Made by a program: the position numbers and the translations under genes | The notes under the pieces: model-generated | Told to the model about the DNA's origin: nothing | Database searches by the model: none | The model's input: only the letters and a program-made list of their open reading frames with translations | Assembly (NCBI GenBank): GCA_030550095.1 | Contig: JAUQQA010000002.1 | Location: 88,025 to 152,024 of the forward strand | Direction of reading: 5' to 3' | DNA from: Chloroflexota bacterium | GTDB lineage: Bacteria; Chloroflexota; Anaerolineae; J036; Brachytrichaceae | DNA: 64,000 nucleotides | Shown here: positions 1 to 64,000 of the stretch, piece after piece | Numbering within the stretch: the stretch's first letter is position 1 | Layout of the letters: every line of letters begins with the position of its first letter

Positions 1-793
1 CAGCGAACACCTCGCGCTGGAAGAACCACGCGAAGGGCAACCAGTTGAAAGCGATGTGGCGCAGGGCATTCAGCACTACGCCCTCATCACGGTGTTGTGG
101 CGGCGTGTCGAGCCATACGCGCACCTCACGGAAACCAGCGCGCTTGAGATAACGCCGCAGGCGCAGCATGTCTTGCTCGTTGACGTGCACCTCGGTGTTG
201 ATCGCGACGTTGAGCGCACGGGGGTTTTTGGGATAACGCGCGCCCTGCCCCATCAGCGTGCGCACCAAGCGAACGACGGGGTAGGCATAGGCGTCGTACC
301 AACGATTAGGCGCGGTGTGGATCACGATCTTGCCGCCTGGGCGCAACACGCGATGCGCCTCGCGCAAGCAGCGCTCCAGCTCCCACGGGTGCAAGTGCTC
401 CACCACGTCGAAGAGCAACACGCGGTCAAAGCGCGCGTCGGCGAAGGGCAAGGCTTTGGCGTCGGCGCGCGCGATGCCGTAGCTGCCCTGTTCGTGCTGC
501 ATGATGCGTCGCGTGAGCTGGACAGCAGCGCGCGAGTAATCCACACCGAAGGCATGCGCGCCAAGCCGCGCCACATGGCGCACGATCTCGCCACGCCCAC
601 AGCCGACATCGAGCACCCACATGCCTGGCTGCACTTCTGCAAAGGCAAAAGCTTGGCGCAACCGCCGCGAGAGATGTTCGCCCTCAGTTTTCAGAAACTC
701 GTCGTAGCCCTCGCAGGCGGTAAGGAAATACGCTTCGTCGTACAAATCTGGCGGCAGGGGCGCCTGCTGTTGCGGCTGCCGTTCGCGCGTCAT
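1..793 (-). CDS. Class I SAM-dependent methyltransferase (3' end outside window)
   Basis: Reading the minus strand from an ATG at 793 gives an open frame of 264 codons that runs off the left edge without a stop. Motif I of class I methyltransferases is clear ([16 protein letters not shown], about residues 59-74), followed by an acidic motif II region (GVDYSRAA), RADAKALPF and [15 protein letters not shown], the usual Methyltransf_11 order, then [12 protein letters not shown]. It should transfer a methyl group from S-adenosylmethionine; the substrate cannot be told from sequence. It is transcribed away from rpiB. A long plus-strand frame over the same DNA (56-853) has no family features and is an antisense shadow. 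The C-terminus lies outside the window. Confidence 0.85.
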
Positions 794-875
794 CAACTTG
801 GGGTTGAGTATAGCGCGCGCGTTTTGCGCAGCGTCAAAGCAAGATCGCCATAATAGGCGTAGAATCTGCATCACA

Positions 876-1328
876 ATGCGCATCGCCATTGCAGCAGACC
901 ATGGCGGCTTTGCCCTCAAGACGCAGCTCGTCGAGCAGCTCCGCGCGGAGGGCTACGAGGTGCTCGACCTCGGCGCCTACAGCGCTGAGCGTTCTGATTA
1001 CCCCGACTTCGCGCGCGCGGTGGGGCTTGCGCTTCAAGAGGGGCGCGCCGAGCGCGGCATCCTCATCTGCGGCAGTGGCGTCGGCGCGACGGTTGCAGCC
1101 AACAAAATGCGCGGCATCCGCGCCTGCGTGTGTCACGACACCTACTCCGCCCATCAAGGCGTCGAGCACGACGACATGAATGTGCTCGTGCTCGGCGGGC
1201 GCGTGATCGGCATCGCTTTAGCCCTCGAGATCGCGCGCGCCTTCCTCAGCGCCCGCTTTAGCAACGTGGACCCGTATCTTTCGCGGCTTCGCAAAGTCCA
1301 ACAAATGGAAGCGGATCTCAAAACGTGA
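876..1328 (+). CDS. rpiB: Ribose-5-phosphate isomerase B
   Basis: The 150-residue protein starts [15 protein letters not shown] and carries the RpiB/LacAB signatures: the phosphate-binding DHGG loop, [16 protein letters not shown] with the catalytic-base cysteine, and the CHDTYSA and [15 protein letters not shown] stretches. It interconverts ribose 5-phosphate and ribulose 5-phosphate in the cytosol. An in-frame TTG at 798 would add 26 unrelated residues. The ATG at 876 is preferred because it begins the conserved fold and lies 10 bases after a good -10 hexamer (TAGAAT, 860-865). It heads a run of pentose-phosphate genes and supplies the isomerase that neither the fused Tal-Pgi nor the oxidative enzymes provide. 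Confidence 0.93.
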
Positions 1329-1376
1329 GCCTGCGCGGAAGCCGCTTGTTTGAACCTTGTTGAGGGATGTGCGACC

Positions 1377-4208
1377 ATGAACGAGCAGAATCACAACCCC
1401 ACGGTTGCCGTGCAACGCTACGGTCAAAGCCTGTGGTACGACAACATCCAGCGCAGCCTGATCACCAGCGGCGAACTACAAACGCTGATCGACGAATATG
1501 GCGTGCTCGGCTTGACCTCAAACCCGACCATCTTTGAGCGCGCCATCACCACAACCACAGATTACGATGAGGCGATCGCTCGCCTCGTCCAGCAAGGCGC
1601 CGACACCCAAACCATCTACGAGGCTCTCGCCATTGCGGATATCCAAGCGGCAGCAGATGTGCTCGAGCCGATCTTCGAGCAAACCAACGGCGTGGACGGC
1701 TATGTGAGCCTGGAGGTCTCGCCGTTGCTGGCGCACGACACCGAAGGCACCGTGCGCGAGGCTCAGCGCCTATTTCAAGCGGTTGGGCGCAAGAACTTGA
1801 TGATCAAAGTGCCCGCCACCCGCGAGGGCCTGCCTGCGATCCAGCGCCTGATCGCCGAAGGGGTGAACGTCAACGTCACGTTGATCTTCTCGCTGGAGCG
1901 CTACGAAGCAGTGGCGCGCGCTTACCTCGCCGGGTTGAAGGAGCGCCTGGCACAAGGCAAGCCGTTGGATGTCGCCTCGGTGGCGTCGTTCTTCGTCAGC
2001 CGCGTGGATACGCTGGTGGATAAGCAGCTCGACGAGAAAATCGCCGCGCTGCCTGAGTCGGCGACCGAAGAACGCGCTCGCCTGCAAGCGCTGAAGGGAA
2101 AAGCCGCCATCGCTAACGCTAAGCTCGCCTACGCGATCTTCGAGCGCTTGTTCAACGAGCCAGAATTCCGCGAGCTTGCTGCACACGGCGCGCGCCCACA
2201 GCGCTTGCTCTGGGCAAGCACCAGCACTAAAAACCCCGCTTACAAAGACACCTATTACGTCGAGGCACTGATCGGCAAGGACACGGTGAACACCGTGCCG
2301 CCCGCAACCCTCAAAGCCTTCCGCGATCACGGCGTGGTCGCGCCCACACTACACGAGGGCTTAGATGAGGCGCGCCGCGTGATGGCGGAGCTGGAAGCCG
2401 TCGGCATCAACATGGCAGCGGTGATGGAAAAACTCGAAGCCGACGGCGTGCGCTTGTTCGCTGAGTCGTTCGAGTCGCTCTTCAAAGGCATCGAGCAGCG
2501 CCGCGCAGCGGTGCTCGCGCGCGGCGAAGCGAGCGGCATTAACTCGGCGCTCGGCTATGTCGAGGAGCTGGTCAAGATGCACGCCGCAAGCCGCATCTGG
2601 CAGCGCGATGTGCAGTTTTGGACGAGCGAGCCAGACCACATCAAGATCATCGCCAACCGCCTAGGCTGGCTCTCCGTCGCAGAGACGATGCTGGGCAAAG
2701 TGGGCGAACTTGTCGCCTTCCGCGATGAGTTGCTCGCGCGTGGGTTGACCGACGCCGTGGTGCTCGGCATGGGCGGCAGCTCGCTCGCGCCCGATGTGCT
2801 GCGGGCGACGTTCGGCGCGCAGGAGCGCGGGTTGCGCATCCACGTGCTCGACACCACCGACCCCACCACCGTGCGCCTGCTGGAGCAGCAGCTCGATCTG
2901 AGCAAGACGCTCTTCATCGTCGCCAGCAAATCCGGCGGCACGCTCGAGGTGAACGCCTTCTACAAGTACTTCCGCGCGAAAGCCGACGAGCAACTGGGCG
3001 AAGCTGCTGGCACGCACTTCGTCGCCATCACCGACGAGGGCACCTCGCTAGAGCAACTCGCACAAGAAGAGAAATTCCTGCGCACCTTCATCAACCCCAG
3101 CGACATCGGCGGGCGCTACTCCGCGCTCTCCTACTTCGGGCTAGTGCCAGCAGCGCTGCAAGGGCTTGACGTGGAGCGCTTGCTCCGGCGTGGCGTCCAA
3201 ATGATGCAGTGGTGCAAGCCAGATAGCGCGATCAACCCCGGGCTTTACCTCGGCGCGATCCTCGGCGGCATGGCGCTGAACGGGCGCGACAAGGTCACCT
3301 TCATCCTCTCGCCGCAAATCTACACTTTCGGCTACTGGCTGGAGCAGCTCCTTGCGGAGAGCACGGGCAAGCGCGAGCGCGGCATTGTGCCCGTTGAAAG
3401 CGACCTCACCTACAAGGGACATCCCGTCGTCGCGCCCGAAGCAGTGCCGATGCTCAGTGAGGATCGCCTGTTCGTGTACATCCGCCTCGCCGACGATCAC
3501 ACCAACGACGCACTGGTGGACGCCATCCGCCGCGCAGGGCGCCCGCTGATCGTGCTCACCCTCAACGACGCTTACGACCTCGGCGCCGAGTTCTTCCGCT
3601 GGGAATTCGCCACTGCTGTTGCTGGCATGGTGATCGGCGTGGATCCGTTCGACGAGCCGAACGTCACCGAGAGCAAGATCAACACGCGCCGCTTGCTCGA
3701 TGGCTACGAGAAAACCGGCGCCTTCGAGAACGAGCAGACAAGCCGTTCTCCGATGGCGCAGCTCAACAAGTTCCTGCGGCAAGCGCAACCAGGCGACTAC
3801 GTGGCGATCCAAGCCTACCTGCCCTACACCGAAAGCGTGGCGGACATGCTGGCGCAGATTCGTGCGCGCATCCGCGAGCGCACAGGGGTACCTGTAACGC
3901 TTGGCTACGGTCCACGCTTCTTGCACAGCACAGGACAGCTGCATAAAGGCGGCGCCAACAACGTGCTCGCGCTCCAGCTCACCTACGACCCAAGCGAAGA
4001 GACGCTGATCGCAGGCGAGCCATTCTCCTTCGCCACCATCATTCGCGCCCAAGCGCTGGGTGATTTCGAGTCGCTTCAGGCACATGGGCGCCGCGTGATG
4101 CGCCTGCACCTCGGGCGCGATGTGGAAGCTGGCTTGCAAAAAGTGCTGCGCGCGCTCGGCGGCACAAGCAGTGCTTCAACGCCGCGCCGCCGCAGAAAAA
4201 GGGCATAA
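1377..4208 (+). CDS. tal-pgi: Bifunctional transaldolase / glucose-6-phosphate isomerase
   Basis: A 943-residue fusion. Residues about 1-370 are transaldolase: [24 protein letters not shown], the Schiff-base lysine in [16 protein letters not shown] and [10 protein letters not shown]. Residues about 400-930 are phosphoglucose isomerase: [14 protein letters not shown], the SIS-type [20 protein letters not shown], and a C-terminal LHKGGANN segment. One chain thus joins the non-oxidative pentose-phosphate branch to glucose 6-phosphate. The ATG at 1377 follows a GAGGG ribosome binding site; a TTG at 1350 would extend it by nine unsupported residues. This fusion is known in several phyla including Chloroflexota. 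It sits 48 bases after rpiB and 83 before gnd, so co-transcription is likely. Confidence 0.95.
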
Positions 4209-4291
4209 CCCTTAGCCCGCTTCCTTGCCTCACAACACCGAACACCCTTGAACGATCGCTTCAACCCCTGCTTAGCTAAGGAGCATCAATC

Positions 4292-5197
4292 ATGCAAATC
4301 GGTTTATTTGGTCTTGGACGCATGGGCGCCAACATGGCGCGCCGTTGGCATCGTGATGGACACGATGTTGTGGTCTGCAACCGCAGCCCTGGCCCCGTGG
4401 ACCAGCTCAAAGCGGAAGGCATCCGCGGCGTCTACACACTCGAAGAGCTAGTGGCCGCGCTCACGCCGCCACGTGCTATCTGGGTCATGGTGCCGAGCGG
4501 CGAGCCAACAGAAACGGTAATCCGCCGTTTGCTCGATCTGCTCTCGCCAGACGACGTGATCGTGGACAGCGGCAACAGCAACTGGAAAGACAGCAAGCGC
4601 CGCTACGAGGAATGCAAGGCGCGCGGCATTCACTTCATGGACCAAGGCACCAGCGGCGGCATCTGGGGCTTGCAGAACGGCTACTGCCTGATGATCGGCG
4701 GCGACGAGCCGATCTTCCGCCGCCTCGAGCCAGCGTTCAAGTCCTTAGCGCCCGACGGCAAGCACTACTTGCACTGCGGACCTGCCGGCGCAGGGCACTT
4801 CGTCAAGATGGTGCACAACGGCATCGAATACGGCATGATGCAAGCCTACGCCGAGGGCTTCGAGATCATGGAGAAAAGCGAGTTCAACCTCAAGCTCGAC
4901 CAGATCGCTTGGGTGTGGACGAAGGGCAGCGTGGTGCGCTCATGGCTGCTCGAGCTGCTCGCCGATGCACTCCGCGAAGACCCCAAGCTCGAGCGGGTGG
5001 TCGGCTACGTCGAAGACTCGGGTGAGGGACGCTGGACTGTGCAGGCAGCAATTGACGAAGATGTGCCCGCGCCGACGATCACGCTGGCGCTGTACCAGCG
5101 TTTCATCTCGCGCCAAAAGGAATCGTTCGCCGCAAAAGTGCTTGCGATGATGCGCAAGGGCTTCGGCGGTCACGCGGTCAAGCTGCGCGAGTCGTGA
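4292..5197 (+). CDS. gnd: 6-phosphogluconate dehydrogenase, decarboxylating, short form
   Basis: A 301-residue protein with N-terminal Rossmann motif [15 protein letters not shown], the 6PGDH signature around [13 protein letters not shown], the substrate-binding [10 protein letters not shown] loop and the catalytic-lysine region [16 protein letters not shown]. It oxidatively decarboxylates 6-phosphogluconate to ribulose 5-phosphate. Classical Gnd has about 470 residues. This is the short type, with a reduced C-terminal helical domain, that is often NAD-dependent; coenzyme preference is inferred from length only. A strong AAGGAG ribosome binding site (4278-4283) fixes the ATG. It precedes zwf by 19 bases, so the oxidative pathway enzymes are in one operon. 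Confidence 0.93.
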
Positions 5198-5216
5198 GCC
5201 GTTCATCTAAGCAGCC

Positions 5217-6707
5217 ATGTTCGGCAAGAAACCCGAGCCTTGCGTCATGGTGATCTTCGGCGCCTCAGGCGACCTCACCTATCGCAAGCTCATCCCAGCG
5301 CTCTATGACCTCGTCGCGGATGAGCTGCTGCCGCCTGAGTTCGCCATGATCGGCTTCGCGCGCAAGCCGAAAACCGACGAGTCCTTCCGGCAAGAGATGC
5401 GCGCGGCAGTGGCGGAGTTCTCGCGGCGCAAGCCCATTGACGACCGCACGTGGGAGCGCTTTGCACGGGCACTGCACTACCAGCAGGGCGATTACGGCAA
5501 CCCCGAGGACTATCGCGTGCTCTGCCAGCGGCTTGAAGCCATTGACCGCGCCCACGGCAGCCGCGGCAATCGCCTGTATTACCTCGCCACGCCGCCAGAG
5601 GTGTACAACACCATCATCGAGCACGTCGGCTCTACGCTTTGCCCAGAACGCGAAGGGAGCTGGGCGCGCATCATCGTCGAGAAGCCGTTCGGACACGACC
5701 TCGCCTCGGCGCGCGCGCTCAACGAGCACCTGCACCGCTGGTTCCGCGAGGATCAGATCTACCGCATTGACCACTACCTCGGCAAAGAGACGGTGCAGAA
5801 CATCTTGGTCTTCCGATTCGCCAACGGCATCTTCGAGCCGATCTGGGACCGGCGCTACGTGGACCACGTGCAAATCACCGTGGCGGAGAGCATCGGCATC
5901 GGAAACCGCGGCTCGTACTACGAAAACGCGGGCGTGATCCGCGACATCATGCAGAACCACATGTTGCAGCTCGTCGCGCTAACGGCAATGGAGCCGCCAG
6001 CGGAGTTCACCGCAGACGCTGTGCGCAACGAGAAAGTCAAGGTGCTCAAAGCCCTGCGCGTGGACACCAGCCGCGGCGATGGTACGGTGCGCGGGCAGTA
6101 TGGCCCCGGCGTTGTGAACGGGCAGTTCGTGCCCGGCTACACCCAAGAGGAAGGCGTCGCGCCAGACTCAACCACCGAGACCTACCTTGCTATGAAGCTG
6201 CTGATCGAGAACTGGCGCTGGGCGGGCGTGCCGTTTTACGTGCGCAGTGGCAAGCGATTGCCCAAGCGCGTCACCGAGATCGCCATTCAGTTCAAAATGC
6301 CACCGCTGCTCCTCTTCAGCCAGCGCACCGCAAGCGAGATTCAGCCCAACCTGCTGGTGCTCAACATCCAGCCCGATGAGGGCATCTCGCTCCACTTCGG
6401 CGCGAAAGTGCCCGGCAGCGGCGAGAACATCCAGCAGGTGGTGATGGATTTCAAGTACGGCTCCTCGTTCAAAACGCCCGCGCCCGATGCTTACGAGCGC
6501 CTGCTGCTCGACGCGATGCTCGGCGACGGCACGCTCTTCACGCGCAGCGACGAGGTGGAAGCTGCATGGTCGCTCATCACACCTGTGATCGAGCGCTGGC
6601 AGGCAGGCGGCGGCTCGTTCATCGAGCTGTATCGCGCCGGCACGTGGGGACCGAAGCAAGCCGATGACTTCATCGCTGCCGATGGGCGCGCGTGGCGCAA
6701 GCTATGA
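5217..6707 (+). CDS. zwf: Glucose-6-phosphate 1-dehydrogenase
   Basis: The 496-residue length is normal for the family. The N-terminal nucleotide motif GASGDLTYRKL (about residues 15-25) and the active-site signature RIDHYLGKE (about 183-191) with its catalytic histidine and substrate lysine are intact. EKPFGHDL, NHMLQL and the later RSGKRLPKRVTEI are further family blocks. It catalyses the first step of the oxidative pentose-phosphate pathway, glucose 6-phosphate to 6-phosphogluconolactone, with NADP or NAD. Its stop codon overlaps the start of pgl in an ATGA arrangement, so the lactone-forming and lactone-hydrolysing enzymes are translationally coupled. Confidence 0.96.
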   Translation: MFGKKPEPCVMVIFGASGDLTYRKLIPALYDLVADELLPPEFAMIGFARKPKTDESFRQEMRAAVAEFSRRKPIDDRTWERFARALHYQQGDYGNPEDYRVLCQRLEAIDRAHGSRGNRLYYLATPPEVYNTIIEHVGSTLCPEREGSWARIIVEKPFGHDLASARALNEHLHRWFREDQIYRIDHYLGKETVQNILVFRFANGIFEPIWDRRYVDHVQITVAESIGIGNRGSYYENAGVIRDIMQNHMLQLVALTAMEPPAEFTADAVRNEKVKVLKALRVDTSRGDGTVRGQYGPGVVNGQFVPGYTQEEGVAPDSTTETYLAMKLLIENWRWAGVPFYVRSGKRLPKRVTEIAIQFKMPPLLLFSQRTASEIQPNLLVLNIQPDEGISLHFGAKVPGSGENIQQVVMDFKYGSSFKTPAPDAYERLLLDAMLGDGTLFTRSDEVEAAWSLITPVIERWQAGGGSFIELYRAGTWGPKQADDFIAADGRAWRKL

Positions 6708-7561
6708 GCACAGTCTCCGCTCCGCTGGTCGTCTTCCTCAACGACGCGCAGACATACACACTGCACATTGTGCCTTCCGCCGAAGCGCTCGCTGAGCTTG
6801 CGGCGAAAGCGGTGGTCTTCACAGCGCAGAAAGCGCTTGAGCGGCGCGGGGTGTTCCACTGGGCGCTCAGCGGTGGGAGCACCCCGCGTGCCCTTTACGC
6901 GCGGCTCGCTCAAGCGCCGCTCGCCTCACAAGTTCCCTGGGAACACGTGCACGTGTGGTGGGGCGACGAGCGCAACGTGCCCGCAGATCACGCCGAAAGC
7001 AACTACCGCATGGCGCACGAAGCGCTGCTTGCGCACGTGCCCATCCCGCAAGCACACGTGCATCGCGTGCACACCGAACTCGGCGCCGAACAAGCCGCTG
7101 ACCATTACGAAGCAGAGTTGCGCGCTGTCTTCGGCTTGGACAAGGCCCCCTCCGAGCAAGCGCCTCACGAAGCCGCACGACCGCGTTTTGACCTCATTTT
7201 GCTCGGCATGGGTGATGACGGTCATACTGCGTCGTTGTTCCCACGCACAGCAGCGCTGCATGAGCAAACGCGCTGGGTGGTCGCCAACCCTGTGCCCCAG
7301 CTCAACACCACGCGCATCACCTTCACGTATCCGCTCATCAACGCTGCCGACACAGTGATCTTCTTAGTGAGCGGAACGAGCAAAGCGGCTGCCCTTCAGC
7401 GCGTGTTGCTCGGCGCGTGGCAGCCCGAAGACTTGCCCGCGCAGGGCGTAGCGCCTTTCACGGGCAAACTGATGTGGATGGTGGATGCCGCCGCAGCCGC
7501 GCCGCTCTCCAGCGATCCTTCAGCGCTGGCGCGCGAGGCTATTTATCGGCGATGGGGATAG
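6704..7561 (+). CDS. pgl: 6-phosphogluconolactonase
   Basis: A 285-residue DevB/NagB-type lactonase. Family motifs are SGGSTPRALYARL, the WWGDERNVP segment with SNYRMA, and LLGMGDDGHTASLFP with the catalytic histidine. It hydrolyses 6-phosphogluconolactone to 6-phosphogluconate, between Zwf and Gnd. The ATG at 6704 overlaps the zwf stop by four bases (ATGA), typical of coupling; an in-frame ATG at 6692 inside zwf is less likely. The 3' end overlaps the convergent DedA gene by 23 bases. With rpiB, tal-pgi, gnd and zwf upstream, the cluster lacks only ribulose-phosphate epimerase and transketolase of the full pathway. Confidence 0.93.
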   Translation: MSTVSAPLVVFLNDAQTYTLHIVPSAEALAELAAKAVVFTAQKALERRGVFHWALSGGSTPRALYARLAQAPLASQVPWEHVHVWWGDERNVPADHAESNYRMAHEALLAHVPIPQAHVHRVHTELGAEQAADHYEAELRAVFGLDKAPSEQAPHEAARPRFDLILLGMGDDGHTASLFPRTAALHEQTRWVVANPVPQLNTTRITFTYPLINAADTVIFLVSGTSKAAALQRVLLGAWQPEDLPAQGVAPFTGKLMWMVDAAAAAPLSSDPSALAREAIYRRWG

Positions 7562-8210
7562 AGCGCGCCTCTCGCTGCGCGCGCATCAGCGCAGGACGCA
7601 CGCGCCGCACCACAAACACAGCTGCGAAGGCGATGAAGCCAACGCCCAACGTGGCAAGGGTGAGGTTCTGGTAGGTCTTGAGGAACTCGACGACGAGCTG
7701 CCAATTCTGCCCAAGCATCATCCCCGCATACGCGAGCACGCCCGACCAAATCGCCGAGCCGCCCACAGTGAAGGCGAGGAAGCGCGCGAAGTGCATGCGG
7801 TGCATCCCTGCCGGGATGGAGATCAAGCTGCGGATCAGCGGGATCAACCGCCCAACGAAGACGATGATCTCGCCGTAGCGGTCGAACACGCTCAGCGCGC
7901 GGTGAATATCCTGCACCGAGATCCCGATCCAACGACCGTAGCGCTCGATGAAGCGCAACAGCACGGCTTGATTCACCCAAAGCCCGATGTAGTAGAGCAC
8001 AACAGCGCCGAGCACCGAGCCAAAGGTGCCCGCGATCCACACGCTGAAAAACTCAAATTTGCCCTCGCCCGCGAGAAAGCCGGCAAGTGGCATCACGACT
8101 TCAGAGGGGATGGGCGGGAAGACGTTCTCGATGAACATGATGAGGGCAATGCCCACGTACCCCAACCACAGCATCACCTGCTCGATAAGTGTTGCTAACT
8201 GCTCCAACAT
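7539..8210 (-). CDS. DedA family (SNARE-associated) membrane protein
   Basis: A 223-residue integral membrane protein with the DedA/VTT layout: a re-entrant N-terminal loop with FIENVFPPIPSEVVMPLAG (about residues 26-44), several hydrophobic segments, the GRLIPLIRSLISIPAG motif (about 119-134) with its conserved arginines, and a C-terminal membrane span near 180-200. DedA proteins act in lipid homeostasis, several as undecaprenyl-phosphate or phospholipid flippases; the substrate here is unknown. The ATG at 8210 follows an AGAGGG stretch. The gene converges on pgl with a 23-base overlap and lies downstream of upp on the same strand with a 42-base gap. Confidence 0.9.
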   Translation of the reverse strand: MLEQLATLIEQVMLWLGYVGIALIMFIENVFPPIPSEVVMPLAGFLAGEGKFEFFSVWIAGTFGSVLGAVVLYYIGLWVNQAVLLRFIERYGRWIGISVQDIHRALSVFDRYGEIIVFVGRLIPLIRSLISIPAGMHRMHFARFLAFTVGGSAIWSGVLAYAGMMLGQNWQLVVEFLKTYQNLTLATLGVGFIAFAAVFVVRRVRPALMRAQREARSIPIADK

Positions 8211-8252
8211 GAAGCCCTCTCCTCAGAGCAAGCATACCACGCCGAGGGCGCA

Positions 8253-8882
8253 TCAGCCCGTGCCGAACTGGCGGTCGCCAGCATCGCCCAAGCCAGGCAC
8301 GATGTAGCCCTTGTCGTTCAGCCGCTCATCGAGCGCCACGAGGAAGATCTGCACATCGGGATGCGCCTCGCTCAGCCGGCGCACTCCTTCCGGCGCGCCA
8401 ATTAGCCCCACAAACTTGATGCGTTGCGCTCCCCAACGCTTGAGGATGTCCACAGTAGCAGCAGCACTGCCGCCTGTCGCAAGCATGGGGTCAAGCACGA
8501 GGCACACTTGGACCGTCGGGTGCACGGGGAGTTTGTTGTAGTACTCCACCGGGCGCAGGGTGCGCTCATCGCGGTACAAGCCGATGTGCCACACTTCTGC
8601 CTGTGGCAACATCTCCAGCGCGCCCTCGACCATGCCCAGCCCAGCGCGCAGGATGGGGATCAAGCCAATGTTGTCCGCGAGCTTCTTGCCCACGGTTTCG
8701 CCGATGGGCGTGGTGATCGGCACGTCAATCGTGGGCAGGTCGGCAGTGGCTTCTACGACGAGCATGGCTGCCAACTCGCGCACCACTTCGCGGAACTTCT
8801 TCGGCTCGGTGGCTTGATTGCGGAGAATGGTGAGTTTGTGCTGCGCGAGGGGGTGCGAGAAGATGTGCAATTGCGGTACCAT
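8253..8882 (-). CDS. upp: Uracil phosphoribosyltransferase
   Basis: A 209-residue type I phosphoribosyltransferase of normal Upp length. Diagnostic segments are [34 protein letters not shown], the PRPP loop [13 protein letters not shown], and the uracil-binding C-terminus [16 protein letters not shown]. It converts uracil and PRPP to UMP in pyrimidine salvage. A TACAAT hexamer (8917-8912 on the minus strand) gives a leader of roughly 20-25 bases carrying an AGAGGA ribosome binding site, so this gene, unlike many neighbours, is probably not leaderless. It may be co-transcribed with the downstream DedA gene. Confidence 0.97.
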
Positions 8883-9047
8883 GGTTGCGTCCTCTTGCGA
8901 GGGTTTTCAGCATTGTACTTGACGGCGCACCAAGCGTTCCCCCACACAACCTGTGAACGCTCATCTCGCCTGAAGGATGCCCCTGCCCGCAGGCGTATAA
9001 TGCGCGCAGTCTAGGCAGAAAAACTCTCTTCGCAGGGACCACTTCGC
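8883..9047. promoter_or_regulatory. Divergent promoter region between upp and the 9048 gene
   Basis: This 165-base gap carries a -10-like TACAAT for upp on the minus strand (8917-8912) and a perfect TATAAT for the rightward gene (8996-9001). No convincing -35 hexamer was found at 17 bases from either. The rightward transcript would have a leader of about 40 bases. Nothing else is seen here. Confidence 0.5.
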
Positions 9048-10607
9048 GTGATACATCGGCAAACCCAAACGGCAGAATACTGGAACGCTTTCGCGATCAC
9101 CGCACAGGACATCGAGTTTATCTACGGCTACATCCTGGAGGCGAATCGCCCTGTTCCTGCGCAGGAGTTGGCGCTAGCGCTGATGCGCCACCGCGTGGAA
9201 CAAGAGGCTGCGCAGATTCGCCGCCAGCTCAGCACGCACAGGATCTATCAGCCGAAGCAGACCTACGCCGAGGGCGAGTGGCTTGCTTTCCCAGCATTGC
9301 AATTCGCCATTGGGCGCGTGGTGCGCGTGCGTCGCGGCAACAACCCAGCGATCGGCGACTTCGACGTGATCGAAGTGGAGATGTCGAACGGGAAACGGCG
9401 CCAATTCGCTGCGCGCTACCCACGCACGCACCGCCTCAACGAGGAGGATTTCACAGTTCTGCTCGACGAAAAGCCGATCAAGCCCCCCGAGGCGTTGTAT
9501 CGCGCTTATGGCGAGCGCGTCACGGTGTTGCTGAACAACGCCCTCGCACAACATGCCGACTTCGTGCGCATTGGCGAGGGCTGGTTCTTGCGCGCGCTGC
9601 TTGTCGAGATCAGCGTGGGACACCTGAACCTCGCCGAAGCTCTCCTCGACATGATGGGCGGCGGCCCCCTTTCCACCACCGAGATCCTGCGCGAGCTACA
9701 GTTGGCGGCTGATGCGCCGAAGAGCGTGCTAGAAGCATCGCTCAACGTCGCGCTCTACAGCGACGCGCGCTTCGTGGAGGTGGGCATTGGACGCAAGCCG
9801 ATGTGGTTTTTGCGTCGGCTGCAACCCCGCGAGGTGAGTGAGCCACCACTAGTGCTGCGCCCCCTTGCGTTCGATGGCGCAGTCGCGCTTGACCCCGCGC
9901 TCGTGGCGCTGGCACGCGAGCTCGACGACGAGTGGGAGTTTCAGCCCGGCGAAGAACGCCCCGCAGAGCGCGCCACGTTGATCCTCACCCCAGCACATCG
10001 CCTCGCAGGCACATTAGGATGGAATCGCAGCATGGCGGGGGTGCTCCCCAGCAGCACGAAGCCCTTTGCCGCCCTGCGCCTCATCGATCAAGCGACAGGC
10101 GAGTCGTTTACAGCCTGGCTCTCCCAAGAGGGGCGCTACCTTTGGGGATTGAGCCGCTGGTACGCCAAACATGATTTGCAACCAGGGGCTTACATCGAGT
10201 TGAAGCGCGGCAAATCGCCTGAGGAGTGGGTGTTGAGTTATCGCCAACAGCGTCCTCATCGCGAGTGGGTGCGCGTTGCAAGTATCCAGGACGGCCGCCT
10301 GGTGCTTGACACCGCCCAGCGCACCGTCAACAGCGAGCTAGACGACTTGATGACGGTATTCCTCGACGCGCCGCAGGCGATCCTCGAATGGCGGGCGACG
10401 CGCCGCTACACAGTGGCGCAAGCTGTGCAAGAAGCCTTCGCAGCGCTAAGCGCGCTGAGCGTGCAGGGCAACGTGCACGCGCGCACGCTATACGCCGTGG
10501 TGAACCTCATGGTGCGCACCTCGCCGCGCAGCGTGTTTGCAGCCTTGAGCACTAACCCGCGCTATGCCCCTCTGGGGGATAACTACTGGCGCTACGTCGA
10601 GCGTTAA
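9048..10607 (+). CDS. Uncharacterised protein with several winged-helix-like segments
   Basis: A 519-residue soluble protein I cannot name. The GTG start at 9048 sits about 46 bases after a TATAAT. Visible structure: an N-terminal helical segment (about 15-70, ITAQDIEFIYGYILEANRPV) that looks like a winged helix, then a beta-rich stretch (about 80-125, FAIGRVVRVRRGN), a second helix-turn-helix-like block near 190-260 (LSTTEILRELQL) and a C-terminal block (about 445-515) resembling a HARE-HTH-type winged helix. No catalytic motif is evident. It is followed 19 bases later by a 137-residue protein that also ends in a helix-turn-helix-like segment, then directly by a tRNA gene. A DNA- or RNA-binding role is only a guess. 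Confidence 0.7.
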   Translation: MIHRQTQTAEYWNAFAITAQDIEFIYGYILEANRPVPAQELALALMRHRVEQEAAQIRRQLSTHRIYQPKQTYAEGEWLAFPALQFAIGRVVRVRRGNNPAIGDFDVIEVEMSNGKRRQFAARYPRTHRLNEEDFTVLLDEKPIKPPEALYRAYGERVTVLLNNALAQHADFVRIGEGWFLRALLVEISVGHLNLAEALLDMMGGGPLSTTEILRELQLAADAPKSVLEASLNVALYSDARFVEVGIGRKPMWFLRRLQPREVSEPPLVLRPLAFDGAVALDPALVALARELDDEWEFQPGEERPAERATLILTPAHRLAGTLGWNRSMAGVLPSSTKPFAALRLIDQATGESFTAWLSQEGRYLWGLSRWYAKHDLQPGAYIELKRGKSPEEWVLSYRQQRPHREWVRVASIQDGRLVLDTAQRTVNSELDDLMTVFLDAPQAILEWRATRRYTVAQAVQEAFAALSALSVQGNVHARTLYAVVNLMVRTSPRSVFAALSTNPRYAPLGDNYWRYVER

Positions 10608-10626
10608 CCTACAAAGGAGCATGCCC

Positions 10627-11040
10627 ATGAAGTTGACGCGCATCAGCGAAACAACGCGCTTCCAGGTCGATTTCGACTGGTTCGCGCAGCAGGGGCAAGA
10701 TGTGAGCGTGCTGCTGGCGCGTTATCTCCCTCCCGAGCAACAGGCCCAACTGGCTGCCGCCGCGATGGAGACGCTGGACTTCGTGGATGAGCGAACAGGC
10801 GAGGTGTACACTGTGCCGCGCGCTGTGCAGCTCGTGCGCGAGTATTGCGCCAACGATCCCACCTTCCTTCATGCCGGGCTGCCCATCACAGAAGCCGTGT
10901 TCCGGCTGTTCTTGCTCAACGCCAACCGCCCCATGAGCGCTGCTGAGATCGCTGCCTACATTGGGTGCAAGACCAGCGAGGTGATCGCGCGGTTTGGCGG
11001 GCGCGTTGTTTATAATGGGATCAAGCCCATTGCAGATTAA
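10627..11040 (+). CDS. Uncharacterised 137-aa protein, helix-turn-helix-like C-terminus
   Basis: Not recognised. The N-terminus (MKLTRISETTRFQVDFDWF) is followed by a helical stretch, and the C-terminal third (MSAAEIAAYIGCKTSEVIARF) has the spacing of a winged helix. A strong AAAGGAG (10613-10619) is seven bases from the ATG at 10627 but only one base from an in-frame ATG at 10621, which decides the start. The gene follows the 519-residue protein by 19 bases and shares its predicted DNA-binding character, so the two probably work together. Its TAA stop is immediately followed by the first base of tRNA-Arg, so the mRNA and tRNA may share a transcript. Confidence 0.72.
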   Translation: MKLTRISETTRFQVDFDWFAQQGQDVSVLLARYLPPEQQAQLAAAAMETLDFVDERTGEVYTVPRAVQLVREYCANDPTFLHAGLPITEAVFRLFLLNANRPMSAAEIAAYIGCKTSEVIARFGGRVVYNGIKPIAD

Positions 11041-11114
11041 GCCCCCGTAGCTCAACTGGATAGAGCGGAGCACTTCTAATGCTTGGGTTGTGAGTTCGAG
11101 TCTCGCCGGGGGCG
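11041..11114 (+). tRNA. tRNA-Arg, anticodon UCU
   Basis: A full cloverleaf can be drawn: seven-pair acceptor stem GCCCCCG/CGGGGGC, D arm GCTC/GAGC, anticodon stem GAGCA/TGCTT around loop CTTCTAA (anticodon TCT), T arm GTGAG/CTCGC with TTCGAGT, and discriminator G at 11114. CCA is not encoded. It reads AGA codons, rare in this GC-rich genome. It begins on the base after the preceding stop codon and is followed by a T-rich run (11115-11126) that may end transcription. Confidence 0.95.
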
Positions 11115-11123
11115 TTTACTTTT

Positions 11124-12617
11124 TTAAGGCTGGGGCGTGGGGGTAAAGTGCGGCGTTGGGGTTGGCGTGGGCGAACGCGCTGCCGCGCGGCGTGCCGCGC
11201 GCCAGTAGCACGGCTCAAAATCCGCGCCTGCAATGATGCGGTATCGCGGCCCCTCAGGGTTTGGCGCGCGCACAATGTTCTCATCGCTCACACCCAACGC
11301 GCGCTGTAGCTGTGGCAACGCGCTCCCTTTCGCGCTCGTGGTGAAATCGTAGATCACCGTGCGCGAGTACACCTGCTCCGCTGGCTGCACGTGGACCACA
11401 GCGAAGCCAAGTTCGCGCAACCGCGCAGCCGCCACAACGCCAAAGTCGGCATAGCGCGTGCCATTCCATATCTCAACCGTGGTCGGCATCACTTGTTGGT
11501 TTGCGGAGGCACCGAGCGCGCGTTCCACGAAGCGCGGCACAGCATCGCGGTCTGTGATCACAAGCACAGAGCCGAGCTGAGGCAAAGTTTTTGAGGTCAT
11601 GCCGACCTCGTCGAGGTAAGCGCTGCGAATGGCAGCCTCATCAAACTTGCCCGCAAGTTGGGCTAGCGACAACATTTGCTCTATTGTGAGGTTTGTCTTG
11701 ACGTTCGCGCCGAGCTGCGTGATGAGCGTCGGGAGGCGAGTGAGCAACGTGACGGGATCAGCAGCCGCTTTGCGATAGAGCGCGCGGAGCAACTGCTGGG
11801 TGCGTCGTGTGCGGTCAAGGTCGCCACCAGGCACACCTGTGCGCGCACGCACGTAGGCCAGCGCCTGCAACCCGTTGAGGCGATACACTCCAGGACGCGG
11901 CAGGTTGATCGTCAAGGTCGGCACCGCTTGCCCCACTGCCCAAACCTCGCCCGTGAACGTGTTGGTGTACGGCGCAGTCACAGTGAAAGGCTGTGTCTCA
12001 TCTGCGGGCACGTAGTAAGGATCAGCAGGGAAGACATGGTAGAGCGGACACGTCGCAACAACTTCCACACCGCCGAGCGCGTTCACCGCACGCACGAACC
12101 CGAAGAAGTTCACCACGACGTAGTAATCCACATCCACGCCGAAGTTGTAGCGCAGGGTTTGGCGGAAAGTGTCCCAGCCGCGCGCGAACGCAGTGTTCAC
12201 CTTTGCCATCCCGCGCTCGGGGATGTACACCAGCGTGTCGCGCGGAATGGAGACCAGCGAAACAGCGGGCAGCTCAGGATAGAGCGCAGCAATGAGGATC
12301 ACATCGGTGTTTGCTCCGCCGACACGCGGACGTGTGTCCACGCCTAGTAGAGCGATTTTCATCGCGCCGCGCGGTAAGCGCGCTGCTCGCACTGGCGGCG
12401 GCAGTGCTTCGCTGTCAGCAGGGGTGGACGTCTCAGAAGGTGCAGGTGTGCTCGTGCCAAGCACAGCAGTCGCAGCAGGCTCGCCATTGAGCATTGGCAA
12501 GCGCTGGACAGAACCAAAAGCACTCTCGCGTGTTTGCGCTTGGGCACGCGGGACGAGATGCCCTGTAAGTGTGAGCGCGAGGTAAAGCGCGCTTAGGAGT
12601 AGGCGGATTCGGCACAT
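11124..12617 (-). CDS. LytR-CpsA-Psr (LCP) family cell-wall glycopolymer ligase
   Basis: A 497-residue exported protein. A signal peptide (about residues 1-28, ending near AQA) is followed by a low-complexity Ser/Thr/Pro region, then the LCP catalytic domain (about 85-290): KIALLGVDTRP, NTDVILIAAL, SIPRDTLVYIP with the polyprenyl-phosphate-binding arginine, and LTGLQ-like LNGLQALAYVRAR with the conserved arginine pair. A LytR_C domain occupies about 380-470 and the tail is a TPTP-rich string. LCP enzymes attach polyprenyl-linked glycopolymers to peptidoglycan or surface proteins. An AGGGAGGA ribosome binding site precedes the ATG. It converges on tRNA-Arg(UCU) and is divergent from suhB. Confidence 0.9.
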   Translation of the reverse strand: MCRIRLLLSALYLALTLTGHLVPRAQAQTRESAFGSVQRLPMLNGEPAATAVLGTSTPAPSETSTPADSEALPPPVRAARLPRGAMKIALLGVDTRPRVGGANTDVILIAALYPELPAVSLVSIPRDTLVYIPERGMAKVNTAFARGWDTFRQTLRYNFGVDVDYYVVVNFFGFVRAVNALGGVEVVATCPLYHVFPADPYYVPADETQPFTVTAPYTNTFTGEVWAVGQAVPTLTINLPRPGVYRLNGLQALAYVRARTGVPGGDLDRTRRTQQLLRALYRKAAADPVTLLTRLPTLITQLGANVKTNLTIEQMLSLAQLAGKFDEAAIRSAYLDEVGMTSKTLPQLGSVLVITDRDAVPRFVERALGASANQQVMPTTVEIWNGTRYADFGVVAAARLRELGFAVVHVQPAEQVYSRTVIYDFTTSAKGSALPQLQRALGVSDENIVRAPNPEGPRYRIIAGADFEPCYWRAARRAAARSPTPTPTPHFTPTPQP

Positions 12618-12816
12618 GGTGGTGATGTGTGTGTATTCCTCCCTAGAGGTTGCTACCCCGACCTCAGCGCATTCTACTCACTCCAGCTCAAGCAGTAGGT
12701 CCGAGTGTCCTGCGCTGGAGAGGTTGGACACAACGCTCATCAGCGCTCCGCGCTCGGACAAAGCGAGTCTCCAGAACAGCTTCCCTGCTGACGGGCGCAC
12801 TAGAATCCCATCCGCT

Positions 12817-13656
12817 ATGACCCTTTCAACTGCTGCACTGCTTCAGATTCTTGAGCAAGCCATCACCATCGCGCGCGGTGCTGGTGAACTGCTGCGCGAA
12901 GGCTATGCCGCCGTGACCCAAGCACGAGAGCAGCTCGAGGTGGACTATAAGCTGGCGGATGTGGATCCCGTCACCAGTTACGACCGCCAGAGCGAAGACT
13001 ACATCGTGAACGCGCTGCGCGCAGCTTTCCCCGAGCATGCCATTGTTGGTGAGGAAGGGGGTGCGTATGCCATGATGAACGGTCACCGCACCCCGTTCAC
13101 ATGGCAAGTGGACCCGCTGGACGGCACGGTGAACTTCGCACATGGCTTCCCAGTTTTCGCGGTGTCGTTGGGGTTGCTCTACGAGGATCGCCCGATCGTC
13201 GGCGTGGTGTACAACCCCGTGCTAGAGGAGCTATATGCCGCTGCTGAGGGGCTGGGCGCTACCTTGAACGGCAAGCCCATTCGTGCTTCCACGACGCCCA
13301 CACTGGCACGCGCGCTCCTCAACACGGGATTTCCCTACGACGTACGCACGAGCGACGAGAACAACTTCGCACTTTTCACGCGCTTCCACAAGGAAGCCCA
13401 AGCGGTGCGCCGCGTCGGCTCGGCAGCGTTGGACCTATGCTGGGTTGCCTGCGGACGCATGGACGGCTACTGGGAGCTGAAGATCAAGCCGCACGACATC
13501 GCGGCAGGGGTTGTGATTGTGCGCGAGGCAGGCGGGCGTGTCACTGACTTCCAAGGCGGTGACCAAATGTTTGCGCGCGGCGAGGTGGTGGCAAGCAATG
13601 GGTGGATCCACGAGGCCATGCTTCAGGTGATCGCCTCGGAGCGCGTGCGTGCTTAG
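12817..13656 (+). CDS. suhB: Inositol monophosphatase family protein (SuhB-like)
   Basis: A 279-residue member of the Li-sensitive phosphatase fold. Metal-binding residues are in place: GEEGG (about residue 78), WQVDPLDGTVNFAHG (about 94-108) and the C-terminal HDIAAGVVIVREAGG, where the usual WD of the last motif is HD. The ATG at 12817 is chosen because it begins the family and lies 10 bases after a TAGAAT hexamer (12801-12806); an upstream in-frame extension has no family similarity. It dephosphorylates inositol phosphates or related sugar phosphates. Its stop abuts the trpF start with no spacing, placing it first in a three-gene operon. Confidence 0.9.
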   Translation: MTLSTAALLQILEQAITIARGAGELLREGYAAVTQAREQLEVDYKLADVDPVTSYDRQSEDYIVNALRAAFPEHAIVGEEGGAYAMMNGHRTPFTWQVDPLDGTVNFAHGFPVFAVSLGLLYEDRPIVGVVYNPVLEELYAAAEGLGATLNGKPIRASTTPTLARALLNTGFPYDVRTSDENNFALFTRFHKEAQAVRRVGSAALDLCWVACGRMDGYWELKIKPHDIAAGVVIVREAGGRVTDFQGGDQMFARGEVVASNGWIHEAMLQVIASERVRA

Positions 13657-14280
13657 ATGCAGGTCAAAATCTGCGGCATTACCAACCTCGAGGATGCGCT
13701 GCTCGCGGCAGAGGCGGGCGCGGATTTTCTCGGCTTCATCTTCTACCCGCCAAGCCCACGCGCTGTAACGCCAGCGGTGGCGGCTGAGATCGTTGCAGCA
13801 GTGCGGCAAGCAGCGCCGCAGGTGCGCTGCGTGGGCGTGTTTGTGCAGCCCTCAGTGACGATGGTACAGCGTCTCCTTGACGAAGTGGGTCTTGACGCAG
13901 CGCAGCTGCACGGGGCAGATGCAAACATCGTGCGCGCGTTGGGCGGGCGCGCCTACTTGGCAGTGAAGACCTGGGACGAGACAGCGCAAGCCGCAGCCAC
14001 GCTGCCCAACGCCGATCTGCCTCAAGTGCTGCTGGATGCAGCACACCCTTCGCTTTGGGGCGGCACTGGGCTGCGCGCAGATGAGCATCTGGCGCGCGCG
14101 CTCGCGCGCACATGGCGGCTGCTTCTGGCGGGCGGGCTAACGCCCGAGAACGTCGCGGCGGTCGTGCAGCGTGTGCGCCCCTGGGGGGTTGATGTAGCAA
14201 GCGGCGTCGAATCTGCCCCTGGGCGCAAAGACGCGGCGCGTGTGCGCGCCTTTGTGCGGGCAGCAAAACAATGGGCATGA
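13657..14280 (+). CDS. trpF: Phosphoribosylanthranilate isomerase
   Basis: A 207-residue TIM barrel of normal TrpF length. It begins MQVKICGITNLEDALLA with the catalytic cysteine, has GFIFYPPSPR, a VGVFV strand, the AQLHG segment with the region of the catalytic aspartate, LLAGGLTPENV, and the phosphate-binding GVDVASGVESAPGRKD near the end. It catalyses the Amadori rearrangement in tryptophan synthesis. The ATG directly follows the TAG of suhB and its TGA overlaps the next gene, so translation is likely coupled through the operon. No other trp gene is in the window; the aromatic pathway is dispersed (aroKB, aroQ and pheA lie elsewhere here). Confidence 0.95.
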   Translation: MQVKICGITNLEDALLAAEAGADFLGFIFYPPSPRAVTPAVAAEIVAAVRQAAPQVRCVGVFVQPSVTMVQRLLDEVGLDAAQLHGADANIVRALGGRAYLAVKTWDETAQAAATLPNADLPQVLLDAAHPSLWGGTGLRADEHLARALARTWRLLLAGGLTPENVAAVVQRVRPWGVDVASGVESAPGRKDAARVRAFVRAAKQWA

Positions 14281-16397
14281 GCTCCTCCCCCGCAGGACGC
14301 CCAACATTGCAGCGCGTGGGATCGCTCTTCAGTGATTGGCGGCGTTTGCTGATCAGCTTTGCATGGTTCTGTGGCGTAGCCAGTGTTTCGTTCCTCGTCG
14401 TTTTCAGCAGCACCCCTGCTGAATCATTTAGGCCTTCGGCGGAGCATTGGCTGCTAGCGGCGCTGGGGGTGCTCGTGCTTGCATGTGCGAACTTCGCGCT
14501 TGCGCCCCTTCTCATTTGGCTGCGCGCGCCGATTAATCCGTTCATCACTGGCAGCCTGGCGGTGTTGCTCAATGCTGGGTTGCTCGCCCTCAGCGCCGAT
14601 GTTTGGTTCGACGGGCGTGTGGATGGTGAGCCGCATCCGCCGCTGTGGGTGCTTGCTACGCTCGCCTTTGGCAATGCGCTCGCCAACGGCGCGATTGCGC
14701 TGGATGATGACTACACGTTTCTCCAGTTTGTGCTTGCCTCGCTGCGCCAGCCCACTCGCGCGCCCGTCACTCAAGAGCGCGGGCTTGTTCTCATCGAGAT
14801 TGACGGGCTTTCTTACTCGCACTTGCGCTGGGCAGTCGCGCTTGGCTTCATGCCGACGGTGGCAGAGCTATTGAGCACCACGCATGCGCTGGCGCGTTAC
14901 GATACAGGGCTTCCTTCGCAAACCTCAGCCGCACAAGCGGGGCTGTTCTACGGCGTGAACCACGACATCCCCGCGTTTCGCTGGTATGACCGCCGCAGCC
15001 GCCAGATGGTGGTCTCGAATCATCCGGAACACGCAGCGAAGATCGACGCGCGCCATAGCACAGGACACGGCTTGTTGCGCGGCGGCGTCTCCATCAACAA
15101 CTTGCTAGACGGCGACGCCACACGCACCTTGTTGACGCTCAGCACCCTTGCGCCCAACACCCCCCGCGCAGCTGAGCATGCCTACGACGACCTCGTGGCG
15201 TTTTGGTTCAATCCTTACACGTTTGGCCGCACTGCGGTGCTGAGTTTGCTCGACCTTGCGCGCGAGGTCGCCCAAGCGCTGCGCGAGCGACTCACGCGCC
15301 GCCAGCCGCGTCTGGACCGGCGTTTCCCGAGCCGCTTCACGCTGCTGCGCATGGTGACTAACGTTTTCTTGCGCGATCTCGCGTTTTTTGCAGTGATGCG
15401 CGAGATGCAGCGCGGCCAACCTATCATCTACGCCACTTTCGTCGGCTATGACGAAGTCGCGCACCACGCAGGACCTAACTCGCCTGATGCTCTCGCCACC
15501 CTGCGCGGCTTAGATCGCCACCTGCGACATGTGTTGAGCGTAGCACGGTTCTTCGCGCCTATTCCCTACGACCTGCTGCTGCTCTCCGATCACGGTCAGT
15601 CGAGCGGCGCAACGTTTCGCCAGCGCTATGGCTACACGCTGCGCGAGCTGGTGGATGCCTTAACTCGCGCCGAGGTGTATGTGGAGGAGCAACAGCCACG
15701 CGCAGCGGGGCAATCGTTCGTCAACGCGCTGCTCTCGGAGATGGACGCTGCTAGCGATCAACTGCGTGGCGTTTCCCAACGCCGCTGGCGACGTGCCACC
15801 ATGCAGGTCGCCGTGCGCACGTTGCGCTCGCGCTTGAACGGCGCAGCAGAGCCAACCGCGCGCCGCTCCGACATTGTGGTTTGTGCTTCGGGTAATCTCG
15901 CACACATCTACTTTGACTTTGGCGACGGCCAACGCGCGACCCTCGAGCAGATCGACGCAGCGCATCCTGGGCTCATTGAGTCCCTCGTGGCGCATCCGGG
16001 GATCGGTTTTGTGGTGGGCACAACGCGCGCCAATCACGTGTGGGTGCTTGGCAAGGAAGGACAGCGCGATTTAACCAGCGGCGCTGTCAAGGGCGAGGAC
16101 CCGCTGCTGCCATTCGGCGATGTGGGCCTTCGCGCGCAGCAACTGTTGCAGCTAGCGCAGCTCCCCAGCGCAGGCGATCTCATTGTGAACAGCACGCTTT
16201 ACCCAGATGGGAGCGTGGCTTCGTTCGAGGAGCTGGTGGGCACACATGGCGGGCTTGGGGGAGAGCAAACAGAAGCGTTTGTGCTCTACCCACGCACGTT
16301 TCGCTTCCCAACGCGCCTGGTGAGCAGCGCACAAACGCTTCACCAGGTTCTGGCGCGTTGGCGCGAGATGGCGAATGGAACGGCTGCAACGCGTTAG
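14277..16397 (+). CDS. Membrane-anchored alkaline-phosphatase-superfamily phosphodiesterase
   Basis: About 706 residues. Four hydrophobic spans fill roughly residues 25-150, then a large domain of the alkaline phosphatase/type I phosphodiesterase superfamily: metal-binding EIDGLSY (about 175), the nucleophile region LPSQTSAAQAGLFYG (about 220), GYDEVAHHAGP, LLLLSDHGQS and a final GTHGGLGG. These supply the Asp, Thr, Asp-His and His ligands expected for two metals. The substrate is unknown; a membrane lipid head group or glycopolymer is plausible because of the anchor. The ATG at 14277 overlaps the trpF stop as ATGA; an ATG six bases earlier is also possible. The gene converges on a glycosyltransferase with a four-base overlap. 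Confidence 0.85.
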   Translation: MSSSPAGRPTLQRVGSLFSDWRRLLISFAWFCGVASVSFLVVFSSTPAESFRPSAEHWLLAALGVLVLACANFALAPLLIWLRAPINPFITGSLAVLLNAGLLALSADVWFDGRVDGEPHPPLWVLATLAFGNALANGAIALDDDYTFLQFVLASLRQPTRAPVTQERGLVLIEIDGLSYSHLRWAVALGFMPTVAELLSTTHALARYDTGLPSQTSAAQAGLFYGVNHDIPAFRWYDRRSRQMVVSNHPEHAAKIDARHSTGHGLLRGGVSINNLLDGDATRTLLTLSTLAPNTPRAAEHAYDDLVAFWFNPYTFGRTAVLSLLDLAREVAQALRERLTRRQPRLDRRFPSRFTLLRMVTNVFLRDLAFFAVMREMQRGQPIIYATFVGYDEVAHHAGPNSPDALATLRGLDRHLRHVLSVARFFAPIPYDLLLLSDHGQSSGATFRQRYGYTLRELVDALTRAEVYVEEQQPRAAGQSFVNALLSEMDAASDQLRGVSQRRWRRATMQVAVRTLRSRLNGAAEPTARRSDIVVCASGNLAHIYFDFGDGQRATLEQIDAAHPGLIESLVAHPGIGFVVGTTRANHVWVLGKEGQRDLTSGAVKGEDPLLPFGDVGLRAQQLLQLAQLPSAGDLIVNSTLYPDGSVASFEELVGTHGGLGGEQTEAFVLYPRTFRFPTRLVSSAQTLHQVLARWREMANGTAATR

Positions 16398-17071
16398 CCG
16401 CGCCAGTTGCGATATTTGAACAGAGCTTTGAGCGTGGGGAGACCGTCCAGCGGCGAGAGCTTCTTCTCCTCGTAGCGTGCCTGGTAATGAATGGGCACCT
16501 CGACGATGCGGTAACCGCGCCGGATGATCTTTGCGGTGATCTCCGCTTCAACATCGAAGCGCCGACATTCCAACTTCAATCCTTCCACAACCTCCCGCGC
16601 CATCGTCTTGTAGCATGTCTCCATGTCCCGCAGCTTCACACCGTAGAGCACATTGGTCACGAACGTGACAAAGCGATTGCCGAGCGCCATGTACCAGCGT
16701 TGAGAGCTGAGGTCGCGCACGCCATACACCACCTTAGCCTCGCCGCGCACGATGGGCGCGATGAGACGCGCGTAGTCGTTGGGGTCATACTCCAGGTCGG
16801 CATCCTGGATGATCACAATGTCGCCAGTGATGTGCTGCAGCGCGGTTTGGATCGCTGCGCCTTTTCCACCGTTGACCTCATGGGTGATCACGCGCAAGTT
16901 AGGGATGTGCGTCTGCTGGCGCAGGATTTCGGGGGTGGCGTCTTTTGAGCAGTCGTCCACCAGCACGATTTCTTTCTCAATGGGCGAAAGGTCCACACGC
17001 GCCACGCGATCGAGGATCTCAGCAATCGTCGCGGCTTCGTTGAAGACCGGCATGATGATGGAGAGTTTCAC
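16394..17071 (-). CDS. Family 2 glycosyltransferase (dolichyl-phosphate sugar synthase-like)
   Basis: From a GTG at 17071 the protein (225 residues) begins KLSIIMPVFNEAATIAEIL, the normal family N-terminus; an upstream GTG at 17119 would add 16 residues of no family character. GT-A fold motifs follow: EIVLVDDCSKDATPEIL, NGGKGAAIQTAL, the metal-binding QDADLEYDP (DXD-like), ETCYKTM and a C-terminal RYEEKKLSP. Such enzymes move a sugar from a nucleotide donor to a lipid phosphate or glycan. No membrane span is evident, so it is likely a cytosolic-face enzyme. It converges on the phosphodiesterase gene and is divergent from galK. Confidence 0.88.
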   Translation of the reverse strand: MKLSIIMPVFNEAATIAEILDRVARVDLSPIEKEIVLVDDCSKDATPEILRQQTHIPNLRVITHEVNGGKGAAIQTALQHITGDIVIIQDADLEYDPNDYARLIAPIVRGEAKVVYGVRDLSSQRWYMALGNRFVTFVTNVLYGVKLRDMETCYKTMAREVVEGLKLECRRFDVEAEITAKIIRRGYRIVEVPIHYQARYEEKKLSPLDGLPTLKALFKYRNWRG

Positions 17072-17161
17072 GGCCGTTTGCGCAGCAAGTGGACTGATTT
17101 TAAAGCGTACTGGGCGCACCCCAGCAAGCGGCTGCGCTACACTTCAAACCCAACAATAGCC

Positions 17162-18670
17162 ATGCACCCGGAAACCCTAGCCGCCCGCTTTCACGAAGTC
17201 TTTGGCGCTCATGCAACCTTTTTGGCGCGTGCTCCAGGGCGCGTCAACCTCATTGGTGAGCACACCGACTACAACGAAGGCTTCGTGTTGCCTATGGCGA
17301 TCGAGCGCGAGGTGCGCCTCGTAGGGCGCCCCCGCGAGGACGATTGGGTGCGCCTCTACTCGCTAAACTTCGAGGAGCACGCTGCCTTCCAGCTTTCTGG
17401 GCTTCACGCTTCGGATGTGCCGAGTTGGGCGGATTACTGCAAGGGCGTCGCCTGGGCAATGCAAGAAGCAGGCCACACGCTGCGCGGCTTTGAGGCTGTT
17501 ATCCACGGCGACATACCCATCGGCAGCGGGCTTTCTTCCTCTGCTGCTCTTGAGCTGGCAATGGTGATGGCGTTTCAGGCAAGCACGCCTGCCCTCCAAC
17601 TCGCCCCTTCGAGCGCAGCCTCCCTCGCTCATCGCGCCGAAAGCGGGTTCGTGGGCGTGCGCTGCGGCATCATGGACCAGATGATCGCAGCGCTTGGGGT
17701 CAAGGGGCACGCCTTGTTCATTGATTGCCGCACGCTCGCACACGAAACTGTGCCCTTGCCTGAAGGCGTCGCTGTGGTGATCATAGACACGGGCGCACCA
17801 CGCTCACTCGCAAGCAGCGCCTACAACGAACGCCGCGCTGAGTGTGAGTCCGCGGCTGCTCTCTTGGGCGTGCCCGCGCTGCGCGACCTGACCACCGAGG
17901 AGTTTGAAGCGCAGCGTGCTGTGCTGCCGCCCTTGCTCACACAGCGCGCGGAGCACGTGGTGCGCGAAAACGCCCGCGTTCTCGAAGCCGTTGAAGCCAT
18001 GCGCGCTGGGGATGTGCAACGTTTGGGCGCGCTGATGACCGCTTCGCACGAGAGCCTGCGCGACCTCTTTGAGGTGAGCAGCCCCGCGCTTGATGCGGCG
18101 GTGGCGATTGCGCTGAGCACGCCAGGCGTGTACGGCGCGCGCATGACGGGTGCCGGCTTCGGCGGGTGCGCCATCGCATTGGTGGACGAAGCGCAAGTGA
18201 GCATGTTGGCGACGCGGATCCAGTTCGAGTATCCGCGCCGCACAGGGCTGACACCAAAAGTGTTCGTGAGCAACGCCAACGAGGGCGCAAGTTGGGAAAA
18301 GCTTACCCCACCCAACACGGCGCCAACCCACCGCGCGATCGCAGCGCATCACCCGTCTGTCGAGCCACCTCTGTGCGCGGAGCGCGGCGAGGCCATCCTG
18401 CGCGAGATCCCAGACGCAGAGTCACCGCGCTGGTGGTGGTGCCGCGACAAGCACGGGCGGCGCGGGCGTGTGCATGAGCACTTCTTCGAGGAAGAGGATT
18501 ACCGCTTCGTCCTGCGCGACGACTTTTGTGCCCAGGAGTTGCCCCTCGTGGAAGGGGAGCGCGTTAGACTCCTCGAGGCCTACGATGGTTGGGCTTTGGT
18601 CGAAAACGCTCACGGCGAACGCGGCTGGGTGCCAGCGCGTGTTCTTGTCTCCCTAACAAGCGAGGGATAG
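17162..18670 (+). CDS. galK: Galactokinase with a C-terminal SH3-like extension
   Basis: A 502-residue protein. Residues 1 to about 378 are a complete galactokinase: GRVNLIGEHTDYNEGFVLP signature, ATP loop GSGLSSSAALELA, catalytic-aspartate region GIMDQM, and GFGGCAIALV near the end. It phosphorylates galactose at C1. The remaining 124 residues (about 379-502) are not part of the kinase. They contain RWWWCRDKHGRRGRVHEHFFE, then ELPLVEGERVRLLEAYDGW and GERGWVPARVL, a pattern like tandem SH3 barrels in stand-alone bacterial SH3 proteins. The frame is continuous with no sign of frameshift. The ATG at 17162 begins the family-like N-terminus. No other Leloir gene is adjacent. Confidence 0.92.
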   Translation: MHPETLAARFHEVFGAHATFLARAPGRVNLIGEHTDYNEGFVLPMAIEREVRLVGRPREDDWVRLYSLNFEEHAAFQLSGLHASDVPSWADYCKGVAWAMQEAGHTLRGFEAVIHGDIPIGSGLSSSAALELAMVMAFQASTPALQLAPSSAASLAHRAESGFVGVRCGIMDQMIAALGVKGHALFIDCRTLAHETVPLPEGVAVVIIDTGAPRSLASSAYNERRAECESAAALLGVPALRDLTTEEFEAQRAVLPPLLTQRAEHVVRENARVLEAVEAMRAGDVQRLGALMTASHESLRDLFEVSSPALDAAVAIALSTPGVYGARMTGAGFGGCAIALVDEAQVSMLATRIQFEYPRRTGLTPKVFVSNANEGASWEKLTPPNTAPTHRAIAAHHPSVEPPLCAERGEAILREIPDAESPRWWWCRDKHGRRGRVHEHFFEEEDYRFVLRDDFCAQELPLVEGERVRLLEAYDGWALVENAHGERGWVPARVLVSLTSEG

Positions 18671-18700
18671 ACGCAGAACCACACCAACGCATAGAAAGCC

Positions 18701-18734
18701 GAAAGCCCCAGCGCTTCTTCACGCCAGGGCTTCC
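18701..18734. terminator. Possible bidirectional terminator hairpin
   Basis: An inverted repeat pairs AAGCCC with GGGCTT, plus an inner GCG/CGC, around a short loop. It lies between the 3' ends of galK and the convergent 71-residue gene. It lacks a clear T-run, so termination is inferred from position. Confidence 0.4.
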
Positions 18735-18794
18735 GACCACCCGAGAATCCAACCCGGAGGGACCCAGGAGGAGGAAGTTAGCGAACCTAGAACA

Positions 18795-19010
18795 TCAATC
18801 TGCAACCCATCCGCGCTGCGCGACGTCGTAGTAGCGGAACGCCGCCCACGCTGCCGCCAAGCGCGCTGGCAGAGTCTTAAGCGCGTTGATCACGCGCTCT
18901 GTGGGGCTCGGGAGATACTCCACGTTTGGCCCCTTTGGCAGCGGCTTGCTCGCTGCGAGCAACTCCTCGTAGCGCATCTGCGCTGCCAGCATTCGGTCGA
19001 AAGTCAGCAT
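18795..19010 (-). CDS. Small uncharacterised protein (71 aa)
   Basis: Not recognised. A textbook AAGGAGG ribosome binding site lies seven to eight bases before the ATG at 19010, so this short gene is credible; a longer in-frame extension to 19133 lacks support. The protein is soluble, begins MLTFDRMLAAQMRYEELLA (helical) and ends in FRYYDVAQRGWVAD. It is divergent from the XRE/NB-ARC regulator across an AT-rich gap of about 170 bases with a direct repeat, so control by that regulator is possible. Convergent with galK. Confidence 0.6.
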   Translation of the reverse strand: MLTFDRMLAAQMRYEELLAASKPLPKGPNVEYLPSPTERVINALKTLPARLAAAWAAFRYYDVAQRGWVAD

Positions 19011-19094
19011 CTTCGTGCCTCCTTGTGTTGGGCTTGTCCTCGCCTCAACACGCCTGAAAGTGTATAGCAAACACTTGTGGAAAAGTTGACTTTT

Positions 19095-19114
19095 CTTGCC
19101 AATTAACTTGCCAA
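19095..19114. repeat. Direct repeat CTTGCCAA, period 12 bp: possible operator
   Basis: Two exact copies of CTTGCCAA (19095-19102 and 19107-19114) lie in an AT-rich island between the divergent 71-residue gene and the XRE/NB-ARC gene. Placement and tandem spacing suggest a binding site for a helix-turn-helix regulator, perhaps the adjacent one; this is inference only. Confidence 0.4.
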
Positions 19115-19183
19115 ATTGTGACGAAAGGCGCAAACTCTGCCCAGGAGGGGATGGGTAGAATTCCCATAAAGCGAGCTTTTCTC

Positions 19184-21712
19184 ATGCAGGACTCATTGAG
19201 AGAAAAGGAGGCGCTTAGCTTCGGCGAGCTGTTGCGCCTGCTCCGTCGGCGGGCAGGCTTAACGCAGCGCGATTTAGGGATCGCAGTGGGCTACTCCGAG
19301 GCCCACATCGCGCGCTTAGAGAGCAACACGCGCACCCCTGATCCCGCGAGCGTGCAGGGGCGCTTCCTTGAGGCGCTCGGCATCGAAGGCACGCCGGAAG
19401 CCGAGCAATTAGTCGCGCTGGCCTACGCGGCGAAGGCGCGCGTGCGTCGGGGGCGTCGTCCTGCATCAGCAGAAACGGCAAGGGAGGAACAACCGACAAC
19501 ACCGCTGCTCGCAAAGCCTGCGCTGATCTCGGCACCTACGACCTTGCCCGTGCCGTTGGCGCCGTTGGTGAACCGGCAGCGCGAGATGGAAGAGCTGCGC
19601 GCGTTGTTGCGCACGGCGCGCTTGCTCACCTTGCACGGCAGCGGTGGCGTGGGCAAAAGCCACTTGGCGCTGCACCTCGCTGTGGCGCTGGCGCCGCAGT
19701 TCCAACATGGTGCCTTCTGGGTAGAGCTAGCCTTGATCTCAGACGCGGGATTAGTGGGCGATGCCGTTGCCACGACGCTAGGGCTGCGCCCAGCGGGCGC
19801 CGATTCACAACAAGAGCTGATCGAGTTCTTGCACAACAAACACGTGCTGCTCGTGCTGGATGGCTGCGAACGCGTTGTAAACGCGGTGGCCTCGCTTGCG
19901 CTGAGTTTGCTGCGCGCTTGCCCACGGCTCACAGTGTTGGTCACAAGCCGCGAGGTGCTCGGGGTGCCCGGCGAGGTCACCTACATGATCGAGGGGCTTG
20001 CAGCCGAGGACGCCGAAACGCTTTTCATAGCGCGCGCGCTCGCTGCGCGCCCTGATTTGGAGCTGAACGAGTCCGACCGAGCGCTCATCCGCGAAATTTG
20101 CGAGCAGCTTGATGGGCTGCCGCTCGCCATTGAGCTTGCCGCCTCGCGGGTGCGCGCGCTCACTCTTGCGCAAATCGCGGAGCGACTTGCCGATCGGTTC
20201 CGCTTGCTGAGCGGCGGTACACGCCCAGACCTGCCGCATCATCAGACGTTGCGCACCCTCATTGACTGGAGCTACGACTTGCTCAGCGAGCCAGAGCGCA
20301 CCCTACTGCGGCGACTCAGCGTGTTCGTCGGTGGATGGGCGCTGGAGGCCGCTGAGGCGATATGCGCCGACGTAGCAGGAGAGGCAGAGCACAACGCCGC
20401 CGCGCCACAGCTCCCGCCAGAGAGCATCCTCGCTTTGTTGTTGCAGTTAGTCAACAAGTCGTTGGTAGTTGTGCGCGACGACGATGCCCAGCATCCGCGC
20501 TATTTCATGCTCAACACTTTGCGCCAGTATGCCTGGGAGCGCCTCGCGGAGGCGGGCGAAGAAAACACCCTGCGCACGCGCCACATGCGCTACTACTTCG
20601 ACCTTGCCGATCGCATCTTGCCCTTCTTGGGCACTGCGCAGCAGAAAGCTTGGTTGCTCCGCTTTGAACAGGAGAAGGAAAATTTTCGCGCTGCGCTGAG
20701 CTGGGTCGCAGCGGGGCACGGCAGCGAGATGCTGGAGCGCCCTTGGAATGGGCTTCATGCGTTTTGGGCGCGCTGTGGTTACTGGGCAGAGGGCTTCAAG
20801 TGGCTTTCGTTCCTTGCAGAGCACACGCCTTTGCCTACATTGCGCGCCGAGGCGATGTTCGGTGCGGGCTTCTTCGCGTGGCGCATAGGCGACTATGAAC
20901 ACGCACGTGTCTTGGCACGCGTCGGCAGCGATGCCGCCAAGCGCCTGAGCGACGCGCGCTTGATCGCCCTCTTTCACATGCTCAACGGCATCCTCTCCAC
21001 ACACTATGACGAAGCTCGCGCTCATCTTGAAGAGGGACTGCGTGTTGCTCGGCAGGCAGGGCTGAACTCTGAAGCAGCAGGTCTTTTAGCGTGGTTGGCG
21101 AAGCGCACGCGCGTACATGCGGGCGATCTCGCTCAAGCTGAGCACTTCTGCCATGAAGGGCTGCAGCTCGCGCGAAGCGCCAAGGATCGCTACCGCGAGA
21201 TTCACTGCCTTGGGGAGCTTGGTTTGGTGTTCATGGAGCGCGGCGACTATCCCACTGCACGCGCACACATCGAGCGCTGCGTGCAGTTCATGCGCGAGAT
21301 GGGCGATTCCTCAGGCTTGGCAGATTGGATCATGCCCTTGAGCCAAATCGCGTTCTATCAGGGCGACTTCGAGACAGTGCGCGCGCTGGTGCGCGAGGGC
21401 ATCGCACTTCAGCAACGCTTCAGCAGCGGTGAGCTGCTGCCACACTTCCTGATGCTCGCTGGGGTGCTAGCGCAGCAAGCAGGTCAACTGCACACGGCTG
21501 TGCATTTGCTTTCGCAGGCCTCTAAGCTGCGCGCTCACTTGACGCTGCACAACCTACTCGAGCCGCTGCGCTACCAAGAGCTACGCAGACGCCTCGATGC
21601 AGTACGCGCTGTGATGGACGAAGCAGCGTTTGATAGCGCGTGGTACGAAGGGCAGGAGATGAGCGTGTCTCAGGCGATTGACGAGGCGCTTGGCGTGTTG
21701 GGCGCAGCTTAA
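19184..21712 (+). CDS. XRE-family helix-turn-helix / NB-ARC (STAND) ATPase with TPR-like repeats
   Basis: About 842 residues. An XRE helix-turn-helix occupies about 10-70 (FGELLRLLRRRAGLTQRDLG, then YSEAHIARLE). After a linker comes an NB-ARC/AfsR-type NTPase: Walker A TLHGSGGVGKSHLALHLA (about 155-172), Walker B HVLLVLDGCE (about 220), TSREVLGVPGE and GLPLAIELAASRV. The last 350 residues are helical repeats of TPR type (for example REIHCLGELGLVFMERGDY). Such proteins sense a ligand through the repeats and switch DNA binding or oligomerisation by ATP. Starts at 19118 (GTG) and 19151 are alternatives; 19184 is preferred because it follows TAGAAT at 19156-19161. It converges on xseA with a four-base overlap. 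Confidence 0.88.
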   Translation: MQDSLREKEALSFGELLRLLRRRAGLTQRDLGIAVGYSEAHIARLESNTRTPDPASVQGRFLEALGIEGTPEAEQLVALAYAAKARVRRGRRPASAETAREEQPTTPLLAKPALISAPTTLPVPLAPLVNRQREMEELRALLRTARLLTLHGSGGVGKSHLALHLAVALAPQFQHGAFWVELALISDAGLVGDAVATTLGLRPAGADSQQELIEFLHNKHVLLVLDGCERVVNAVASLALSLLRACPRLTVLVTSREVLGVPGEVTYMIEGLAAEDAETLFIARALAARPDLELNESDRALIREICEQLDGLPLAIELAASRVRALTLAQIAERLADRFRLLSGGTRPDLPHHQTLRTLIDWSYDLLSEPERTLLRRLSVFVGGWALEAAEAICADVAGEAEHNAAAPQLPPESILALLLQLVNKSLVVVRDDDAQHPRYFMLNTLRQYAWERLAEAGEENTLRTRHMRYYFDLADRILPFLGTAQQKAWLLRFEQEKENFRAALSWVAAGHGSEMLERPWNGLHAFWARCGYWAEGFKWLSFLAEHTPLPTLRAEAMFGAGFFAWRIGDYEHARVLARVGSDAAKRLSDARLIALFHMLNGILSTHYDEARAHLEEGLRVARQAGLNSEAAGLLAWLAKRTRVHAGDLAQAEHFCHEGLQLARSAKDRYREIHCLGELGLVFMERGDYPTARAHIERCVQFMREMGDSSGLADWIMPLSQIAFYQGDFETVRALVREGIALQQRFSSGELLPHFLMLAGVLAQQAGQLHTAVHLLSQASKLRAHLTLHNLLEPLRYQELRRRLDAVRAVMDEAAFDSAWYEGQEMSVSQAIDEALGVLGAA

Positions 21713-22947
21713 GACGCGCTGCGCTCCTCCACGAGGGCGATGAACTCGCCCGCATACACGACGATCTTCACCTTGGCGCCAAGCGGGACCTCGTGCGGCG
21801 CGCGCACAATGTGCCCATCCTCAACACGTCGCACGATGGCGTAGCCCCGCGCTAGCACGGCATGGGGCGAGAGGGCTTGGAGTCGCTGAGCAAGCGCATG
21901 CACTTCGAGGCGCTTGCGTTCAAGGTGGTGGTGCATGGCGCGGTCGAGTTGTGCGCGCAACTGCGCCAAGCGCATCCGCTGAGCCGCCAAGCGCGCCTCA
22001 GGACGCAACAGATGAAGCGCATGCGCGAGCTGTGTCCACCGTTGGCGGACTGCTCTAAGCTGCCGTTCGGCAGCGCTTTGCAAACGCGCAGCCAGCTCGT
22101 CCACCTGTTGGCGCAGTTCAGCAACGTCGGGCGTGAGCATTTCGGCAGCAGCCGAAGGTGTGGGTGCGCGCTGGTCAGCAGCGAAGTCGGTGAGCGTCAC
22201 GTCAATCTCGTGCCCCACACCGCTGATCACAGGGATGTTCGATCGCGCCACCGCGCGCACCACATGCTCGTTGTTGAAGGCAGAGAGGTCCTCTGCGGAG
22301 CCACCGCCACGCGCGACGAGAATCACATCAGGACGCAGCTCACCCTGCAAGGCATTGAGCCGTTTCAGCGCGCGCACAATCTGCGCTGGTGCCTCTTCGC
22401 CCTGCACCAACGTGGGCGCAAGCACCACCGTGAGGAGGGGGTATCGCCGACGCAGCACGTTGAGCACGTCCTGGAGCGCAGCGCCTGTGGGCGAAGTCAC
22501 AATGCCGAGCACACGAGGGAAGGCGGGGAGCGGGCGCTTGCGCGCGGGGTCGAAAAGCCCTTCTGCGGCAAGTTGCTGCTTCAGCGTCTCGAGCGCGCTT
22601 TGCAGGGCACCCGCGCCTTGCAGCGCCATTGCGGTTGCATAGAGCTGATACTGCCCATCGCGCTCATACACGCCGAGGTTGCCGCGCACGATCACGGCGT
22701 CGCCCACTTTTGGCATGAAGCTCAAGCGCAGTGCCCAGTTGCGCCACATCACGCAACGGAGTTGGGCATGCGCGTCTTTGAGCGTGAAGTAAAGATGACC
22801 AGAGGTAGGGCGCGAGATTTGCGCGATCTCGCCTTGCACACGCACGTCGTAGAGTTCGGGGTCGCCTTCGAGCAAGGCCTTAACGTACTCCGTCAAAGCG
22901 GAGACGCTCCACGGCGGCTTTGGCGCCCACTCAAACGTCGTGTTCAT
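21709..22947 (-). CDS. xseA: Exodeoxyribonuclease VII large subunit
   Basis: A 412-residue protein with the XseA order: N-terminal OB fold (about 10-105, SALTEYVKALLE, GEIAQISRPTSGHLYFTLKD), the catalytic core with GIVTSPTGAALQDVL (about 150-164), RGGGSAEDLSAFN, GHEIDVTLTDFAADQRAPTPSAAAE in pieces, then a long coiled-coil region (about 280-360), and a short C-terminal domain with LARGYAIV. It degrades single-stranded DNA into oligonucleotides together with XseB, which is not in the window. Its ATG overlaps the xdhC stop (ATGA), placing it last in the operon M20 peptidase, 107-residue protein, xdhC, xseA. Confidence 0.95.
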   Translation of the reverse strand: MNTTFEWAPKPPWSVSALTEYVKALLEGDPELYDVRVQGEIAQISRPTSGHLYFTLKDAHAQLRCVMWRNWALRLSFMPKVGDAVIVRGNLGVYERDGQYQLYATAMALQGAGALQSALETLKQQLAAEGLFDPARKRPLPAFPRVLGIVTSPTGAALQDVLNVLRRRYPLLTVVLAPTLVQGEEAPAQIVRALKRLNALQGELRPDVILVARGGGSAEDLSAFNNEHVVRAVARSNIPVISGVGHEIDVTLTDFAADQRAPTPSAAAEMLTPDVAELRQQVDELAARLQSAAERQLRAVRQRWTQLAHALHLLRPEARLAAQRMRLAQLRAQLDRAMHHHLERKRLEVHALAQRLQALSPHAVLARGYAIVRRVEDGHIVRAPHEVPLGAKVKIVVYAGEFIALVEERSAS

Positions 22948-23987
22948 GCTTTGCCGTTGCGCGCGGCGACGATTTGCGCCATGGCGGCGAGCGCGATCTC
23001 CTCGGGAGTGCGCGCGCCGATGTCTAGCCCGAGCGGCGCGTGGATGCGCGCGACTTCTGCCTCGCTGAGCCCTGTGCGCAGCAAGCGCTCGCGGCGGGCG
23101 GCGTGGGTTTTTCGGCTGCCCAAAGCGCCCACGTAGAACGCAGGGCTGCGCAGCGCGATTTGCAAGGCAGGATCGTCGAATTTGCTGTCGTGCGTGAGCA
23201 CAACGACGGCGGTGTTGCTGGTGAGCGCGATGCGCTGGAGCGCGTGCTTGGGGTGCTCCACAAGCAGCGCATCGGCATGTGGGAAGCGCTCGCGGTTGCA
23301 GAACACGGCGCGCGGGTCGATCACCGTCACGCGGTAGCCCAGCGCCTTCGCAAGCGCGGTGAGCGCAATGGCGATGTGCACCGCGCCGATCACGACAAGG
23401 TGCGGCTGGGCAGGCGTGAGGTCGAGGAAGACGGTATGCGGCGCCTCGCCGATGAATACCTCTGTGCGGCGTGGCTGCGATGTCGCAAGCGCAGCGGCAG
23501 CGAGTTCTTGCAGCGCACTGCGTGCATCAGGGGGCAGAGCTGGATGCGCGAACCAAACCTCGTTCGGCTCTGCGAGCGCCAAACAAGAGCCTTGCAGCTC
23601 ACCGTCGAGCAACATGACCATGACGAGCGCGCGATCTTCTTGCAGCGCGCGCGTCCACGCCTCTGCCAGCGCAGGATGCAGTGGCTCAACGAGCACCTCG
23701 ATCGTGCCGCCGCACGCCAAGCCAACCCGCTCAAAGGCGGTCTCATCGGCGACGCCAAAACGCAGCAACTGCGGCTGACCACTGGCGAGCACTGCAAGCC
23801 CGCTTTCGATCACCGCACTTTCCACACATCCGCCGCTCACTGAGCCGACCACGGCTTGATTGGCAGTGAGCGCAAGTTTCGCCCCTAACCCGCGAGGAGC
23901 AGACCCCCACGTAGCGACGACGGTGGCGAAGGCAACGCGCTCGCCTTTTGCCAGCCATTGCAACGCTTGGGGCGCAATGTCGCGCAT
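22944..23987 (-). CDS. xdhC: XdhC/CoxI family molybdenum hydroxylase accessory protein
   Basis: A 347-residue protein with the two XdhC parts: N-terminal CoxI domain (VATWGSAPRGLGAKLALT, GSVSGGCVES, about 25-60) and a C-terminal Rossmann-like domain (HLVVIGAVHIAIALTALAKALGY, THDSKFDD, FYVGALGSRKT, LGLDIGARTPEEIALA). XdhC proteins carry or sulfurate the molybdenum cofactor for xanthine dehydrogenase-type enzymes. No such hydroxylase lies in this window, but modAB at 47-48.6 kb supplies molybdate transport. The start ATG lies three bases after the stop of the 107-residue protein and the end overlaps xseA by four bases. Confidence 0.9.
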   Translation of the reverse strand: MRDIAPQALQWLAKGERVAFATVVATWGSAPRGLGAKLALTANQAVVGSVSGGCVESAVIESGLAVLASGQPQLLRFGVADETAFERVGLACGGTIEVLVEPLHPALAEAWTRALQEDRALVMVMLLDGELQGSCLALAEPNEVWFAHPALPPDARSALQELAAAALATSQPRRTEVFIGEAPHTVFLDLTPAQPHLVVIGAVHIAIALTALAKALGYRVTVIDPRAVFCNRERFPHADALLVEHPKHALQRIALTSNTAVVVLTHDSKFDDPALQIALRSPAFYVGALGSRKTHAARRERLLRTGLSEAEVARIHAPLGLDIGARTPEEIALAAMAQIVAARNGKA

Positions 23988-23990
23988 GGC

Positions 23991-24314
23991 TCAAGCCTCC
24001 GAACCTTGCGCCAGCAGCGCGGTCGCGATGTACTCCCACTCTGCTTCCAGGTCGCCTTGAAAAACGGGCTTCCGAGCGCGGCGATACCAGTAGCTAGCGT
24101 TGCTCATGTCGCCCTCTTTGCGATGGAGGTAAGCATGTACCCAAGCTCCATCTGCGTCGTCCTGTTGCTGAGCGCAGGCGTGTGCGCGATGCCAATCGCC
24201 TTTCGCATCCCACCATAGCGCTTGCAGAGCGAGGCTCAATGCAGGTGGTGGTTCCGCTTGGCTCAACGTTTGACGGAAAGCGTTCAGGTTCATGGTGTCG
24301 CGGAGGCTGTTCAC
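23991..24314 (-). CDS. Conserved small protein of unknown function (107 aa)
   Basis: The core ALWWDAKGDWHRAHACAQ followed by WVHAYLHRKEGD and NASYWYRRARKP is the hallmark of a widespread small family of unknown function, possibly a short TPR-like helical hairpin; I know no assigned role. The GTG at 24314 overlaps the upstream peptidase stop as GTGA, which supports that start; an ATG seven codons later (24293) is the alternative. It sits in the peptidase-xdhC-xseA operon, three bases before xdhC. Confidence 0.78.
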   Translation of the reverse strand: MNSLRDTMNLNAFRQTLSQAEPPPALSLALQALWWDAKGDWHRAHACAQQQDDADGAWVHAYLHRKEGDMSNASYWYRRARKPVFQGDLEAEWEYIATALLAQGSEA

Positions 24315-25690
24315 GGCAAACGCGCGAATTCGTCGATCAGCGCGCCGATGTAGCGCATGCCGTCATAGTAGTTTTGCAGGATTGCGTTTTCGTTAGGCGA
24401 GTGAGCACGCGAATCCGCGTGGGCGATCCCAGCGCACACCACAGGCACACCGCCAATAAACGACGAGAGCGAGTACATGGGGCCGCTGCCAGGGCTGAGC
24501 AACACCTTGACCGGCTGTTGACCATACACGCGCTGCGCCGCGCGCTCAGCCGCTTTCACCATTGGTGAGTTTACATCGCTGATCTCAGCGCGGTAGCCGC
24601 CGAGGAAGTGGATCTCGACGTCGTTGAAGCCATGTCGGTCAAGGTGCTTGCGCAGCAAGTCGAGCACGATCTCGGGCGTAAGGTTGGGCACTAATCGAAA
24701 GTCGATCTTGGCGCTTGCCACGGCGGGAAGCACGGTCTTGACGCCAGTGCCTTGCCAGCCGCTGCTCAAACCGCAAATAGTCGCTGTTGGCGCGAAGAAG
24801 AGCCGCTTCACAGCATCAAAGCCGCTCACGCCCGTCACGAACGATTGAATGCCCCACTTCGCCTTGATCTCTTCTTCCTCGAAAGGCATGGCGCGCAGCA
24901 CTGCTTCTTCTTCGGGCGTGAGCGCGCGCACATGATCGTAATACCCCTCGATGAGGATGCGCTCGTCTGCGCTCTTGATGGTGTTCAACGCCCAAACCAG
25001 GCGCCAGGCTGCGTTGGGGGCGAGCGCTGCGTTGGAGGAATGCAAATCGTGGCTAACGCCGCGCACGCGCAGTTCCACGTAGCAAATGCCCTTCACGCCC
25101 ATAGTGAGCGTGAACCGTCCCTTTTCGTCGAAGCCGCCAAATTCCCACAAGCACCCGTCCATCGGACGACCGTCGGGCTTCATCAGCCATGGCTTGTGTT
25201 GCTCCACCCAGGCGTGAAGATGCGGGCTGCCGATTTCCTCCTCACCCTCGATGAGCCACTTGATCTTGAAGGGCAGTTTGCCTTGCGTGGCGAGCCACGC
25301 CTCAATCGCATGAATGCGCGTGACCAGCTCGCCTTTGTCATCGCTCGCGCCACGCGCGTAGATGCGTCCCTCGCGGATGGTTGGCTCAAAAGGTGGCGAC
25401 TCCCACAGCTCGAGCGGCTCAGGGGGTTGCACGTCGTAGTGGTTGTAGATGAGCAACTCTTTATCGCCCTCGCCCAGTTCTGCCCACACCACAGGAGGCG
25501 CATCACCTTCGGTGGGCACGATCTGCACGTTGGCGCCGAGCTCAGCAAGGCGCCGCGCAACCAGAGCTGCCATCTCGGCAATACCTTGACCCGTAGCTGC
25601 AACGCTGGGTTGGCGTAAGAAAGCCTTGAAGTCCTCAAGCAGGCGTTCGCGGTTAGCGAGAAGGTAAGCGTCGAACGCTTGGGCGTCCAT
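24311..25690 (-). CDS. M20 family metallopeptidase (dipeptidase)
   Basis: A 459-residue M20/M25/M40 peptidase. Metal and catalytic signatures are present: LLIYNHYDVQPPEPLELW (His ligand and catalytic Asp), YARGASDDKGELVTRI (bridging Asp), WLIEGEEEIGSPHL (catalytic Glu and metal Glu), and a C-terminal HSPNENAILQ with the last histidine. A dimerisation domain lies between. It should hydrolyse dipeptides or acylated amino acids with two zinc ions. The ATG at 25690 is seven bases after TATCAT on the minus strand (25703-25698), so the mRNA is probably leaderless; an upstream in-frame start at 25747 lies within the divergent kinase gene. First gene of a four-gene operon. Confidence 0.92.
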   Translation of the reverse strand: MDAQAFDAYLLANRERLLEDFKAFLRQPSVAATGQGIAEMAALVARRLAELGANVQIVPTEGDAPPVVWAELGEGDKELLIYNHYDVQPPEPLELWESPPFEPTIREGRIYARGASDDKGELVTRIHAIEAWLATQGKLPFKIKWLIEGEEEIGSPHLHAWVEQHKPWLMKPDGRPMDGCLWEFGGFDEKGRFTLTMGVKGICYVELRVRGVSHDLHSSNAALAPNAAWRLVWALNTIKSADERILIEGYYDHVRALTPEEEAVLRAMPFEEEEIKAKWGIQSFVTGVSGFDAVKRLFFAPTATICGLSSGWQGTGVKTVLPAVASAKIDFRLVPNLTPEIVLDLLRKHLDRHGFNDVEIHFLGGYRAEISDVNSPMVKAAERAAQRVYGQQPVKVLLSPGSGPMYSLSSFIGGVPVVCAGIAHADSRAHSPNENAILQNYYDGMRYIGALIDEFARLP

Positions 25691-25728
25691 GAGGGCAATG
25701 ATACGAGCGAATGTGGTAGAACTCTTGT
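25691..25728. promoter_or_regulatory. Compact divergent promoter pair
   Basis: Only 38 bases separate two start codons. TATCAT (25703-25698, minus strand) ends seven bases before the peptidase ATG, and TAGAAC (25717-25722, plus strand) ends six bases before the kinase GTG. Both transcripts would begin at or next to the start codon, and the two promoters must overlap, so they may compete. Confidence 0.6.
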
Positions 25729-27423
25729 GTGTCGGAGCGAACCTCACCCACGACCAAGCGACCGCCCGAGCGAGAGCAGGCGCTACGCAAGGCTTTGCAG
25801 CGCACGCGCAAAGAGCTTGCTGCCCTGCGCGAGATTCTGCTCTCAGTAAACGCCACCGCCGACCTGCGCACCATCCTCAACCGCATTGCACAGACCACCA
25901 CGCGCGTGATGCGCGTTAACTCCACATCTATTTACCTGCTCGACCACGCAACTCAACGCCTCATTCTGAAAGCCACGACGGGCCTGTTCCCGCAGGCGGT
26001 GGACCACAGCTACTTGAACATGGGCGAGGGGTTGACTGGCTGGGCGGCGCAACACCGACAAGTCGTCGCCGTGCGAGATGCGCAGCGCGACCCGCGCTTT
26101 CACGAGATCCCCGATACGCGTGAACGCTCCTTCAAATCGCTCATGGCGGTGCCCCTGGTGAGCCAAGATCGCGTCATTGGTGCGATGAACGTGCAGACCT
26201 ACCGCCGCCACACCTGGACGCCCACCGAGATCGAGTTCGTCTCGCTGATCGGCGAAGTGGTGGCTGGATTGCTGGAGCGCGCCATGCTCCAAGAGGAAAG
26301 CGAGCGCAAAATGCGCGAGCTGCAAGCGGTTGCTGAGGTGAGCCGTGCTGTCATCTCGCCGCTTTACTTAGACGACACCTTGCGCGTCGTCGCGGAGATG
26401 GGCGCGCGCGCCGTGAATGCGCAGCGCTGCTCGGTGTTGTTGCTCGACGAGGCAACGCAAACATACCAGCCGCGTGCAGTTTGGGATGCGGAGACCCACG
26501 TGCCGCTAGAGCCAGCGTGGGCGCTCGGCGCCATGCCGCTTACAGAGGCGCAGCAGGCCTGCTTGCAGCGCGGCGAGCCGGTGCTTGTGGCGCGGGTCTC
26601 TGGGGCGCTCCAAAACGAGCTCGGTGAATGGGCAGCGCGTGCAGGCGTTCAAACGTTGCTGTGCGTGCCCATGCAGGTGCGCGAGCGCTTGATCGGCTTG
26701 CTCAACATGTGGGCGCGTGATGGTCGCAGCTTTGGTGAGGCGCAGATCGCGCTGTGCAGCACGCTGGCAAATCAGATCGCGCTCGCTATTGAGAACGCCC
26801 ACTTGATCGGTAACGCCGCCATCGTGCGTGAGATGAACCACCGCGTGAAGAACAACCTGCAGAACGTGGTGATGCTGCTCCAAATGCAGCTCCACGAAGC
26901 GGAGCACCGTCCCTCCGCAAAGGAGCTGCTGCAAGAGAGCATCAATCGCATCATGACCATCGCCGCAGTGCACGATGCGCTTGCCCAGGAGGGATTGCGA
27001 CTGGTGAACGTGAAAGACGTGCTTACGCGCGTAGCACAGCTCACGCGCGCCAACATGACGCGCCCTGACCTTGCGCTCAACGTCGAAGTGTGCGGCGACG
27101 CGCTGCGTCTAAGTTCGCGCGCGGCGACGGCGCTGGCACTGTGCGTCAATGAGTTGCTTCAGAACGCCATTGAGCACGCCTTCCCTGGTCGGCAACAGGG
27201 CAGCATTGAGATTCGCTTGATAGACCTTGGCGGTGAGCTTGAAGTGGAAGTGCGCGACGATGGCGTGGGCATCAGCGAGCAGTTGCCCTCAAGCTTGGGG
27301 CTGAACATTGTGGAGATGTTGGTGCACGAGGACCTACGCGGCACGTTCACGCTGCGCCGTGATGCGCACGGCACTGTAGCGACCATCCGCGCGCCGTTTC
27401 GGCTTTTGGACGTGGGGGCTTAG
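25729..27423 (+). CDS. Cytosolic GAF-GAF sensor histidine kinase (HisKA_2 type)
   Basis: A 564-residue protein without membrane spans. A short coiled coil (about 15-40) precedes two GAF domains (about 45-185, with [20 protein letters not shown] and SLMAVPL; about 205-355). The HisKA_2 dimerisation segment follows with the phosphoacceptor histidine in [17 protein letters not shown] (about 367-383), then an HATPase domain with N box [15 protein letters not shown] and G box [12 protein letters not shown] domains bind small ligands, chromophores or redox groups; the signal is unknown. No response regulator is adjacent, so the partner is elsewhere. The GTG start is six bases after TAGAAC, predicting leaderless translation. 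It converges on the ABC ATPase by four bases. Confidence 0.9.
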
Positions 27424-28148
27424 CGCGCGCTCAGCTCAGCAAGGCTGGCCTCAAGCCGCACGTCCTCGATCAGCTTGCCCTCGCGCAGGCGGAAGACGCG
27501 ATCGGCAATGCCCACCATCTCCTCGCTATGCGTCACCATCACAAGATTCTTGCCCGCTTGGCGCGTCAGCGCATCGAGCAGTTGCAACACTTGCTGCCCT
27601 GTGTCGTAGTCAAGGTTGCCTGTCGGCTCATCGGCGAGCACCACGAGCGGATCGTTGATCAACGCGCGGGCGATTGCGACACGCTGTTGTTCGCCTCCAC
27701 TCAGGCGCTCTGGGAAGGCATGCATGCGATGCGCAAGCCCCACCTGCTCGAGGAGCGCTTCAGCACGCTGCCGCGCCGTGTGCGTCGGTTGACCCCCTAG
27801 TTCTAACGGCAGCATCACGTTTTCGAGCGCAGTGAGCGTTGGGATCAGGTTGAACGCTTGAAAAACGAACCCGATGTTGCGCCTGCGGAAGAGCGTGCGC
27901 GCGTGATCGTCGAGGCGGTTGATGACCTGACCGCCTATGCGGATTTCACCTGCAGTGGGCGCATCAATGCCGCCGATCAAGTTCAACAAGGTGCTTTTGC
28001 CGCTGCCGCTCTTGCCCAGAAGCACAACAAACTCGCCACGCTTGAACGATGCGCTAACTTCGTGCAGCACAGTGCGGCGTTGACCGCCTTCTTCGTAGGT
28101 CTTCGTCACACGCTCGAGCTGAATCATCACCTCTGGGTCGCCCATCAC
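27420..28148 (-). CDS. ABC transporter ATP-binding protein, LolD/MacB type
   Basis: A 242-residue ATPase: Walker [19 protein letters not shown] (about 44-61), Q loop [18 protein letters not shown], signature [15 protein letters not shown], Walker [14 protein letters not shown], and H loop MVTHS. The ENVMLPLEL stretch and NLD after Walker B are typical of the MacB/FtsE/LolD group, which serves FtsX-like permeases. No permease gene is next to it, so its partner is elsewhere. The GTG at 28148 (followed by ATG) is eight bases after TACAAT on the minus strand (28162-28157). An internal ATG at 28127 begins the conserved fold and cannot be excluded. Confidence 0.9.
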
Positions 28149-28221
28149 GCGACGCGATTGTAGTCAGCGCAGAATAGAAAATGAGCTGCTTCCCAAAGGC
28201 CCTCCGTAAAATGAAAGCCTC

Positions 28222-29733
28222 ATGCGGCTCTCGGCTTTGTTCTCTTCGACGCTGCGCGAGACACCAGCAGGAGTGACGCATGAAGGCTTGCGCCTCCTTG
28301 TGCGCGCGGGGTACGTGCGCTTGCTTGAAGGTGGGCAACGCGCTTACCTCCCCCTCGGTCAGCGCGCATTGAGCAAGCTCGCGCGCCTTTTAGAGTCGGC
28401 GGTGTGCTCAATAGGCGCTCAACCTGTTGCTGTGCCCGAAGTGCACGCCTTCGCACCGCTTGCGCGCAGCGTGGTTCGCTCGTATCGCCAGCTTCCACAG
28501 ATCGCTTACGCGCTCGAGCTTGGTGGCGCTGCACCCCGATTCCACCTATGGACGCTCACGCGCACGGCAGAAGAAGACGCACGCCTGCACGACTCCGTTC
28601 TTCAGGCGCTGCGCTCAGCGTTTGAGCAGGCAGGTCTCGTCGTGCAGCAAACCGAGCACGGCCTAGCCCGCTTCAACGACGCAGGCGAAGCGCTGCTTGC
28701 GAAGTGCGACACCTGTGGCTATCTCGATTTCGCGGACTGGGCACAGTTTGCACGCACTGCTGTTTCAAGCGCTGAAGCAAGGCTGCCATTGGAGCGTGTT
28801 TACACGCCCGCTTGCAAAACGATTGAAAGCCTCGCGCAGTTTTTGGGTATCCCCACCGCTGCAACGGCAAAGGCGTTGTTCTTCGTCGCTGCTTTCGAGC
28901 GCAACGAGCGGCTTGTGTTCGCTGTTGTGCGTGGGGATCTGCGGGTGAGCGAGGCAAAGCTGCGCAGCGCACTTGGCGCGCACGCGTTGCGCCCAGCGAG
29001 CGAGCTGGAGATCCGCAGCATCGGCGCTGAGCCAGGGTTTGCCTCACCGGTCGGTCTGGTGCGTGATGGGCGCTGGCTGCTGGTGGTGGACCCCAGCATC
29101 GTCGAGACACCCAACCTTGTTGCTGGCGCAAACGCGCCAGACTATCACTTGCGCAACACGAACTACGGGCGAGATTACACGGCTGATCTCGTCGCAGAGA
29201 TTGCGATGGCTCCAGAAGGAAGTCAATGTGCAAGATGTGGCGCACCGTTGCGTTGGGTGCGTGGCGATGCACTCGTGCATGAGCAGCAGCACGTCTATGA
29301 GGGGACATATCTCGACCCTGCGGGGAATGAGCGCACGCCTCTGCTACGGCTCTATAGCGCTGCACTCGATGACCTGCTCTGCGCGCTTGCTCTCACGTAT
29401 CGCGATGAATTTGGCTTAACGCTACCCACTTCTGTAGCGCCGTATCATGTTCACTTGGTCGTGTTGGGCAAGGACGAAGCAACCTATCGGCAAGCCGAAA
29501 CGCTCTACACCCAGCTCCTGCACCAGAACATCGAGGCACTCTTTGACGATCGCAGCGAATCGCCGGGCGTCAAGTTCAACGACGCCGATCTCATCGGCGC
29601 ACCAGTGCGGCTCACAGTGAGCGCGCGATCGTTGCAAGCAGGTGGCGTCGAAATGCGCTTCCGTGCCAAGAAGGAGACGATGCTCGTGCCCTTGGAGGCT
29701 GTGGTCGAGCGCGTAAGCGCAGCGCTTGCCTAG
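28222..29733 (+). CDS. ProRS-like protein with editing domain but lost aminoacylation motifs
   Basis: A 503-residue relative of bacterial prolyl-tRNA synthetase (usually about 570). The N-terminus (LRETPAG, YLPLGQRALSKL), two zinc-knuckle-like pairs (CDTC at 162-165, CARC at 336-339), the INS editing domain (about 196-330) and the anticodon-binding domain (about 405-500, DDRSESPGVKFNDADLIGAP) are all recognisable. The INS domain keeps the lysine (K217 in ATAKAL) and the GXXXP loop (GFASP, 272-276). The class II core is damaged: the stretch with GPTHEEV is missing, the motif 2 RDE is replaced (ALELGGAAPRF), and the motif 3 GIGVSR-type arginine is replaced (LYSAALDDL). It is unlikely to charge tRNA-Pro; editing or a regulatory role is inferred. 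TAAAAT (28207-28212) precedes the ATG by nine bases. Confidence 0.85.
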   Translation: MRLSALFSSTLRETPAGVTHEGLRLLVRAGYVRLLEGGQRAYLPLGQRALSKLARLLESAVCSIGAQPVAVPEVHAFAPLARSVVRSYRQLPQIAYALELGGAAPRFHLWTLTRTAEEDARLHDSVLQALRSAFEQAGLVVQQTEHGLARFNDAGEALLAKCDTCGYLDFADWAQFARTAVSSAEARLPLERVYTPACKTIESLAQFLGIPTAATAKALFFVAAFERNERLVFAVVRGDLRVSEAKLRSALGAHALRPASELEIRSIGAEPGFASPVGLVRDGRWLLVVDPSIVETPNLVAGANAPDYHLRNTNYGRDYTADLVAEIAMAPEGSQCARCGAPLRWVRGDALVHEQQHVYEGTYLDPAGNERTPLLRLYSAALDDLLCALALTYRDEFGLTLPTSVAPYHVHLVVLGKDEATYRQAETLYTQLLHQNIEALFDDRSESPGVKFNDADLIGAPVRLTVSARSLQAGGVEMRFRAKKETMLVPLEAVVERVSAALA

Positions 29734-30308
29734 CGGGCTGGTTGCCCTGCCAGCACCAGTTGCTCCCCACAGGGCGAGGCGCGTTCGCACCAATCCAACA
29801 CAACGTGAAGCTCGCCAATCACCTGAGCATTTGCCATGCGCGCTAGGTTATAGAGCGTAGGTTTCATGTTTTTGACCTCGTGCAAAGCGCCACGATCGGC
29901 GAGCCAGGTGAAGGGCCAAATTGCAGGCAGCGCGTAGAGCGGCACACGCATAAGGTGTGCCACAAGCGTAGCGCGCTCATCTACAGGGGTCAGCTCAAAG
30001 CCCCACAATTGCCCAAAAGGCGGCTTCTTGAAGCCAGGACCAGAAAGCCAAATGAAGCGATAGGGGGGCTCGTAAACCTGAATGTAGGAGCGTGTCGGGT
30101 ACTGATACCAGCCGAAACACTGCCGTGATTGGAAGCAGGAACCAACGCCTATAGGAGGTGGCGTTACCCAGCGCGTCTCCATGACCTCGCCGCTGCCTGC
30201 CAGCTCTGGATGGCGCAGCGGATCACTGACGATCTCAAATAACAGTTCACACGGCGCTGTGATCAGCGCCGTGACTGTTGCACTAGGAAATTTGATCCAA
30301 CGACCCAC
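29730..30308 (-). CDS. SRPBCC (START/polyketide cyclase-like) superfamily protein
   Basis: A 192-residue soluble protein with the helix-grip pattern: ATVTALITAPCELLFEIVSDP at the N-terminus, a central series of strands (GVGSCFQSRQCFGWYQYPTR, YRFIWLSGPG, LWGFELTPVDERATLVAHLMR) and a long C-terminal helix region (LYNLARMANAQVIGELHVVL). The fold binds hydrophobic ligands or lipids; no specific role can be assigned. The start is a GTG at 30308 close to a TTATAA. The 3' end overlaps the ProRS-like gene by four bases in convergent orientation. Upstream is a 335-base gap shared with the RRM gene. Confidence 0.8.
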   Translation of the reverse strand: MGRWIKFPSATVTALITAPCELLFEIVSDPLRHPELAGSGEVMETRWVTPPPIGVGSCFQSRQCFGWYQYPTRSYIQVYEPPYRFIWLSGPGFKKPPFGQLWGFELTPVDERATLVAHLMRVPLYALPAIWPFTWLADRGALHEVKNMKPTLYNLARMANAQVIGELHVVLDWCERASPCGEQLVLAGQPAR

Positions 30309-30643
30309 TTTATAAGCTCTACCTACAAGAGAATTCGGATGATCAGCGTGTAGATCCGCGATATAGGATTGTCAGACAAACTCCTATGTTCTGCAAGAGA
30401 CTGAGAGGAAACTGAAGTGCAACCAGGGAAGGGATAAATTCAACGACGTTTCCTTTAAGGAAGAATTTTCTGTGCTACAATGTTCCAAGCCAGGACAAGC
30501 TACGGCATCAGCTCTTAATTCTGCAGAGTTCAGACCGCGCTCCTGACCTCTTGCGACTATTCGCTGTCAAGCCCGCAGTTTGTGCATGGTGAAGCTGGAG
30601 CAGTGCGCCTTATTCGCGCTGCGATCTTTGGAAGGAATGTCTG
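30309..30643. promoter_or_regulatory. 335-base gap: divergent promoters and long leader of the RRM gene
   Basis: This gap is visibly more AT-rich than its flanks. TACAAT at 30476-30481 is the best -10 for the RRM gene and would give a leader of about 155 bases ending in a GGAAGG ribosome binding site (30629-30634). A small palindrome TTCCTTTAAGGAA lies just upstream at about 30450-30462. A long untranslated leader before an RRM gene recalls cold-shock mRNAs, whose leaders control translation; this is inference. No reading frame in the gap looks coding. Confidence 0.5.
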
Positions 30644-30970
30644 ATGAACACCAAACTGTATGTGGGCAATCTGCCCTTTTCGACTTCTGAGGCTGAATTG
30701 CGCGTCCTCTTTCAGCGTGTTGGCAATGTGCGGACCGTAACGATCCCTCTCGATCGTGAGACACAACGGCCGCGCGGCTTTGCTTTTGTTGAGATGGAAA
30801 CCCCGGATGAGGCGAGCGCTGCAATTCGCGCGTTCAATGGCCATCTCATGAACGGTCGTCCTCTCACAGTGAATGCAGCGCGCCCGATGGAGCCGCGCGG
30901 TAACAGTTTTGGTCGAGAGCGCAATCCTGCACGCAACGGCGGCCATCGCCGCAACTCTAATCGCTGGTGA
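30644..30970 (+). CDS. RNA recognition motif (RRM) RNA-binding protein
   Basis: A 108-residue single-RRM protein. RNP2 (KLYVGNLPF, residues 4-12) and RNP1 (RGFAFVEM, about 44-51) are perfect, and the tail (after about 85) is rich in Arg, Asn and Gly. This is the cyanobacterial/plant glycine-rich type of bacterial RRM protein, which binds single-stranded RNA and is often cold-induced. The ATG follows GGAAGG by about nine bases. The leader is long and AT-rich. The 3' end overlaps the convergent binding-protein gene by 14 bases. Confidence 0.93.
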   Translation: MNTKLYVGNLPFSTSEAELRVLFQRVGNVRTVTIPLDRETQRPRGFAFVEMETPDEASAAIRAFNGHLMNGRPLTVNAARPMEPRGNSFGRERNPARNGGHRRNSNRW

Positions 30971-31766
30971 TCGTTTCACGAAACCAACGCTTGGCAGTTT
31001 CTGCTAACACGCCTGCCTGATCCAAGTCATCGAGTGCGTGGTTGATCGCCTCGAGCAGGCGTGTCTCAGAGCGCGGGACAGCAATCACGTAAGGGATCGG
31101 GTTTGGTGAGAAGCAGTTAGCGCTTTCAGCGGGGCTGACAGGTGGACACCCTGCTGCAACAGCAAGTTCCGCAGGGAGGAGAGCAGCATCAGTCAGCCCC
31201 GTTTTGCTTGCAGCTAGTGCTTGCGCATGGCTCTCGAAAGGCACGCGGACAAGGCGGGGGATGCGACGCTCAAAGTGGCGCGCGAGACGATCCGCCTCGC
31301 TGCCACGAGCGACGGCAAGACGCCATCCGCGCAAGTCATCCACCGAGCGCAGGGGCGTGCGCGTCGTGTAGATGCGAAAGCCGGCGTCGAAGTAAGGGCG
31401 CGAGTACGCGAAATCAGCTGTGCGCAAAGGGTCGGGCGAAAGCATGGACATTGAGGCATCCACATAGCCCGCCGTGATAGCATCGTAGAAACCGTCAAAG
31501 CCGACGGGGATCGCTTCAAGTTGAACGCCAAGCTTTGCCACGAGGTGACGTGCGATGTCTGCCTCAAAGCCCTCCCAGCCCTTGGCACCGAAGAAGGAAA
31601 ATGGGCGCACACTTGGATCGATCCCAAGGCGCAGCACGCCGCGCGCCCGGAATGCCTGCCACCCCTGCTCAGCGAGCATCGCGGGTCTGATCACCGCCAA
31701 AGCGATCCAAAGCGCGACACCGATACCCAATGCTACAAAGCGCGTGCGCCGACGAAAGACGTTCAC
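30957..31766 (-). CDS. Family 3 extracellular solute-binding protein, membrane-anchored
   Basis: A 269-residue protein. An N-terminal hydrophobic span (about 8-30, FVALGIGVALWIALAVI) acts as signal or anchor, followed by the SBP_bac_3 pattern: GVLRLGIDPSVRPFSF, GFEADIARHLVAKLGV, FDGFYDAITAGYVDASMS, YSRPYFDAGF, LRGWRLAVARGSEAD and a final cleft strand. It probably binds a small polar ligand such as an amino acid. The GTG at 31766 overlaps the L,D-transpeptidase stop as GTGA, which fixes the start. No permease or ATPase is adjacent, and it is the last gene of a cell-wall operon, so it may act as a sensor or wall-linked binder instead of a transporter part. Confidence 0.85.
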   Translation of the reverse strand: MNVFRRRTRFVALGIGVALWIALAVIRPAMLAEQGWQAFRARGVLRLGIDPSVRPFSFFGAKGWEGFEADIARHLVAKLGVQLEAIPVGFDGFYDAITAGYVDASMSMLSPDPLRTADFAYSRPYFDAGFRIYTTRTPLRSVDDLRGWRLAVARGSEADRLARHFERRIPRLVRVPFESHAQALAASKTGLTDAALLPAELAVAAGCPPVSPAESANCFSPNPIPYVIAVPRSETRLLEAINHALDDLDQAGVLAETAKRWFRETITSD

Positions 31767-32218
31767 TGGATGATCACAGGCGTACCGAGCGGTGCCCATC
31801 GGTAGAGCCATGCGGCTTCACCGACGGGCAAATTAACGCAGCCATGGCTCATGGGTTGACCGAAGTTGTTGTGCCAATACGTGCCATGAATGGCATAGCC
31901 TCCTGCGCGGAAAAACATCACGTAAGGCACATTGGGCAGATCGTAACCGGGTCCGCGCATCCGCACGCGCAGGTACTTGCGATAGATGCGAAATCGTCCT
32001 CTTGGGGTGGGCGTGCGCGGTTTGCCTGTGGAGACGGCAGTTGAGCGCACCATGCGGTTGCCTTCCCAAGCAATGAGCCGTTGCTGCCGCAGAAGAACTT
32101 GTATCCACTTCTTGCCCTGCTGCTGAGAGGCAGCGCGTACTGGAGAGGCGCATAGGCTTGTGGCAGCGCCGAGCACTAGCTTGAGAAACGCACGTCGGTT
32201 AATGGGAAAGCGATTCAT
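31763..32218 (-). CDS. L,D-transpeptidase (YkuD domain)
   Basis: A 151-residue exported protein. The N-terminus NRRAFLKLVLGAATSLCASPVRA resembles a Tat or Sec signal (written here in part: twin arginine RR then a hydrophobic core). The YkuD catalytic motif is intact: AIHGTYWHNNFGQPMSHGCV, with the active-site His and Cys in SHGCVNL. It forms 3-3 peptidoglycan cross-links or attaches proteins to the wall. Its start lies within the end of the amidase gene (20-base overlap) and its stop overlaps the binding-protein gene, consistent with a polycistronic wall-remodelling unit. Confidence 0.92.
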   Translation of the reverse strand: MNRFPINRRAFLKLVLGAATSLCASPVRAASQQQGKKWIQVLLRQQRLIAWEGNRMVRSTAVSTGKPRTPTPRGRFRIYRKYLRVRMRGPGYDLPNVPYVMFFRAGGYAIHGTYWHNNFGQPMSHGCVNLPVGEAAWLYRWAPLGTPVIIQ

Positions 32219-32996
32219 TGCCCTGCAAGAAACACAGAATACCGTTGGCGATCCCTCTTGCCACTCGGTCTGCGTGGCGAGTCAGCACATCGCGGTCGAG
32301 ATACATGAACCCTGTCTCGATGATCACCGCGGGGGTGTTTGGATCGATCTCGCGGAAGGTGTGGTAGTGGGTCATGTCGCGAGTGATGCTATTCGCATGG
32401 AAGCGCAACCCTGTTGCCTCGGCGTAGTGTTTCACAAGGCATTCGACAAGATGATCGTCGCGCCCAGGAGGTCGGTGAGCAGCCCGTGCTACTTTGAAGC
32501 CAGTGGCAAAGTCGTTGATGTAGGTGCAAGAGTCAGCGTGGATGCTAACCAGAGCTGCTGCTCTGTAGCCCTCTAAGCGGGGATCGAATTCGTCGAGGAT
32601 GTCCACCAGAAACCCCTGCGCGCGCAGCAGCCCTGCAATGCGCTGGGCATGTGATGAATTGAGCTGAGCTTCGGTCAGCCCATCGGGGCATACAGCCCCG
32701 CTATCGCTACCTCGGTGCCCACTCACAAGCCCAATGCGTGGCGGTCGGGCCCCATCATCAGGGGCTTGTTCCGCTCCCGTTACGTCTTGAAGCAACAGCG
32801 AACGCCATCGCGCGCTACTTGCGCCGAGCAGGATAACTGCGAGGAGCACACCCGAAGCGAGAGCAACAAGCACTATCCAGCGCGTCACAGAGGAGAGCAC
32901 GCCAAGAAGGAGCAATGTGTGCGCTGGAGGCATGAAACGCCGCGCCTCGGGACGGTGCGGTTTGCTCGGCTTAGAGGAGATCTTGGTGTGTCTCAT
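32199..32996 (-). CDS. N-acetylmuramoyl-L-alanine amidase (Amidase_3)
   Basis: A 265-residue protein with one N-terminal membrane span (about 28-52, WIVLVALASGVLLAVILLG). The Amidase_3 zinc site is complete: LVSGHRGSDSGA (first His), LTEAQLN (Glu) and VSIHADSC (second His), and the catalytic glutamate lies in AVIIETGFMYLD. It cleaves the bond between N-acetylmuramic acid and L-alanine, from the outer face of the membrane. The ATG at 32996 overlaps the stop of the GNAT gene (ATGA). A longer frame to 33137 lies inside that gene and is not supported. Confidence 0.92.
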   Translation of the reverse strand: MRHTKISSKPSKPHRPEARRFMPPAHTLLLLGVLSSVTRWIVLVALASGVLLAVILLGASSARWRSLLLQDVTGAEQAPDDGARPPRIGLVSGHRGSDSGAVCPDGLTEAQLNSSHAQRIAGLLRAQGFLVDILDEFDPRLEGYRAAALVSIHADSCTYINDFATGFKVARAAHRPPGRDDHLVECLVKHYAEATGLRFHANSITRDMTHYHTFREIDPNTPAVIIETGFMYLDRDVLTRHADRVARGIANGILCFLQGNESLSH

Positions 32997-33856
32997 GGCA
33001 TAAGCGGCTTTTGCCAAACCCAAGCAGGCGTTCGCGTTGCCTTGAAGCCAAGTGCTGCATAGAGTTTGCGCGCGGCGTAATTGCCCTCCATTGTGTTGAG
33101 CGAGACGATGCGCACGCCTTGCCGCGCTAATTGCCACTGTGCCTCTAGGAGCAATGCCGTGCCGATGCCGCGACGGCGATACGCAGGGTCAACAGCTAAG
33201 CGGACGATGTGCACGCTCTCTGCATCATCGGATTGCTGAATGGCGCATAAGTAGCCCACCACTTCTGTTTCCACTTCCACTACCAGTGTGAGCCTCGAGC
33301 AAGCGAGCAGCCGCCGCAGATCAGCATTCCCCAGGCGCCAAGGCTCAGCAAAGGCGCGCGTATCGAGGCTGAGCAGCGAAGCAGTGTCGTCCGCTTGAAA
33401 CTCGCGCACGCGCCAAGGAGTGAGCAATCGCTGAGGCGCAATCAGCGTCTTACGCAAGGTGATTAGTGTCTCGACACGCGAAAATCCCAAAGTTTCAAGC
33501 AAGGCCCGCGAAGGCCATTCTGCAGGCAGAGAAAGGGTCCATAAACGATGCACGCCGCTTGCGCGCAGCGCTTCTTCCGCTTGGGTAAGGGCAAAGCGCA
33601 AGTGCTTGGTCTCAGATTTGCCATCTGCAATTGCCCACCAACGTATCCAACCACTCTCGTCATTCGCACACTCTGCCCCATCTTCAGGCGCACAACCTGT
33701 CGGTATCGCAATCACGGCAGCCGCTGAACTACGAAAACACCAACGGCTCTTCTCCCACTCTGCAGGCGCCCACCAATACAGCCAATCCGCAACGCGTCGC
33801 TGATGCTCTAAGTGGAAGAGCGAAATCCTCTCTCGGAAAGCCTCTTGAACTGACAT
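32993..33856 (-). CDS. Tandem GNAT acetyltransferase
   Basis: A 287-residue protein with two GNAT-like halves. The C-terminal half (about 145-287) is clear: VVGYLCAIQ, HIVRLAVDPAYRRRGIGTAL with the acetyl-CoA pyrophosphate loop RRRGIG, and NYAARKLYAALGFK, closest to RimI/mycothiol-synthase-like enzymes. The N-terminal half keeps only weak traces (ALLETLGFSRVETLITLRK) and probably lost catalysis. The substrate is unknown. The ATG shares one base with the rdgB stop (TGATG), so the two are coupled. It is followed by the amidase gene with a four-base overlap. Confidence 0.87.
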   Translation of the reverse strand: MSVQEAFRERISLFHLEHQRRVADWLYWWAPAEWEKSRWCFRSSAAAVIAIPTGCAPEDGAECANDESGWIRWWAIADGKSETKHLRFALTQAEEALRASGVHRLWTLSLPAEWPSRALLETLGFSRVETLITLRKTLIAPQRLLTPWRVREFQADDTASLLSLDTRAFAEPWRLGNADLRRLLACSRLTLVVEVETEVVGYLCAIQQSDDAESVHIVRLAVDPAYRRRGIGTALLLEAQWQLARQGVRIVSLNTMEGNYAARKLYAALGFKATRTPAWVWQKPLMP

Positions 33857-34470
33857 CAGCGTCCTGTTTGCGATCTTAGCCAAAGCAGTAAGGCTTGCAT
33901 AGCAAGCCCGCGGTGGCTTAGCGCGTGTTTCTCTTCTGGGCGCATTTCCGCGAAGGTGCGCCGTTCACCATCGGGGATAAAGACAGGATCAAAGCCGAAG
34001 CCCAAGAGTCCTCGCTTCTCCGTCGCAATGTATCCGCTACATGTGCCCTCAAACACGAAAATGTTCTCCTCTGGGCTCACAAGCACGAGCACGCATCGGA
34101 AGCGGGCTTTTCGCTGTGTTGGAGGAACTGCAGCTAGCGCTTCGAGCAGTGCTGCACATCCATCTCCGTTTGGTGCTTGCTGGTGATAACGAGCAGAGTG
34201 GATGCCTGGCTTGCCACCCAGCGCATCTACCTCAAGACCAGAATCATCGGCAAGCACCCAAATCCCACGCTGCAACGCTTCTCGAAGTGCGAGTGCTTTC
34301 TGCAAGGCGTTGTCGCGATAAGTAAGCGCTGTCTCAGCAGCCTCGAACATCAGGCCGAGATCGCGAGGAAGATGCCAACGCAGAACTTCTTCTCCCCCAA
34401 ACAAAGCAGCAATTTGCTGCACTTCTTTGATCTTGTGCGCGTTGTTTGTAGCGAGAGCGATCTCGATCAT
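33856..34470 (-). CDS. rdgB: Non-canonical purine NTP pyrophosphatase (RdgB/HAM1)
   Basis: A 204-residue protein of normal family length: ALATNNAHKIKEV at the N-terminus, ETALTYRDNALQKA, the catalytic LADDSGLEVDALGGKPGIHSARY, and the C-terminal GFGFDPVFIPDG and HRGLAMQALL. It hydrolyses dITP, dXTP and similar damaged nucleotides to monophosphates. It follows metF by six bases and overlaps the GNAT start by one base, so it belongs to the same long operon. Base composition here is less GC-skewed at third positions than in the pentose-phosphate genes. Confidence 0.95.
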   Translation of the reverse strand: MIEIALATNNAHKIKEVQQIAALFGGEEVLRWHLPRDLGLMFEAAETALTYRDNALQKALALREALQRGIWVLADDSGLEVDALGGKPGIHSARYHQQAPNGDGCAALLEALAAVPPTQRKARFRCVLVLVSPEENIFVFEGTCSGYIATEKRGLLGFGFDPVFIPDGERRTFAEMRPEEKHALSHRGLAMQALLLWLRSQTGR

Positions 34471-34476
34471 TGGGCT

Positions 34477-35388
34477 TTAGGAATTGTTGAGCGGAGAGGA
34501 CGCTGGTGCACCGTTAGCACGGCGCCACCCGACCACTTCGTAAATCTTCAGCGTCGGTTTAGAGCGATTCAAGGTGTAGAAGTGCACACCAGCCACGTTG
34601 TGCTCTAGTAGGTCGAATACCTGCTGAGTTGCCCAGTGGATGCCGATCGCCTCAACAGCACTGTCATCTTGTGCTTGAAGCACAGCACGCAGCAAGGGTG
34701 CAGGGATGCGTGAACCGAGCGCAAGCTCAGCCATGCGAATCATGCCTTGCTTCGAGGTGATCGGCATGATCCCAGCGATGATGGGCACACGTATTCCGAC
34801 GATCTCGCAGCGCTCACAGAAGTCGTAGAAGTCGCGGTTGTCAAAGAAGAGCTGAGTGCAGATGTAGTCGGCGCCGCTGTCCACTTTGGCTTTGAGGTAC
34901 TCCAGTTCCTTCAGGCGATTAGGCGTTTCCGGGTGCCCTTCGGGAAAACCAGCAACACCAATGCCGAAATGAGGAAAATGCTTTTTCACATAAGCAACGA
35001 TCTCAGCTGCATACTTGAACCCCTCTGGATGTGGGGTGAAATTAGCAACGCCGCGTGGCGGATCCCCGCGCAGGACCATGAGGTTTTGCACGCCTGCCTG
35101 GGCGTAATCCTCAAGCAGACGGTGGATCTCCGCGCGGCTTGCGCCGATCGCGGTGATATGCGCGACAACAGTGAGTTGCGTCTCGCGCTGGAGACGAATG
35201 ACAAGATCGCGCGTCAACTCGCGCGTGCTTCCGCCTGCCCCGTAAGTTACGCTCACAAAAGAAGGCCTCAAAGGAACGAGATCGCGAATGGTTTGGAAAA
35301 GCTGCTCTGCACCTTCGGGCGTCTTCGGAGGGAAGAACTCAAAACTGAAGTGAGGACCTGGCTGGCGTAAGACTTCTGCAATGTGCAT
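34477..35388 (-). CDS. metF: 5,10-methylenetetrahydrofolate reductase
   Basis: A 303-residue TIM-barrel flavoprotein: FSFEFFPPKTPEGAEQLF with the catalytic glutamate, VSVTYGAGGSTRE, VVAHITAIGASRAEI, NLMVLRGDPPRG (FAD contact), GADYICTQLFFD, and IIAGIMPITSK. It reduces methylene-THF to methyl-THF for methionine synthesis. The ATG at 35388 and a GTG nine bases upstream (35397) are both possible; no clear ribosome binding site is seen for either. It is the first gene of the minus-strand operon metF-rdgB-GNAT-amidase-L,D-transpeptidase-binding protein and is divergent from the 34-residue membrane gene. Confidence 0.94.
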   Translation of the reverse strand: MHIAEVLRQPGPHFSFEFFPPKTPEGAEQLFQTIRDLVPLRPSFVSVTYGAGGSTRELTRDLVIRLQRETQLTVVAHITAIGASRAEIHRLLEDYAQAGVQNLMVLRGDPPRGVANFTPHPEGFKYAAEIVAYVKKHFPHFGIGVAGFPEGHPETPNRLKELEYLKAKVDSGADYICTQLFFDNRDFYDFCERCEIVGIRVPIIAGIMPITSKQGMIRMAELALGSRIPAPLLRAVLQAQDDSAVEAIGIHWATQQVFDLLEHNVAGVHFYTLNRSKPTLKIYEVVGWRRANGAPASSPLNNS

Positions 35389-35433
35389 AGCTATCACATA
35401 AGTTTGGTTCGTGATTCTTACTACAATACCAGC

Positions 35434-35538
35434 ATGCGCACGCGAGATCGGCGCATTGCGGCAATACTAGGTGTAGTGCTTGTAACAGCGATGCTGCTCA
35501 GCATGGTGGCTTCTGTCATCCTACCCGTTGCTCCTTAA
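35434..35538 (+). CDS. Small single-span membrane protein (34 aa)
   Basis: A short frame starts with ATG at 35434, six bases after TACAAT (35422-35427), and ends TAA at 35538. The product begins [15 protein letters not shown], a positively charged tip followed by about 22 hydrophobic residues ([20 protein letters not shown]), and ends ILPVAP. This is the layout of a bitopic small protein with its N-terminus inside. It lies 14 bases before ridA, which has its own GGAGG site, so both share a promoter. No function can be assigned. The promoter, codon pattern and operon placement make it more credible than a chance frame. Confidence 0.6.
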
Positions 35539-35552
35539 CATTGGAGGCTGAG

Positions 35553-35939
35553 ATGAGCGACAAGCTTGTAATTCAAACACCTAATGCTCCGAAGGCAATT
35601 GGTCCATATTCCCAAGCCATAGTGGTAGGTGGTTGGGTCTTCTGCTCTGGTCAGATCCCCATTGATCCTGCTACTGGTGAAGTGGTCGAAGGGGGGATTG
35701 AGGCGCAAACCCACCGCGTGCTTCAGAACCTCAAGGCTGTATTGGAAGCAGCTGGTTCGAGCTTGGAGAAAGTGGTGAAGACCACCGTGTTTTTGCAAGA
35801 TATCGATGACTTTGCACTGATGAACAACGTGTACGCTTCATACTTCCCTCACGATCCTCCAGCACGTTCTACAGTTGAAGTAGCGCGTCTGCCCCGAGGG
35901 GTGCTTGTTGAGATTGAGTGCATTGCCTCCGTTGGGTAG
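35553..35939 (+). CDS. ridA: RidA family reactive enamine/imine deaminase
   Basis: A 128-residue YjgF/YER057c/UK114 protein: [22 protein letters not shown] in the family order, [38 protein letters not shown] with the conserved arginine, and [13 protein letters not shown]. It hydrolyses 2-aminoacrylate and related enamines made by PLP enzymes, protecting them; the PLP enzymes cystathionine beta-synthase and alanine racemase are encoded in this window. GGAGG at 35543-35547 places the start at 35553. Co-transcribed with the 34-residue membrane gene. Confidence 0.95.
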
Positions 35940-35953
35940 CCTCTCCCGTAACC

Positions 35954-37045
35954 GTGCACTCGTTTCTACGCCCGCTGCTAGTTTCTGCTGCTCTAGCGAG
36001 TTTCATCGCAGGCACGGCTTGTTCGCCCACGACTGCAGAACGAGCGAACCGTGCCGCAGAGCGATTGCTCACGGCGGTCGCTTCTGCAACCGCAACCTCC
36101 CTCGATGCCTCCCCCTCTGCACGTCTTGAAGAGACTCAGCCCTCTCAAGGAGCTACGCCGACTCCTGATTTGCCTCCTATCTTCGCGCGGTGCATCACGC
36201 GGGCAGCGCTCGTGATGTACATAGAGCCTAGCACTACTGCGGATGTTGTGACACAACTTAAAGCGCGCGAGGTGTTCACAGCGTATGGGCGGACCCGCAA
36301 CGCGAAGTGGGTGATTGGTTGGACGACCAACCGCGATTATGGCTGGGTCAGCACAGAAAGGGTTGGCTGCTCGGTCCCGATTATTGAATTGAAGCCAACC
36401 GACCCCCAACTACTTGTTCGCATAACACCAACGCCTGAAGTCGTTGCCATGGCAGAGCGTCCAACAGCAACAACATTGCCCTCCCCAAGCACTGAGGAGC
36501 CGAGTCCACCTTCGGCAGCATCCTCTCCCTCGCTGGCATTGATATCTGAGACGCCTTTGCCCACCCCTGAAAGCGTAGCGACCTCTACTTCGACCCCTAT
36601 TCCTGTGAGCGGAGATGAGCAGGATAAGCCTAGCTTCACGAAGGCCACTGCTCCGCCGGCGACTGAAGTTAGTCTATCCACCTCACCATTGCGCCTAGTT
36701 TTACGCACGGGTGAGCCGTTTACCTTGCAATTGAGCATTGAGGGCACGCCTTATCTTTTGACCCTTCTACTCGAACCTCAACCTCGCATCACCCCTACAC
36801 CACAACCTTTCGGGTTCCTTATCTGCCGTGTGAGCAGCACCTCTAACGTGAACGTACGCGCAGCACCTTCGCGCGAAGCGGCGCGCGTGAGCACCTTAGC
36901 TCCTGGCAGATTAGTCCAGACCTTCGGACAATCAGCGGATGGGAGCTGGCTTCTTGTGCGCCTAGATGGTGTAAGAGGGTGGGTGATTGCAGAAGCGTTG
37001 CAGTGTGAGGGGGATAGGGCTCTATTGCCCATAAACACCCCCTAG
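35954..37045 (+). CDS. Exported Ser/Thr/Pro-rich protein with two SH3-like domains
   Basis: From a GTG at 35954, about 363 residues. The N-terminus (LRPLLVSAALASFIAGTAC) is a signal peptide with a weak lipobox around GTAC. A first SH3-like unit (about 75-145) has CITRAALVMYIEP and DYGWVSTERVGC. A long linker rich in Thr, Pro and Ser follows (about 150-250), then a canonical bacterial SH3b (about 290-355): SNVNVRAAPSREAARVSTL, WLLVRLDGVRGWVIAEAL. SH3b domains bind peptidoglycan or other wall ligands. The architecture suggests a lipoprotein spanning the wall. It starts 14 bases after ridA and converges on the EAD-like gene. Confidence 0.75.
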   Translation: MHSFLRPLLVSAALASFIAGTACSPTTAERANRAAERLLTAVASATATSLDASPSARLEETQPSQGATPTPDLPPIFARCITRAALVMYIEPSTTADVVTQLKAREVFTAYGRTRNAKWVIGWTTNRDYGWVSTERVGCSVPIIELKPTDPQLLVRITPTPEVVAMAERPTATTLPSPSTEEPSPPSAASSPSLALISETPLPTPESVATSTSTPIPVSGDEQDKPSFTKATAPPATEVSLSTSPLRLVLRTGEPFTLQLSIEGTPYLLTLLLEPQPRITPTPQPFGFLICRVSSTSNVNVRAAPSREAARVSTLAPGRLVQTFGQSADGSWLLVRLDGVRGWVIAEALQCEGDRALLPINTP

Positions 37046-37051
37046 CGCCAC

Positions 37052-38095
37052 TCACTGACATCGGCTGCTTATCAAGCGCCCCGTGTAAGCATAGATGCGG
37101 AAACGGTCGTCGGTTTTCCGAAGCCAGTACTGGTAGTCTCGGGTTTCACAGAGGCGTACTCTGTTGACTTCGGTTGTGTACTCCCAATACTCTCGCGCGG
37201 AGACAACCACCTCATTCTTGCTTGCAACCTCATCGAGGAGAGCAGGAGGCTTCACATATGACATCTGAACGCGCAGAGCACTGCGCTGGTTCGGAGCAAG
37301 GCGCATCAGGCGCATCAAGCGCACGCCTGCAAAGTTGCTTAACTGCTCTACCAGGTCAGGTTCCCAATAGGCTTCAAGGGCGCGAATATCTTCTTGTCCC
37401 TGGAAGAAGCCTTTGAGCTGCTCGTTTGCTTGATAGATCACGTCAACGGCAGGGTGTGCAGCGAGCGTTGGCACAACAGGAGGCATAGCATCACTTGCGC
37501 TAGTCTGTGCCGCTGGTTCTGGCGTTGCAACGAGCAGGGATGACGAGGAGGAAGAAGGGAGGTCAGGAGTGGCTGTCTCTAGAACAAGAGGCATCGCTGT
37601 TGAGAGCGGCTCTGCTACCTCTGGAGCGCGTAGATTTTTTCCCTCTTGTTGTGATGTTGTTGCAGCAGAAGATGCTTCCGAAAGGGACGTAGATGTTGAG
37701 CGAAAGGTCAAGGGGAGGAGAAGAAAAACAATGACCACAACCCCAATGCCTACAAGAAGCGCAAAGAAGGAGGACAAAGTTCGACGAGAGGAACTTGATT
37801 GCCTTCTCCGGGTAGTGATGTGTTTGGTGTGAAGATCGAGGGGTTCCTCCTCGCTTGCAAAACCAGCCTGGAAGTAGGCGAGGGGTCTCAGATCTCGTAC
37901 GCGTCTCTGTAGCAGTCGTAGCTTTCCTCTCGAACGTGCTTCCTCAATGAGGGCTCTCGTCTTGCCGAAGAGTCCTATCCCCTGCAGATTCTCGTAGTTC
38001 ATCCCCAGCTCTTTGCAAAGCTGTGCTAACTCAGCTTCTGTGAATTCAGTGAGGAGAAGTTGTCGCAGCCTTGCAGCAACTGGGTCATTCTTCAT
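37052..38095 (-). CDS. Membrane protein with N-terminal effector-associated-like domain
   Basis: A 347-residue protein in three parts. Residues 1-70 (LRQLLLTEFTEAELAQLCKELG, YENLQGIGLFGKTRALIEEA) match the look of effector-associated (Death-like) adaptor domains found in bacterial STAND and conflict proteins. A basic stretch and one membrane span (about 105-130) follow. The outer part has a Ser/Thr/Pro linker (about 130-215) and a C-terminal domain (about 220-347, ALEAYWEPDLVEQL, SAREYWEYTTEVN, YQYWLRKTDDRFRIYAY) resembling the NTF2-like ARC6/IMS fold. It may relay a signal from outside to a cytosolic EAD partner; this is inference. The leader contains parS site 1 and a GAGAGG ribosome binding site. 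Confidence 0.75.
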   Translation of the reverse strand: MKNDPVAARLRQLLLTEFTEAELAQLCKELGMNYENLQGIGLFGKTRALIEEARSRGKLRLLQRRVRDLRPLAYFQAGFASEEEPLDLHTKHITTRRRQSSSSRRTLSSFFALLVGIGVVVIVFLLLPLTFRSTSTSLSEASSAATTSQQEGKNLRAPEVAEPLSTAMPLVLETATPDLPSSSSSSLLVATPEPAAQTSASDAMPPVVPTLAAHPAVDVIYQANEQLKGFFQGQEDIRALEAYWEPDLVEQLSNFAGVRLMRLMRLAPNQRSALRVQMSYVKPPALLDEVASKNEVVVSAREYWEYTTEVNRVRLCETRDYQYWLRKTDDRFRIYAYTGRLISSRCQ

Positions 38096-38118
38096 GATGC
38101 CTCTCTAAAAATACAGAA

Positions 38119-38134
38119 CGTTTCACGTGAAACG
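38119..38134. other. parS-like centromere site 1
   Basis: The 14-base palindrome GTTTCACGTGAAAC is flanked by C and G, matching 14 of 16 bases of the ParB target TGTTTCACGTGAAACA; the outer pair is changed to C/G and so keeps dyad symmetry. It lies in the leader of the EAD-like gene, 54 bases from a second, perfect copy. Confidence 0.85.
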
Positions 38135-38172
38135 AACAGGTTTTATCTCGTGCGTAAAAGAACGAGGATTCC

Positions 38173-38188
38173 TGTTTCACGTGAAACA
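38173..38188. other. parS centromere site 2 (perfect consensus)
   Basis: TGTTTCACGTGAAACA is identical to the widely conserved bacterial parS consensus bound by ParB (Spo0J). It lies 12 bases beyond the 3' end of tRNA-Arg(UCG). The 54-base distance to site 1 is close to five helical turns, so both face the same side of the DNA. parS sites load ParB and SMC and usually cluster near the replication origin. No parA or parB is in the window. Confidence 0.92.
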
Positions 38189-38199
38189 CCACGCAACAG

Positions 38200-38273
38200 C
38201 GCGCCCAGCAGGACTCGAACCCACAACCCCTTGATCCGAAGTCAAGTGCTCTATCCAATTGAGCTATGGGCGC
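38200..38273 (-). tRNA. tRNA-Arg, anticodon UCG
   Basis: On the minus strand a full cloverleaf forms: acceptor GCGCCCA/TGGGCGC, D arm GCTC/GAGC, anticodon stem CTTGA/TCAAG around loop CTTCGGA (anticodon TCG), T arm GTGGG/CCTGC with TTCGAGT, discriminator G. CCA is not encoded. It reads CGA and, by wobble, CGG codons. A TAGAAT -10 (38289-38284, minus strand) lies 10 bases upstream. Confidence 0.95.
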
Positions 38274-38317
38274 TGACTTTCTTATTCTATACTGGAGCGT
38301 GCTATCATGATGCCAAT
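38274..38317. promoter_or_regulatory. Divergent stable-RNA promoters (tRNA-Arg and SRP RNA)
   Basis: Within 44 bases TAGAAT on the minus strand (38289-38284) points to tRNA-Arg(UCG) and TATCAT on the plus strand (38303-38308) points to the SRP RNA, whose first base would be about 38316-38318. The two RNA genes are therefore back to back. Confidence 0.6.
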
Positions 38318-38411
38318 GCCGGGTTCTGCGCAGCGAAGGCTGCCGAACCCCGCCAGGTCCGGAAGGAAGCAACGGTAAGGCAATCCCTTCGGGTGCCGCA
38401 GAGCGCCCGGC
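38318..38411 (+). ncRNA. ffs: Signal recognition particle RNA, small bacterial type
   Basis: The universally conserved apical part is present: CCGAACCCCGCCAGGTCC, then GGAAGGAAGCAACGGTAA, holding the GGAA tetraloop and the symmetric and asymmetric internal loops that bind Ffh. The ends pair as GCCGGG with CCCGGC, and the next helix pairs TTCTGCG with CGCAGAG. At about 94 nucleotides it lacks an Alu domain. Ends are set by the terminal helix and may be off by a few bases. The RNA works with Ffh and FtsY in co-translational membrane targeting; neither protein is in the window. Confidence 0.93.
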
Positions 38412-38423
38412 AGCGTTTCTCTG

Positions 38424-39872
38424 ATGATGAGGCTGGGCAAGTTGAAGTACTGGAGCGACAAGTGGATATCAGCGCTCCAGCGACGAGGGTGGATCTCGGT
38501 TTTCCTTTCAGTAGGACTGCTTAGCCTTCTTCTTGCAGGCTACCTTAGCTTGCTTAAGCCCGTGCGGATTGTCGAAGGGACGCGTGTTATCTCTCTACGG
38601 ACCCATCAATCCACAGTTGAAGGTGTCTTACGTGAAGCTGGATTGACCTTACACCCAGAAGATAAGGTGACTCCTCCTCTCTCATCCTCCGTGCCCAGCG
38701 ATGGCGTTATCACTATTCAACGCGCTCGCCTCATACGGCTGCAGGTAGATGATCAAATTCCTCGCTTGATCCGCACGCAGCACGTGCACGTCCAGGATCT
38801 CTTGGCTCAACTGGGGATGGAGATCAGCGTGGATGATGCGGTTCAAGTCAATGGTCGCTTCACAGAAGAGCTCCCGAAAGAGGCGAAAGGCAACGGTCTT
38901 GTAGATGCTGAAGTTGTAGTACGGCGTGGTGTGCCTGTGGTTATCCACGAAGCAGGTGGTTCGAGCAAGCTGATCAAAACCGCTGCGCGTACGGTGGGGG
39001 AAGCACTCTTGGAAGCTGGTTACCTCGTTTACCTCGCCGATGCAGTGCAACCTCCATTGAGCACACTTATCCACCCTAATCTCGAGATTCATCTTGAGCG
39101 AGCACGTTCGGTGACCATTTGGGTTGATGGTCGCCCCATTCGTACGCGCACCCTTAAATCCACTGTGGGCGATGTCCTTGCTGAGATGAACATCGCCTTG
39201 CTAGGTGAGGACTATGCTTTGCCCGCGCTCGATGCCCCGCTTCAGCCCGATATGCAGATTCGAGTCGTGCGAGTGCAGCGCGACCTTAGAATTTTGCAAA
39301 CCCCTATTCCCTTCGAGACTCGCTGGGAGCCAGACCCAGAGCTCGAGCTAGACACCGAGGTATTGGCTCAAGAGGGTATCCCAGGTGTGCGTGAGCGACA
39401 TAGCCTTGTAACACTCGAGGACGGTCTCGAGGTGCGTAGCCAGTTAACCGCCGATTTTGTCGCTCGACCACCGCAGCCGCGCATTTACAAATACGGCACC
39501 AAAGTCGTCGTCCGTACGCTCGACACACCGAGCGGACCCATCCAGTACTGGCGGAAGATTCGGATGTTCGCAACGTCTTACTCAGCAAGCACCGCAGGTG
39601 TGCCGAGGAGCTCCCCCTGGTACGGACGGACGCGGTGCGGTCAGCCGATGCGCTTTGGGATTGTGGCGGTTGACCCGCGCATCATTCCCTTGGGCACCAA
39701 TGTCTACGTCCCAGGCTACGGACAAGGGCTTGCCTGCGATACGGGCAGCGCAATCGTTGGCAAACGCATTGATCTCGGCTACGACGACAACAATCTCAAG
39801 TTCTGGCGTGGCTGGGTGGATGTTTACTTGCTCCCACCAGTGCCGCAAAACATTCGCTACCGCTTGAATTGA
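38424..39872 (+). CDS. YabE-like exported protein: DUF348 repeats, G5 and 3D domains
   Basis: A 482-residue protein. One N-terminal membrane span (about 24-43) is followed by three DUF348 ubiquitin-like repeats (about 48-105, 107-185 and 187-265; note STVEGVLREAGL, HVQDLLAQLGM, TVGEALLEAGY, TVGDVLAEMNI), a G5 domain (about 290-370) and a 3D domain at the end (about 385-470) with FATSYSASTAG, GIVAVDPRIIPLGTNVYVPG and ACDTGSAIVGKRIDL, the three aspartates of the MltA-like lytic barrel. Such proteins cleave or bind peptidoglycan, as in resuscitation factors. It follows the SRP RNA by 12 bases and is coupled to rsmA by a TTGA overlap, the yabE-ksgA pairing known near the origin in Firmicutes. Confidence 0.9.
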   Translation: MMRLGKLKYWSDKWISALQRRGWISVFLSVGLLSLLLAGYLSLLKPVRIVEGTRVISLRTHQSTVEGVLREAGLTLHPEDKVTPPLSSSVPSDGVITIQRARLIRLQVDDQIPRLIRTQHVHVQDLLAQLGMEISVDDAVQVNGRFTEELPKEAKGNGLVDAEVVVRRGVPVVIHEAGGSSKLIKTAARTVGEALLEAGYLVYLADAVQPPLSTLIHPNLEIHLERARSVTIWVDGRPIRTRTLKSTVGDVLAEMNIALLGEDYALPALDAPLQPDMQIRVVRVQRDLRILQTPIPFETRWEPDPELELDTEVLAQEGIPGVRERHSLVTLEDGLEVRSQLTADFVARPPQPRIYKYGTKVVVRTLDTPSGPIQYWRKIRMFATSYSASTAGVPRSSPWYGRTRCGQPMRFGIVAVDPRIIPLGTNVYVPGYGQGLACDTGSAIVGKRIDLGYDDNNLKFWRGWVDVYLLPPVPQNIRYRLN

Positions 39873-40714
39873 GCGCTCCTCGTTTCCCCTCTCCACAGAA
39901 GCGCTTAGGACAAAACTTCCTGCGGAATGCAGCGATTGCGAGGCGCATCGTAGAAGCAGCCGAGATCGGTAAGGACGATGTAGTTCTCGAGATAGGACCT
40001 GGCACTGGCGCACTGACGCGCTTTTTGCTTGAACGCGCAGCCCTCGTTGTTGCTGTTGAGATCGATCCGCGCGCTGTGCAATGGCTCAGCGCACAGTTTG
40101 GCAACGTCTCCAACCTCCATCTCGTGCAGGGCGATGTGCGTGCGCTCGATCTCGTTCAGCTTTGTTTGGACGCCGCTGTAGCCCACCGACTAACTTCACC
40201 GCGCTTTCGCGTTGTAGCAAACTTGCCGTACTACATAACATCAGCTTTGTTGCGCCAACTTTTGGCACTCGCCCCCTTCTTTGAGGTCATCGTGCTTACA
40301 GTGCAAGCTGAGGTTGCAGAGCGCATCATCGCGCGGCCGCCAGCAATGAGTCTGTTGGGGATAAGCGTCCAGTTCTATGCTGAGCCTGAGCTGTTATTTC
40401 GCATTTCGCCAGGAAACTTTTTCCCTAGCCCAAAGGTTAACTCGGCGGTGATACGACTTCGTCCGCATCTGCGTTACAAGGAGCTACTGCCTGAGGCGCT
40501 GTTTTTTCGGTGGGTGCATGCAGGGTTTAGCCAGCCAAGAAAACAGTTGCTGAACACATTAGCAGCCTCGCTTAACGTGCCGAAGGAAAGCGTAAGACAG
40601 TTGCTTCTCGAGCTTGGGATTGCTCCTGAGCGCAGAGCGGAAACGCTGAGTATCGAGGAGTGGATCAGGCTAGCGCAAGCTGGGGAAGCGCGGTTTGGAG
40701 GGGCGATGCGTTGA
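39869..40714 (+). CDS. rsmA: 16S rRNA (adenine1518/1519-N6)-dimethyltransferase
   Basis: A 281-residue KsgA/Dim1 enzyme: KRLGQNFLRNAAIARRIVEAA, motif I VLEIGPGTGALTRFLL, VAVEIDPRAVQWL, the catalytic motif IV VVANLPYYITSALLR, VQAEVAERI and FFPSPKVNSAVIRL. It dimethylates two adenines in the 3' hairpin of 16S rRNA during 30S maturation. The start is a TTG whose TTGA overlaps the upstream stop, the only reasonable start. It converges on the IMPase gene with a 50-base overlap of coding sequence. Confidence 0.95.
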   Translation: MSAPRFPSPQKRLGQNFLRNAAIARRIVEAAEIGKDDVVLEIGPGTGALTRFLLERAALVVAVEIDPRAVQWLSAQFGNVSNLHLVQGDVRALDLVQLCLDAAVAHRLTSPRFRVVANLPYYITSALLRQLLALAPFFEVIVLTVQAEVAERIIARPPAMSLLGISVQFYAEPELLFRISPGNFFPSPKVNSAVIRLRPHLRYKELLPEALFFRWVHAGFSQPRKQLLNTLAASLNVPKESVRQLLLELGIAPERRAETLSIEEWIRLAQAGEARFGGAMR

Positions 40715-41693
40715 GCTGATCAGCAAACCAATTGTGCATCGCAGGCGAGCACGCCGCAAGCACTGAGAAGACGCGCTCACCGTAATCCACCCCTTCTTCG
40801 ATAGGGAAAAGAGGAATGGGTGGGTTTGTGGAAAGAACTCCACCTGCCTCAATAAGCAAAGGCCATACAGCAGCGACATCCCAAACGTGCACGGTAAGGT
40901 CGAAGCTCCCTACACAGGCACCGCGCGCTACGAGCGCGACGTCATAAGCCATAGAGCCAGGCACACGGAGCTTCGCACGCACATGAGGCAGCCCATGCCT
41001 CAAACTGCGTGTGCAGCACGCGAAAAGATGCTCAGGCTGCGGCACTTCTGGGCATGAGGCAGTGACATGAATAGGCACGCCGTTCAGCCAAGCACCCGCA
41101 CCGCGCAGTGCAGAGTACTGCTCGCCCAACATGGGGAAGTCTGCAACACCCATCACAGGCTCGCCTTGGTAGAGCAGCGCAATAAGCACTCCCCAAACAG
41201 GCATACCCCACGCGAAATTGGTTGTGCCGTCTATGGGATCGATCACCCAGCACCACTCCTGGCCGCGCCATGTATGTTCACCCTCTTCTGAGAGCACCGC
41301 ATGGTTGGGATACTGAGCAGTGATCGCAGCGCGCAAGGTGGCATCAGCGCGCAGATCGTGCTGGGTGAGGAGAGTGCCGTCTTGCTTGCGGGTTACTTCT
41401 GCGGGTTCAAGAGCGGCTTTGAGTTGCAGTCCCACTTGGCGCGCAAGCGCCCGCGCAAAGTGCAACGCGTGCTCTGGAAGCGGAAGATCGGCGTAGCGCA
41501 TCTCGTCCTCAATCACCCGAAGCGCAATGCTTGCAGCGCGGCGTTGGGCGACGATGCGCGTCTCATCCGTTCGCACGCTCATCAAAAAGCTGCGCACGGC
41601 ACTGCGTTCTTCTGCGTTTAGAGCACGCCACGCGCGACGCACACGGCGAATCTCCTCACTGAAGAGATCATCCCAAAAGCGCTCCAAGTCCAT
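40665..41693 (-). CDS. Inositol monophosphatase family protein with N-terminal extension
   Basis: A 342-residue protein. Residues about 75-342 are an IMPase-fold phosphatase: LSEEGEHTW, CWVIDPIDGTTNFAWG with the metal aspartates, and TVHVWDVAAVWPLLIEAGG, the complete WD motif missing from the SuhB homologue at 12.8 kb. The likely substrate is a sugar or histidinol phosphate. The first 75 residues (RFWDDLFSEEIRRVRRAWRA, LRVIEDEMRYADLP) form a separate charged helical region not usual in this family. The ATG at 41693 is the only good start. The gene is divergent from aroKB over about 50 bases and overlaps rsmA convergently. Confidence 0.85.
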   Translation of the reverse strand: MDLERFWDDLFSEEIRRVRRAWRALNAEERSAVRSFLMSVRTDETRIVAQRRAASIALRVIEDEMRYADLPLPEHALHFARALARQVGLQLKAALEPAEVTRKQDGTLLTQHDLRADATLRAAITAQYPNHAVLSEEGEHTWRGQEWCWVIDPIDGTTNFAWGMPVWGVLIALLYQGEPVMGVADFPMLGEQYSALRGAGAWLNGVPIHVTASCPEVPQPEHLFACCTRSLRHGLPHVRAKLRVPGSMAYDVALVARGACVGSFDLTVHVWDVAAVWPLLIEAGGVLSTNPPIPLFPIEEGVDYGERVFSVLAACSPAMHNWFADQLNASPLQTALPQLALA

Positions 41694-41706
41694 GCCGCTC
41701 GGCGGA

Positions 41707-41734
41707 TTGTACGCGCCTGTGCGGTCGCTACAAT
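41707..41734 (+). promoter_or_regulatory. Promoter of aroKB
   Basis: TTGTAC (41707-41712), a 16-base spacer and TACAAT (41729-41734) form a housekeeping-type promoter. The hexamer ends eight bases before the aroKB ATG at 41743, so the transcript is probably leaderless or has a leader of one or two bases. Confidence 0.6.
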
Positions 41735-41742
41735 CGGCGTTG

Positions 41743-43410
41743 ATGAACGATCAACGGCGCAGGCCGCGCAATCTCGTGATCGGTGGCTTCATGGGCACGG
41801 GCAAAAGCACTGTTGGGCGACTGTGTGCGGAAAGGCTCGGCTTGCCCTTCTTTGACACAGACGCAATCATCGAACAAGAAGAGGGAATGTCCATCGCCGA
41901 GATTTTCAAACGGCGCGGCGAAGCGCACTTTCGCTGGCTTGAGCGTCAGCTTGCTCAACGTCTGGCAGCGCAACGCGGCGCTGTGATCGCAACGGGAGGC
42001 GGCATGATGGCTGACGCTGAAGCGCGAACAGCGTTGCTCCAAGATGCAGTAGGAGTGTGCCTCACGGCAACGCCTGAGGTCATTCATGCGCGCGTGGGCG
42101 GCGATCGTGCAGGCGAGACGCGCCCGCTATTACGCACGCCAGAGCCTATCGCCACAATTCGGCACCTGTTGCGCGAGCGCGCGGTGCATTACGCCACTTT
42201 GCCCTATCACGTGGACACCACTGCGCTCACGCCCGAACAGGTCGCTGAGCGCGTGTGCGCGATCTACCAACGCGATTGGCAGCACATTCACGTTGACATT
42301 CTCAGAGCCCATGCCCATTACACGATCGTGCTCGGCGAAGGGGTAATGGATTCGTTGGGTTATTTGCTTGCTGGACGAGGTTGGCATCCGCCGTTCGCCA
42401 TTGTCACTGATAATCACGTCGCGCCCCACTACGCAGAGCGAGTGCGCATTGCGCTTGAAGAGGCAGGAATGCATGCCTTCGTGCACGTGATGCCAGCGGG
42501 TGAGGCGAGCAAAACCCTCGCGCATGTTGAAGCGATGTACCGCACCTTCAGCGCACAGAGGATGGAACGACGCAGTGCGGTCATTGCCCTTGGGGGTGGC
42601 GTGGTGGGAGATGCGGCAGGTTTTGCCGCTGCAACGTTCCTGCGCGGTGTGCCCTTTGTCCAAGTGCCTACCTCACTGCTTGCAATGGCGGATGCAAGCA
42701 TTGGTGGCAAAGTGGGAGTGGACACAGCCTTTGGGAAAAACCTAGTCGGCGCGTTCAAGCAGCCCAACTTAGTCGTTGCCGATCTTGCCGCACTGCACAC
42801 GTTGCCACTGCAGGAATGGCGCTGTGGCATGGCGGAGATTGTGAAAGCTGCCCTGCTTGCGGGTGGTGATTCCTACGACCGTTTGCGCGCAACGTTGCTC
42901 GGGGACAGCCCTCTCCAACCAGGCGATCACGAACGCCTGTTGCCCCTCCTCGTGGATGCTATCCAGCTGAAGCGTGCCATCGTGCAAGAGGACCCCTTTG
43001 AGGAACTAGACAAGCGCGCGTGGTTGAACCTCGGTCACACGTTCGCCCATGCGCTGGAGGCATGGAGCCAATATCGCGTAAGGCATGGAGAAGCCGTTGC
43101 GCTCGGCTTGGTGTGCGCGCTCCGGCTCTCGCAGGCAATGGGGTTGTGTGATGCTCAGTGGGTTGAAGAGGGCATTGCGCTGCTGCGCGCAGTAGGATTG
43201 CCCACCTCGCTACGCGAGATGCGCACTGAGCTTGAAGACATCACCTTTGACTCAGCGCAGATCTACGCGCTTATGCAGCAGGACAAAAAGCGCCAAGCAG
43301 GACGCGTGCGCTTCGTGCTGTTACGCGCGCCGGGCAATGTGCTGCTCAGCGAGGCACCGCCAACGCTCGTACAACATGCGCTCGAGGCATTGAACCGCGA
43401 TGACACCTAA
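41743..43410 (+). CDS. aroKB: Shikimate kinase / 3-dehydroquinate synthase fusion
   Basis: A 555-residue bifunctional protein. Residues 1 to about 175 are shikimate kinase: [14 protein letters not shown] (P-loop), FDTDAIIE, and the ATGGGMM shikimate loop with a later RPLL segment. Residues about 190-555 are dehydroquinate synthase: NAD-binding [47 protein letters not shown], metal ligands in GMAEIVK and [11 protein letters not shown], and RHGEAVALG. The two steps are not consecutive in the pathway. The ATG at 41743 is eight bases after TACAAT; the longer upstream frame is not coding. It overlaps aroQ by 11 bases. Confidence 0.95.
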
Positions 43411-43852
43411 CCCACGAAACATTCTCGTGCTCCACGGCCCGAATCTCAACTTGCTCGGCTCGCGTGAGCCAGACGTGTACGGCACCACTTCGCTCACCGA
43501 GATCAACGCGCGACTCCAAGAGCTTGCAGCGACGCGCAACGCCACGTTGCGCATTGTGCAGTCCAATCACGAAGGCGCTTTGATTGACGCACTGCATGAA
43601 GCGCGGACATGGGCGCAAGGCGTTCTGATCAACCCCGGCGCACTCACACACACCAGCATCGCGTTACGCGACGCCATCAGTGCCGTCGCGTTGCCGTGTG
43701 TTGAGGTGCACCTCTCCAACATCTATCGCCGTGAGCCGTTCCGCCGCCATTCCTACATCTCAGGGGTAGCTGTTGGTGTGATCAGCGGCTTTGGGTGGCG
43801 CAGCTACGTGTTAGGATTGCTCGCGCTTCTCGATTGGCTCGATGAACACTGA
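43400..43852 (+). CDS. aroQ: 3-dehydroquinate dehydratase, type II
   Basis: A 150-residue enzyme of normal length: [20 protein letters not shown] with the catalytic tyrosine and arginine, [49 protein letters not shown] with the catalytic histidine. It dehydrates 3-dehydroquinate, the product of the AroB half encoded just upstream, to 3-dehydroshikimate. The ATG lies in the last codons of aroKB (11-base overlap) and its own end overlaps the sigma factor start by 11 bases, so shikimate genes and the ECF pair form one transcript. Confidence 0.95.
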
Positions 43853-44450
43853 GGCTTCTCTCCAAGACGAAGCAGCGCTTATTCGGGCAGCACAGCGTGG
43901 CGATATCTCCTCGTTCAATGCGCTTGTGCTAGCGTATCAGGCGCTCGCGTACAACGTTGCCTATCGCCTGCTTGGCGACGCGGACCTTGCCGCCGATGCG
44001 ACCCAGGAGGCATTCCTGAGTGCGTTTCGGCACTTGCAGGCGCTGCGAGGCACGGCTTTCCGCCCTTGGCTGCTGCGCATCGTCACGCGCACCTGTTACG
44101 ACGTGCTGCGTCGTCGTCAGCGGGAGATGAAGCGCACTGTTGAGCTCGACGCTGATACAGACGAGGGAGAAGCTGCGCCGCGCGTCGAGCTGGTTGCAAG
44201 TGATGCAGCAACCCCGCTCGAGATGGCTGAGCGCAACGAGCTTCGGCGGCTCATCGCGCGTGCCGTCTTGGAGTTACCCTTTGAGCAGCGCGTGGTGTTT
44301 GTGTTAGCCGACGTGCACGGCTTACGCTATGAGGAGATCGCCGCTGCGCTTGAGATGCCGCTCGGCACCGTGAAAAGCCGCTTAAGCCGAGCCCGAGCGC
44401 ACCTGCGCGAGATGTTGTTGCGCCACGCGGAACTTTTGCCTGAGCTTTAA
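43842..44450 (+). CDS. ECF RNA polymerase sigma factor
   Basis: A 202-residue protein with sigma region 2 (about 12-85: [35 protein letters not shown]) and region 4 (about 130-190: [41 protein letters not shown]). No regions 1 or 3, so it is extracytoplasmic-function type. It directs RNA polymerase to a stress or envelope regulon in response to release from an anti-sigma factor, which is the next gene. Coding overlap with aroQ suggests basal co-expression with aromatic synthesis. Confidence 0.93.
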
Positions 44451-44464
44451 GGTCTCTGGGTGAA

Positions 44465-45112
44465 GTGATGGAACGAAACCGCGCATTCGAAGACGAGCGC
44501 ATTTCAGCCTACGTGGATGGTGAGCTGAGCGAGGACGAACGCGCTGCATTCGAAGCAGCGTTGGCGCAAGACGCAACCCTGCGCCGCAAGGTCGCTGTTA
44601 CGCAGCTTTTAGTGCGCGAGGCACGCGCGCTCCAACAACAGGCAGTGCCCCGAAACTTTATCTTGCCCCGCGAGGCTGTAAAGCAAATGCGCCCTCCGTC
44701 TTCTTCCGAAGAGGAACAGATGCCCGCCCAAGACCAAGAAAGCGCGTTGCGCGTGATGGTGCGTCTTGGAGCAGCGCTGGTTGTGTTTGCGGTGGTCTTC
44801 ATTGGCTTGCTGCAAGTGCTGCCGAGCGCGCTGGTTCCACGTTCGCCCGCGCCGCTCGCTGTGCAACCGACTGTGCCAGCTTCGCCGGCCGTCGAGGAAA
44901 GCGCGCCACGCATGATGCCGATGCTGGTAGCTCCAGAGTCCGCTGCACAACCTGAAGCTTTGAACCAAGCGCCAGCTCGCCCAACGCCGCCAGCCGCAGC
45001 ACCGCAGGAGATGCCTTTGCGCTCTCCCCGCCCGTTGACGATGGTGATACTCGCAGTGGTGTTGCTCTTAGGGCTTGCTGGGTTCTGGGTGATTCGCGCG
45101 CGCCGACGCTGA
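44465..45112 (+). CDS. Membrane anti-sigma factor partner of the ECF sigma
   Basis: About 215 residues from a GTG at 44465 (or 214 from the ATG at 44468). The N-terminal segment (RISAYVDGELSEDERAAFEAAL) is the anti-sigma domain found in RsiW/ChrR-like proteins, but the zinc-binding HxxxCxxC motif is absent. Two membrane spans (about 95-118, ALVVFAVVFIGLLQVL, and about 190-210, MVILAVVLLLGLAGFWVI) enclose a Pro/Ala-rich outer loop of about 70 residues. Its place 14 bases after the sigma gene, plus the fold, support the role. The signal presumably acts on the outer loop; inference. Confidence 0.82.
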   Translation: MMERNRAFEDERISAYVDGELSEDERAAFEAALAQDATLRRKVAVTQLLVREARALQQQAVPRNFILPREAVKQMRPPSSSEEEQMPAQDQESALRVMVRLGAALVVFAVVFIGLLQVLPSALVPRSPAPLAVQPTVPASPAVEESAPRMMPMLVAPESAAQPEALNQAPARPTPPAAAPQEMPLRSPRPLTMVILAVVLLLGLAGFWVIRARRR

Positions 45113-45116
45113 AGGC

Positions 45117-45647
45117 TCACGCGCGCAGCAGGCGAATGGGCACACCACCGACGAACGCGCCAGCGGGCACATCGCGGTTGACGAGGCTCATGGCGCTCAC
45201 CACCGCGCCCTCACCAATCACCACGCCAGGCAGGATGGTGCAGTTGGCGCCGATCGTTGCGCCGCGGCAAATGCGCACCGGTCCGCGCCGCCATGCCCGA
45301 TACGTAAACTCATGGGCGAGGATGGTGGTGTTGAAGCCAATCGTCACATCATCCTCGATGGTGATCTCCTCGGGGAAGAAAATATCGAACACCACGCCTA
45401 AGCCGATCGCAGCATGGGGAGCGATCTTGGCGCCGGTGAGGCGCAGGAGGGCGCGCTTGATGCCGAAGGTAGGCGCAAAGCGAGCTGCGTAGATCAACAG
45501 CGCATTTCGCAACACGCGCAACGTGCCGCCCGTCACTTGCGGAAAATACCAAAGCGCTGCGTGCTCGCCGAGCGCGGGAAAGGTCTGGCAGCGTGCTTTG
45601 CGCGTCTCTGTGGGTGGTAACTCTGCCACACCAAGCTCACGCAGCAA
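45117..45647 (-). CDS. Left-handed beta-helix (hexapeptide) acyltransferase
   Basis: A 176-residue protein with isoleucine-rich hexapeptide repeats (about 70-165: [54 protein letters not shown]) ending in [16 protein letters not shown], as in galactoside, maltose and colanic-acid O-acetyltransferases. It probably transfers an acetyl group to a sugar or glycan; the acceptor is unknown. The first 65 residues form a helical N-terminal part. The start overlaps the cystathionine beta-synthase stop by 11 bases, so it is co-transcribed behind it. Confidence 0.87.
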
Positions 45648-47037
45648 GGAAGTCGATCACGTCAATCATCGTGATCACGCCACGCACACGCCGTTGCTCA
45701 TCCACAAGCACAGCAGCTTTGGCGCGCTGAAGCAAGTCACTGAGCGTGTTGAGCGGCGTTTGCTCGTCCACAGTCGCCGCCTCGCGCACCAACGGCTGAA
45801 TAGGAACAGCATCGATAGGTGTGCCAGGATGCTCAAGCATGTAGCTGAGCACATCGCTCTCTGTGATGATGCCAAGCAAAGTCTCATCCTCCGCCACAAC
45901 CGGCAACTGCGACACATCGTGTTGCTTCATGCGCCGAATGACAGCACCGAGCGACTCCCGCGGATGCGCGCAGATCACAGCCCGCAAGGGATTGGCTTGG
46001 ATGAAGTCGCCAACGGTGCCCTGGTTCCAATCGGTGTTGAGAAAGCCATTTTCGCGCATCCAGTTGTCGTCGAGGAATTTGCTGAGGTAGCGCGATCCGC
46101 TGTCTGGCAGGAGCACGACGACTGTGTGTTCCTCCGTTAAGCCGAGCTGGTGAATCGCCTTCAACGCACCCACCACCGCGGCACCACACGAGCCGCCAGC
46201 GAAGATGCCTTCCTCGCGTACAAGCCGACGTGCCATGAGGAACGACTCGCGGTCGTTCACCTGCACAACAAGGTCGCAAACGCTAAGATCGAGCGTGCTC
46301 GGTACGAAGTCCTCACCGATGCCTTCCAGCTTGTAGGTTTTCAAAAAGGGGTTTTCAGGGACGCGCCCCTCCTTCCATGTGTCGTAGAGCAGTGATCCCA
46401 CCACATCAACGCCGACGATCTTTACCTCTGGCTTGCGCTCTTTGAGGTAACGCGCTACGCCCGTGATGGTGCCACCTGTGCCCATTCCAGCGACGAATAC
46501 ATCCACCTTGCCACCTGTTTGCTCCCAAATCTCAGGACCGGTCGTGGCGTAATGGGCAGCGGGGTTCGCCGGGTTATGGTACTGATTGGCGAGGATGGCG
46601 TTGGGCGTCTCGCGCGCGAGGCGTTCAGCGACTTTGTAGTAACTGCGGGGATCGTCTTTGTCCACGGCAGTGGGCGTGATCACCACTTTGGCACCATAAG
46701 CGCGAAGCATGCGGATTTTCTCCTCGCTCATCTTGTCGGGCATTACAAAGATGCACTTGTAGCCTTTCACTGCGGCTGCCATAGCAAGCCCGACACCTGT
46801 GTTGCCGCTGGTCGCTTCCACGATGGTGCCGCCGGGTCGCAGCCGCCCGCTGCGCTCCGCATCTTCAATGATCGCCCAGCCGATGCGATCTTTTACGCTG
46901 CCGCCGGGATTGAAGTACTCGATCTTGGCGAGCACGTCAGGCGCTACGCCGCGCGTCACCCTGTGCAGACGAACGAGCGGCGTGCGCCCGATGGTTTCCA
47001 GAATAGAATCGCATACATTGGGGTAGGCTTTCTTCAT
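45637..47037 (-). CDS. cbs: Cystathionine beta-synthase with two CBS domains
   Basis: A 466-residue PLP enzyme. The fold II catalytic part (about 1-335) has [25 protein letters not shown] with the PLP lysine, [31 protein letters not shown] and [11 protein letters not shown]. Two CBS domains (about 350-466, [33 protein letters not shown]) follow and may sense adenosyl ligands. It condenses serine or O-acetylserine and homocysteine or sulfide; the CBS domains favour cystathionine synthase over plain cysteine synthase. No haem-binding N-terminus. TACAAT (47049-47044, minus) ends six bases before the ATG, predicting leaderless translation. Confidence 0.94.
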
Positions 47038-47108
47038 AAGGGTATTGTACGGTTCGTTTGTTCACAGCGAGTGCAGCAAGGAGATGCGTTTGTGGCTCGA
47101 ATGCTGCA

Positions 47109-47777
47109 CTACACCAGGTGGCGCTGCCGCTCAGCAAGCAGGATCGCCACAAACAACAGCGCAAAGGTGAAGGCGGAGAGAATCAGCACAAGCTGCCCCG
47201 CGAGCTCAAAATCGCCCATTTGCACCGCGTCATAGACCGCCATGGAAAGCGTCTGGGTTCGCCCAGGGATGTTACCGGCGATCATCACAGTCGCGCCGAA
47301 CTCTCCCAGCGCGCGCAGGAACGCCAAAAGCCAGCCGCCGACCACAGCGGCACGAATGAGGGGAAAGGTGATGAGCCAAAACACATGCCATTCGTCACAT
47401 CCATCTACACGGGCGGCATCCTCGATGTCCTGAGCAGTGCTGAGGAGCGCCGGTTTCACCGTTTGCACCACCAACGGTAGCGCCGAGACAACTGCGGCGA
47501 TCACAGCCCCAGGCCAGTTGAAGGCAATCGCCACGCCAAACCACTGTTCAATGTATGGACCAAGCCCGCGGCGCCCAAAGGCAAGCAGCAGATAGTAGCC
47601 CAGCACAGTGGGCGGCAAAACAAGTGGGAGCGTGACTAGCCCCTCGAAGAGCCACTTGCCCCGCCAACTTCGGCGTGCAAAGACCCACGCCAACCCTATA
47701 CCGGGCAATAAAGCGCCGATGCTAGCCAGCGCCGAGACCCACAGCGAAAGCGTCAGCGGCGACCATGTAGCGCTCAT
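47109..47777 (-). CDS. modB: Molybdate ABC transporter permease
   Basis: A 222-residue membrane protein of normal ModB length, with about five to six spans and the BPD transport motif: LPLVLPPTVLGYYLLLAFG, QTVKPALLSTAQDIEDAARVDG with the EAA-loop, and the GEFGATVMIAGNIPGRTQTL segment diagnostic for ModB. It passes molybdate or tungstate delivered by ModA. Its ATG overlaps the modA stop (ATGA). The usual modC ATPase is not next; the following gene is cbs on the same strand after 71 bases. Confidence 0.93.
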   Translation of the reverse strand: MSATWSPLTLSLWVSALASIGALLPGIGLAWVFARRSWRGKWLFEGLVTLPLVLPPTVLGYYLLLAFGRRGLGPYIEQWFGVAIAFNWPGAVIAAVVSALPLVVQTVKPALLSTAQDIEDAARVDGCDEWHVFWLITFPLIRAAVVGGWLLAFLRALGEFGATVMIAGNIPGRTQTLSMAVYDAVQMGDFELAGQLVLILSAFTFALLFVAILLAERQRHLV

Positions 47778-48616
47778 TGGGTCGGCGGTGGATCGCCTGG
47801 CGAAGGAATCCCGCTTTGGCGCAGCACCTCACGCCCCTCAGGACCAAGCACAAGCTCGGCAAAACGCAGCGCCGCTTCACGATTCGCGGCGTTCGAAACA
47901 ATGCCGAGCGTCTGCGCGAGCGGCGTGTAGAGATCAGGCGAGACAACAGCATGGCGCACATCAGGTAGCGCCTTCGCAACCGCTAAAGCCACAAGCCCTG
48001 CTTCAGTTTCCCCAGACTGCGCAAGTTGCCCAGCGCTGAAGACGTTTTCGGCATACACCAGCTTGGGACGGAGCTGCTCCCAATAGCCCACCCGCGTGAG
48101 TACCTCGCGCGCGAGCATGCCATACGGCGCGTGGTCGGGATGCGCGATCGAAATCCGCTGCACGCTTGGCTCAAGGAGATAGTCCATTGAGAGCGAAGAG
48201 GGCGCCTCGCGTTTTGCTGAGACCACAAGCGCTAGGTAGCCGTAGCCATACACCGCAACAGTTGGCGCTTCGATCAGCCCCTGGGCAACAAGCTTGTCCA
48301 CAAACTCGCGATTGGCTGAGGCAAATAAATCGTATGGGGCACCGTTTGCGATTTGCTCGGCAAGCATGCCGCTTGACCCGAACACCAGCTTCACGGTGTA
48401 GCCCTGCTGCTCAAACTTCTGCGCGATCTTCTGAAAGGGTGCCTTAAGGTCAGAGGCAGCCGCCACGGTAAGCATGGCGTTTGCCGTTGCAGTGGGAGGC
48501 GCAGATTGCCGAGAGGCGGATTCTCGAGTCTGCATAGGAGCACATCCACTGAGCACAGCAAGCAAGCAAGCGGTGCTAAGCGCGAGTGCCCGTGAGCCTC
48601 GTGAGCGAAGTAGCAT
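47774..48616 (-). CDS. modA: Molybdate ABC transporter substrate-binding lipoprotein
   Basis: A 280-residue lipoprotein. Signal peptide with lipobox LLAVLSGC (about residues 18-25) and a Thr/Ser/Pro linker precede the ModA domain: LTVAAASDLKAPFQKIA, VKLVFGSSGMLAEQIANGAPYDLFASAN (molybdate loop), YGYLALVVS, RISIAHPDHAPYGMLAREVL and GLVALAVAK. It captures molybdate outside the membrane. The ATG at 48616 is seven bases after TAGAAT (48629-48624, minus), predicting a leaderless mRNA; the longer frame to 48766 runs through the divergent promoter. Paired with modB, and functionally with xdhC at 23 kb. Confidence 0.93.
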   Translation of the reverse strand: MLLRSRGSRALALSTACLLAVLSGCAPMQTRESASRQSAPPTATANAMLTVAAASDLKAPFQKIAQKFEQQGYTVKLVFGSSGMLAEQIANGAPYDLFASANREFVDKLVAQGLIEAPTVAVYGYGYLALVVSAKREAPSSLSMDYLLEPSVQRISIAHPDHAPYGMLAREVLTRVGYWEQLRPKLVYAENVFSAGQLAQSGETEAGLVALAVAKALPDVRHAVVSPDLYTPLAQTLGIVSNAANREAALRFAELVLGPEGREVLRQSGIPSPGDPPPTQ

Positions 48617-48665
48617 CAATGAAATTCTACGCGGTTCTTTGGTAATAAAATCTTCTCGCACACGG

Positions 48666-49037
48666 ATGAACCCCTTCACTAGAGCACTATCTTCTCGTCT
48701 GCGTGAGCAACGCTTGCAAGAGTTTGTCAGCAGGTGGGATGCGCTAGAGGCATTCGTCGTGCGCATCTACCGTGCAGGTGCCGTGGCTGCGCAAGACGAG
48801 ACCGAATATGCACGGATGCGCGCCTGGTTGACGCGCCATTACCCAGCATGGCAAGCGACGCTCGAGCCCTATTGGCGATCTGCCCTTCGCAATGGCGAGC
48901 GATGTGAACGCGATCCCTTCGCCGAGATCCTTCGTGTCCCACGCGCAGCGCACTTTGTTGGGAATTGGGCTGCCATGCAGACATTGCCGGCTGCGCGTGA
49001 AGCGCTCAACCGCCTGATCCTCGAGCGCAGTGCATGA
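48666..49037 (+). CDS. Uncharacterised protein (123 aa)
   Basis: Not recognised. The protein is soluble, helical and rich in Arg and Trp (MNPFTRALSSRLREQRLQEF, ARMRAWLTRHYPAW, VGNWAAMQTLPAAREAL). The ATG at 48666 follows TAAAAT (48646-48651) by 14 bases, giving a leader of only a few bases; a frame extending to 48474 lies inside modA and is not coding. It is divergent from modA and three bases before alr, so it shares the alr promoter. Its link to alanine racemase is positional only. Confidence 0.68.
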   Translation: MNPFTRALSSRLREQRLQEFVSRWDALEAFVVRIYRAGAVAAQDETEYARMRAWLTRHYPAWQATLEPYWRSALRNGERCERDPFAEILRVPRAAHFVGNWAAMQTLPAAREALNRLILERSA

Positions 49038-49040
49038 CAC

Positions 49041-50156
49041 ATGCTTGCACTCACGCGAGCAGAAATTGACCTCGGCGCCATTCGCCATAACGTGCGTCTG
49101 CTGTGTCGCCATGTGGGGGCGGGTGTCCGTCTCATGGCGGTGGTGAAGGCAAATGGGTATGGACACGGAGCCGTGCCTGTGGCGCGCGCTGCGCTTGATG
49201 CAGGCGCAAGTTGGCTGGGGGTTGCCTCTGTGGCGGAGGGAATAGCGCTCCGCGACGCAGGTTTGCGCGCACCCATCCTCGTGCTGGGGTACACGCCACC
49301 AACATTAGCAGCAGAGGCAATACGCCACGATCTTTCGCTCACGGTGTACGACGTAGGCATTGCGCGCGAGATCGGTCGTGTGGCGCGAGTGCTCGACCGC
49401 CTTGCGCGCGTCCACGTCAAAGTGGACACAGGAATGCACCGCCTCGGTCTTTTGCCTCATCAAGTACCCCACGCGCTTGCCGAGATCAGCACAACGCCTG
49501 GCGTGCACATTGAAGGCGTGTTCACGCATCTGAGTTCCGCGGATTCCGATCCAGAGTACACCCTTTGGCAAGTGCAGCGCTTCCGCGAAGCCACCGCTGG
49601 CGCCAATGTGATGCTGCGCCACGTGTGCAATTCAGCGGGCACGCTGAGCTATCCTCAGGCACACTACGACCTTGTGCGTGTGGGCATCGCCTTGTATGGG
49701 CTTTCGCCTTACGCTCCTCTGCCCCCTGCTTCGCCTCTGGTGGCGCATTTGCGCCCAGCGCTGACGCTCAAAACGGTGATCGCCTCGGTGAAATGGCTAC
49801 CCGACGGTGCGCGTGTGGGATATGGCGGTCGTTACCGCTGCAAAGGTGCCTGTCGGATTGCCGTCATCCCCATCGGCTACGGCGACGGATTCCGCCGCGC
49901 GCCCCAAAACTTCGGCGAGGTCCTGGTGCGCGGACGACGCGCGCCTATTGTGGGCAATGTGTGCATGGACCAGAGCATGATCGACGTGACGCACATCCCC
50001 GAGGCGCAACTGGATGATGAGGTGGTGCTCATCGGGCGGCAAGGCGATGAAAGCATCACTGCAGATGAGATCGCCGCCCGGCTCGGCACCATCAACTACG
50101 AGGTCGTGACGGCGCTGACTGCGCGCCCCACGCGCGTTTACGTGGACAGGACATGA
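49041..50156 (+). CDS. alr: Alanine racemase
   Basis: A 371-residue fold-III PLP enzyme: the PLP-lysine block VVKANGYGHGAVPVARAA (about 34-51), HVKVDTGMHRLG, EGVFTHLSSAD, RVGIALYG, the catalytic tyrosine in ARVGYGGRY, IPIGYGDGFRR, and NVCMDQSMIDVT. It makes D-alanine for peptidoglycan from L-alanine. It follows the 123-residue gene by three bases and its stop overlaps a GNAT gene (ATGA). Confidence 0.96.
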   Translation: MLALTRAEIDLGAIRHNVRLLCRHVGAGVRLMAVVKANGYGHGAVPVARAALDAGASWLGVASVAEGIALRDAGLRAPILVLGYTPPTLAAEAIRHDLSLTVYDVGIAREIGRVARVLDRLARVHVKVDTGMHRLGLLPHQVPHALAEISTTPGVHIEGVFTHLSSADSDPEYTLWQVQRFREATAGANVMLRHVCNSAGTLSYPQAHYDLVRVGIALYGLSPYAPLPPASPLVAHLRPALTLKTVIASVKWLPDGARVGYGGRYRCKGACRIAVIPIGYGDGFRRAPQNFGEVLVRGRRAPIVGNVCMDQSMIDVTHIPEAQLDDEVVLIGRQGDESITADEIAARLGTINYEVVTALTARPTRVYVDRT

Positions 50157-50887
50157 GCGCGGGCTACGTGATCCGTCCGTTGGAGACTGCCGACGACCTT
50201 GCGCAGTGCGTCGCATTGCAACAAGCCGTGTGGAGCGGCGATCTCGCCGTGCCCGCGCAGTTCATCATGGCGCTGACACGACACGGCGGGGTTGCGCTCG
50301 GCGCCTTCACGCCCGAGGGAAAGCTGATCGGGTTTGTGTTGAGCTTTCTCGGTTGGTCGTCGCAAGGTGCGCTGTGCCACCATTCGCACATGGCGGCAGT
50401 TGCTGAGGGCTGGCGCGACCGCGGCGTGGGCACGGCGCTGAAACACGCGCAGCGCAAAGCAGTGCTCGCGCAAGGAGTGCGCTTGATCACCTGGACGTAC
50501 GACCCGCTCGAAGCGCGCAACGCCTGGTTGAACATCGCCAAGCTTGGCTGCATCTGCCGCACCTACATCCGCAATGCCTACGGCGACATGCCCGACGCGC
50601 TCAACGCAGGCCTGCCCTCCGACCGCTTTGAGGTGGAATGGTGGCTGGAAGGGCGACCTGCCTTTCAGCCGCCCGAGCGCACCATCGAGATTCCGCTGCA
50701 CTTCCAAGCCATTAAGCGCGCCGACCTGCGCGCGGCGCTTGAATGGCGGCTGCGCACGCGCGAACAATTCGAGCGCGCCTTCGCTGAGGGCTATGTGGTC
50801 GTCGGCTTCGAGCGGCGCGGCGAGCGCGGCGTGTATCAACTCGCGTTGCCAGCGTCCGTCTCCGAAAGGAACGCGAGCACAGCTTGA
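50153..50887 (+). CDS. GNAT-superfamily acetyltransferase (COG3375-like)
   Basis: A 244-residue protein. Its GNAT features are VIRPLETADDLAQCVALQQAVW, HHSHMAAVAEGWRDRGVGTALKHAQRKAVLAQG in pieces (acetyl-CoA loop RDRGVG), and LITWTYDPLEARNAWLNIAKLG. The long C-terminal half with RNAYGDMPDALNAGLPSDRF is characteristic of the predicted acetyltransferases of COG3375. The substrate is not known. It overlaps alr by four bases and converges on an alpha/beta hydrolase gene with a 52-base coding overlap. Confidence 0.87.
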   Translation: MSAGYVIRPLETADDLAQCVALQQAVWSGDLAVPAQFIMALTRHGGVALGAFTPEGKLIGFVLSFLGWSSQGALCHHSHMAAVAEGWRDRGVGTALKHAQRKAVLAQGVRLITWTYDPLEARNAWLNIAKLGCICRTYIRNAYGDMPDALNAGLPSDRFEVEWWLEGRPAFQPPERTIEIPLHFQAIKRADLRAALEWRLRTREQFERAFAEGYVVVGFERRGERGVYQLALPASVSERNASTA

Positions 50888-51627
50888 TTGAACGCTGCGG
50901 GCTGCTCCATAGGGCTGAGGTGTCCTGCATTCGGGATCACCACAAGGCGCGCGTTGGGGATATGCGCTTGCATGAATTGAGCCTCGCTCACCGGCGAGAT
51001 CGCATCTTGGTCGCCGACGAGGATCAGCGTGGGCACGTTAATCGCGCCCAGCGCCCTGCTCATGTCAGGGCGCTCAGCAAGCGCGGGCAAAGTGGCGAGC
51101 ACAGTCTCCACAGGCGTATGTTCGATCATCGCGCGCACTGCCTCGACCACATGAAGCGATGCGCTTGGCGCTAGCAGCTTTGGCAACATCTCGTCAGCGA
51201 GGGGACGCATCCCCTGCGTGCGCACCAGCTCGGCTTGGCGGCGACGATTCGCCTTTGCCTGCTCTGAGTCGCCTTGCGCCTTGGTATTAGCGAGAATGAG
51301 GCGGCTGAGCCGTGCGCGATGATTCCGCCAGAGCGCAAAGGCGATGTAGCCACCCATCGAGAGACCGCACACTGTGGCGCGCGCGATGCCAAGCCCATCC
51401 AACAGCCTAACAACATCCTCGGCAAAGTCGTCCATCGTCCAGGGCTTCGTCGTGCTGAGCATAGGCGAGCGCCCATACCCGCGCAGGTCAGGCGCGATGC
51501 AGCGGTAGCGCGAACTCAGCGCTTCGAGCTGCGCTTGCCACATCGTGTGGTCGAACGGAAAGCCATGTAGAAAGACGATCGGGGGCGCGCTTGCGTCGCC
51601 GCGTTCCACGAAGAAGAGCTGAGCCAT
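50836..51627 (-). CDS. Alpha/beta-fold hydrolase
   Basis: A 263-residue protein with the complete hydrolase set: oxyanion region PIVFLHGFPFDHTMW, DLRGYGRSP, nucleophile elbow VCGLSMGGYIAF (serine about residue 95), the acid in LVGDQDAISP and the histidine in IPNAGHLSPMEQP. A cap-like stretch (about 120-185) is rich in charged helices. Closest in style to 3-oxoadipate enol-lactonase-like esterases, but the substrate cannot be set. The ATG at 51627 is in a GC-typical context; no clear ribosome binding site. Confidence 0.9.
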   Translation of the reverse strand: MAQLFFVERGDASAPPIVFLHGFPFDHTMWQAQLEALSSRYRCIAPDLRGYGRSPMLSTTKPWTMDDFAEDVVRLLDGLGIARATVCGLSMGGYIAFALWRNHRARLSRLILANTKAQGDSEQAKANRRRQAELVRTQGMRPLADEMLPKLLAPSASLHVVEAVRAMIEHTPVETVLATLPALAERPDMSRALGAINVPTLILVGDQDAISPVSEAQFMQAHIPNARLVVIPNAGHLSPMEQPAAFNQAVLAFLSETDAGNAS

Positions 51628-51724
51628 GTTGAAACGATTATCACATCAACGCACAGTATGTGGTAGCGTTGCTTGCAGCGCCCACTGGGCGCAAATTAGC
51701 TAAAAAGGAAGGTTCAACAACACC

Positions 51725-52867
51725 GTGACCTCACCCGTCCCAAATGTGGAGGCGCTTCGCCGAACACCTCCGCCGATTCTGAAGCAAACGCCCGTCAAAG
51801 CTGTGCCGTTCACGAAGCGTCTAGGCTTCCGCCAAGCACTGAACACGCGCGTGGATGCTTTCTTCGCTGAGACAGGGTTGCCGCGTCGTGATGTGCCGCA
51901 GATGTACGCAAAAGCGGCGTTGCTATTTGCGGCTTACGCAGTGGTGTATGCCTTGATCCTTTGGCTTGGCATGCGCGCTCATCCGCTCGTGGTCTGGGCG
52001 TTGTATGCGCTGTGGGGCGTTGTGATTGCGGGCATCGGCTTTAACGTGATGCACGACGCCATCCACGGCGGCTTCAGCGACCGCCCTTGGGTAAATCGGC
52101 TGCTTGGCTTCTCAAGCGAGCTGCTTGGCGTGAGCAGCTTTGTGTGGCGCCACAAGCACAACGTCTGGCATCACACCTACACCAACATCGCTGGCTTAGA
52201 TGAGGACCTCGAAACCGAAGGCGCGTTTCGCATGAGTCCGCACGAACCCTGGAAGCCACGGTTTCGCTGGCAACATTGGTACAGCCCGCTGGTGTATGCC
52301 ATGACGGGCTTTAGCTTCTTGCTGCGCGACCTTCGTGTGTTCTTCACAGGGCGATCTAGCCCTTACCACGTTTACCCCAAGATGAACTTGAAGGAGCGCG
52401 TGATTTTCGTCGCGGGCAAGGTGATATTTTTCGGCGTCTCGCTTGTGGTGCCAATGCTTGTGATGCCATGGTGGATTGCGTTGGTGGGGTGGCTTGTCAT
52501 GCTGGTGGTGGTGAGCCTTGTCTTAGCTTCCATCTTCCAACTTGCGCACGTGATGGAGCACGCGGCGTTCCCCGAACCCGAGGGCGATCCGCTGCACATC
52601 GCAAACGAGTGGGCGATCCATGAGGTGGAGACGACGGTGAACTTCGCGCCACACAATCGCTTCCTCAACTTCTACGCAGGCGGCTTGAATTACCAGATCG
52701 AGCATCACCTCTTCCCGCACATCAGCCATGTGCATTACCCCAAAATTGCCCCTTTGGTGCGTGCTGTGTGCGAAGAGTTTGGCGTGAAATACCATAGCTA
52801 CCCAAGCTGGCGCGCGGCATTGTTGGCGCATTGGCGCACGCTGCGCGCTCTCGGTCAGCATCCTTAA
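51725..52867 (+). CDS. Membrane fatty acid desaturase
   Basis: A 380-residue di-iron desaturase with four to six hydrophobic spans and the three histidine boxes: HDAIHGG (about 107-113), HKHNVWHH (about 141-148) and QIEHHLFPH (about 325-333). The glutamine in place of the first histidine of box three marks the front-end/acyl-lipid group. There is no fused cytochrome b5, so electrons come from another donor. It adds a double bond to membrane lipid acyl chains, often in response to cold. GTG start at 51725, with an AAGGAAGG stretch about 12 bases upstream. Followed by a dead cellulase gene. Confidence 0.92.
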   Translation: MTSPVPNVEALRRTPPPILKQTPVKAVPFTKRLGFRQALNTRVDAFFAETGLPRRDVPQMYAKAALLFAAYAVVYALILWLGMRAHPLVVWALYALWGVVIAGIGFNVMHDAIHGGFSDRPWVNRLLGFSSELLGVSSFVWRHKHNVWHHTYTNIAGLDEDLETEGAFRMSPHEPWKPRFRWQHWYSPLVYAMTGFSFLLRDLRVFFTGRSSPYHVYPKMNLKERVIFVAGKVIFFGVSLVVPMLVMPWWIALVGWLVMLVVVSLVLASIFQLAHVMEHAAFPEPEGDPLHIANEWAIHEVETTVNFAPHNRFLNFYAGGLNYQIEHHLFPHISHVHYPKIAPLVRAVCEEFGVKYHSYPSWRAALLAHWRTLRALGQHP

Positions 52868-52913
52868 AGGCGGCATGGGCAGCGCGCGGTGCTGAAAGCT
52901 TTAGTGAAATAAG

Positions 52914-52942
52914 TTGCGAGCTTTAGCCTTGATGGATATACT
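52914..52942 (+). promoter_or_regulatory. Surviving promoter of the GH9 relic
   Basis: TTGCGA (52914-52919), exactly 17 bases, then TATACT (52937-52942) make a good housekeeping-type promoter. It would give a leader of about 35 bases before the ATG at 52984. It implies the downstream fragment was once an expressed gene. Confidence 0.55.
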
Positions 52943-52981
52943 AGGCACGTCAGAGATGCTCGCATTGCTACCAGAGCATAG

Positions 52982-53386
<405 letters not shown>

Positions 53387-53488
53387 GCGAGCGCGCGCAG
53401 TCCTCCTCCTTGCGATTTGGGGCAGCAGGGTATGACGCCCTGCTGCCTTGTGTCTTCTGCAAGGTGCATTTGCTCTAAAATCACAGCC

Positions 53489-53905
53489 ATGCGCCCACTG
53501 CGCATCCTCATTGCCAAACCAGGGCTAGACGGGCACGACCGCGGCGCGAAGATCATCGCGCGCGCGTTGCGCGACGCTGGCATGGAGGTGATCTACACTG
53601 GCCTACGCCAAACGCCCGAGATGATCGCAGAAGCGGCGCTACAAGAAGACGTGGACGCGGTGGGGTTGAGCATTCTGAGCGGCGCACACAACACCTTGCT
53701 GCCACGCGTGGTTGAAGCGCTCCGTGCGCGCGGATTAGGCGACATCCCCGTATTCGCCGGGGGCATCATCCCTGAGGAGGACATCCCCTTCCTCAAGGCG
53801 CATGGCATCACGGAAGTCTTCGGCCCCGGCACGCCGTTAGAGACCATCGTGCGCTTCATCGAAACCCACACGCCGCGCCGCGCGCATGCTGAATCGTCCT
53901 CATGA
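53489..53905 (+). CDS. B12-binding subunit of methylmalonyl-CoA mutase type
   Basis: A 138-residue free-standing cobalamin-binding domain. It has [17 protein letters not shown] with the DXHXXG motif whose histidine coordinates cobalt, [15 protein letters not shown] (the SXL loop) and [12 protein letters not shown] (GG motif). This is the small subunit or C-terminal domain of methylmalonyl-CoA or isobutyryl-CoA mutase, which rearranges acyl-CoA skeletons with adenosylcobalamin. The large catalytic subunit is not in the window. TAAAAT (53476-53481) ends seven bases before the ATG at 53489, so the mRNA should be leaderless. Its stop overlaps meaB (ATGA). Confidence 0.93.
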
Positions 53906-54894
53906 GTGAAACGCTTTCGTGGCGCGCACCGCGCGAACTGGCGCGCTGGCTGAGCGCAATCGAACGCGGCGACGCGAAGGCACTGGCAAAAGTGCGCGCG
54001 TTGTACCGCACGCCAAGCCCAGCACACGTGATCGGCATCACAGGTGTGCCCGGCAGCGGCAAGAGCACGCTGATCGCAACACTCGCGCGCGCACTGCGCG
54101 AGGCACAGCATCCCGTCGCAGTGCTCTCGGTTGACCCAAGCAGCCCTTTCACGCGCGGTGCGATCCTTGGCGACCGCATCCGAATGCGCGACCTCGCCGG
54201 CGACCCCGGGGTATTCATCCGCAGTTTGGCAAGCCGCGGCGCACCTGGCGGTTTGGCTGCGGCAACGGCGGACATGGTGACGGCGCTCGAAGCCGCCGGC
54301 TTCGACTACGTCTTCGTGGAAACGGTAGGCGCAGGACAAGATGATGTGGCAATTGCGCGCCTTGCAGAGACGGTCGTGGTCGTGGAGGCACCTGGGCTAG
54401 GGGATGATGTGCAAGCCATCAAAGCAGGGCTGATCGAGATCGCCGACATCCTCGTGGTGAACAAAGCCGACCTACCCGAAGCGCAGCGCACTGCGCAGAT
54501 GCTCGCCGCTGCGCTTGCGTTGGGTTTCGAGACGGTGGGTCATCACGGTGCAGCGGCAATGCCTGCTGCGCAGGACGTACAGCACGGCTGGCGCGTGCCC
54601 GTGCTGCTGGTGAGCGCGACGAAGGGCGAGGGCATCACCGCGCTCATCGAGGCGCTGCGCCAACATCGCGCTTGGCTGCACACCAGCAACGAAGGGCTGC
54701 GCCGTAAGCGTCGCCAAGCCGAAGCCGAGATCTACGCGCGTCTCTATGCTCAACTCGCGCGTTACGTGCAGATGCACCTTGATCAGGCTGCATTGCAACG
54801 TTGGGTCGAAGCCTGCGCCATGCGCACCGCACACCCCGAGGAAGCTGCTGAGGCACTTTTAGCGCACGTTCTCCAAGCCATCAAGCCATGCTAA
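53902..54894 (+). CDS. meaB: MeaB/ArgK GTPase chaperone of B12-dependent mutase
   Basis: A 330-residue SIMIBI-class GTPase: P-loop [18 protein letters not shown] (about 50-67), [33 protein letters not shown], the switch [11 protein letters not shown], and base-recognition NKAD (about 190). MeaB guards and reloads the adenosylcobalamin of methylmalonyl-CoA mutase. The four-base overlap with the B12-binding subunit gene supports that partnership. The end overlaps the next gene by seven bases. Confidence 0.95.
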
Positions 54895-55538
54895 CCCTCT
54901 ACCTGATCCGCCACGGGCAAACCGCCTACAACGCCGAGGGACGCATCCAGGGCTGGCGAGATGTGCCGCTGGACGCAGTTGGACGACGGCAAGCGCACCT
55001 GCTCGCTGCACGCATGACGACTTTGCCGCTCAGCGCGGTATACGCAAGCCCGCTCGCGCGCGCATGGGAGACCGCAGACCTCATCGCGCGCGCCTGCATG
55101 CTCTCGCCTCGCGCTGATGAGCGCCTGCGCGAGTACGACATGGGCGCATGGACCGGCTTAACCTTCGCGGAAGTCCGCGAGCTGTGGCCGGATGCCGATC
55201 ACCTTGACGCCGTGCCAGGCGGCGAAAGCGCAAGCGCCGTCGCTCAGCGCGTCGCTGCGTTCCTCGACGACCTCTTGGCGCACCATGCACGCGAGAGCAG
55301 CGAGGCTACACATGTGGCGGTGGTTTCTCACGGCGGCACGTTGGGGGCGATGCTCGGCGTGATGATCGGTTTGCCACCGCGCCGTCGCCAGCCATTTACT
55401 TTCGGCAATGCGTCGGTGAGCGAGGTGCACTTCGAACATGGACGATGGCGCATTCACACGCTCAACGAGCAACATCACTTGCTCGCCGCCATCACCCATC
55501 CTGCTGGCCCCTCTGAGGGAGACGTTGCGCCCCCCTGA
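54888..55538 (+). CDS. Histidine phosphatase family protein
   Basis: A 216-residue phosphoglycerate-mutase-like phosphatase: LYLIRHGQTAYNAEGRIQGW (catalytic RHG, residue about 9), ASPLARAWETADLIA, LREYDMGAWTGLTFAEV, PGGESASAVAQRV and the second histidine in VAVVSHGGTLGAML. Similar proteins act as cobalamin-biosynthesis CobC or broad phosphatases; the position next to B12-enzyme genes makes a cobalamin-related role worth considering, but this is only context. Start overlaps meaB by seven bases; the end overlaps the convergent DUF4032-type gene by 64 bases. Confidence 0.9.
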   Translation: MLTLYLIRHGQTAYNAEGRIQGWRDVPLDAVGRRQAHLLAARMTTLPLSAVYASPLARAWETADLIARACMLSPRADERLREYDMGAWTGLTFAEVRELWPDADHLDAVPGGESASAVAQRVAAFLDDLLAHHARESSEATHVAVVSHGGTLGAMLGVMIGLPPRRRQPFTFGNASVSEVHFEHGRWRIHTLNEQHHLLAAITHPAGPSEGDVAPP

Positions 55539-56485
55539 GCAGCCCCTTGCTCCCGCGCCTGCCGCATGAACCAGCGCTGCCCCTGCGCCTTCATAGCCTC
55601 CAAAACGGAGCGGATCGTTTGCCACGTGGAGGAGCGCATTGCGCGCTTACCAAACTGCGCAGCAAAGCTCTGCGCTGCCTCTTCGGGCTTCACCTTGTCG
55701 CCGTAAGCCTCTTTCAAGTAGTGCCAGTGATCCACTAACCAAAGGTAGAGATCGGCTTCAGTCCGCTCGGGAAATGCTGCAAGGATGCCCTCCTTGCGAA
55801 TCGCTTCCACGATGGGCTGATAGACGTTGTCGAACCAATCCACAACTGCCTCTTTCTCGCTGACCGCGCGCTTTTGCTCAACGCCCATGAAGTAGCGATG
55901 TACGGCGATGTGCTCAAGCAAGCGCGCGTAGCCATCAGCGTGGGTGAGGCGAATCGCTTGCCCAGGGCGCAGCACATCGAGGCGCGTGCGCTCGAGGAAA
56001 GCGTTGTATGCGCCGAGCTGAGAGAGCCGCTCCGCGTCGAGGTCGTTGCGCGTGACGGGCACATGCGCGATCGCCTCGAACACCTCGGCGTCAATGAACG
56101 CAGCGCCATGCTCGCGCGCGACGGAAACGCGATGGTTGCCATCGAGCACGAAGTACACCTCACCCACCTTGTAGAGCTGCACAGGGGGCAAGCAGCGCTC
56201 GCTGCGGAACGCGCAGTTGATGCGGCGCCAGCGCTCTAGGCTATGGTCGCGCAACGGCAAGAAGGCGTCGTCAAAATCGCGGTAACGGCCGACGCTCCCG
56301 ACGATCTGCTTGAGGGGTACGGCTTGCACGCCGCGATGGACGAAGCCGCAAAGATGCAGCCGCGCGCGCACCTCGTCCCATGAGAGCAGCGCGATGTTGC
56401 GGCGCGCAAGCATCGCCCACAGACGACGCAACAAGCTCTTTGTGCGTGCTCGCCGAAAGTCCAATGTGTCCTGCGATGTAAGCAT
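55475..56485 (-). CDS. ParB/sulfiredoxin-like fold protein with DUF4032-like C-terminus
   Basis: A 336-residue soluble protein. The middle (about 60-140) has VPLKQIVGSVGRYRDFDDAF and YFVLDGNHRVSVAREHGAAF, the GNHRV motif of ParB/Srx-fold domains. The C-terminal part has DLYLWLVDHWHYLKEAYGDK, a signature I associate with DUF4032. No helix-turn-helix of true chromosomal ParB is present, so it should not be taken as the parS partner. Function unknown; nucleotide binding or hydrolysis is possible for this fold. A strong AAGGAGG five bases before the ATG at 56485 fixes the start, against a GTG at 56518. Confidence 0.78.
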   Translation of the reverse strand: MLTSQDTLDFRRARTKSLLRRLWAMLARRNIALLSWDEVRARLHLCGFVHRGVQAVPLKQIVGSVGRYRDFDDAFLPLRDHSLERWRRINCAFRSERCLPPVQLYKVGEVYFVLDGNHRVSVAREHGAAFIDAEVFEAIAHVPVTRNDLDAERLSQLGAYNAFLERTRLDVLRPGQAIRLTHADGYARLLEHIAVHRYFMGVEQKRAVSEKEAVVDWFDNVYQPIVEAIRKEGILAAFPERTEADLYLWLVDHWHYLKEAYGDKVKPEEAAQSFAAQFGKRAMRSSTWQTIRSVLEAMKAQGQRWFMRQAREQGAAQGGATSPSEGPAGWVMAASK

Positions 56486-56613
56486 GCGATCCTCCTTCGA
56501 CAAAAGCGAAGAGGGCACAGCACGCCTTTCGGCGCACCATGCCCTCCGGATGGCTCGGTTCTGTTTTGCCTCAGTTTACCAGGGCTGCGACAGCAAAAAG
56601 TTAGAATCGCCTC

Positions 56614-57075
56614 ATGGACTTTAGCCGAGTTGTGGAGCACTTGCTCGCAGAAGCGCGAGCGCGAGGGGCGTTCGACAATTTGCCTCGGCGTGGTCCGCTA
56701 AACCTCGACGAGGATGCGCTCGTGCCCGAAGAGGAACGGCTCGCCATCCACGTACTGAAAAGCAACGACGCGCTGCCGGAATGGATTGAAGCAGACAAAG
56801 CGCTGCGCGAGCAAATCGCCGAGGCACGAGCAGCGCTTGCGCGCGCTCATCAGCACTATCGCCAGCAGCTCGCCTTGGCTCAGAGCGCGCACGAACGGCG
56901 CTACGCAGAAATGCGCTGGGCGCGCGCGCGGACGCAGTTTGAGGCTGCGGTGGCGCAGATCAATCGCGCCATTTTTGAGTTTAACTTGCGTGCACCTTCA
57001 ACGCTGGTGCAGCGCATGCCACTGCGGCTCTCGGAGGAGTATGCGCGGCTGGGCGTTGGCGAAGAAGAGCGCTAG
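56614..57075 (+). CDS. DUF1992 (DnaJ-C28-like) protein
   Basis: A 153-residue protein. The N-terminus AEARARGAFDNLPRRGPLNL matches the DUF1992 domain shared with human DNAJC28 and bacterial YhdN-like proteins; function is not established. A long coiled coil follows (about 65-125, LREQIAEARAALARAHQHYR) and then a short tail with EFNLRAPSTLVQRMPL. Cytosolic. The ATG is six bases after TAGAAT (56602-56607), predicting leaderless translation. Its end overlaps the c-di-AMP receptor gene by four bases, convergently. Confidence 0.88.
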   Translation: MDFSRVVEHLLAEARARGAFDNLPRRGPLNLDEDALVPEEERLAIHVLKSNDALPEWIEADKALREQIAEARAALARAHQHYRQQLALAQSAHERRYAEMRWARARTQFEAAVAQINRAIFEFNLRAPSTLVQRMPLRLSEEYARLGVGEEER

Positions 57076-57392
57076 AGGGTCTCGAAACGCTCGACGTTGA
57101 GCACGAACACCGTCGCGCCGCCGACCTCGACATCAATCACCTGGGCGCTCAACGTGCCTGGGCTTTCACGCGGCACGTTGATGAACGAAGTGCGCCGGCG
57201 CGCGGTTTGCTTGAGGATGCTCAGCACATCGTCCACGCTTTCATCTGGCACGCCGAGCAGGAATGTGACGTTTTCACGGCGCAACCATCCTCCTTGCGTG
57301 GCGATGCGCGTGACGCGATAGCCTGCGTCCGTGAGCGCTTGCATGGTCTTGTTGGCGTCGTCGGCCTGTACGACCGCCAAGATCATCTTCAT
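57072..57392 (-). CDS. darA: PII-like cyclic-di-AMP receptor (DarA/PstA type)
   Basis: A 106-residue PII-fold protein of DUF970/YaaQ type: MKMILAVVQADDANKTMQAL, YRVTRIATQGGWLRRENVTF with the nucleotide-binding loop, LLGVPDESVDDVLSILKQ, and the terminal VEVGGATVFVLNVERFE. DarA proteins are trimers that bind c-di-AMP and report on osmolyte or potassium status; targets vary and are often unknown. The short B and T loops match DarA, not nitrogen PII. It precedes pheA in map order but follows it in transcription, with 24 bases between. Confidence 0.92.
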   Translation of the reverse strand: MKMILAVVQADDANKTMQALTDAGYRVTRIATQGGWLRRENVTFLLGVPDESVDDVLSILKQTARRRTSFINVPRESPGTLSAQVIDVEVGGATVFVLNVERFETL

Positions 57393-57416
57393 TTGCAGGG
57401 CGCACCTCCTTGGCGC

Positions 57417-58274
57417 TTACTCAGGCATTTTAGCGCGGCGGTAGCTGCCAAGCACGCGCAGCAGCGTCGCCATCTCACCGAGATGAGCGAGGGCACGTTC
57501 GCAGTGTGCTGATTGCGCGTGCCCGACGAAGTCCAAGTAGAACAGATACTCCCACGGCGAGCCTTGGAGCGGGCGGGACTCTATCTTGGTGAGATCAATG
57601 TCGCGCAGCGCAAAAGCGGCTAACGCGCGGAACAGCGCGCCAGGGCGATTGCGCATGGCGAACACGATGGAGGTCTTGTATTCGGCATCGTTGCGCGGCG
57701 CTGCGCTTGGCTCGTCGAGCGCGTGCGGGTCGCGCGCGAGCACGACGAAGCGCGTGTAGTTGTGCGCGTCGTCCTCGATCCCCTCGCGTAAGATGGGCAC
57801 CCCGTAGAGTTCTTGGGCACGGCGCCCAGCAATCGCTGCGGTGTCACGCCGCCCTTCCTCGGCGAGCAGTTTCACGCTGCCGGCGGTGTCATACACTTGC
57901 TCGCGCTCAGCTTGCGGCAGCAGCGCGCTTAGCGTGCGTTCGCATTGTGCCAGTGCCTGCCAGTGTGAGATCACACGACGGATCTCGTGCAGGTGCACGC
58001 CAGGCAGCGCATAGAGATACCAGCGAATGCGCACGATCACCTCGCCGACAAGATGGAGGTTGTAACGCATGAGCAGGTCATAATTGCGGTGCACGCTGCC
58101 GCCGAGCGAGTTCTCCATGGGCACAATGCCAAACGTGCAGGTGCTGCTCTCCACCGCGTCGAACACCGCGTCGAAGGTCGGGAAAGGCACAGGGCGGATG
58201 TTGGTGCCGAAGAAGTCAAAAGCGGCTTGCTCGCTGTAAGCGCCAGGCTCACCTTGGAACGCGACGGTGATCAT
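57417..58274 (-). CDS. pheA: Prephenate dehydratase
   Basis: A 285-residue single-function PDT without chorismate mutase. Catalytic part: VAFQGEPGAYSEQAAFDFFG, VFDAVESSTCTFGIVPMENS, GSVHRNYDLL, and the catalytic threonine in NYTRFVVLA (about 178-186). C-terminal ACT domain (about 200-275): RPGALFRALAAFALRDIDLT, KIESRPLQGSPWEYLFYLDF, where ESRP is the phenylalanine-binding site for feedback inhibition. It makes phenylpyruvate. TATAAC (58288-58283, minus) ends eight bases before the ATG, suggesting a leaderless mRNA that may also carry darA. Confidence 0.95.
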   Translation of the reverse strand: MITVAFQGEPGAYSEQAAFDFFGTNIRPVPFPTFDAVFDAVESSTCTFGIVPMENSLGGSVHRNYDLLMRYNLHLVGEVIVRIRWYLYALPGVHLHEIRRVISHWQALAQCERTLSALLPQAEREQVYDTAGSVKLLAEEGRRDTAAIAGRRAQELYGVPILREGIEDDAHNYTRFVVLARDPHALDEPSAAPRNDAEYKTSIVFAMRNRPGALFRALAAFALRDIDLTKIESRPLQGSPWEYLFYLDFVGHAQSAHCERALAHLGEMATLLRVLGSYRRAKMPE

Positions 58275-58308
58275 CGCTGCAAGTTATACCTGCGCCGGCG
58301 CGCGCCCT

Positions 58309-59169
58309 TCACCCTGCAAGCTGCACTTGCTCCGCGCTGATCGCCCACAAGCGTTCTTGGGCATCGCGGTTGTAGGAAAGCGGCGAGGAGCGCTTCGGCT
58401 TGCAGCGATCGAAATACAAGCCGCTTTGCTGGGCAACCTCTGGCGCGCTGGCGAGGTAGATGCTGGTCTGAGCGCCCTGTTCTGGACTGAGCGCAAAGCG
58501 CGACACGAGCACGCGGAACACCCATCCCCACCAGCCGCCCAGCTCACGCCCAAAGTTGGTTGCGACAGCGCCAGGATGAAGCGCGTTCACAGTGATGTGT
58601 GTGCCCTCGAGCCGTCGCGCCAGCGCGTAGGTGAACATCACGTTGGCAAGCTTGGAAAGGCTGTAGGCGCTGAACGCGCGGTAGGGTTGTCGCTCAAAGT
58701 TGAGGTCGTCGAAAGGGATGCGTCGGACGGCAAAGTGCGCATCCGAAGAAACGTTGACGATGCGCGCTGTTGGCGCTGCTTTTAGCGCATCGAGCAACAA
58801 ATGCGTGAGCAGAAAGTAGCTCAAATGGTTCAGCGCCCATGTCATCTCAATGCCGTCTTCGCTGAGACGGCGCTCGCCGAAGATCGCGCCGGCGTTGTTC
58901 ACCAGCACATCTACGCGTGGGAAGCGCGCGCGGATTTGTTCTGCGACGCTGCGCACCCCGCGTTGGCTGGAGAGATCGGCGGCGATCGGCGTTGCGCTGC
59001 CGCCTGCCTGCACAATCTGCGCAGCGGTCTCGGCGCACTTTTGCGGGCTGCGGCTGACGATCACCACGTGCGCGCCCATCCGCGCCAGCGCCAACGCAGT
59101 TGCGCGCCCGATGCCAGACGTGGCGCCTGTGACAACGGCAATGCGTCCTTCAAGCGTTCTCTGCGTCAT
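58309..59169 (-). CDS. Short-chain dehydrogenase/reductase (retinol dehydrogenase-like)
   Basis: A 286-residue classical SDR: VVTGATSGIGRATALALARM (cofactor loop, about 12-31), a basic-free VSRSPQ, DVLVNNAGAIFG, IVNVSSDAHF with the catalytic serine, YSLSKLANVMFTYAL with Tyr and Lys (about 168-182), and HPGAVATNFGRELG. Human RDH-type homologues have this LHPG region. It oxidises or reduces an unknown alcohol or ketone with NAD(P)H. The start overlaps the end of the upstream membrane/TPR gene by 20 bases. Confidence 0.92.
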   Translation of the reverse strand: MTQRTLEGRIAVVTGATSGIGRATALALARMGAHVVIVSRSPQKCAETAAQIVQAGGSATPIAADLSSQRGVRSVAEQIRARFPRVDVLVNNAGAIFGERRLSEDGIEMTWALNHLSYFLLTHLLLDALKAAPTARIVNVSSDAHFAVRRIPFDDLNFERQPYRAFSAYSLSKLANVMFTYALARRLEGTHITVNALHPGAVATNFGRELGGWWGWVFRVLVSRFALSPEQGAQTSIYLASAPEVAQQSGLYFDRCKPKRSSPLSYNRDAQERLWAISAEQVQLAG

Positions 59170-60526
59170 TAGGCAAAAGCGCGCGAAGCATAGCAGACTG
59201 GCGCGCGCGTGTGAGTTTTTCGGGATCGGACTCTAGGCGAAGGTACTCGCGCAACAGCTCGCGCGCGGTCTCTGCGTCGCGCAGGCGGTAGTGCACCGTA
59301 GCCAGATTGAGCAACACTTCGGTGTTGTTTGGGTCCAACGCGCGCGCCCGATCGAGCCAACCACGCGCGCCCCACAGGTCACCGATCTCCATGAGCGCTG
59401 CCGCCATCTCGTTGAGGTCGTGCGCAGTCTCGCCAAAGGCACGCACTTTCTCGTAGTAAAAGCTCAGCCGCCGTCCTGCCGGGAGGGTTGCAAGTTCAGC
59501 CGGCAAGAGCGTAGCAGCACTTTGAGGCATAGGAGCATTGGAGGGGGAGGCGGATTGCGGCGCGGCTTGCGCCAAAGAGCCGGCTGGTGCTGCACTCTCA
59601 GGAGCACGCTCACGCGCTGGCGCGAGCTGAGCAAACAACAGCGCAACGAGGATTTGCCTCCCGCTCACAAGGAGCATCGCAAAGACAAGCGCACCACCCA
59701 ACAACGCGAGGGCGATTGTCAGCGCCAAGAACGCTTCTATCACACCGAAGCTTAGAAGAGCAGCCACCGCAAGCACAATGCCGCTGAAAAGCACCAAGGC
59801 AGCCCCGATTGGCGCCCAGCTCAGAACGAGGCGCACACCCAGAGGTACAGCGCGCGCTGCATTTGCTAACGCCTTGCTTTCCCGCAGCGCATCGCGCCAA
59901 TCGTGATGCCTCAAGATCAGCGGTGTTGCAAAAAGCCGCGGCTTTGCCGTAAACGCGCTGCTCACGATAGCAACAAACGTCGTGAACGGAAAGAGCACAA
60001 AGAAGAGAACCATCAAGAGCGACCAAACCGCATCTGGGTCCCCTTGAGAAACAGCGCCGATCACAGACACGAGCGCGCCGATGATGAAGACAAGCCCAGC
60101 AGGCAGAAGCCGGGAGACGAGTGCAACAAGATGCACCTTCATCAGCGCGCGCCAGTGCCTAGACGCAGCACCGATCACTTCGCGCAGCGAAGGGCGCTCT
60201 CCAGCCGCAATGCGCAGCGTTGCCTCAGTGATTGCGCCATCGCTGAGCGGCGCGGTCATCACGACGAGCACCCCTGCCGCAACCGCCAGCGGCACTCCCC
60301 CGCCAAGGGCAAAAACGATGAGCCTCTCCGAGGCTGCCAGCACGCCCAACACCAGAAGCGCCACGAAGCTAGCGGCAACCCAGAGCACAAGCAGCGAAGG
60401 GAGAATCGTCACCAGCGCGATCTTGGCGAAAAGCCCACGATGCTCCTGAAACACTTGCCAAGCGCGCACGAGCCATGACGAAGCGCGCAAGTTAATCGTT
60501 TCTTCTCTCAGTGTTGCGAACTGCAT
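59150..60526 (-). CDS. Polytopic membrane protein with C-terminal TPR
   Basis: A 458-residue protein. The first 300 residues hold about six membrane spans (IALVTILPSLLVLWVAASFV, LVFIIGALVSVIGAV, FVLFPFTTFVAIVSSAF and others) in a layout like glycerophosphoryl diester phosphodiesterase membrane-domain or DUF975 proteins. A Pro/Ala/Ser-rich linker (about 300-355) follows and then a TPR-like region (about 365-450) with AAALMEIGDLWGARGWLDRA and VLLNLATVHYRLRDAETARELL. Function unknown. A TATATA/TTATAT run ends five to six bases before the ATG, again suggesting a leaderless start. Confidence 0.8.
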   Translation of the reverse strand: MQFATLREETINLRASSWLVRAWQVFQEHRGLFAKIALVTILPSLLVLWVAASFVALLVLGVLAASERLIVFALGGGVPLAVAAGVLVVMTAPLSDGAITEATLRIAAGERPSLREVIGAASRHWRALMKVHLVALVSRLLPAGLVFIIGALVSVIGAVSQGDPDAVWSLLMVLFFVLFPFTTFVAIVSSAFTAKPRLFATPLILRHHDWRDALRESKALANAARAVPLGVRLVLSWAPIGAALVLFSGIVLAVAALLSFGVIEAFLALTIALALLGGALVFAMLLVSGRQILVALLFAQLAPARERAPESAAPAGSLAQAAPQSASPSNAPMPQSAATLLPAELATLPAGRRLSFYYEKVRAFGETAHDLNEMAAALMEIGDLWGARGWLDRARALDPNNTEVLLNLATVHYRLRDAETARELLREYLRLESDPEKLTRARQSAMLRALLPNDAENA

Positions 60527-60554
60527 GAGAGTATATAATCCTAAGCAAAATTAG

Positions 60555-60574
60555 GCGCAGCGGTTAAGCTGCGC
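60555..60574. repeat. Hairpin upstream of ccmC
   Basis: GCGCAGC (60555-60561) and GCTGCGC (60568-60574) pair perfectly over seven bases around GGTTAA. It lies in the 93-base divergent gap between the membrane/TPR gene and ccmC. It could be an operator palindrome or an RNA hairpin; nothing decides. The gap also has a GGAG ribosome binding site for ccmC. Confidence 0.4.
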
Positions 60575-60619
60575 TTGTTGCTTAAGCATAACGCACAGGC
60601 TAAGAGGAGATGAGCTGCG

Positions 60620-61357
60620 ATGCAAGGTGCAATTTCGGTTGAGCGGTCCTGGCGCGTGGATGGGCTTACGCGGGCGTTTGGCGTTGCAGCGTTGATCATG
60701 GTGGCGGTGGCGTTGGTGTTGGTGTTCTTTGTGGCGCCTTCGGGGGATGTACGCTCTGGAGGAGAGGCACAGCGCATTTTCTACTTCCATATCTCCTCAG
60801 CATGGGTGGGATTCGGCGCCTGGCTGCTCACAGCCTTCTTCGGCATTCGCTACCTTCAGACGCGCGATCTCGCCTGGGATCGCCGTGCACATGCGAGCGC
60901 TGAGGTTGGGGTGGTGTTCATCACGATGACGCTGCTGAGCGGAATGCTCTGGGGCCGCCCAACATGGAACACCTGGTGGACGTGGGATTTCAAGCTCACG
61001 CTGACGGCGCTGCAGTTCCTCCTGTACGTGGCGTACCTGATGCTGCGCAGTGGCATTGAGAACCCCGAGCGACGCGCGCGTTTCGCCTCGGTATATGGCA
61101 TCATCGGCTCGCTAACCATCCCCTTGAACTTCGTCATTAGCCGCGTGCTGCAAAGCATCCATCCCGCGGTGTTCGGCCCAAGCGTCAACGCAGCACAGCA
61201 GGGCGGGTTTGGCGTCTCTGTTGATCGATCGCTGATTCTGATTGTCTCGATTGCGGCGCTGACAGCGGCGTACCTATTCTTGGTGCGCGCGCGCATCGCG
61301 CTCTTGCAGCAGGAGGAGGCGCTCAATGCGCGCAAGGCTGCGCTCACGGAGGTATGA
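60620..61357 (+). CDS. ccmC: Haem exporter / cytochrome c maturation protein CcmC
   Basis: A 245-residue membrane protein with about six spans. The tryptophan-rich haem-handling motif is intact in WGRPTWNTWWTWDFKLT (about 112-128), flanked by the conserved histidines in IFYFHISSAW (about 53-62) and IHPAVFG (about 180). CcmC presents haem to CcmE in system I cytochrome c maturation. A GGAG site precedes the ATG. Its stop is followed directly by the ATG of the ccmD-like gene (TGAATG). CcmA, B, E, F and H are not in the window. Confidence 0.93.
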   Translation: MQGAISVERSWRVDGLTRAFGVAALIMVAVALVLVFFVAPSGDVRSGGEAQRIFYFHISSAWVGFGAWLLTAFFGIRYLQTRDLAWDRRAHASAEVGVVFITMTLLSGMLWGRPTWNTWWTWDFKLTLTALQFLLYVAYLMLRSGIENPERRARFASVYGIIGSLTIPLNFVISRVLQSIHPAVFGPSVNAAQQGGFGVSVDRSLILIVSIAALTAAYLFLVRARIALLQQEEALNARKAALTEV

Positions 61358-61567
61358 ATGAGCCTACTTGAGGACAAGAACGCTGTTTACCTCTTCACGG
61401 CATATGGCGTCTTCATCGGTGGCATGCTAACCTACGCGCTCTTCCTCTGGTGGCGCCGCCGCAGCCTCGAACGCGAGGCAGCGCTGCTCGAGGAGATCGA
61501 GCGCGAACAACGCAGCACAGACGTAAAGGCACCGCGCCAGGTCGCCTCGGGCAGACAAACCAACTAG
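61358..61567 (+). CDS. CcmD-like small membrane protein
   Basis: A 69-residue protein with one membrane span (about 9-30, YLFTAYGVFIGGMLTYALFLWW) followed by a basic RRR stretch and a charged helical tail (LEREAALLEEIEREQ). Size, topology and position right after ccmC match CcmD, which releases holo-CcmE. Sequence similarity in this family is always weak, so the call rests mainly on context. The start directly abuts the ccmC stop. Confidence 0.78.
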   Translation: MSLLEDKNAVYLFTAYGVFIGGMLTYALFLWWRRRSLEREAALLEEIEREQRSTDVKAPRQVASGRQTN

Positions 61568-61623
61568 CCTGCGCTCGAGGCGTGTTACAAGAAGGCACGC
61601 GTCGTCGTCTAACTGGTAAAACC

Positions 61624-62403
61624 ATGACCAACGCTGTGGCAGAGAAAACCCTGACAATGGAGAGCCCAGCCCAACGTTGGCGCACCTTTCGACAAGGCAT
61701 CCTCTTCGTGCTCGGTTTTGCGGTTTTCATCATGGGAGCGTTTGGCGTTGCAGGGACGGTGCTGGGCGATATGTTCTACGAAGCGCGCGAAGCAGTGCGC
61801 ATCGTGGGTGGCATCGCGCTGATCGTGCTCGGTCTGTTCACGCTCGGCATCCTCAACATCCCCTTGCTCTATCGCGAGGTGCGCGCCGATCTGAGTGCAT
61901 TGCACAACGTGGCTGGCAACGCTGGTGCGTTCTTGACAGGCTTAGGGTTTGCAGCGGGGTGGACGCCCTGCATTGGACCTTTCTTAGGCGCCATCCTCTC
62001 GATGAGCGTGACTACTGAGCTGGGCACGCGCATGGTGATGCTGCTTGCATATGTGCTTGGGTTGGGCGTGCCGTTTTTAGTGGTTGCTGCGCTGGCTGAT
62101 CGCGCTGTCCCATTCTTGCGCCGCATTCAGCGACACACGCGGGTGATCGAAATCGTGAGCGGCCTCCTGCTCATCGGTGTGGGCTTTGCGCTACTTGCGG
62201 GGCAAATTTCCCAGCTCAGCGCATCGCTGGCTGCGATTCCCTTCGAGTTAGAGATGCAAGTGCTCGGCGAGGAGACGGCACTCACAGTCCCTGTTGCCGC
62301 AGTGGCGGGGTTGCTCTCATTTCTATCGCCGTGTGTCTTGCCGCTCGTGCCAGCGTATCTAGGTTTTATCGGCGGCGTTGCGGTGCAGCGCCCCACAGCA
62401 TGA
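61624..62403 (+). CDS. CcdA/DsbD-type thiol-disulfide membrane protein, circularly permuted
   Basis: A 259-residue protein with about six spans. Normal CcdA begins with a block like GLLSFLSPCVLPLVPAYL and has GWTPCIGPFLGAILS in its second half. Here the order is reversed: the usual second part comes first (FVLGFAVFIMGAFGVAG, NIPLLYREVRADL, GWTPCIGPFLGAI with Cys116), and the usual first part comes last (AVAGLLSFLSPCVLPLVP with Cys237, residues 227-251). Both redox cysteines are kept. CcdA carries electrons across the membrane from thioredoxin to keep apocytochrome c cysteines reduced, which fits the ccm genes just upstream. The ATG at 61624 begins the conserved region; the upstream frame overlaps the ccmD-like gene and is not coding. 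A terminator follows. Confidence 0.85.
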   Translation: MTNAVAEKTLTMESPAQRWRTFRQGILFVLGFAVFIMGAFGVAGTVLGDMFYEAREAVRIVGGIALIVLGLFTLGILNIPLLYREVRADLSALHNVAGNAGAFLTGLGFAAGWTPCIGPFLGAILSMSVTTELGTRMVMLLAYVLGLGVPFLVVAALADRAVPFLRRIQRHTRVIEIVSGLLLIGVGFALLAGQISQLSASLAAIPFELEMQVLGEETALTVPVAAVAGLLSFLSPCVLPLVPAYLGFIGGVAVQRPTA

Positions 62404-62429
62404 GGCTCGAGGGCAAAGCAGCAAACCGA

Positions 62430-62467
62430 AGGCGCGGCCTCGGAAACCTCAATGCCGCGCCTTTTTG
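62430..62467 (+). terminator. Intrinsic terminator of the ccm/ccdA cluster
   Basis: AGGCGCGGC (62430-62438) pairs with GCCGCGCCT (62454-62462) over nine bases and is followed by a run of five T. This is the clearest rho-independent terminator in the window and ends the cytochrome c maturation transcript just before dtxR. Confidence 0.85.
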
Positions 62468-62490
62468 TTGTTAGCTATACTGCATCTGGC

Positions 62491-63183
62491 ATGACGCGGC
62501 TCTCGGAATCGGTGCAGGACTACCTGAAGGCGATCTTTGAGCTGCATCAAACAACACCGCGCGTCACAACCAACGCGCTCGCCACGCGGCTGGGAGTCTC
62601 TGCAGCTTCGGTGACGGGCATGGTGCGCCGTTTGGCAGAGCTAGGCCTTGTGGAATATGCGCCCTACCAAGGCGTTGTGCTCACAGGAAGCGGACGGCGC
62701 GCTGCGCTCGAGGTGATCCGACACCATCGCCTGATCGAGCTGTATCTCACGCAAGCGTTAGGGTATTCATGGGACGAGGTTCACGCCGAGGCCGAGCGAT
62801 TGGAACACGCTGTGAGCCGCAGCTTTGCCGAGCGCATCGCCCAGCTCCTGGGCGACCCTAAAGTAGATCCACACGGCGACCCCATCCCCAGCCGCGAAGG
62901 AGAAATGCCGCGCGTCTCGCAACGCACGCTTGTGGAAGTCCCAAGCGGCACAGCGCTGAGCGTTCAACGAGTGCGCGACGAGGATGCCGAAGTGTTGCGG
63001 CGGCTTGCTGCCCTGCGGCTGTTTCCCAACACGCGCTTTGTAGTCAAAGCTGTTGACCAGGAGCGGGGTAAGCGCGTGCTTTGCTTAGGCGACGGCGTGG
63101 AGATTGAGGTTGAGGACAAGCTTGCTCAGCACGTCTTTGTTCAGGAAGAGACAATCGCCTCATCGCCATCTTCGCCGAGGTAG
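62491..63183 (+). CDS. DtxR/MntR-family metal-dependent repressor
   Basis: A 230-residue regulator in the DtxR order: winged helix (about 1-65, SVQDYLKAIFELHQ, LATRLGVSAASVTGMVRRLAE), dimerisation and metal-binding domain (about 66-140, VIRHHRLIELYLTQALGYSWDEVHAEAERLEHAVS in pieces, DPHGDPIPS) and a C-terminal FeoA/SH3-like domain (about 150-225). It represses iron or manganese genes when metal is bound; which metal cannot be told. TATACT (62476-62481) ends nine bases before the ATG at 62491. The 3' end overlaps rex by 43 bases, convergently. Confidence 0.92.
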   Translation: MTRLSESVQDYLKAIFELHQTTPRVTTNALATRLGVSAASVTGMVRRLAELGLVEYAPYQGVVLTGSGRRAALEVIRHHRLIELYLTQALGYSWDEVHAEAERLEHAVSRSFAERIAQLLGDPKVDPHGDPIPSREGEMPRVSQRTLVEVPSGTALSVQRVRDEDAEVLRRLAALRLFPNTRFVVKAVDQERGKRVLCLGDGVEIEVEDKLAQHVFVQEETIASSPSSPR

Positions 63184-63806
63184 TAAGTCATGTGCTGGAG
63201 GTGGAGCACTGGGTCAATGTTCTCCACGCGCACCCCTGGCGGGACATTGAGCGTCACAGGTGCGTAGTTGAGAATCCCCCGCACGCCTGCATGCACGAGC
63301 ACGTCGGCGACGGCTTGCGCTGCGGAGGCAGGCACAGCGATCATGGCGAGACGAATGCTGTGCGCGCGCACGAATTGTTCCATTTCGCTCGCGGGGCGCA
63401 CCACGTGCTCACCGATGCGCGCGCCGATGCGCTGGGGATCGTTATCAAAGACAGCCACCAGGCGGAAGCCACGTTGCGCGAAGCCGGAGTAGTTCGCCAC
63501 GGCGCTCCCCAAGTGCCCTGCGCCAACTAACACCATGAGCCATTCATGCGCGATGTTTAGAATCTCGCGCAATCGAGCGAGGAGCACGGAAACTTCGTAG
63601 CCCTTCCCCTGGCGCCCGAAATCGCCAAATAAGGAGAGGTCCTTGCGGATCTGTGCGGGACCGATACCAAGCCTTTCCCCCAGCGCCTTCGAGGAGATGA
63701 AGGCGTGCCCTTCGAGCTGCAGGGCGCTCAGCGCGCGCAAGTACAACGGCAAACGAGCAACAACGATATCCGGGACATGGCGCTCTGGCATGCCTATAGT
63801 GTGCAT
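63141..63806 (-). CDS. rex: Redox-sensing transcriptional repressor Rex
   Basis: A 221-residue Rex protein. The N-terminal winged helix (about 18-80) has LPLYLRALSALQLEG, ISSKALGERLGIGPAQIRKD and LSLFGDFGRQGKGY. The NADH-binding Rossmann domain begins VLVGAGHLGSAVANYSGFAQRGF, with VAVFDNDPQRIG and a C-terminal NYAPVTLNVP and YYLG. Rex senses the NADH/NAD ratio and represses respiratory and fermentative genes when NADH is low. The first methionine is taken at 63806; one five codons later (63791) is possible. Confidence 0.95.
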   Translation of the reverse strand: MHTIGMPERHVPDIVVARLPLYLRALSALQLEGHAFISSKALGERLGIGPAQIRKDLSLFGDFGRQGKGYEVSVLLARLREILNIAHEWLMVLVGAGHLGSAVANYSGFAQRGFRLVAVFDNDPQRIGARIGEHVVRPASEMEQFVRAHSIRLAMIAVPASAAQAVADVLVHAGVRGILNYAPVTLNVPPGVRVENIDPVLHLQHMTYYLGEDGDEAIVSS

Positions 63807-63849
63807 GTTATCACGTGCAGGGCGGTTGCTATGATACCCATCAACAGCG

Positions 63850-64000
63850 ATGCACTTGTCCGTCCTCCTCTTTGCTGTTCAATCCCTTGGCGCGTTTGCA
63901 CTCGCGGTTGGCTTCTGGGTAGCATTCAGACGCTTCGGGAGGGCGCGGTGGTCGTCCGTGGCGTGGGGCGGCTTGGCATTTCTGGTTGCACAGGCGCTGC
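63850..64000 (+). CDS. Membrane protein, YhfC-like (5' part only)
   Basis: From an ATG at 63850 the frame is open to the window edge (50 codons). TATGAT at 63830-63835 lies 14 bases upstream. Two hydrophobic stretches (LSVLLFAVQSLGAFALAVGF and AWGGLAFLVAQAL) flank a basic loop FRRFGRARW. The RRFGRARW...GGLAFLVAQ pattern resembles YhfC-family putative intramembrane proteases, but only the start is visible, so the name is tentative. Confidence 0.5.
   Translation, partial: MHLSVLLFAVQSLGAFALAVGFWVAFRRFGRARWSSVAWGGLAFLVAQAL

Follow-up and report, generated by a model that had tools for sequence, protein, structure and literature searches.

What can a prolyl-tRNA synthetase (ProRS) do once it has lost the residues that charge tRNA? 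The question is raised by a gene in the window, the 64,000-nucleotide stretch of Chloroflexota DNA analysed here, which a sequence-only reading had taken for a ProRS paralogue without aminoacylation motifs. The features on which the argument depends are listed below.

28222..29733, plus strand: whole gene of the putative editing-only ProRS paralogue; ATG start, 503 codons and a stop
28222..28365, plus strand: N-terminal segment, aa 1-48, with T10, R12, P15, R28, A29 and G30 (alignment; column retention in eroded copies)
28443..28444, plus strand: point between aa 74 and 75 at which 37 residues, the THEE (TxE) loop among them, were deleted (alignments)
28521..28522, plus strand: point between aa 100 and 101 where a 14-residue gap has taken out the motif 2 arginine loop (alignments)
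28705..28716, plus strand: first CxxC pair, C162/C165 (invariant in both alignments, A1 and A2)
28804..29163, plus strand: INS editing domain, aa 195-314 (PF04073 tRNA_edit, 89.6 bits over a cut-off of 25.5)
28870..28872, plus strand: INS lysine K217 (present in all 56 eroded copies)
29035..29049, plus strand: GxxxP loop, GFASP, aa 272-276 (alignment)
29227..29238, plus strand: second CxxC pair, C336/C339 (invariant in both alignments, A1 and A2)
29332..29385, plus strand: motif 3 remnant, aa 371-388, ...LLRLYSAALDDLLC, in which Asp384 stands for the motif 3 arginine (alignments)
29449..29718, plus strand: anticodon-binding domain (ABD), aa 410-499 (PF03129 HGTP_anticodon, 64.1 bits over a cut-off of 21)

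The gene has lost its charging site and kept its editing and anticodon-binding domains

The reading frame of this bacterial-type ProRS is intact, as had been stated, with 503 open codons from the ATG and no internal stop. A chance open frame is excluded, because a copy in the same genus is 64-65% identical to the window protein. An AlphaFold2 model of the protein (mean pLDDT 93.3) has the overall class II ProRS fold, as judged by structure comparison at fold level. The three Pfam matches up to E = 1 included neither PF00587 or another class II core domain nor a threonyl-tRNA synthetase (ThrRS) editing domain. The sequence-only reading had expected routine annotation to name the gene proline-tRNA ligase. 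This is not simply so: the NCBIfam bacterial ProRS equivalog scored only 264 bits where 558 are required, and the copy in the congener (P0003) is named 'His/Gly/Thr/Pro-type tRNA ligase C-terminal domain-containing protein'.

The gene faces an unrelated neighbour in convergent orientation, and scans for promoters and terminators around it gave no signal above shuffles. A 192-aa protein with no Pfam match is encoded at 29733-30308 on the minus strand, overlapping the 3′ end of the gene; it is 95% identical in the congener, compared with 65% for the ProRS paralogue. Further on, at 30644-30970 (plus strand), lies the gene of a short RNA-binding protein with an RRM domain (PF00076). Between positions 14001 and 44000, the paralogue and the next gene are the only ORFs of the window shared with the congener (L006).

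We judged residue columns against those conserved in intact relatives, with P0005 as the intact reference homologue. Of 120 conserved columns, the window protein lacks 44. The 37-residue deletion has taken the THEE loop (T109-E112 of P0005) with it, just as had been read from the sequence. R140/D141 and R151-F155 of motif 2 all fall inside the 14-residue gap; the RDE of motif 2 had correctly been called lost, but R140/D141 are deleted, where a replacement had been claimed. A replacement of the motif 3 arginine, also claimed, is real, with Arg456 of P0005 corresponding to Asp384. Residues of the N-terminal region persist, the motif 1 proline P72 among them. The protein thus lacks the TxE loop, the motif 2 arginine and the motif 3 arginine of a functional bacterial class II ProRS.

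The other parts are nearly untouched. K217, G272-P276, D290, H309, C162/C165 and C336/C339 are all retained, as are 25 of 26 conserved INS columns (the exception being D392 of P0005, which is Glu326 here) and 19 of 19 conserved ABD columns, in agreement with the claim that the INS domain with its lysine and GXXXP loop, the cysteine pairs, the ABD and the N-terminus are those of bacterial ProRS. The PF04073 match and K217, taken here as the lysine that the INS superfamily strictly conserves, place the editing domain in that superfamily. The gene therefore encodes a bacterial-type ProRS that has been stripped of its aminoacylation motifs, with the INS and anticodon-binding domains kept, and the sequence-only reading was right in its main point. 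The superfamily lysine is described as functionally important in PMC10164551.

A second synthetase and three tRNA-Pro in the same genome

A second, functional ProRS had been predicted to exist, and a second ProRS was found on contig C49 of the same genome. It is full length and of the archaeal type, carries PF00587 and PF09180, scores 521.9 bits with TIGR00408 (cut-off 437) and aligns with the ProRS of Thermus thermophilus over nearly its whole length. The possibility that the window gene is the only ProRS of the genome is thereby ruled out. The two proteins match each other solely in the anticodon-domain part. Within the genome (97.4% complete) PF04073 matches the window gene and no other, and the archaeal-type ProRS therefore has no INS domain.

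A strict pattern search of the genome for tRNA-Pro found nothing; an Rfam search gave 48 tRNA matches, 41 of them typed, with three tRNA-Pro (UGG, CGG and GGG). All three have C1:G72 and A73, the bacterial identity, with pairing read by eye. The G3:U70 pair of a mistranslating tRNA-Pro with alanine identity is, also by eye, absent from all three.

Eroded copies mostly accompany an archaeal-type synthetase

A match to the window protein was present in 57 of 60 relatives, many of which have both types of ProRS. Our class sample comprised 259 genomes, 169 with the C-terminal domain of archaeal-type ProRS and 90 without; the search for the bacterial-type gene covered 41 + 80 of the former and 8 + 80 of the latter. 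A core was called eroded when it kept less than 80% of the conserved core columns. An earlier column set had been defined partly on genomes negative for the archaeal type, and the count was repeated with reference columns from 15 outgroup sequences only. With these, the core was eroded in 53 of the 91 genomes that have an archaeal-type ProRS, compared with 2 of the 65 in which none was detected (Fisher P = 2e-14, in a test that ignores kinship). The counts were unchanged at a threshold of 0.75, and were 54/91 and 8/65 at 0.85. Eroded copies, whose presence across the phylum had been left to be checked, thus exist in number among the relatives. Left out of the counts were copies at contig edges (G001, G001b, G109, G127, G132, G147 and G231), genomes of the same family outside the class sample (G008, G013, G018, G019, G026 and G027) and, in part, fragmentary matches (G114, G136, G112, G205, G233, G239 and G240); alignment A1 used 115 of 121 proteins.

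The two exceptions, with an eroded copy and no archaeal type detected, are G023 (91% complete) and G050 (79%), and the archaeal-type protein used as a query still gave no match in either. Absence calls are leaky, however: 14 of 88 archaeal-type-negative genomes had no bacterial-type ProRS either (13 of them at E 1e-15), which is impossible for a cell, and the two exceptions therefore lie within the miss rate. Among named genomes with an eroded copy, 17 of 18 have the archaeal type, in a set in which one copy is truncated at a contig edge (L069) and another is borderline (L015). The exception is the assembly of Candidatus Roseilinea sp. SKYG71, whose match has the same coordinates as that of G023. 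A tree-corrected independent-pairs test had too little power and was not significant, with a mean of only 1.4 to 1.6 informative pairs on supported branches; when pairs were contrasted on archaeal-type status none was contrary, and when they were contrasted on erosion one contrary pair appeared in a few of 200 random pairings.

INS-type proofreading is not always needed alongside an archaeal-type ProRS. At E 1e-15, 20 of 80 archaeal-type-positive genomes had no bacterial-type match; 14 of these have another PF04073 protein and six have no PF04073 match, so that the need is not absolute. The six are G098 and G161 (93% and 100% complete), G067, G088, G160 and G178. The eroded copy is the only PF04073 match in 12 of the 53 archaeal-type-positive eroded genomes; the other 41 have further PF04073 proteins, which could share the editing task.

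Some arrangements stood apart. In five genomes (G038, G073, G081, G108 and G141; loci L176, L137, L131, L121 and L127) the archaeal- and bacterial-type proS genes adjoin, and the bacterial-type copies there keep 0.88-0.96 of the conserved core columns. Two archaeal-type C-terminal domain matches were seen besides an eroded bacterial-type copy in L025 / G275 and in G012. An eroded Chloroflexota-like copy (L075, 1724-3325) sits on a contig binned as Heimdallarchaeota, perhaps by a binning error or through transfer. Possible wear in the opposite direction, with the core mostly kept and 0.65-0.88 of INS columns, was noted in G130, G157 (two copies), G005, G093 and G138; with outgroup-only columns this group does not stand out, as many intact copies score 0.85 or less for INS.

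Erosion probably arose repeatedly

We built trees on INS and ABD columns only, leaving out G079, an eroded copy whose ORF lacks most of the ABD. A tree of 177 rows required 17 changes of state, at least five of them forced by starred branches, and placed 4 of 15 outgroup rows inside the ingroup. A more careful tree of 76 of these rows required 11 changes, at least seven of them forced. A single origin of erosion is disfavoured, given that the eroded copies formed one group in 0 of 200 bootstrap trees. Of the 45 families in the 76-row tree, four (f1, f20, f31 and f36) hold both states in different genomes and one (f49) holds both in two copies of a single genome, while 17 hold eroded copies only, some of these being one-genome families. 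Since regain of a deleted active site is implausible, we read the changes as independent losses of the core, unless eroded copies moved between lineages. Graded steps are visible in living genomes, from point-mutated copies of 590 aa through copies of 500-560 aa to fixed copies of about 400 aa.

What the eroded copies keep

Retention was tallied over 56 eroded gene copies (two of them in G157), a count of copies, whereas the comparison of 53/91 with 2/65 counts genomes. In the INS domain the lysine, the RGD, both glycines of the GxxxP region and D356 are kept in all 56, and H375 in 55. ABD columns are kept in 49-56 copies, and the three cysteine columns counted in 53 each. N-terminal residues are also held (T10 in 55, R12 in 53, R28 in 52). 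Core residues are largely gone, with T109 in 7 copies, K138 in 4, R140 in 12, M202 in 2 and F421 in 3; the motif 3 arginine is still present in 36 of 56. Two divergent members (G130 and G157b) have all seven key charging residues. The charging inactivity of mildly eroded copies is not certain, because many eroded copies keep some charging residues and the degree of loss varies.

Erosion ends in a protein of about 400 aa made up of the N-terminal segment, a CxxC, the INS domain, a second CxxC and the ABD. A version of the N-terminal segment, with the residues named above, is present in all three such forms that we aligned, and 20-24% of the conserved core columns are left in them. The best 120 of 7724 passing matches to one such form (8000 candidates scored) are 378-489 aa long, and PF00587 is present in 0 of these 120. 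One form was modelled, with a mean pLDDT of 94.5, and its twelve best Foldseek rows from the PDB are bacterial ProRS.

These forms bear on the idea that the window protein still takes part in charging, either with its class II ligands at shifted positions or as the editing subunit of a hetero-oligomer with the other ProRS, in the manner of the duplicated ThrRS of Anabaena. We regard this as highly improbable. The window protein physically lacks the TxE and motif 2 loops, the 400-aa forms have shed most of the core, and the partner is a distant type of ProRS that resembles the window protein in the anticodon-domain part only.

Selection acts on the editing domain

We compared rates in 16 non-overlapping eroded gene pairs and 43 intact pairs, again without G079. 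The median ratio of core dN to INS dN was 1.89 in eroded pairs (below 1 in 2 of 16) and 0.70 in intact pairs (above 1 in 5 of 43; Mann-Whitney P = 2e-7). Median INS dN/dS was similar, at 0.14 for eroded (13 pairs) and 0.16 for intact (42 pairs), in contrast to core dN/dS, with medians of 0.27 and 0.11, respectively. Within eroded pairs the INS domain has the lowest median dN/dS, and the median for the whole protein is 0.21 (16 pairs). For the window gene and its congener, dN/dS was 0.25 in the core, 0.07 in INS, 0.14 in the ABD and 0.16 overall, at a dS of 1.73, which is near saturation. Editing thus stays as constrained in eroded copies as in intact enzymes, while the charging core is released. 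In the congener pair the ProRS paralogue has a dN of 0.275, as against 0.039 (archaeal-type ProRS) and 0.032 (neighbouring gene), so that the paralogue changes seven to nine times faster than either.

This fast evolution and the relaxed core would fit a redundant, functionless gene in decay that was caught before its loss, and the 20 of 80 archaeal-type genomes without a bacterial-type match indicate that it can disappear, or that it escaped detection. Against decay stand the uninterrupted frame, the dN/dS values of the congener pair (at its near-saturated dS) and of the eroded pairs, which also disfavour a pseudogene, and the presence of INS and ABD columns in nearly all eroded copies. The families that hold eroded copies only, one-genome families among them, and the 400-aa form, a large protein family whose best 120 listed matches all lack PF00587, point the same way. 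We consider decay very unlikely.

The same constraint is informative about a regulator or tRNA holder, in which the ABD would sense tRNA(Pro) and the INS fold would be a scaffold only. Synthetase paralogues that do not edit exist, HisZ and YadB being given as examples in PMC7373986, and the N-terminal segment and CxxC cysteines, which have no known part in INS chemistry, are kept as well. However, no part of the eroded copies is more constrained than the INS pocket, and a scaffold would not need the lysine. As the lysine and pocket residues stay fixed, a regulator is the weaker reading, and an unlikely one.

A proposed proofreader of tRNA(Pro)

We propose that the window protein is probably a stand-alone deacylase that would clear Ala-tRNA(Pro) made by the archaeal-type ProRS of its genome, a role that the sequence-only reading had already named as one possibility. 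The archaeal-type enzyme, without an INS domain, would release some Ala-tRNA(Pro); the window protein, with its ABD on the proline anticodon (G35/G36), would receive the CCA end at K217 and in the INS pocket and hydrolyse the alanine from it. For E. coli ProRS, PMC3973320 reports that the INS domain has no tRNA specificity of its own and that editing needs the ABD to read G35/G36 and ignores the acceptor stem. Loss of the core need therefore not harm editing, and a specificity that comes from the ABD would explain why just those two domains are kept. Once charging is done by another enzyme, decay could turn a redundant ProRS into a proofreader and nothing else.

The protein might instead clear a different mis-acylated tRNA(Pro), carrying Cys, 2-aminobutyrate (Abu) or Ser/Thr. 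Its INS-superfamily relatives do differ in the amino acid removed (Cys for YbaK, Abu for ProXp-x and Ser/Thr for ProXp-ST, according to PMC11295145). Yet the window INS domain is of the ProRS type, which in E. coli clears Ala-tRNA(Pro) (PMC3973320), and it has all but one of the INS columns conserved in intact ProRS. Another substrate seems doubtful to us.

On a broader scale, it is fairly likely that such proteins form a new class of trans-editing factor, for which we suggest the name ProRS-ed. Given an editing-free archaeal-type ProRS in Anaerolineae-type Chloroflexota, the native bacterial ProRS would have been free to drop its aminoacylation site repeatedly (at least seven changes on the supported tree) and to become a proofreader devoted to tRNA(Pro), with an anticodon reader of its own.

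Relation to known systems

By analogy, the best reading of the window protein is a ProRS-derived trans-editing deacylase, a counterpart of archaeal ThrRS-ed. The crenarchaeal ThrRS-ed is likewise described as a synthetase paralogue without aminoacylation that has editing and anticodon-binding domains and serves a separate synthetase gene (PMC7916415, PMC11295145), and the window protein shares this combination, with a separate charging synthetase in its genome. The two are not homologous in the editing part. ThrRS-ed derives from ThrRS and its editing fold is given as a structural homologue of D-aminoacyl-tRNA deacylases (PMC7373986), whereas the window protein uses INS (PF04073). The partners differ too: ThrRS-ed serves ThrRS-cat, whereas the partner of the window protein is the other kind of ProRS, the archaeal one. 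Unlike for ThrRS-ed, many stages of erosion are still visible among the relatives.

ProXp-ala is a free-standing INS-superfamily deacylase for ProRS without INS, with the same reaction on Ala-tRNA(Pro) as proposed here (PMC3973320, PMC10164551), but it consists of one domain only, and the acceptor stem is what it recognises (PMC3973320). YbaK, also of the INS superfamily and acting in trans on mischarged tRNA(Pro), is reported as a single domain that is Cys-specific and borrows its tRNA specificity from ProRS (PMC3973320, PMC11295145). The window protein, in contrast to both, has 503 aa with its own ABD, in the domain order of bacterial ProRS; from INS-containing ProRS of the E. coli and E. 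faecalis type it differs by the loss of the TxE loop, the motif 2 loop and the motif 3 arginine. The T1 and T2 threonyl-tRNA synthetases of Anabaena are duplicated synthetases with proofreading shared in trans, in which T1 still charges and T2 is impaired in editing (PMC4787780), whereas the editing copy in the window has lost its charging motifs. In the openly licensed PMC literature we found no earlier description of a ProRS-derived editor. Trans-editing is already known; as far as we searched, an editor derived from ProRS with its own anticodon domain, and its repeated origin, are new.

If the proposal is correct, annotation would be corrected for relatives now labelled, where named, prolyl-tRNA synthetase, YbaK/EbsC family or hypothetical protein, labels that, together with His/Gly/Thr/Pro-type ligase C-terminal, also occur in the 400-aa family. 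How anticodon binding drives distant editing was left as an open question in PMC3973320 (2013) and PMC11295145 (2024), and the eroded series offers natural material on how it does so about 70 angstroms away. A ProRS cut down to its editing and anticodon domains would add a further branch to the trans-editing factors, and would mean that proofreading alone can hold a synthetase gene under selection.
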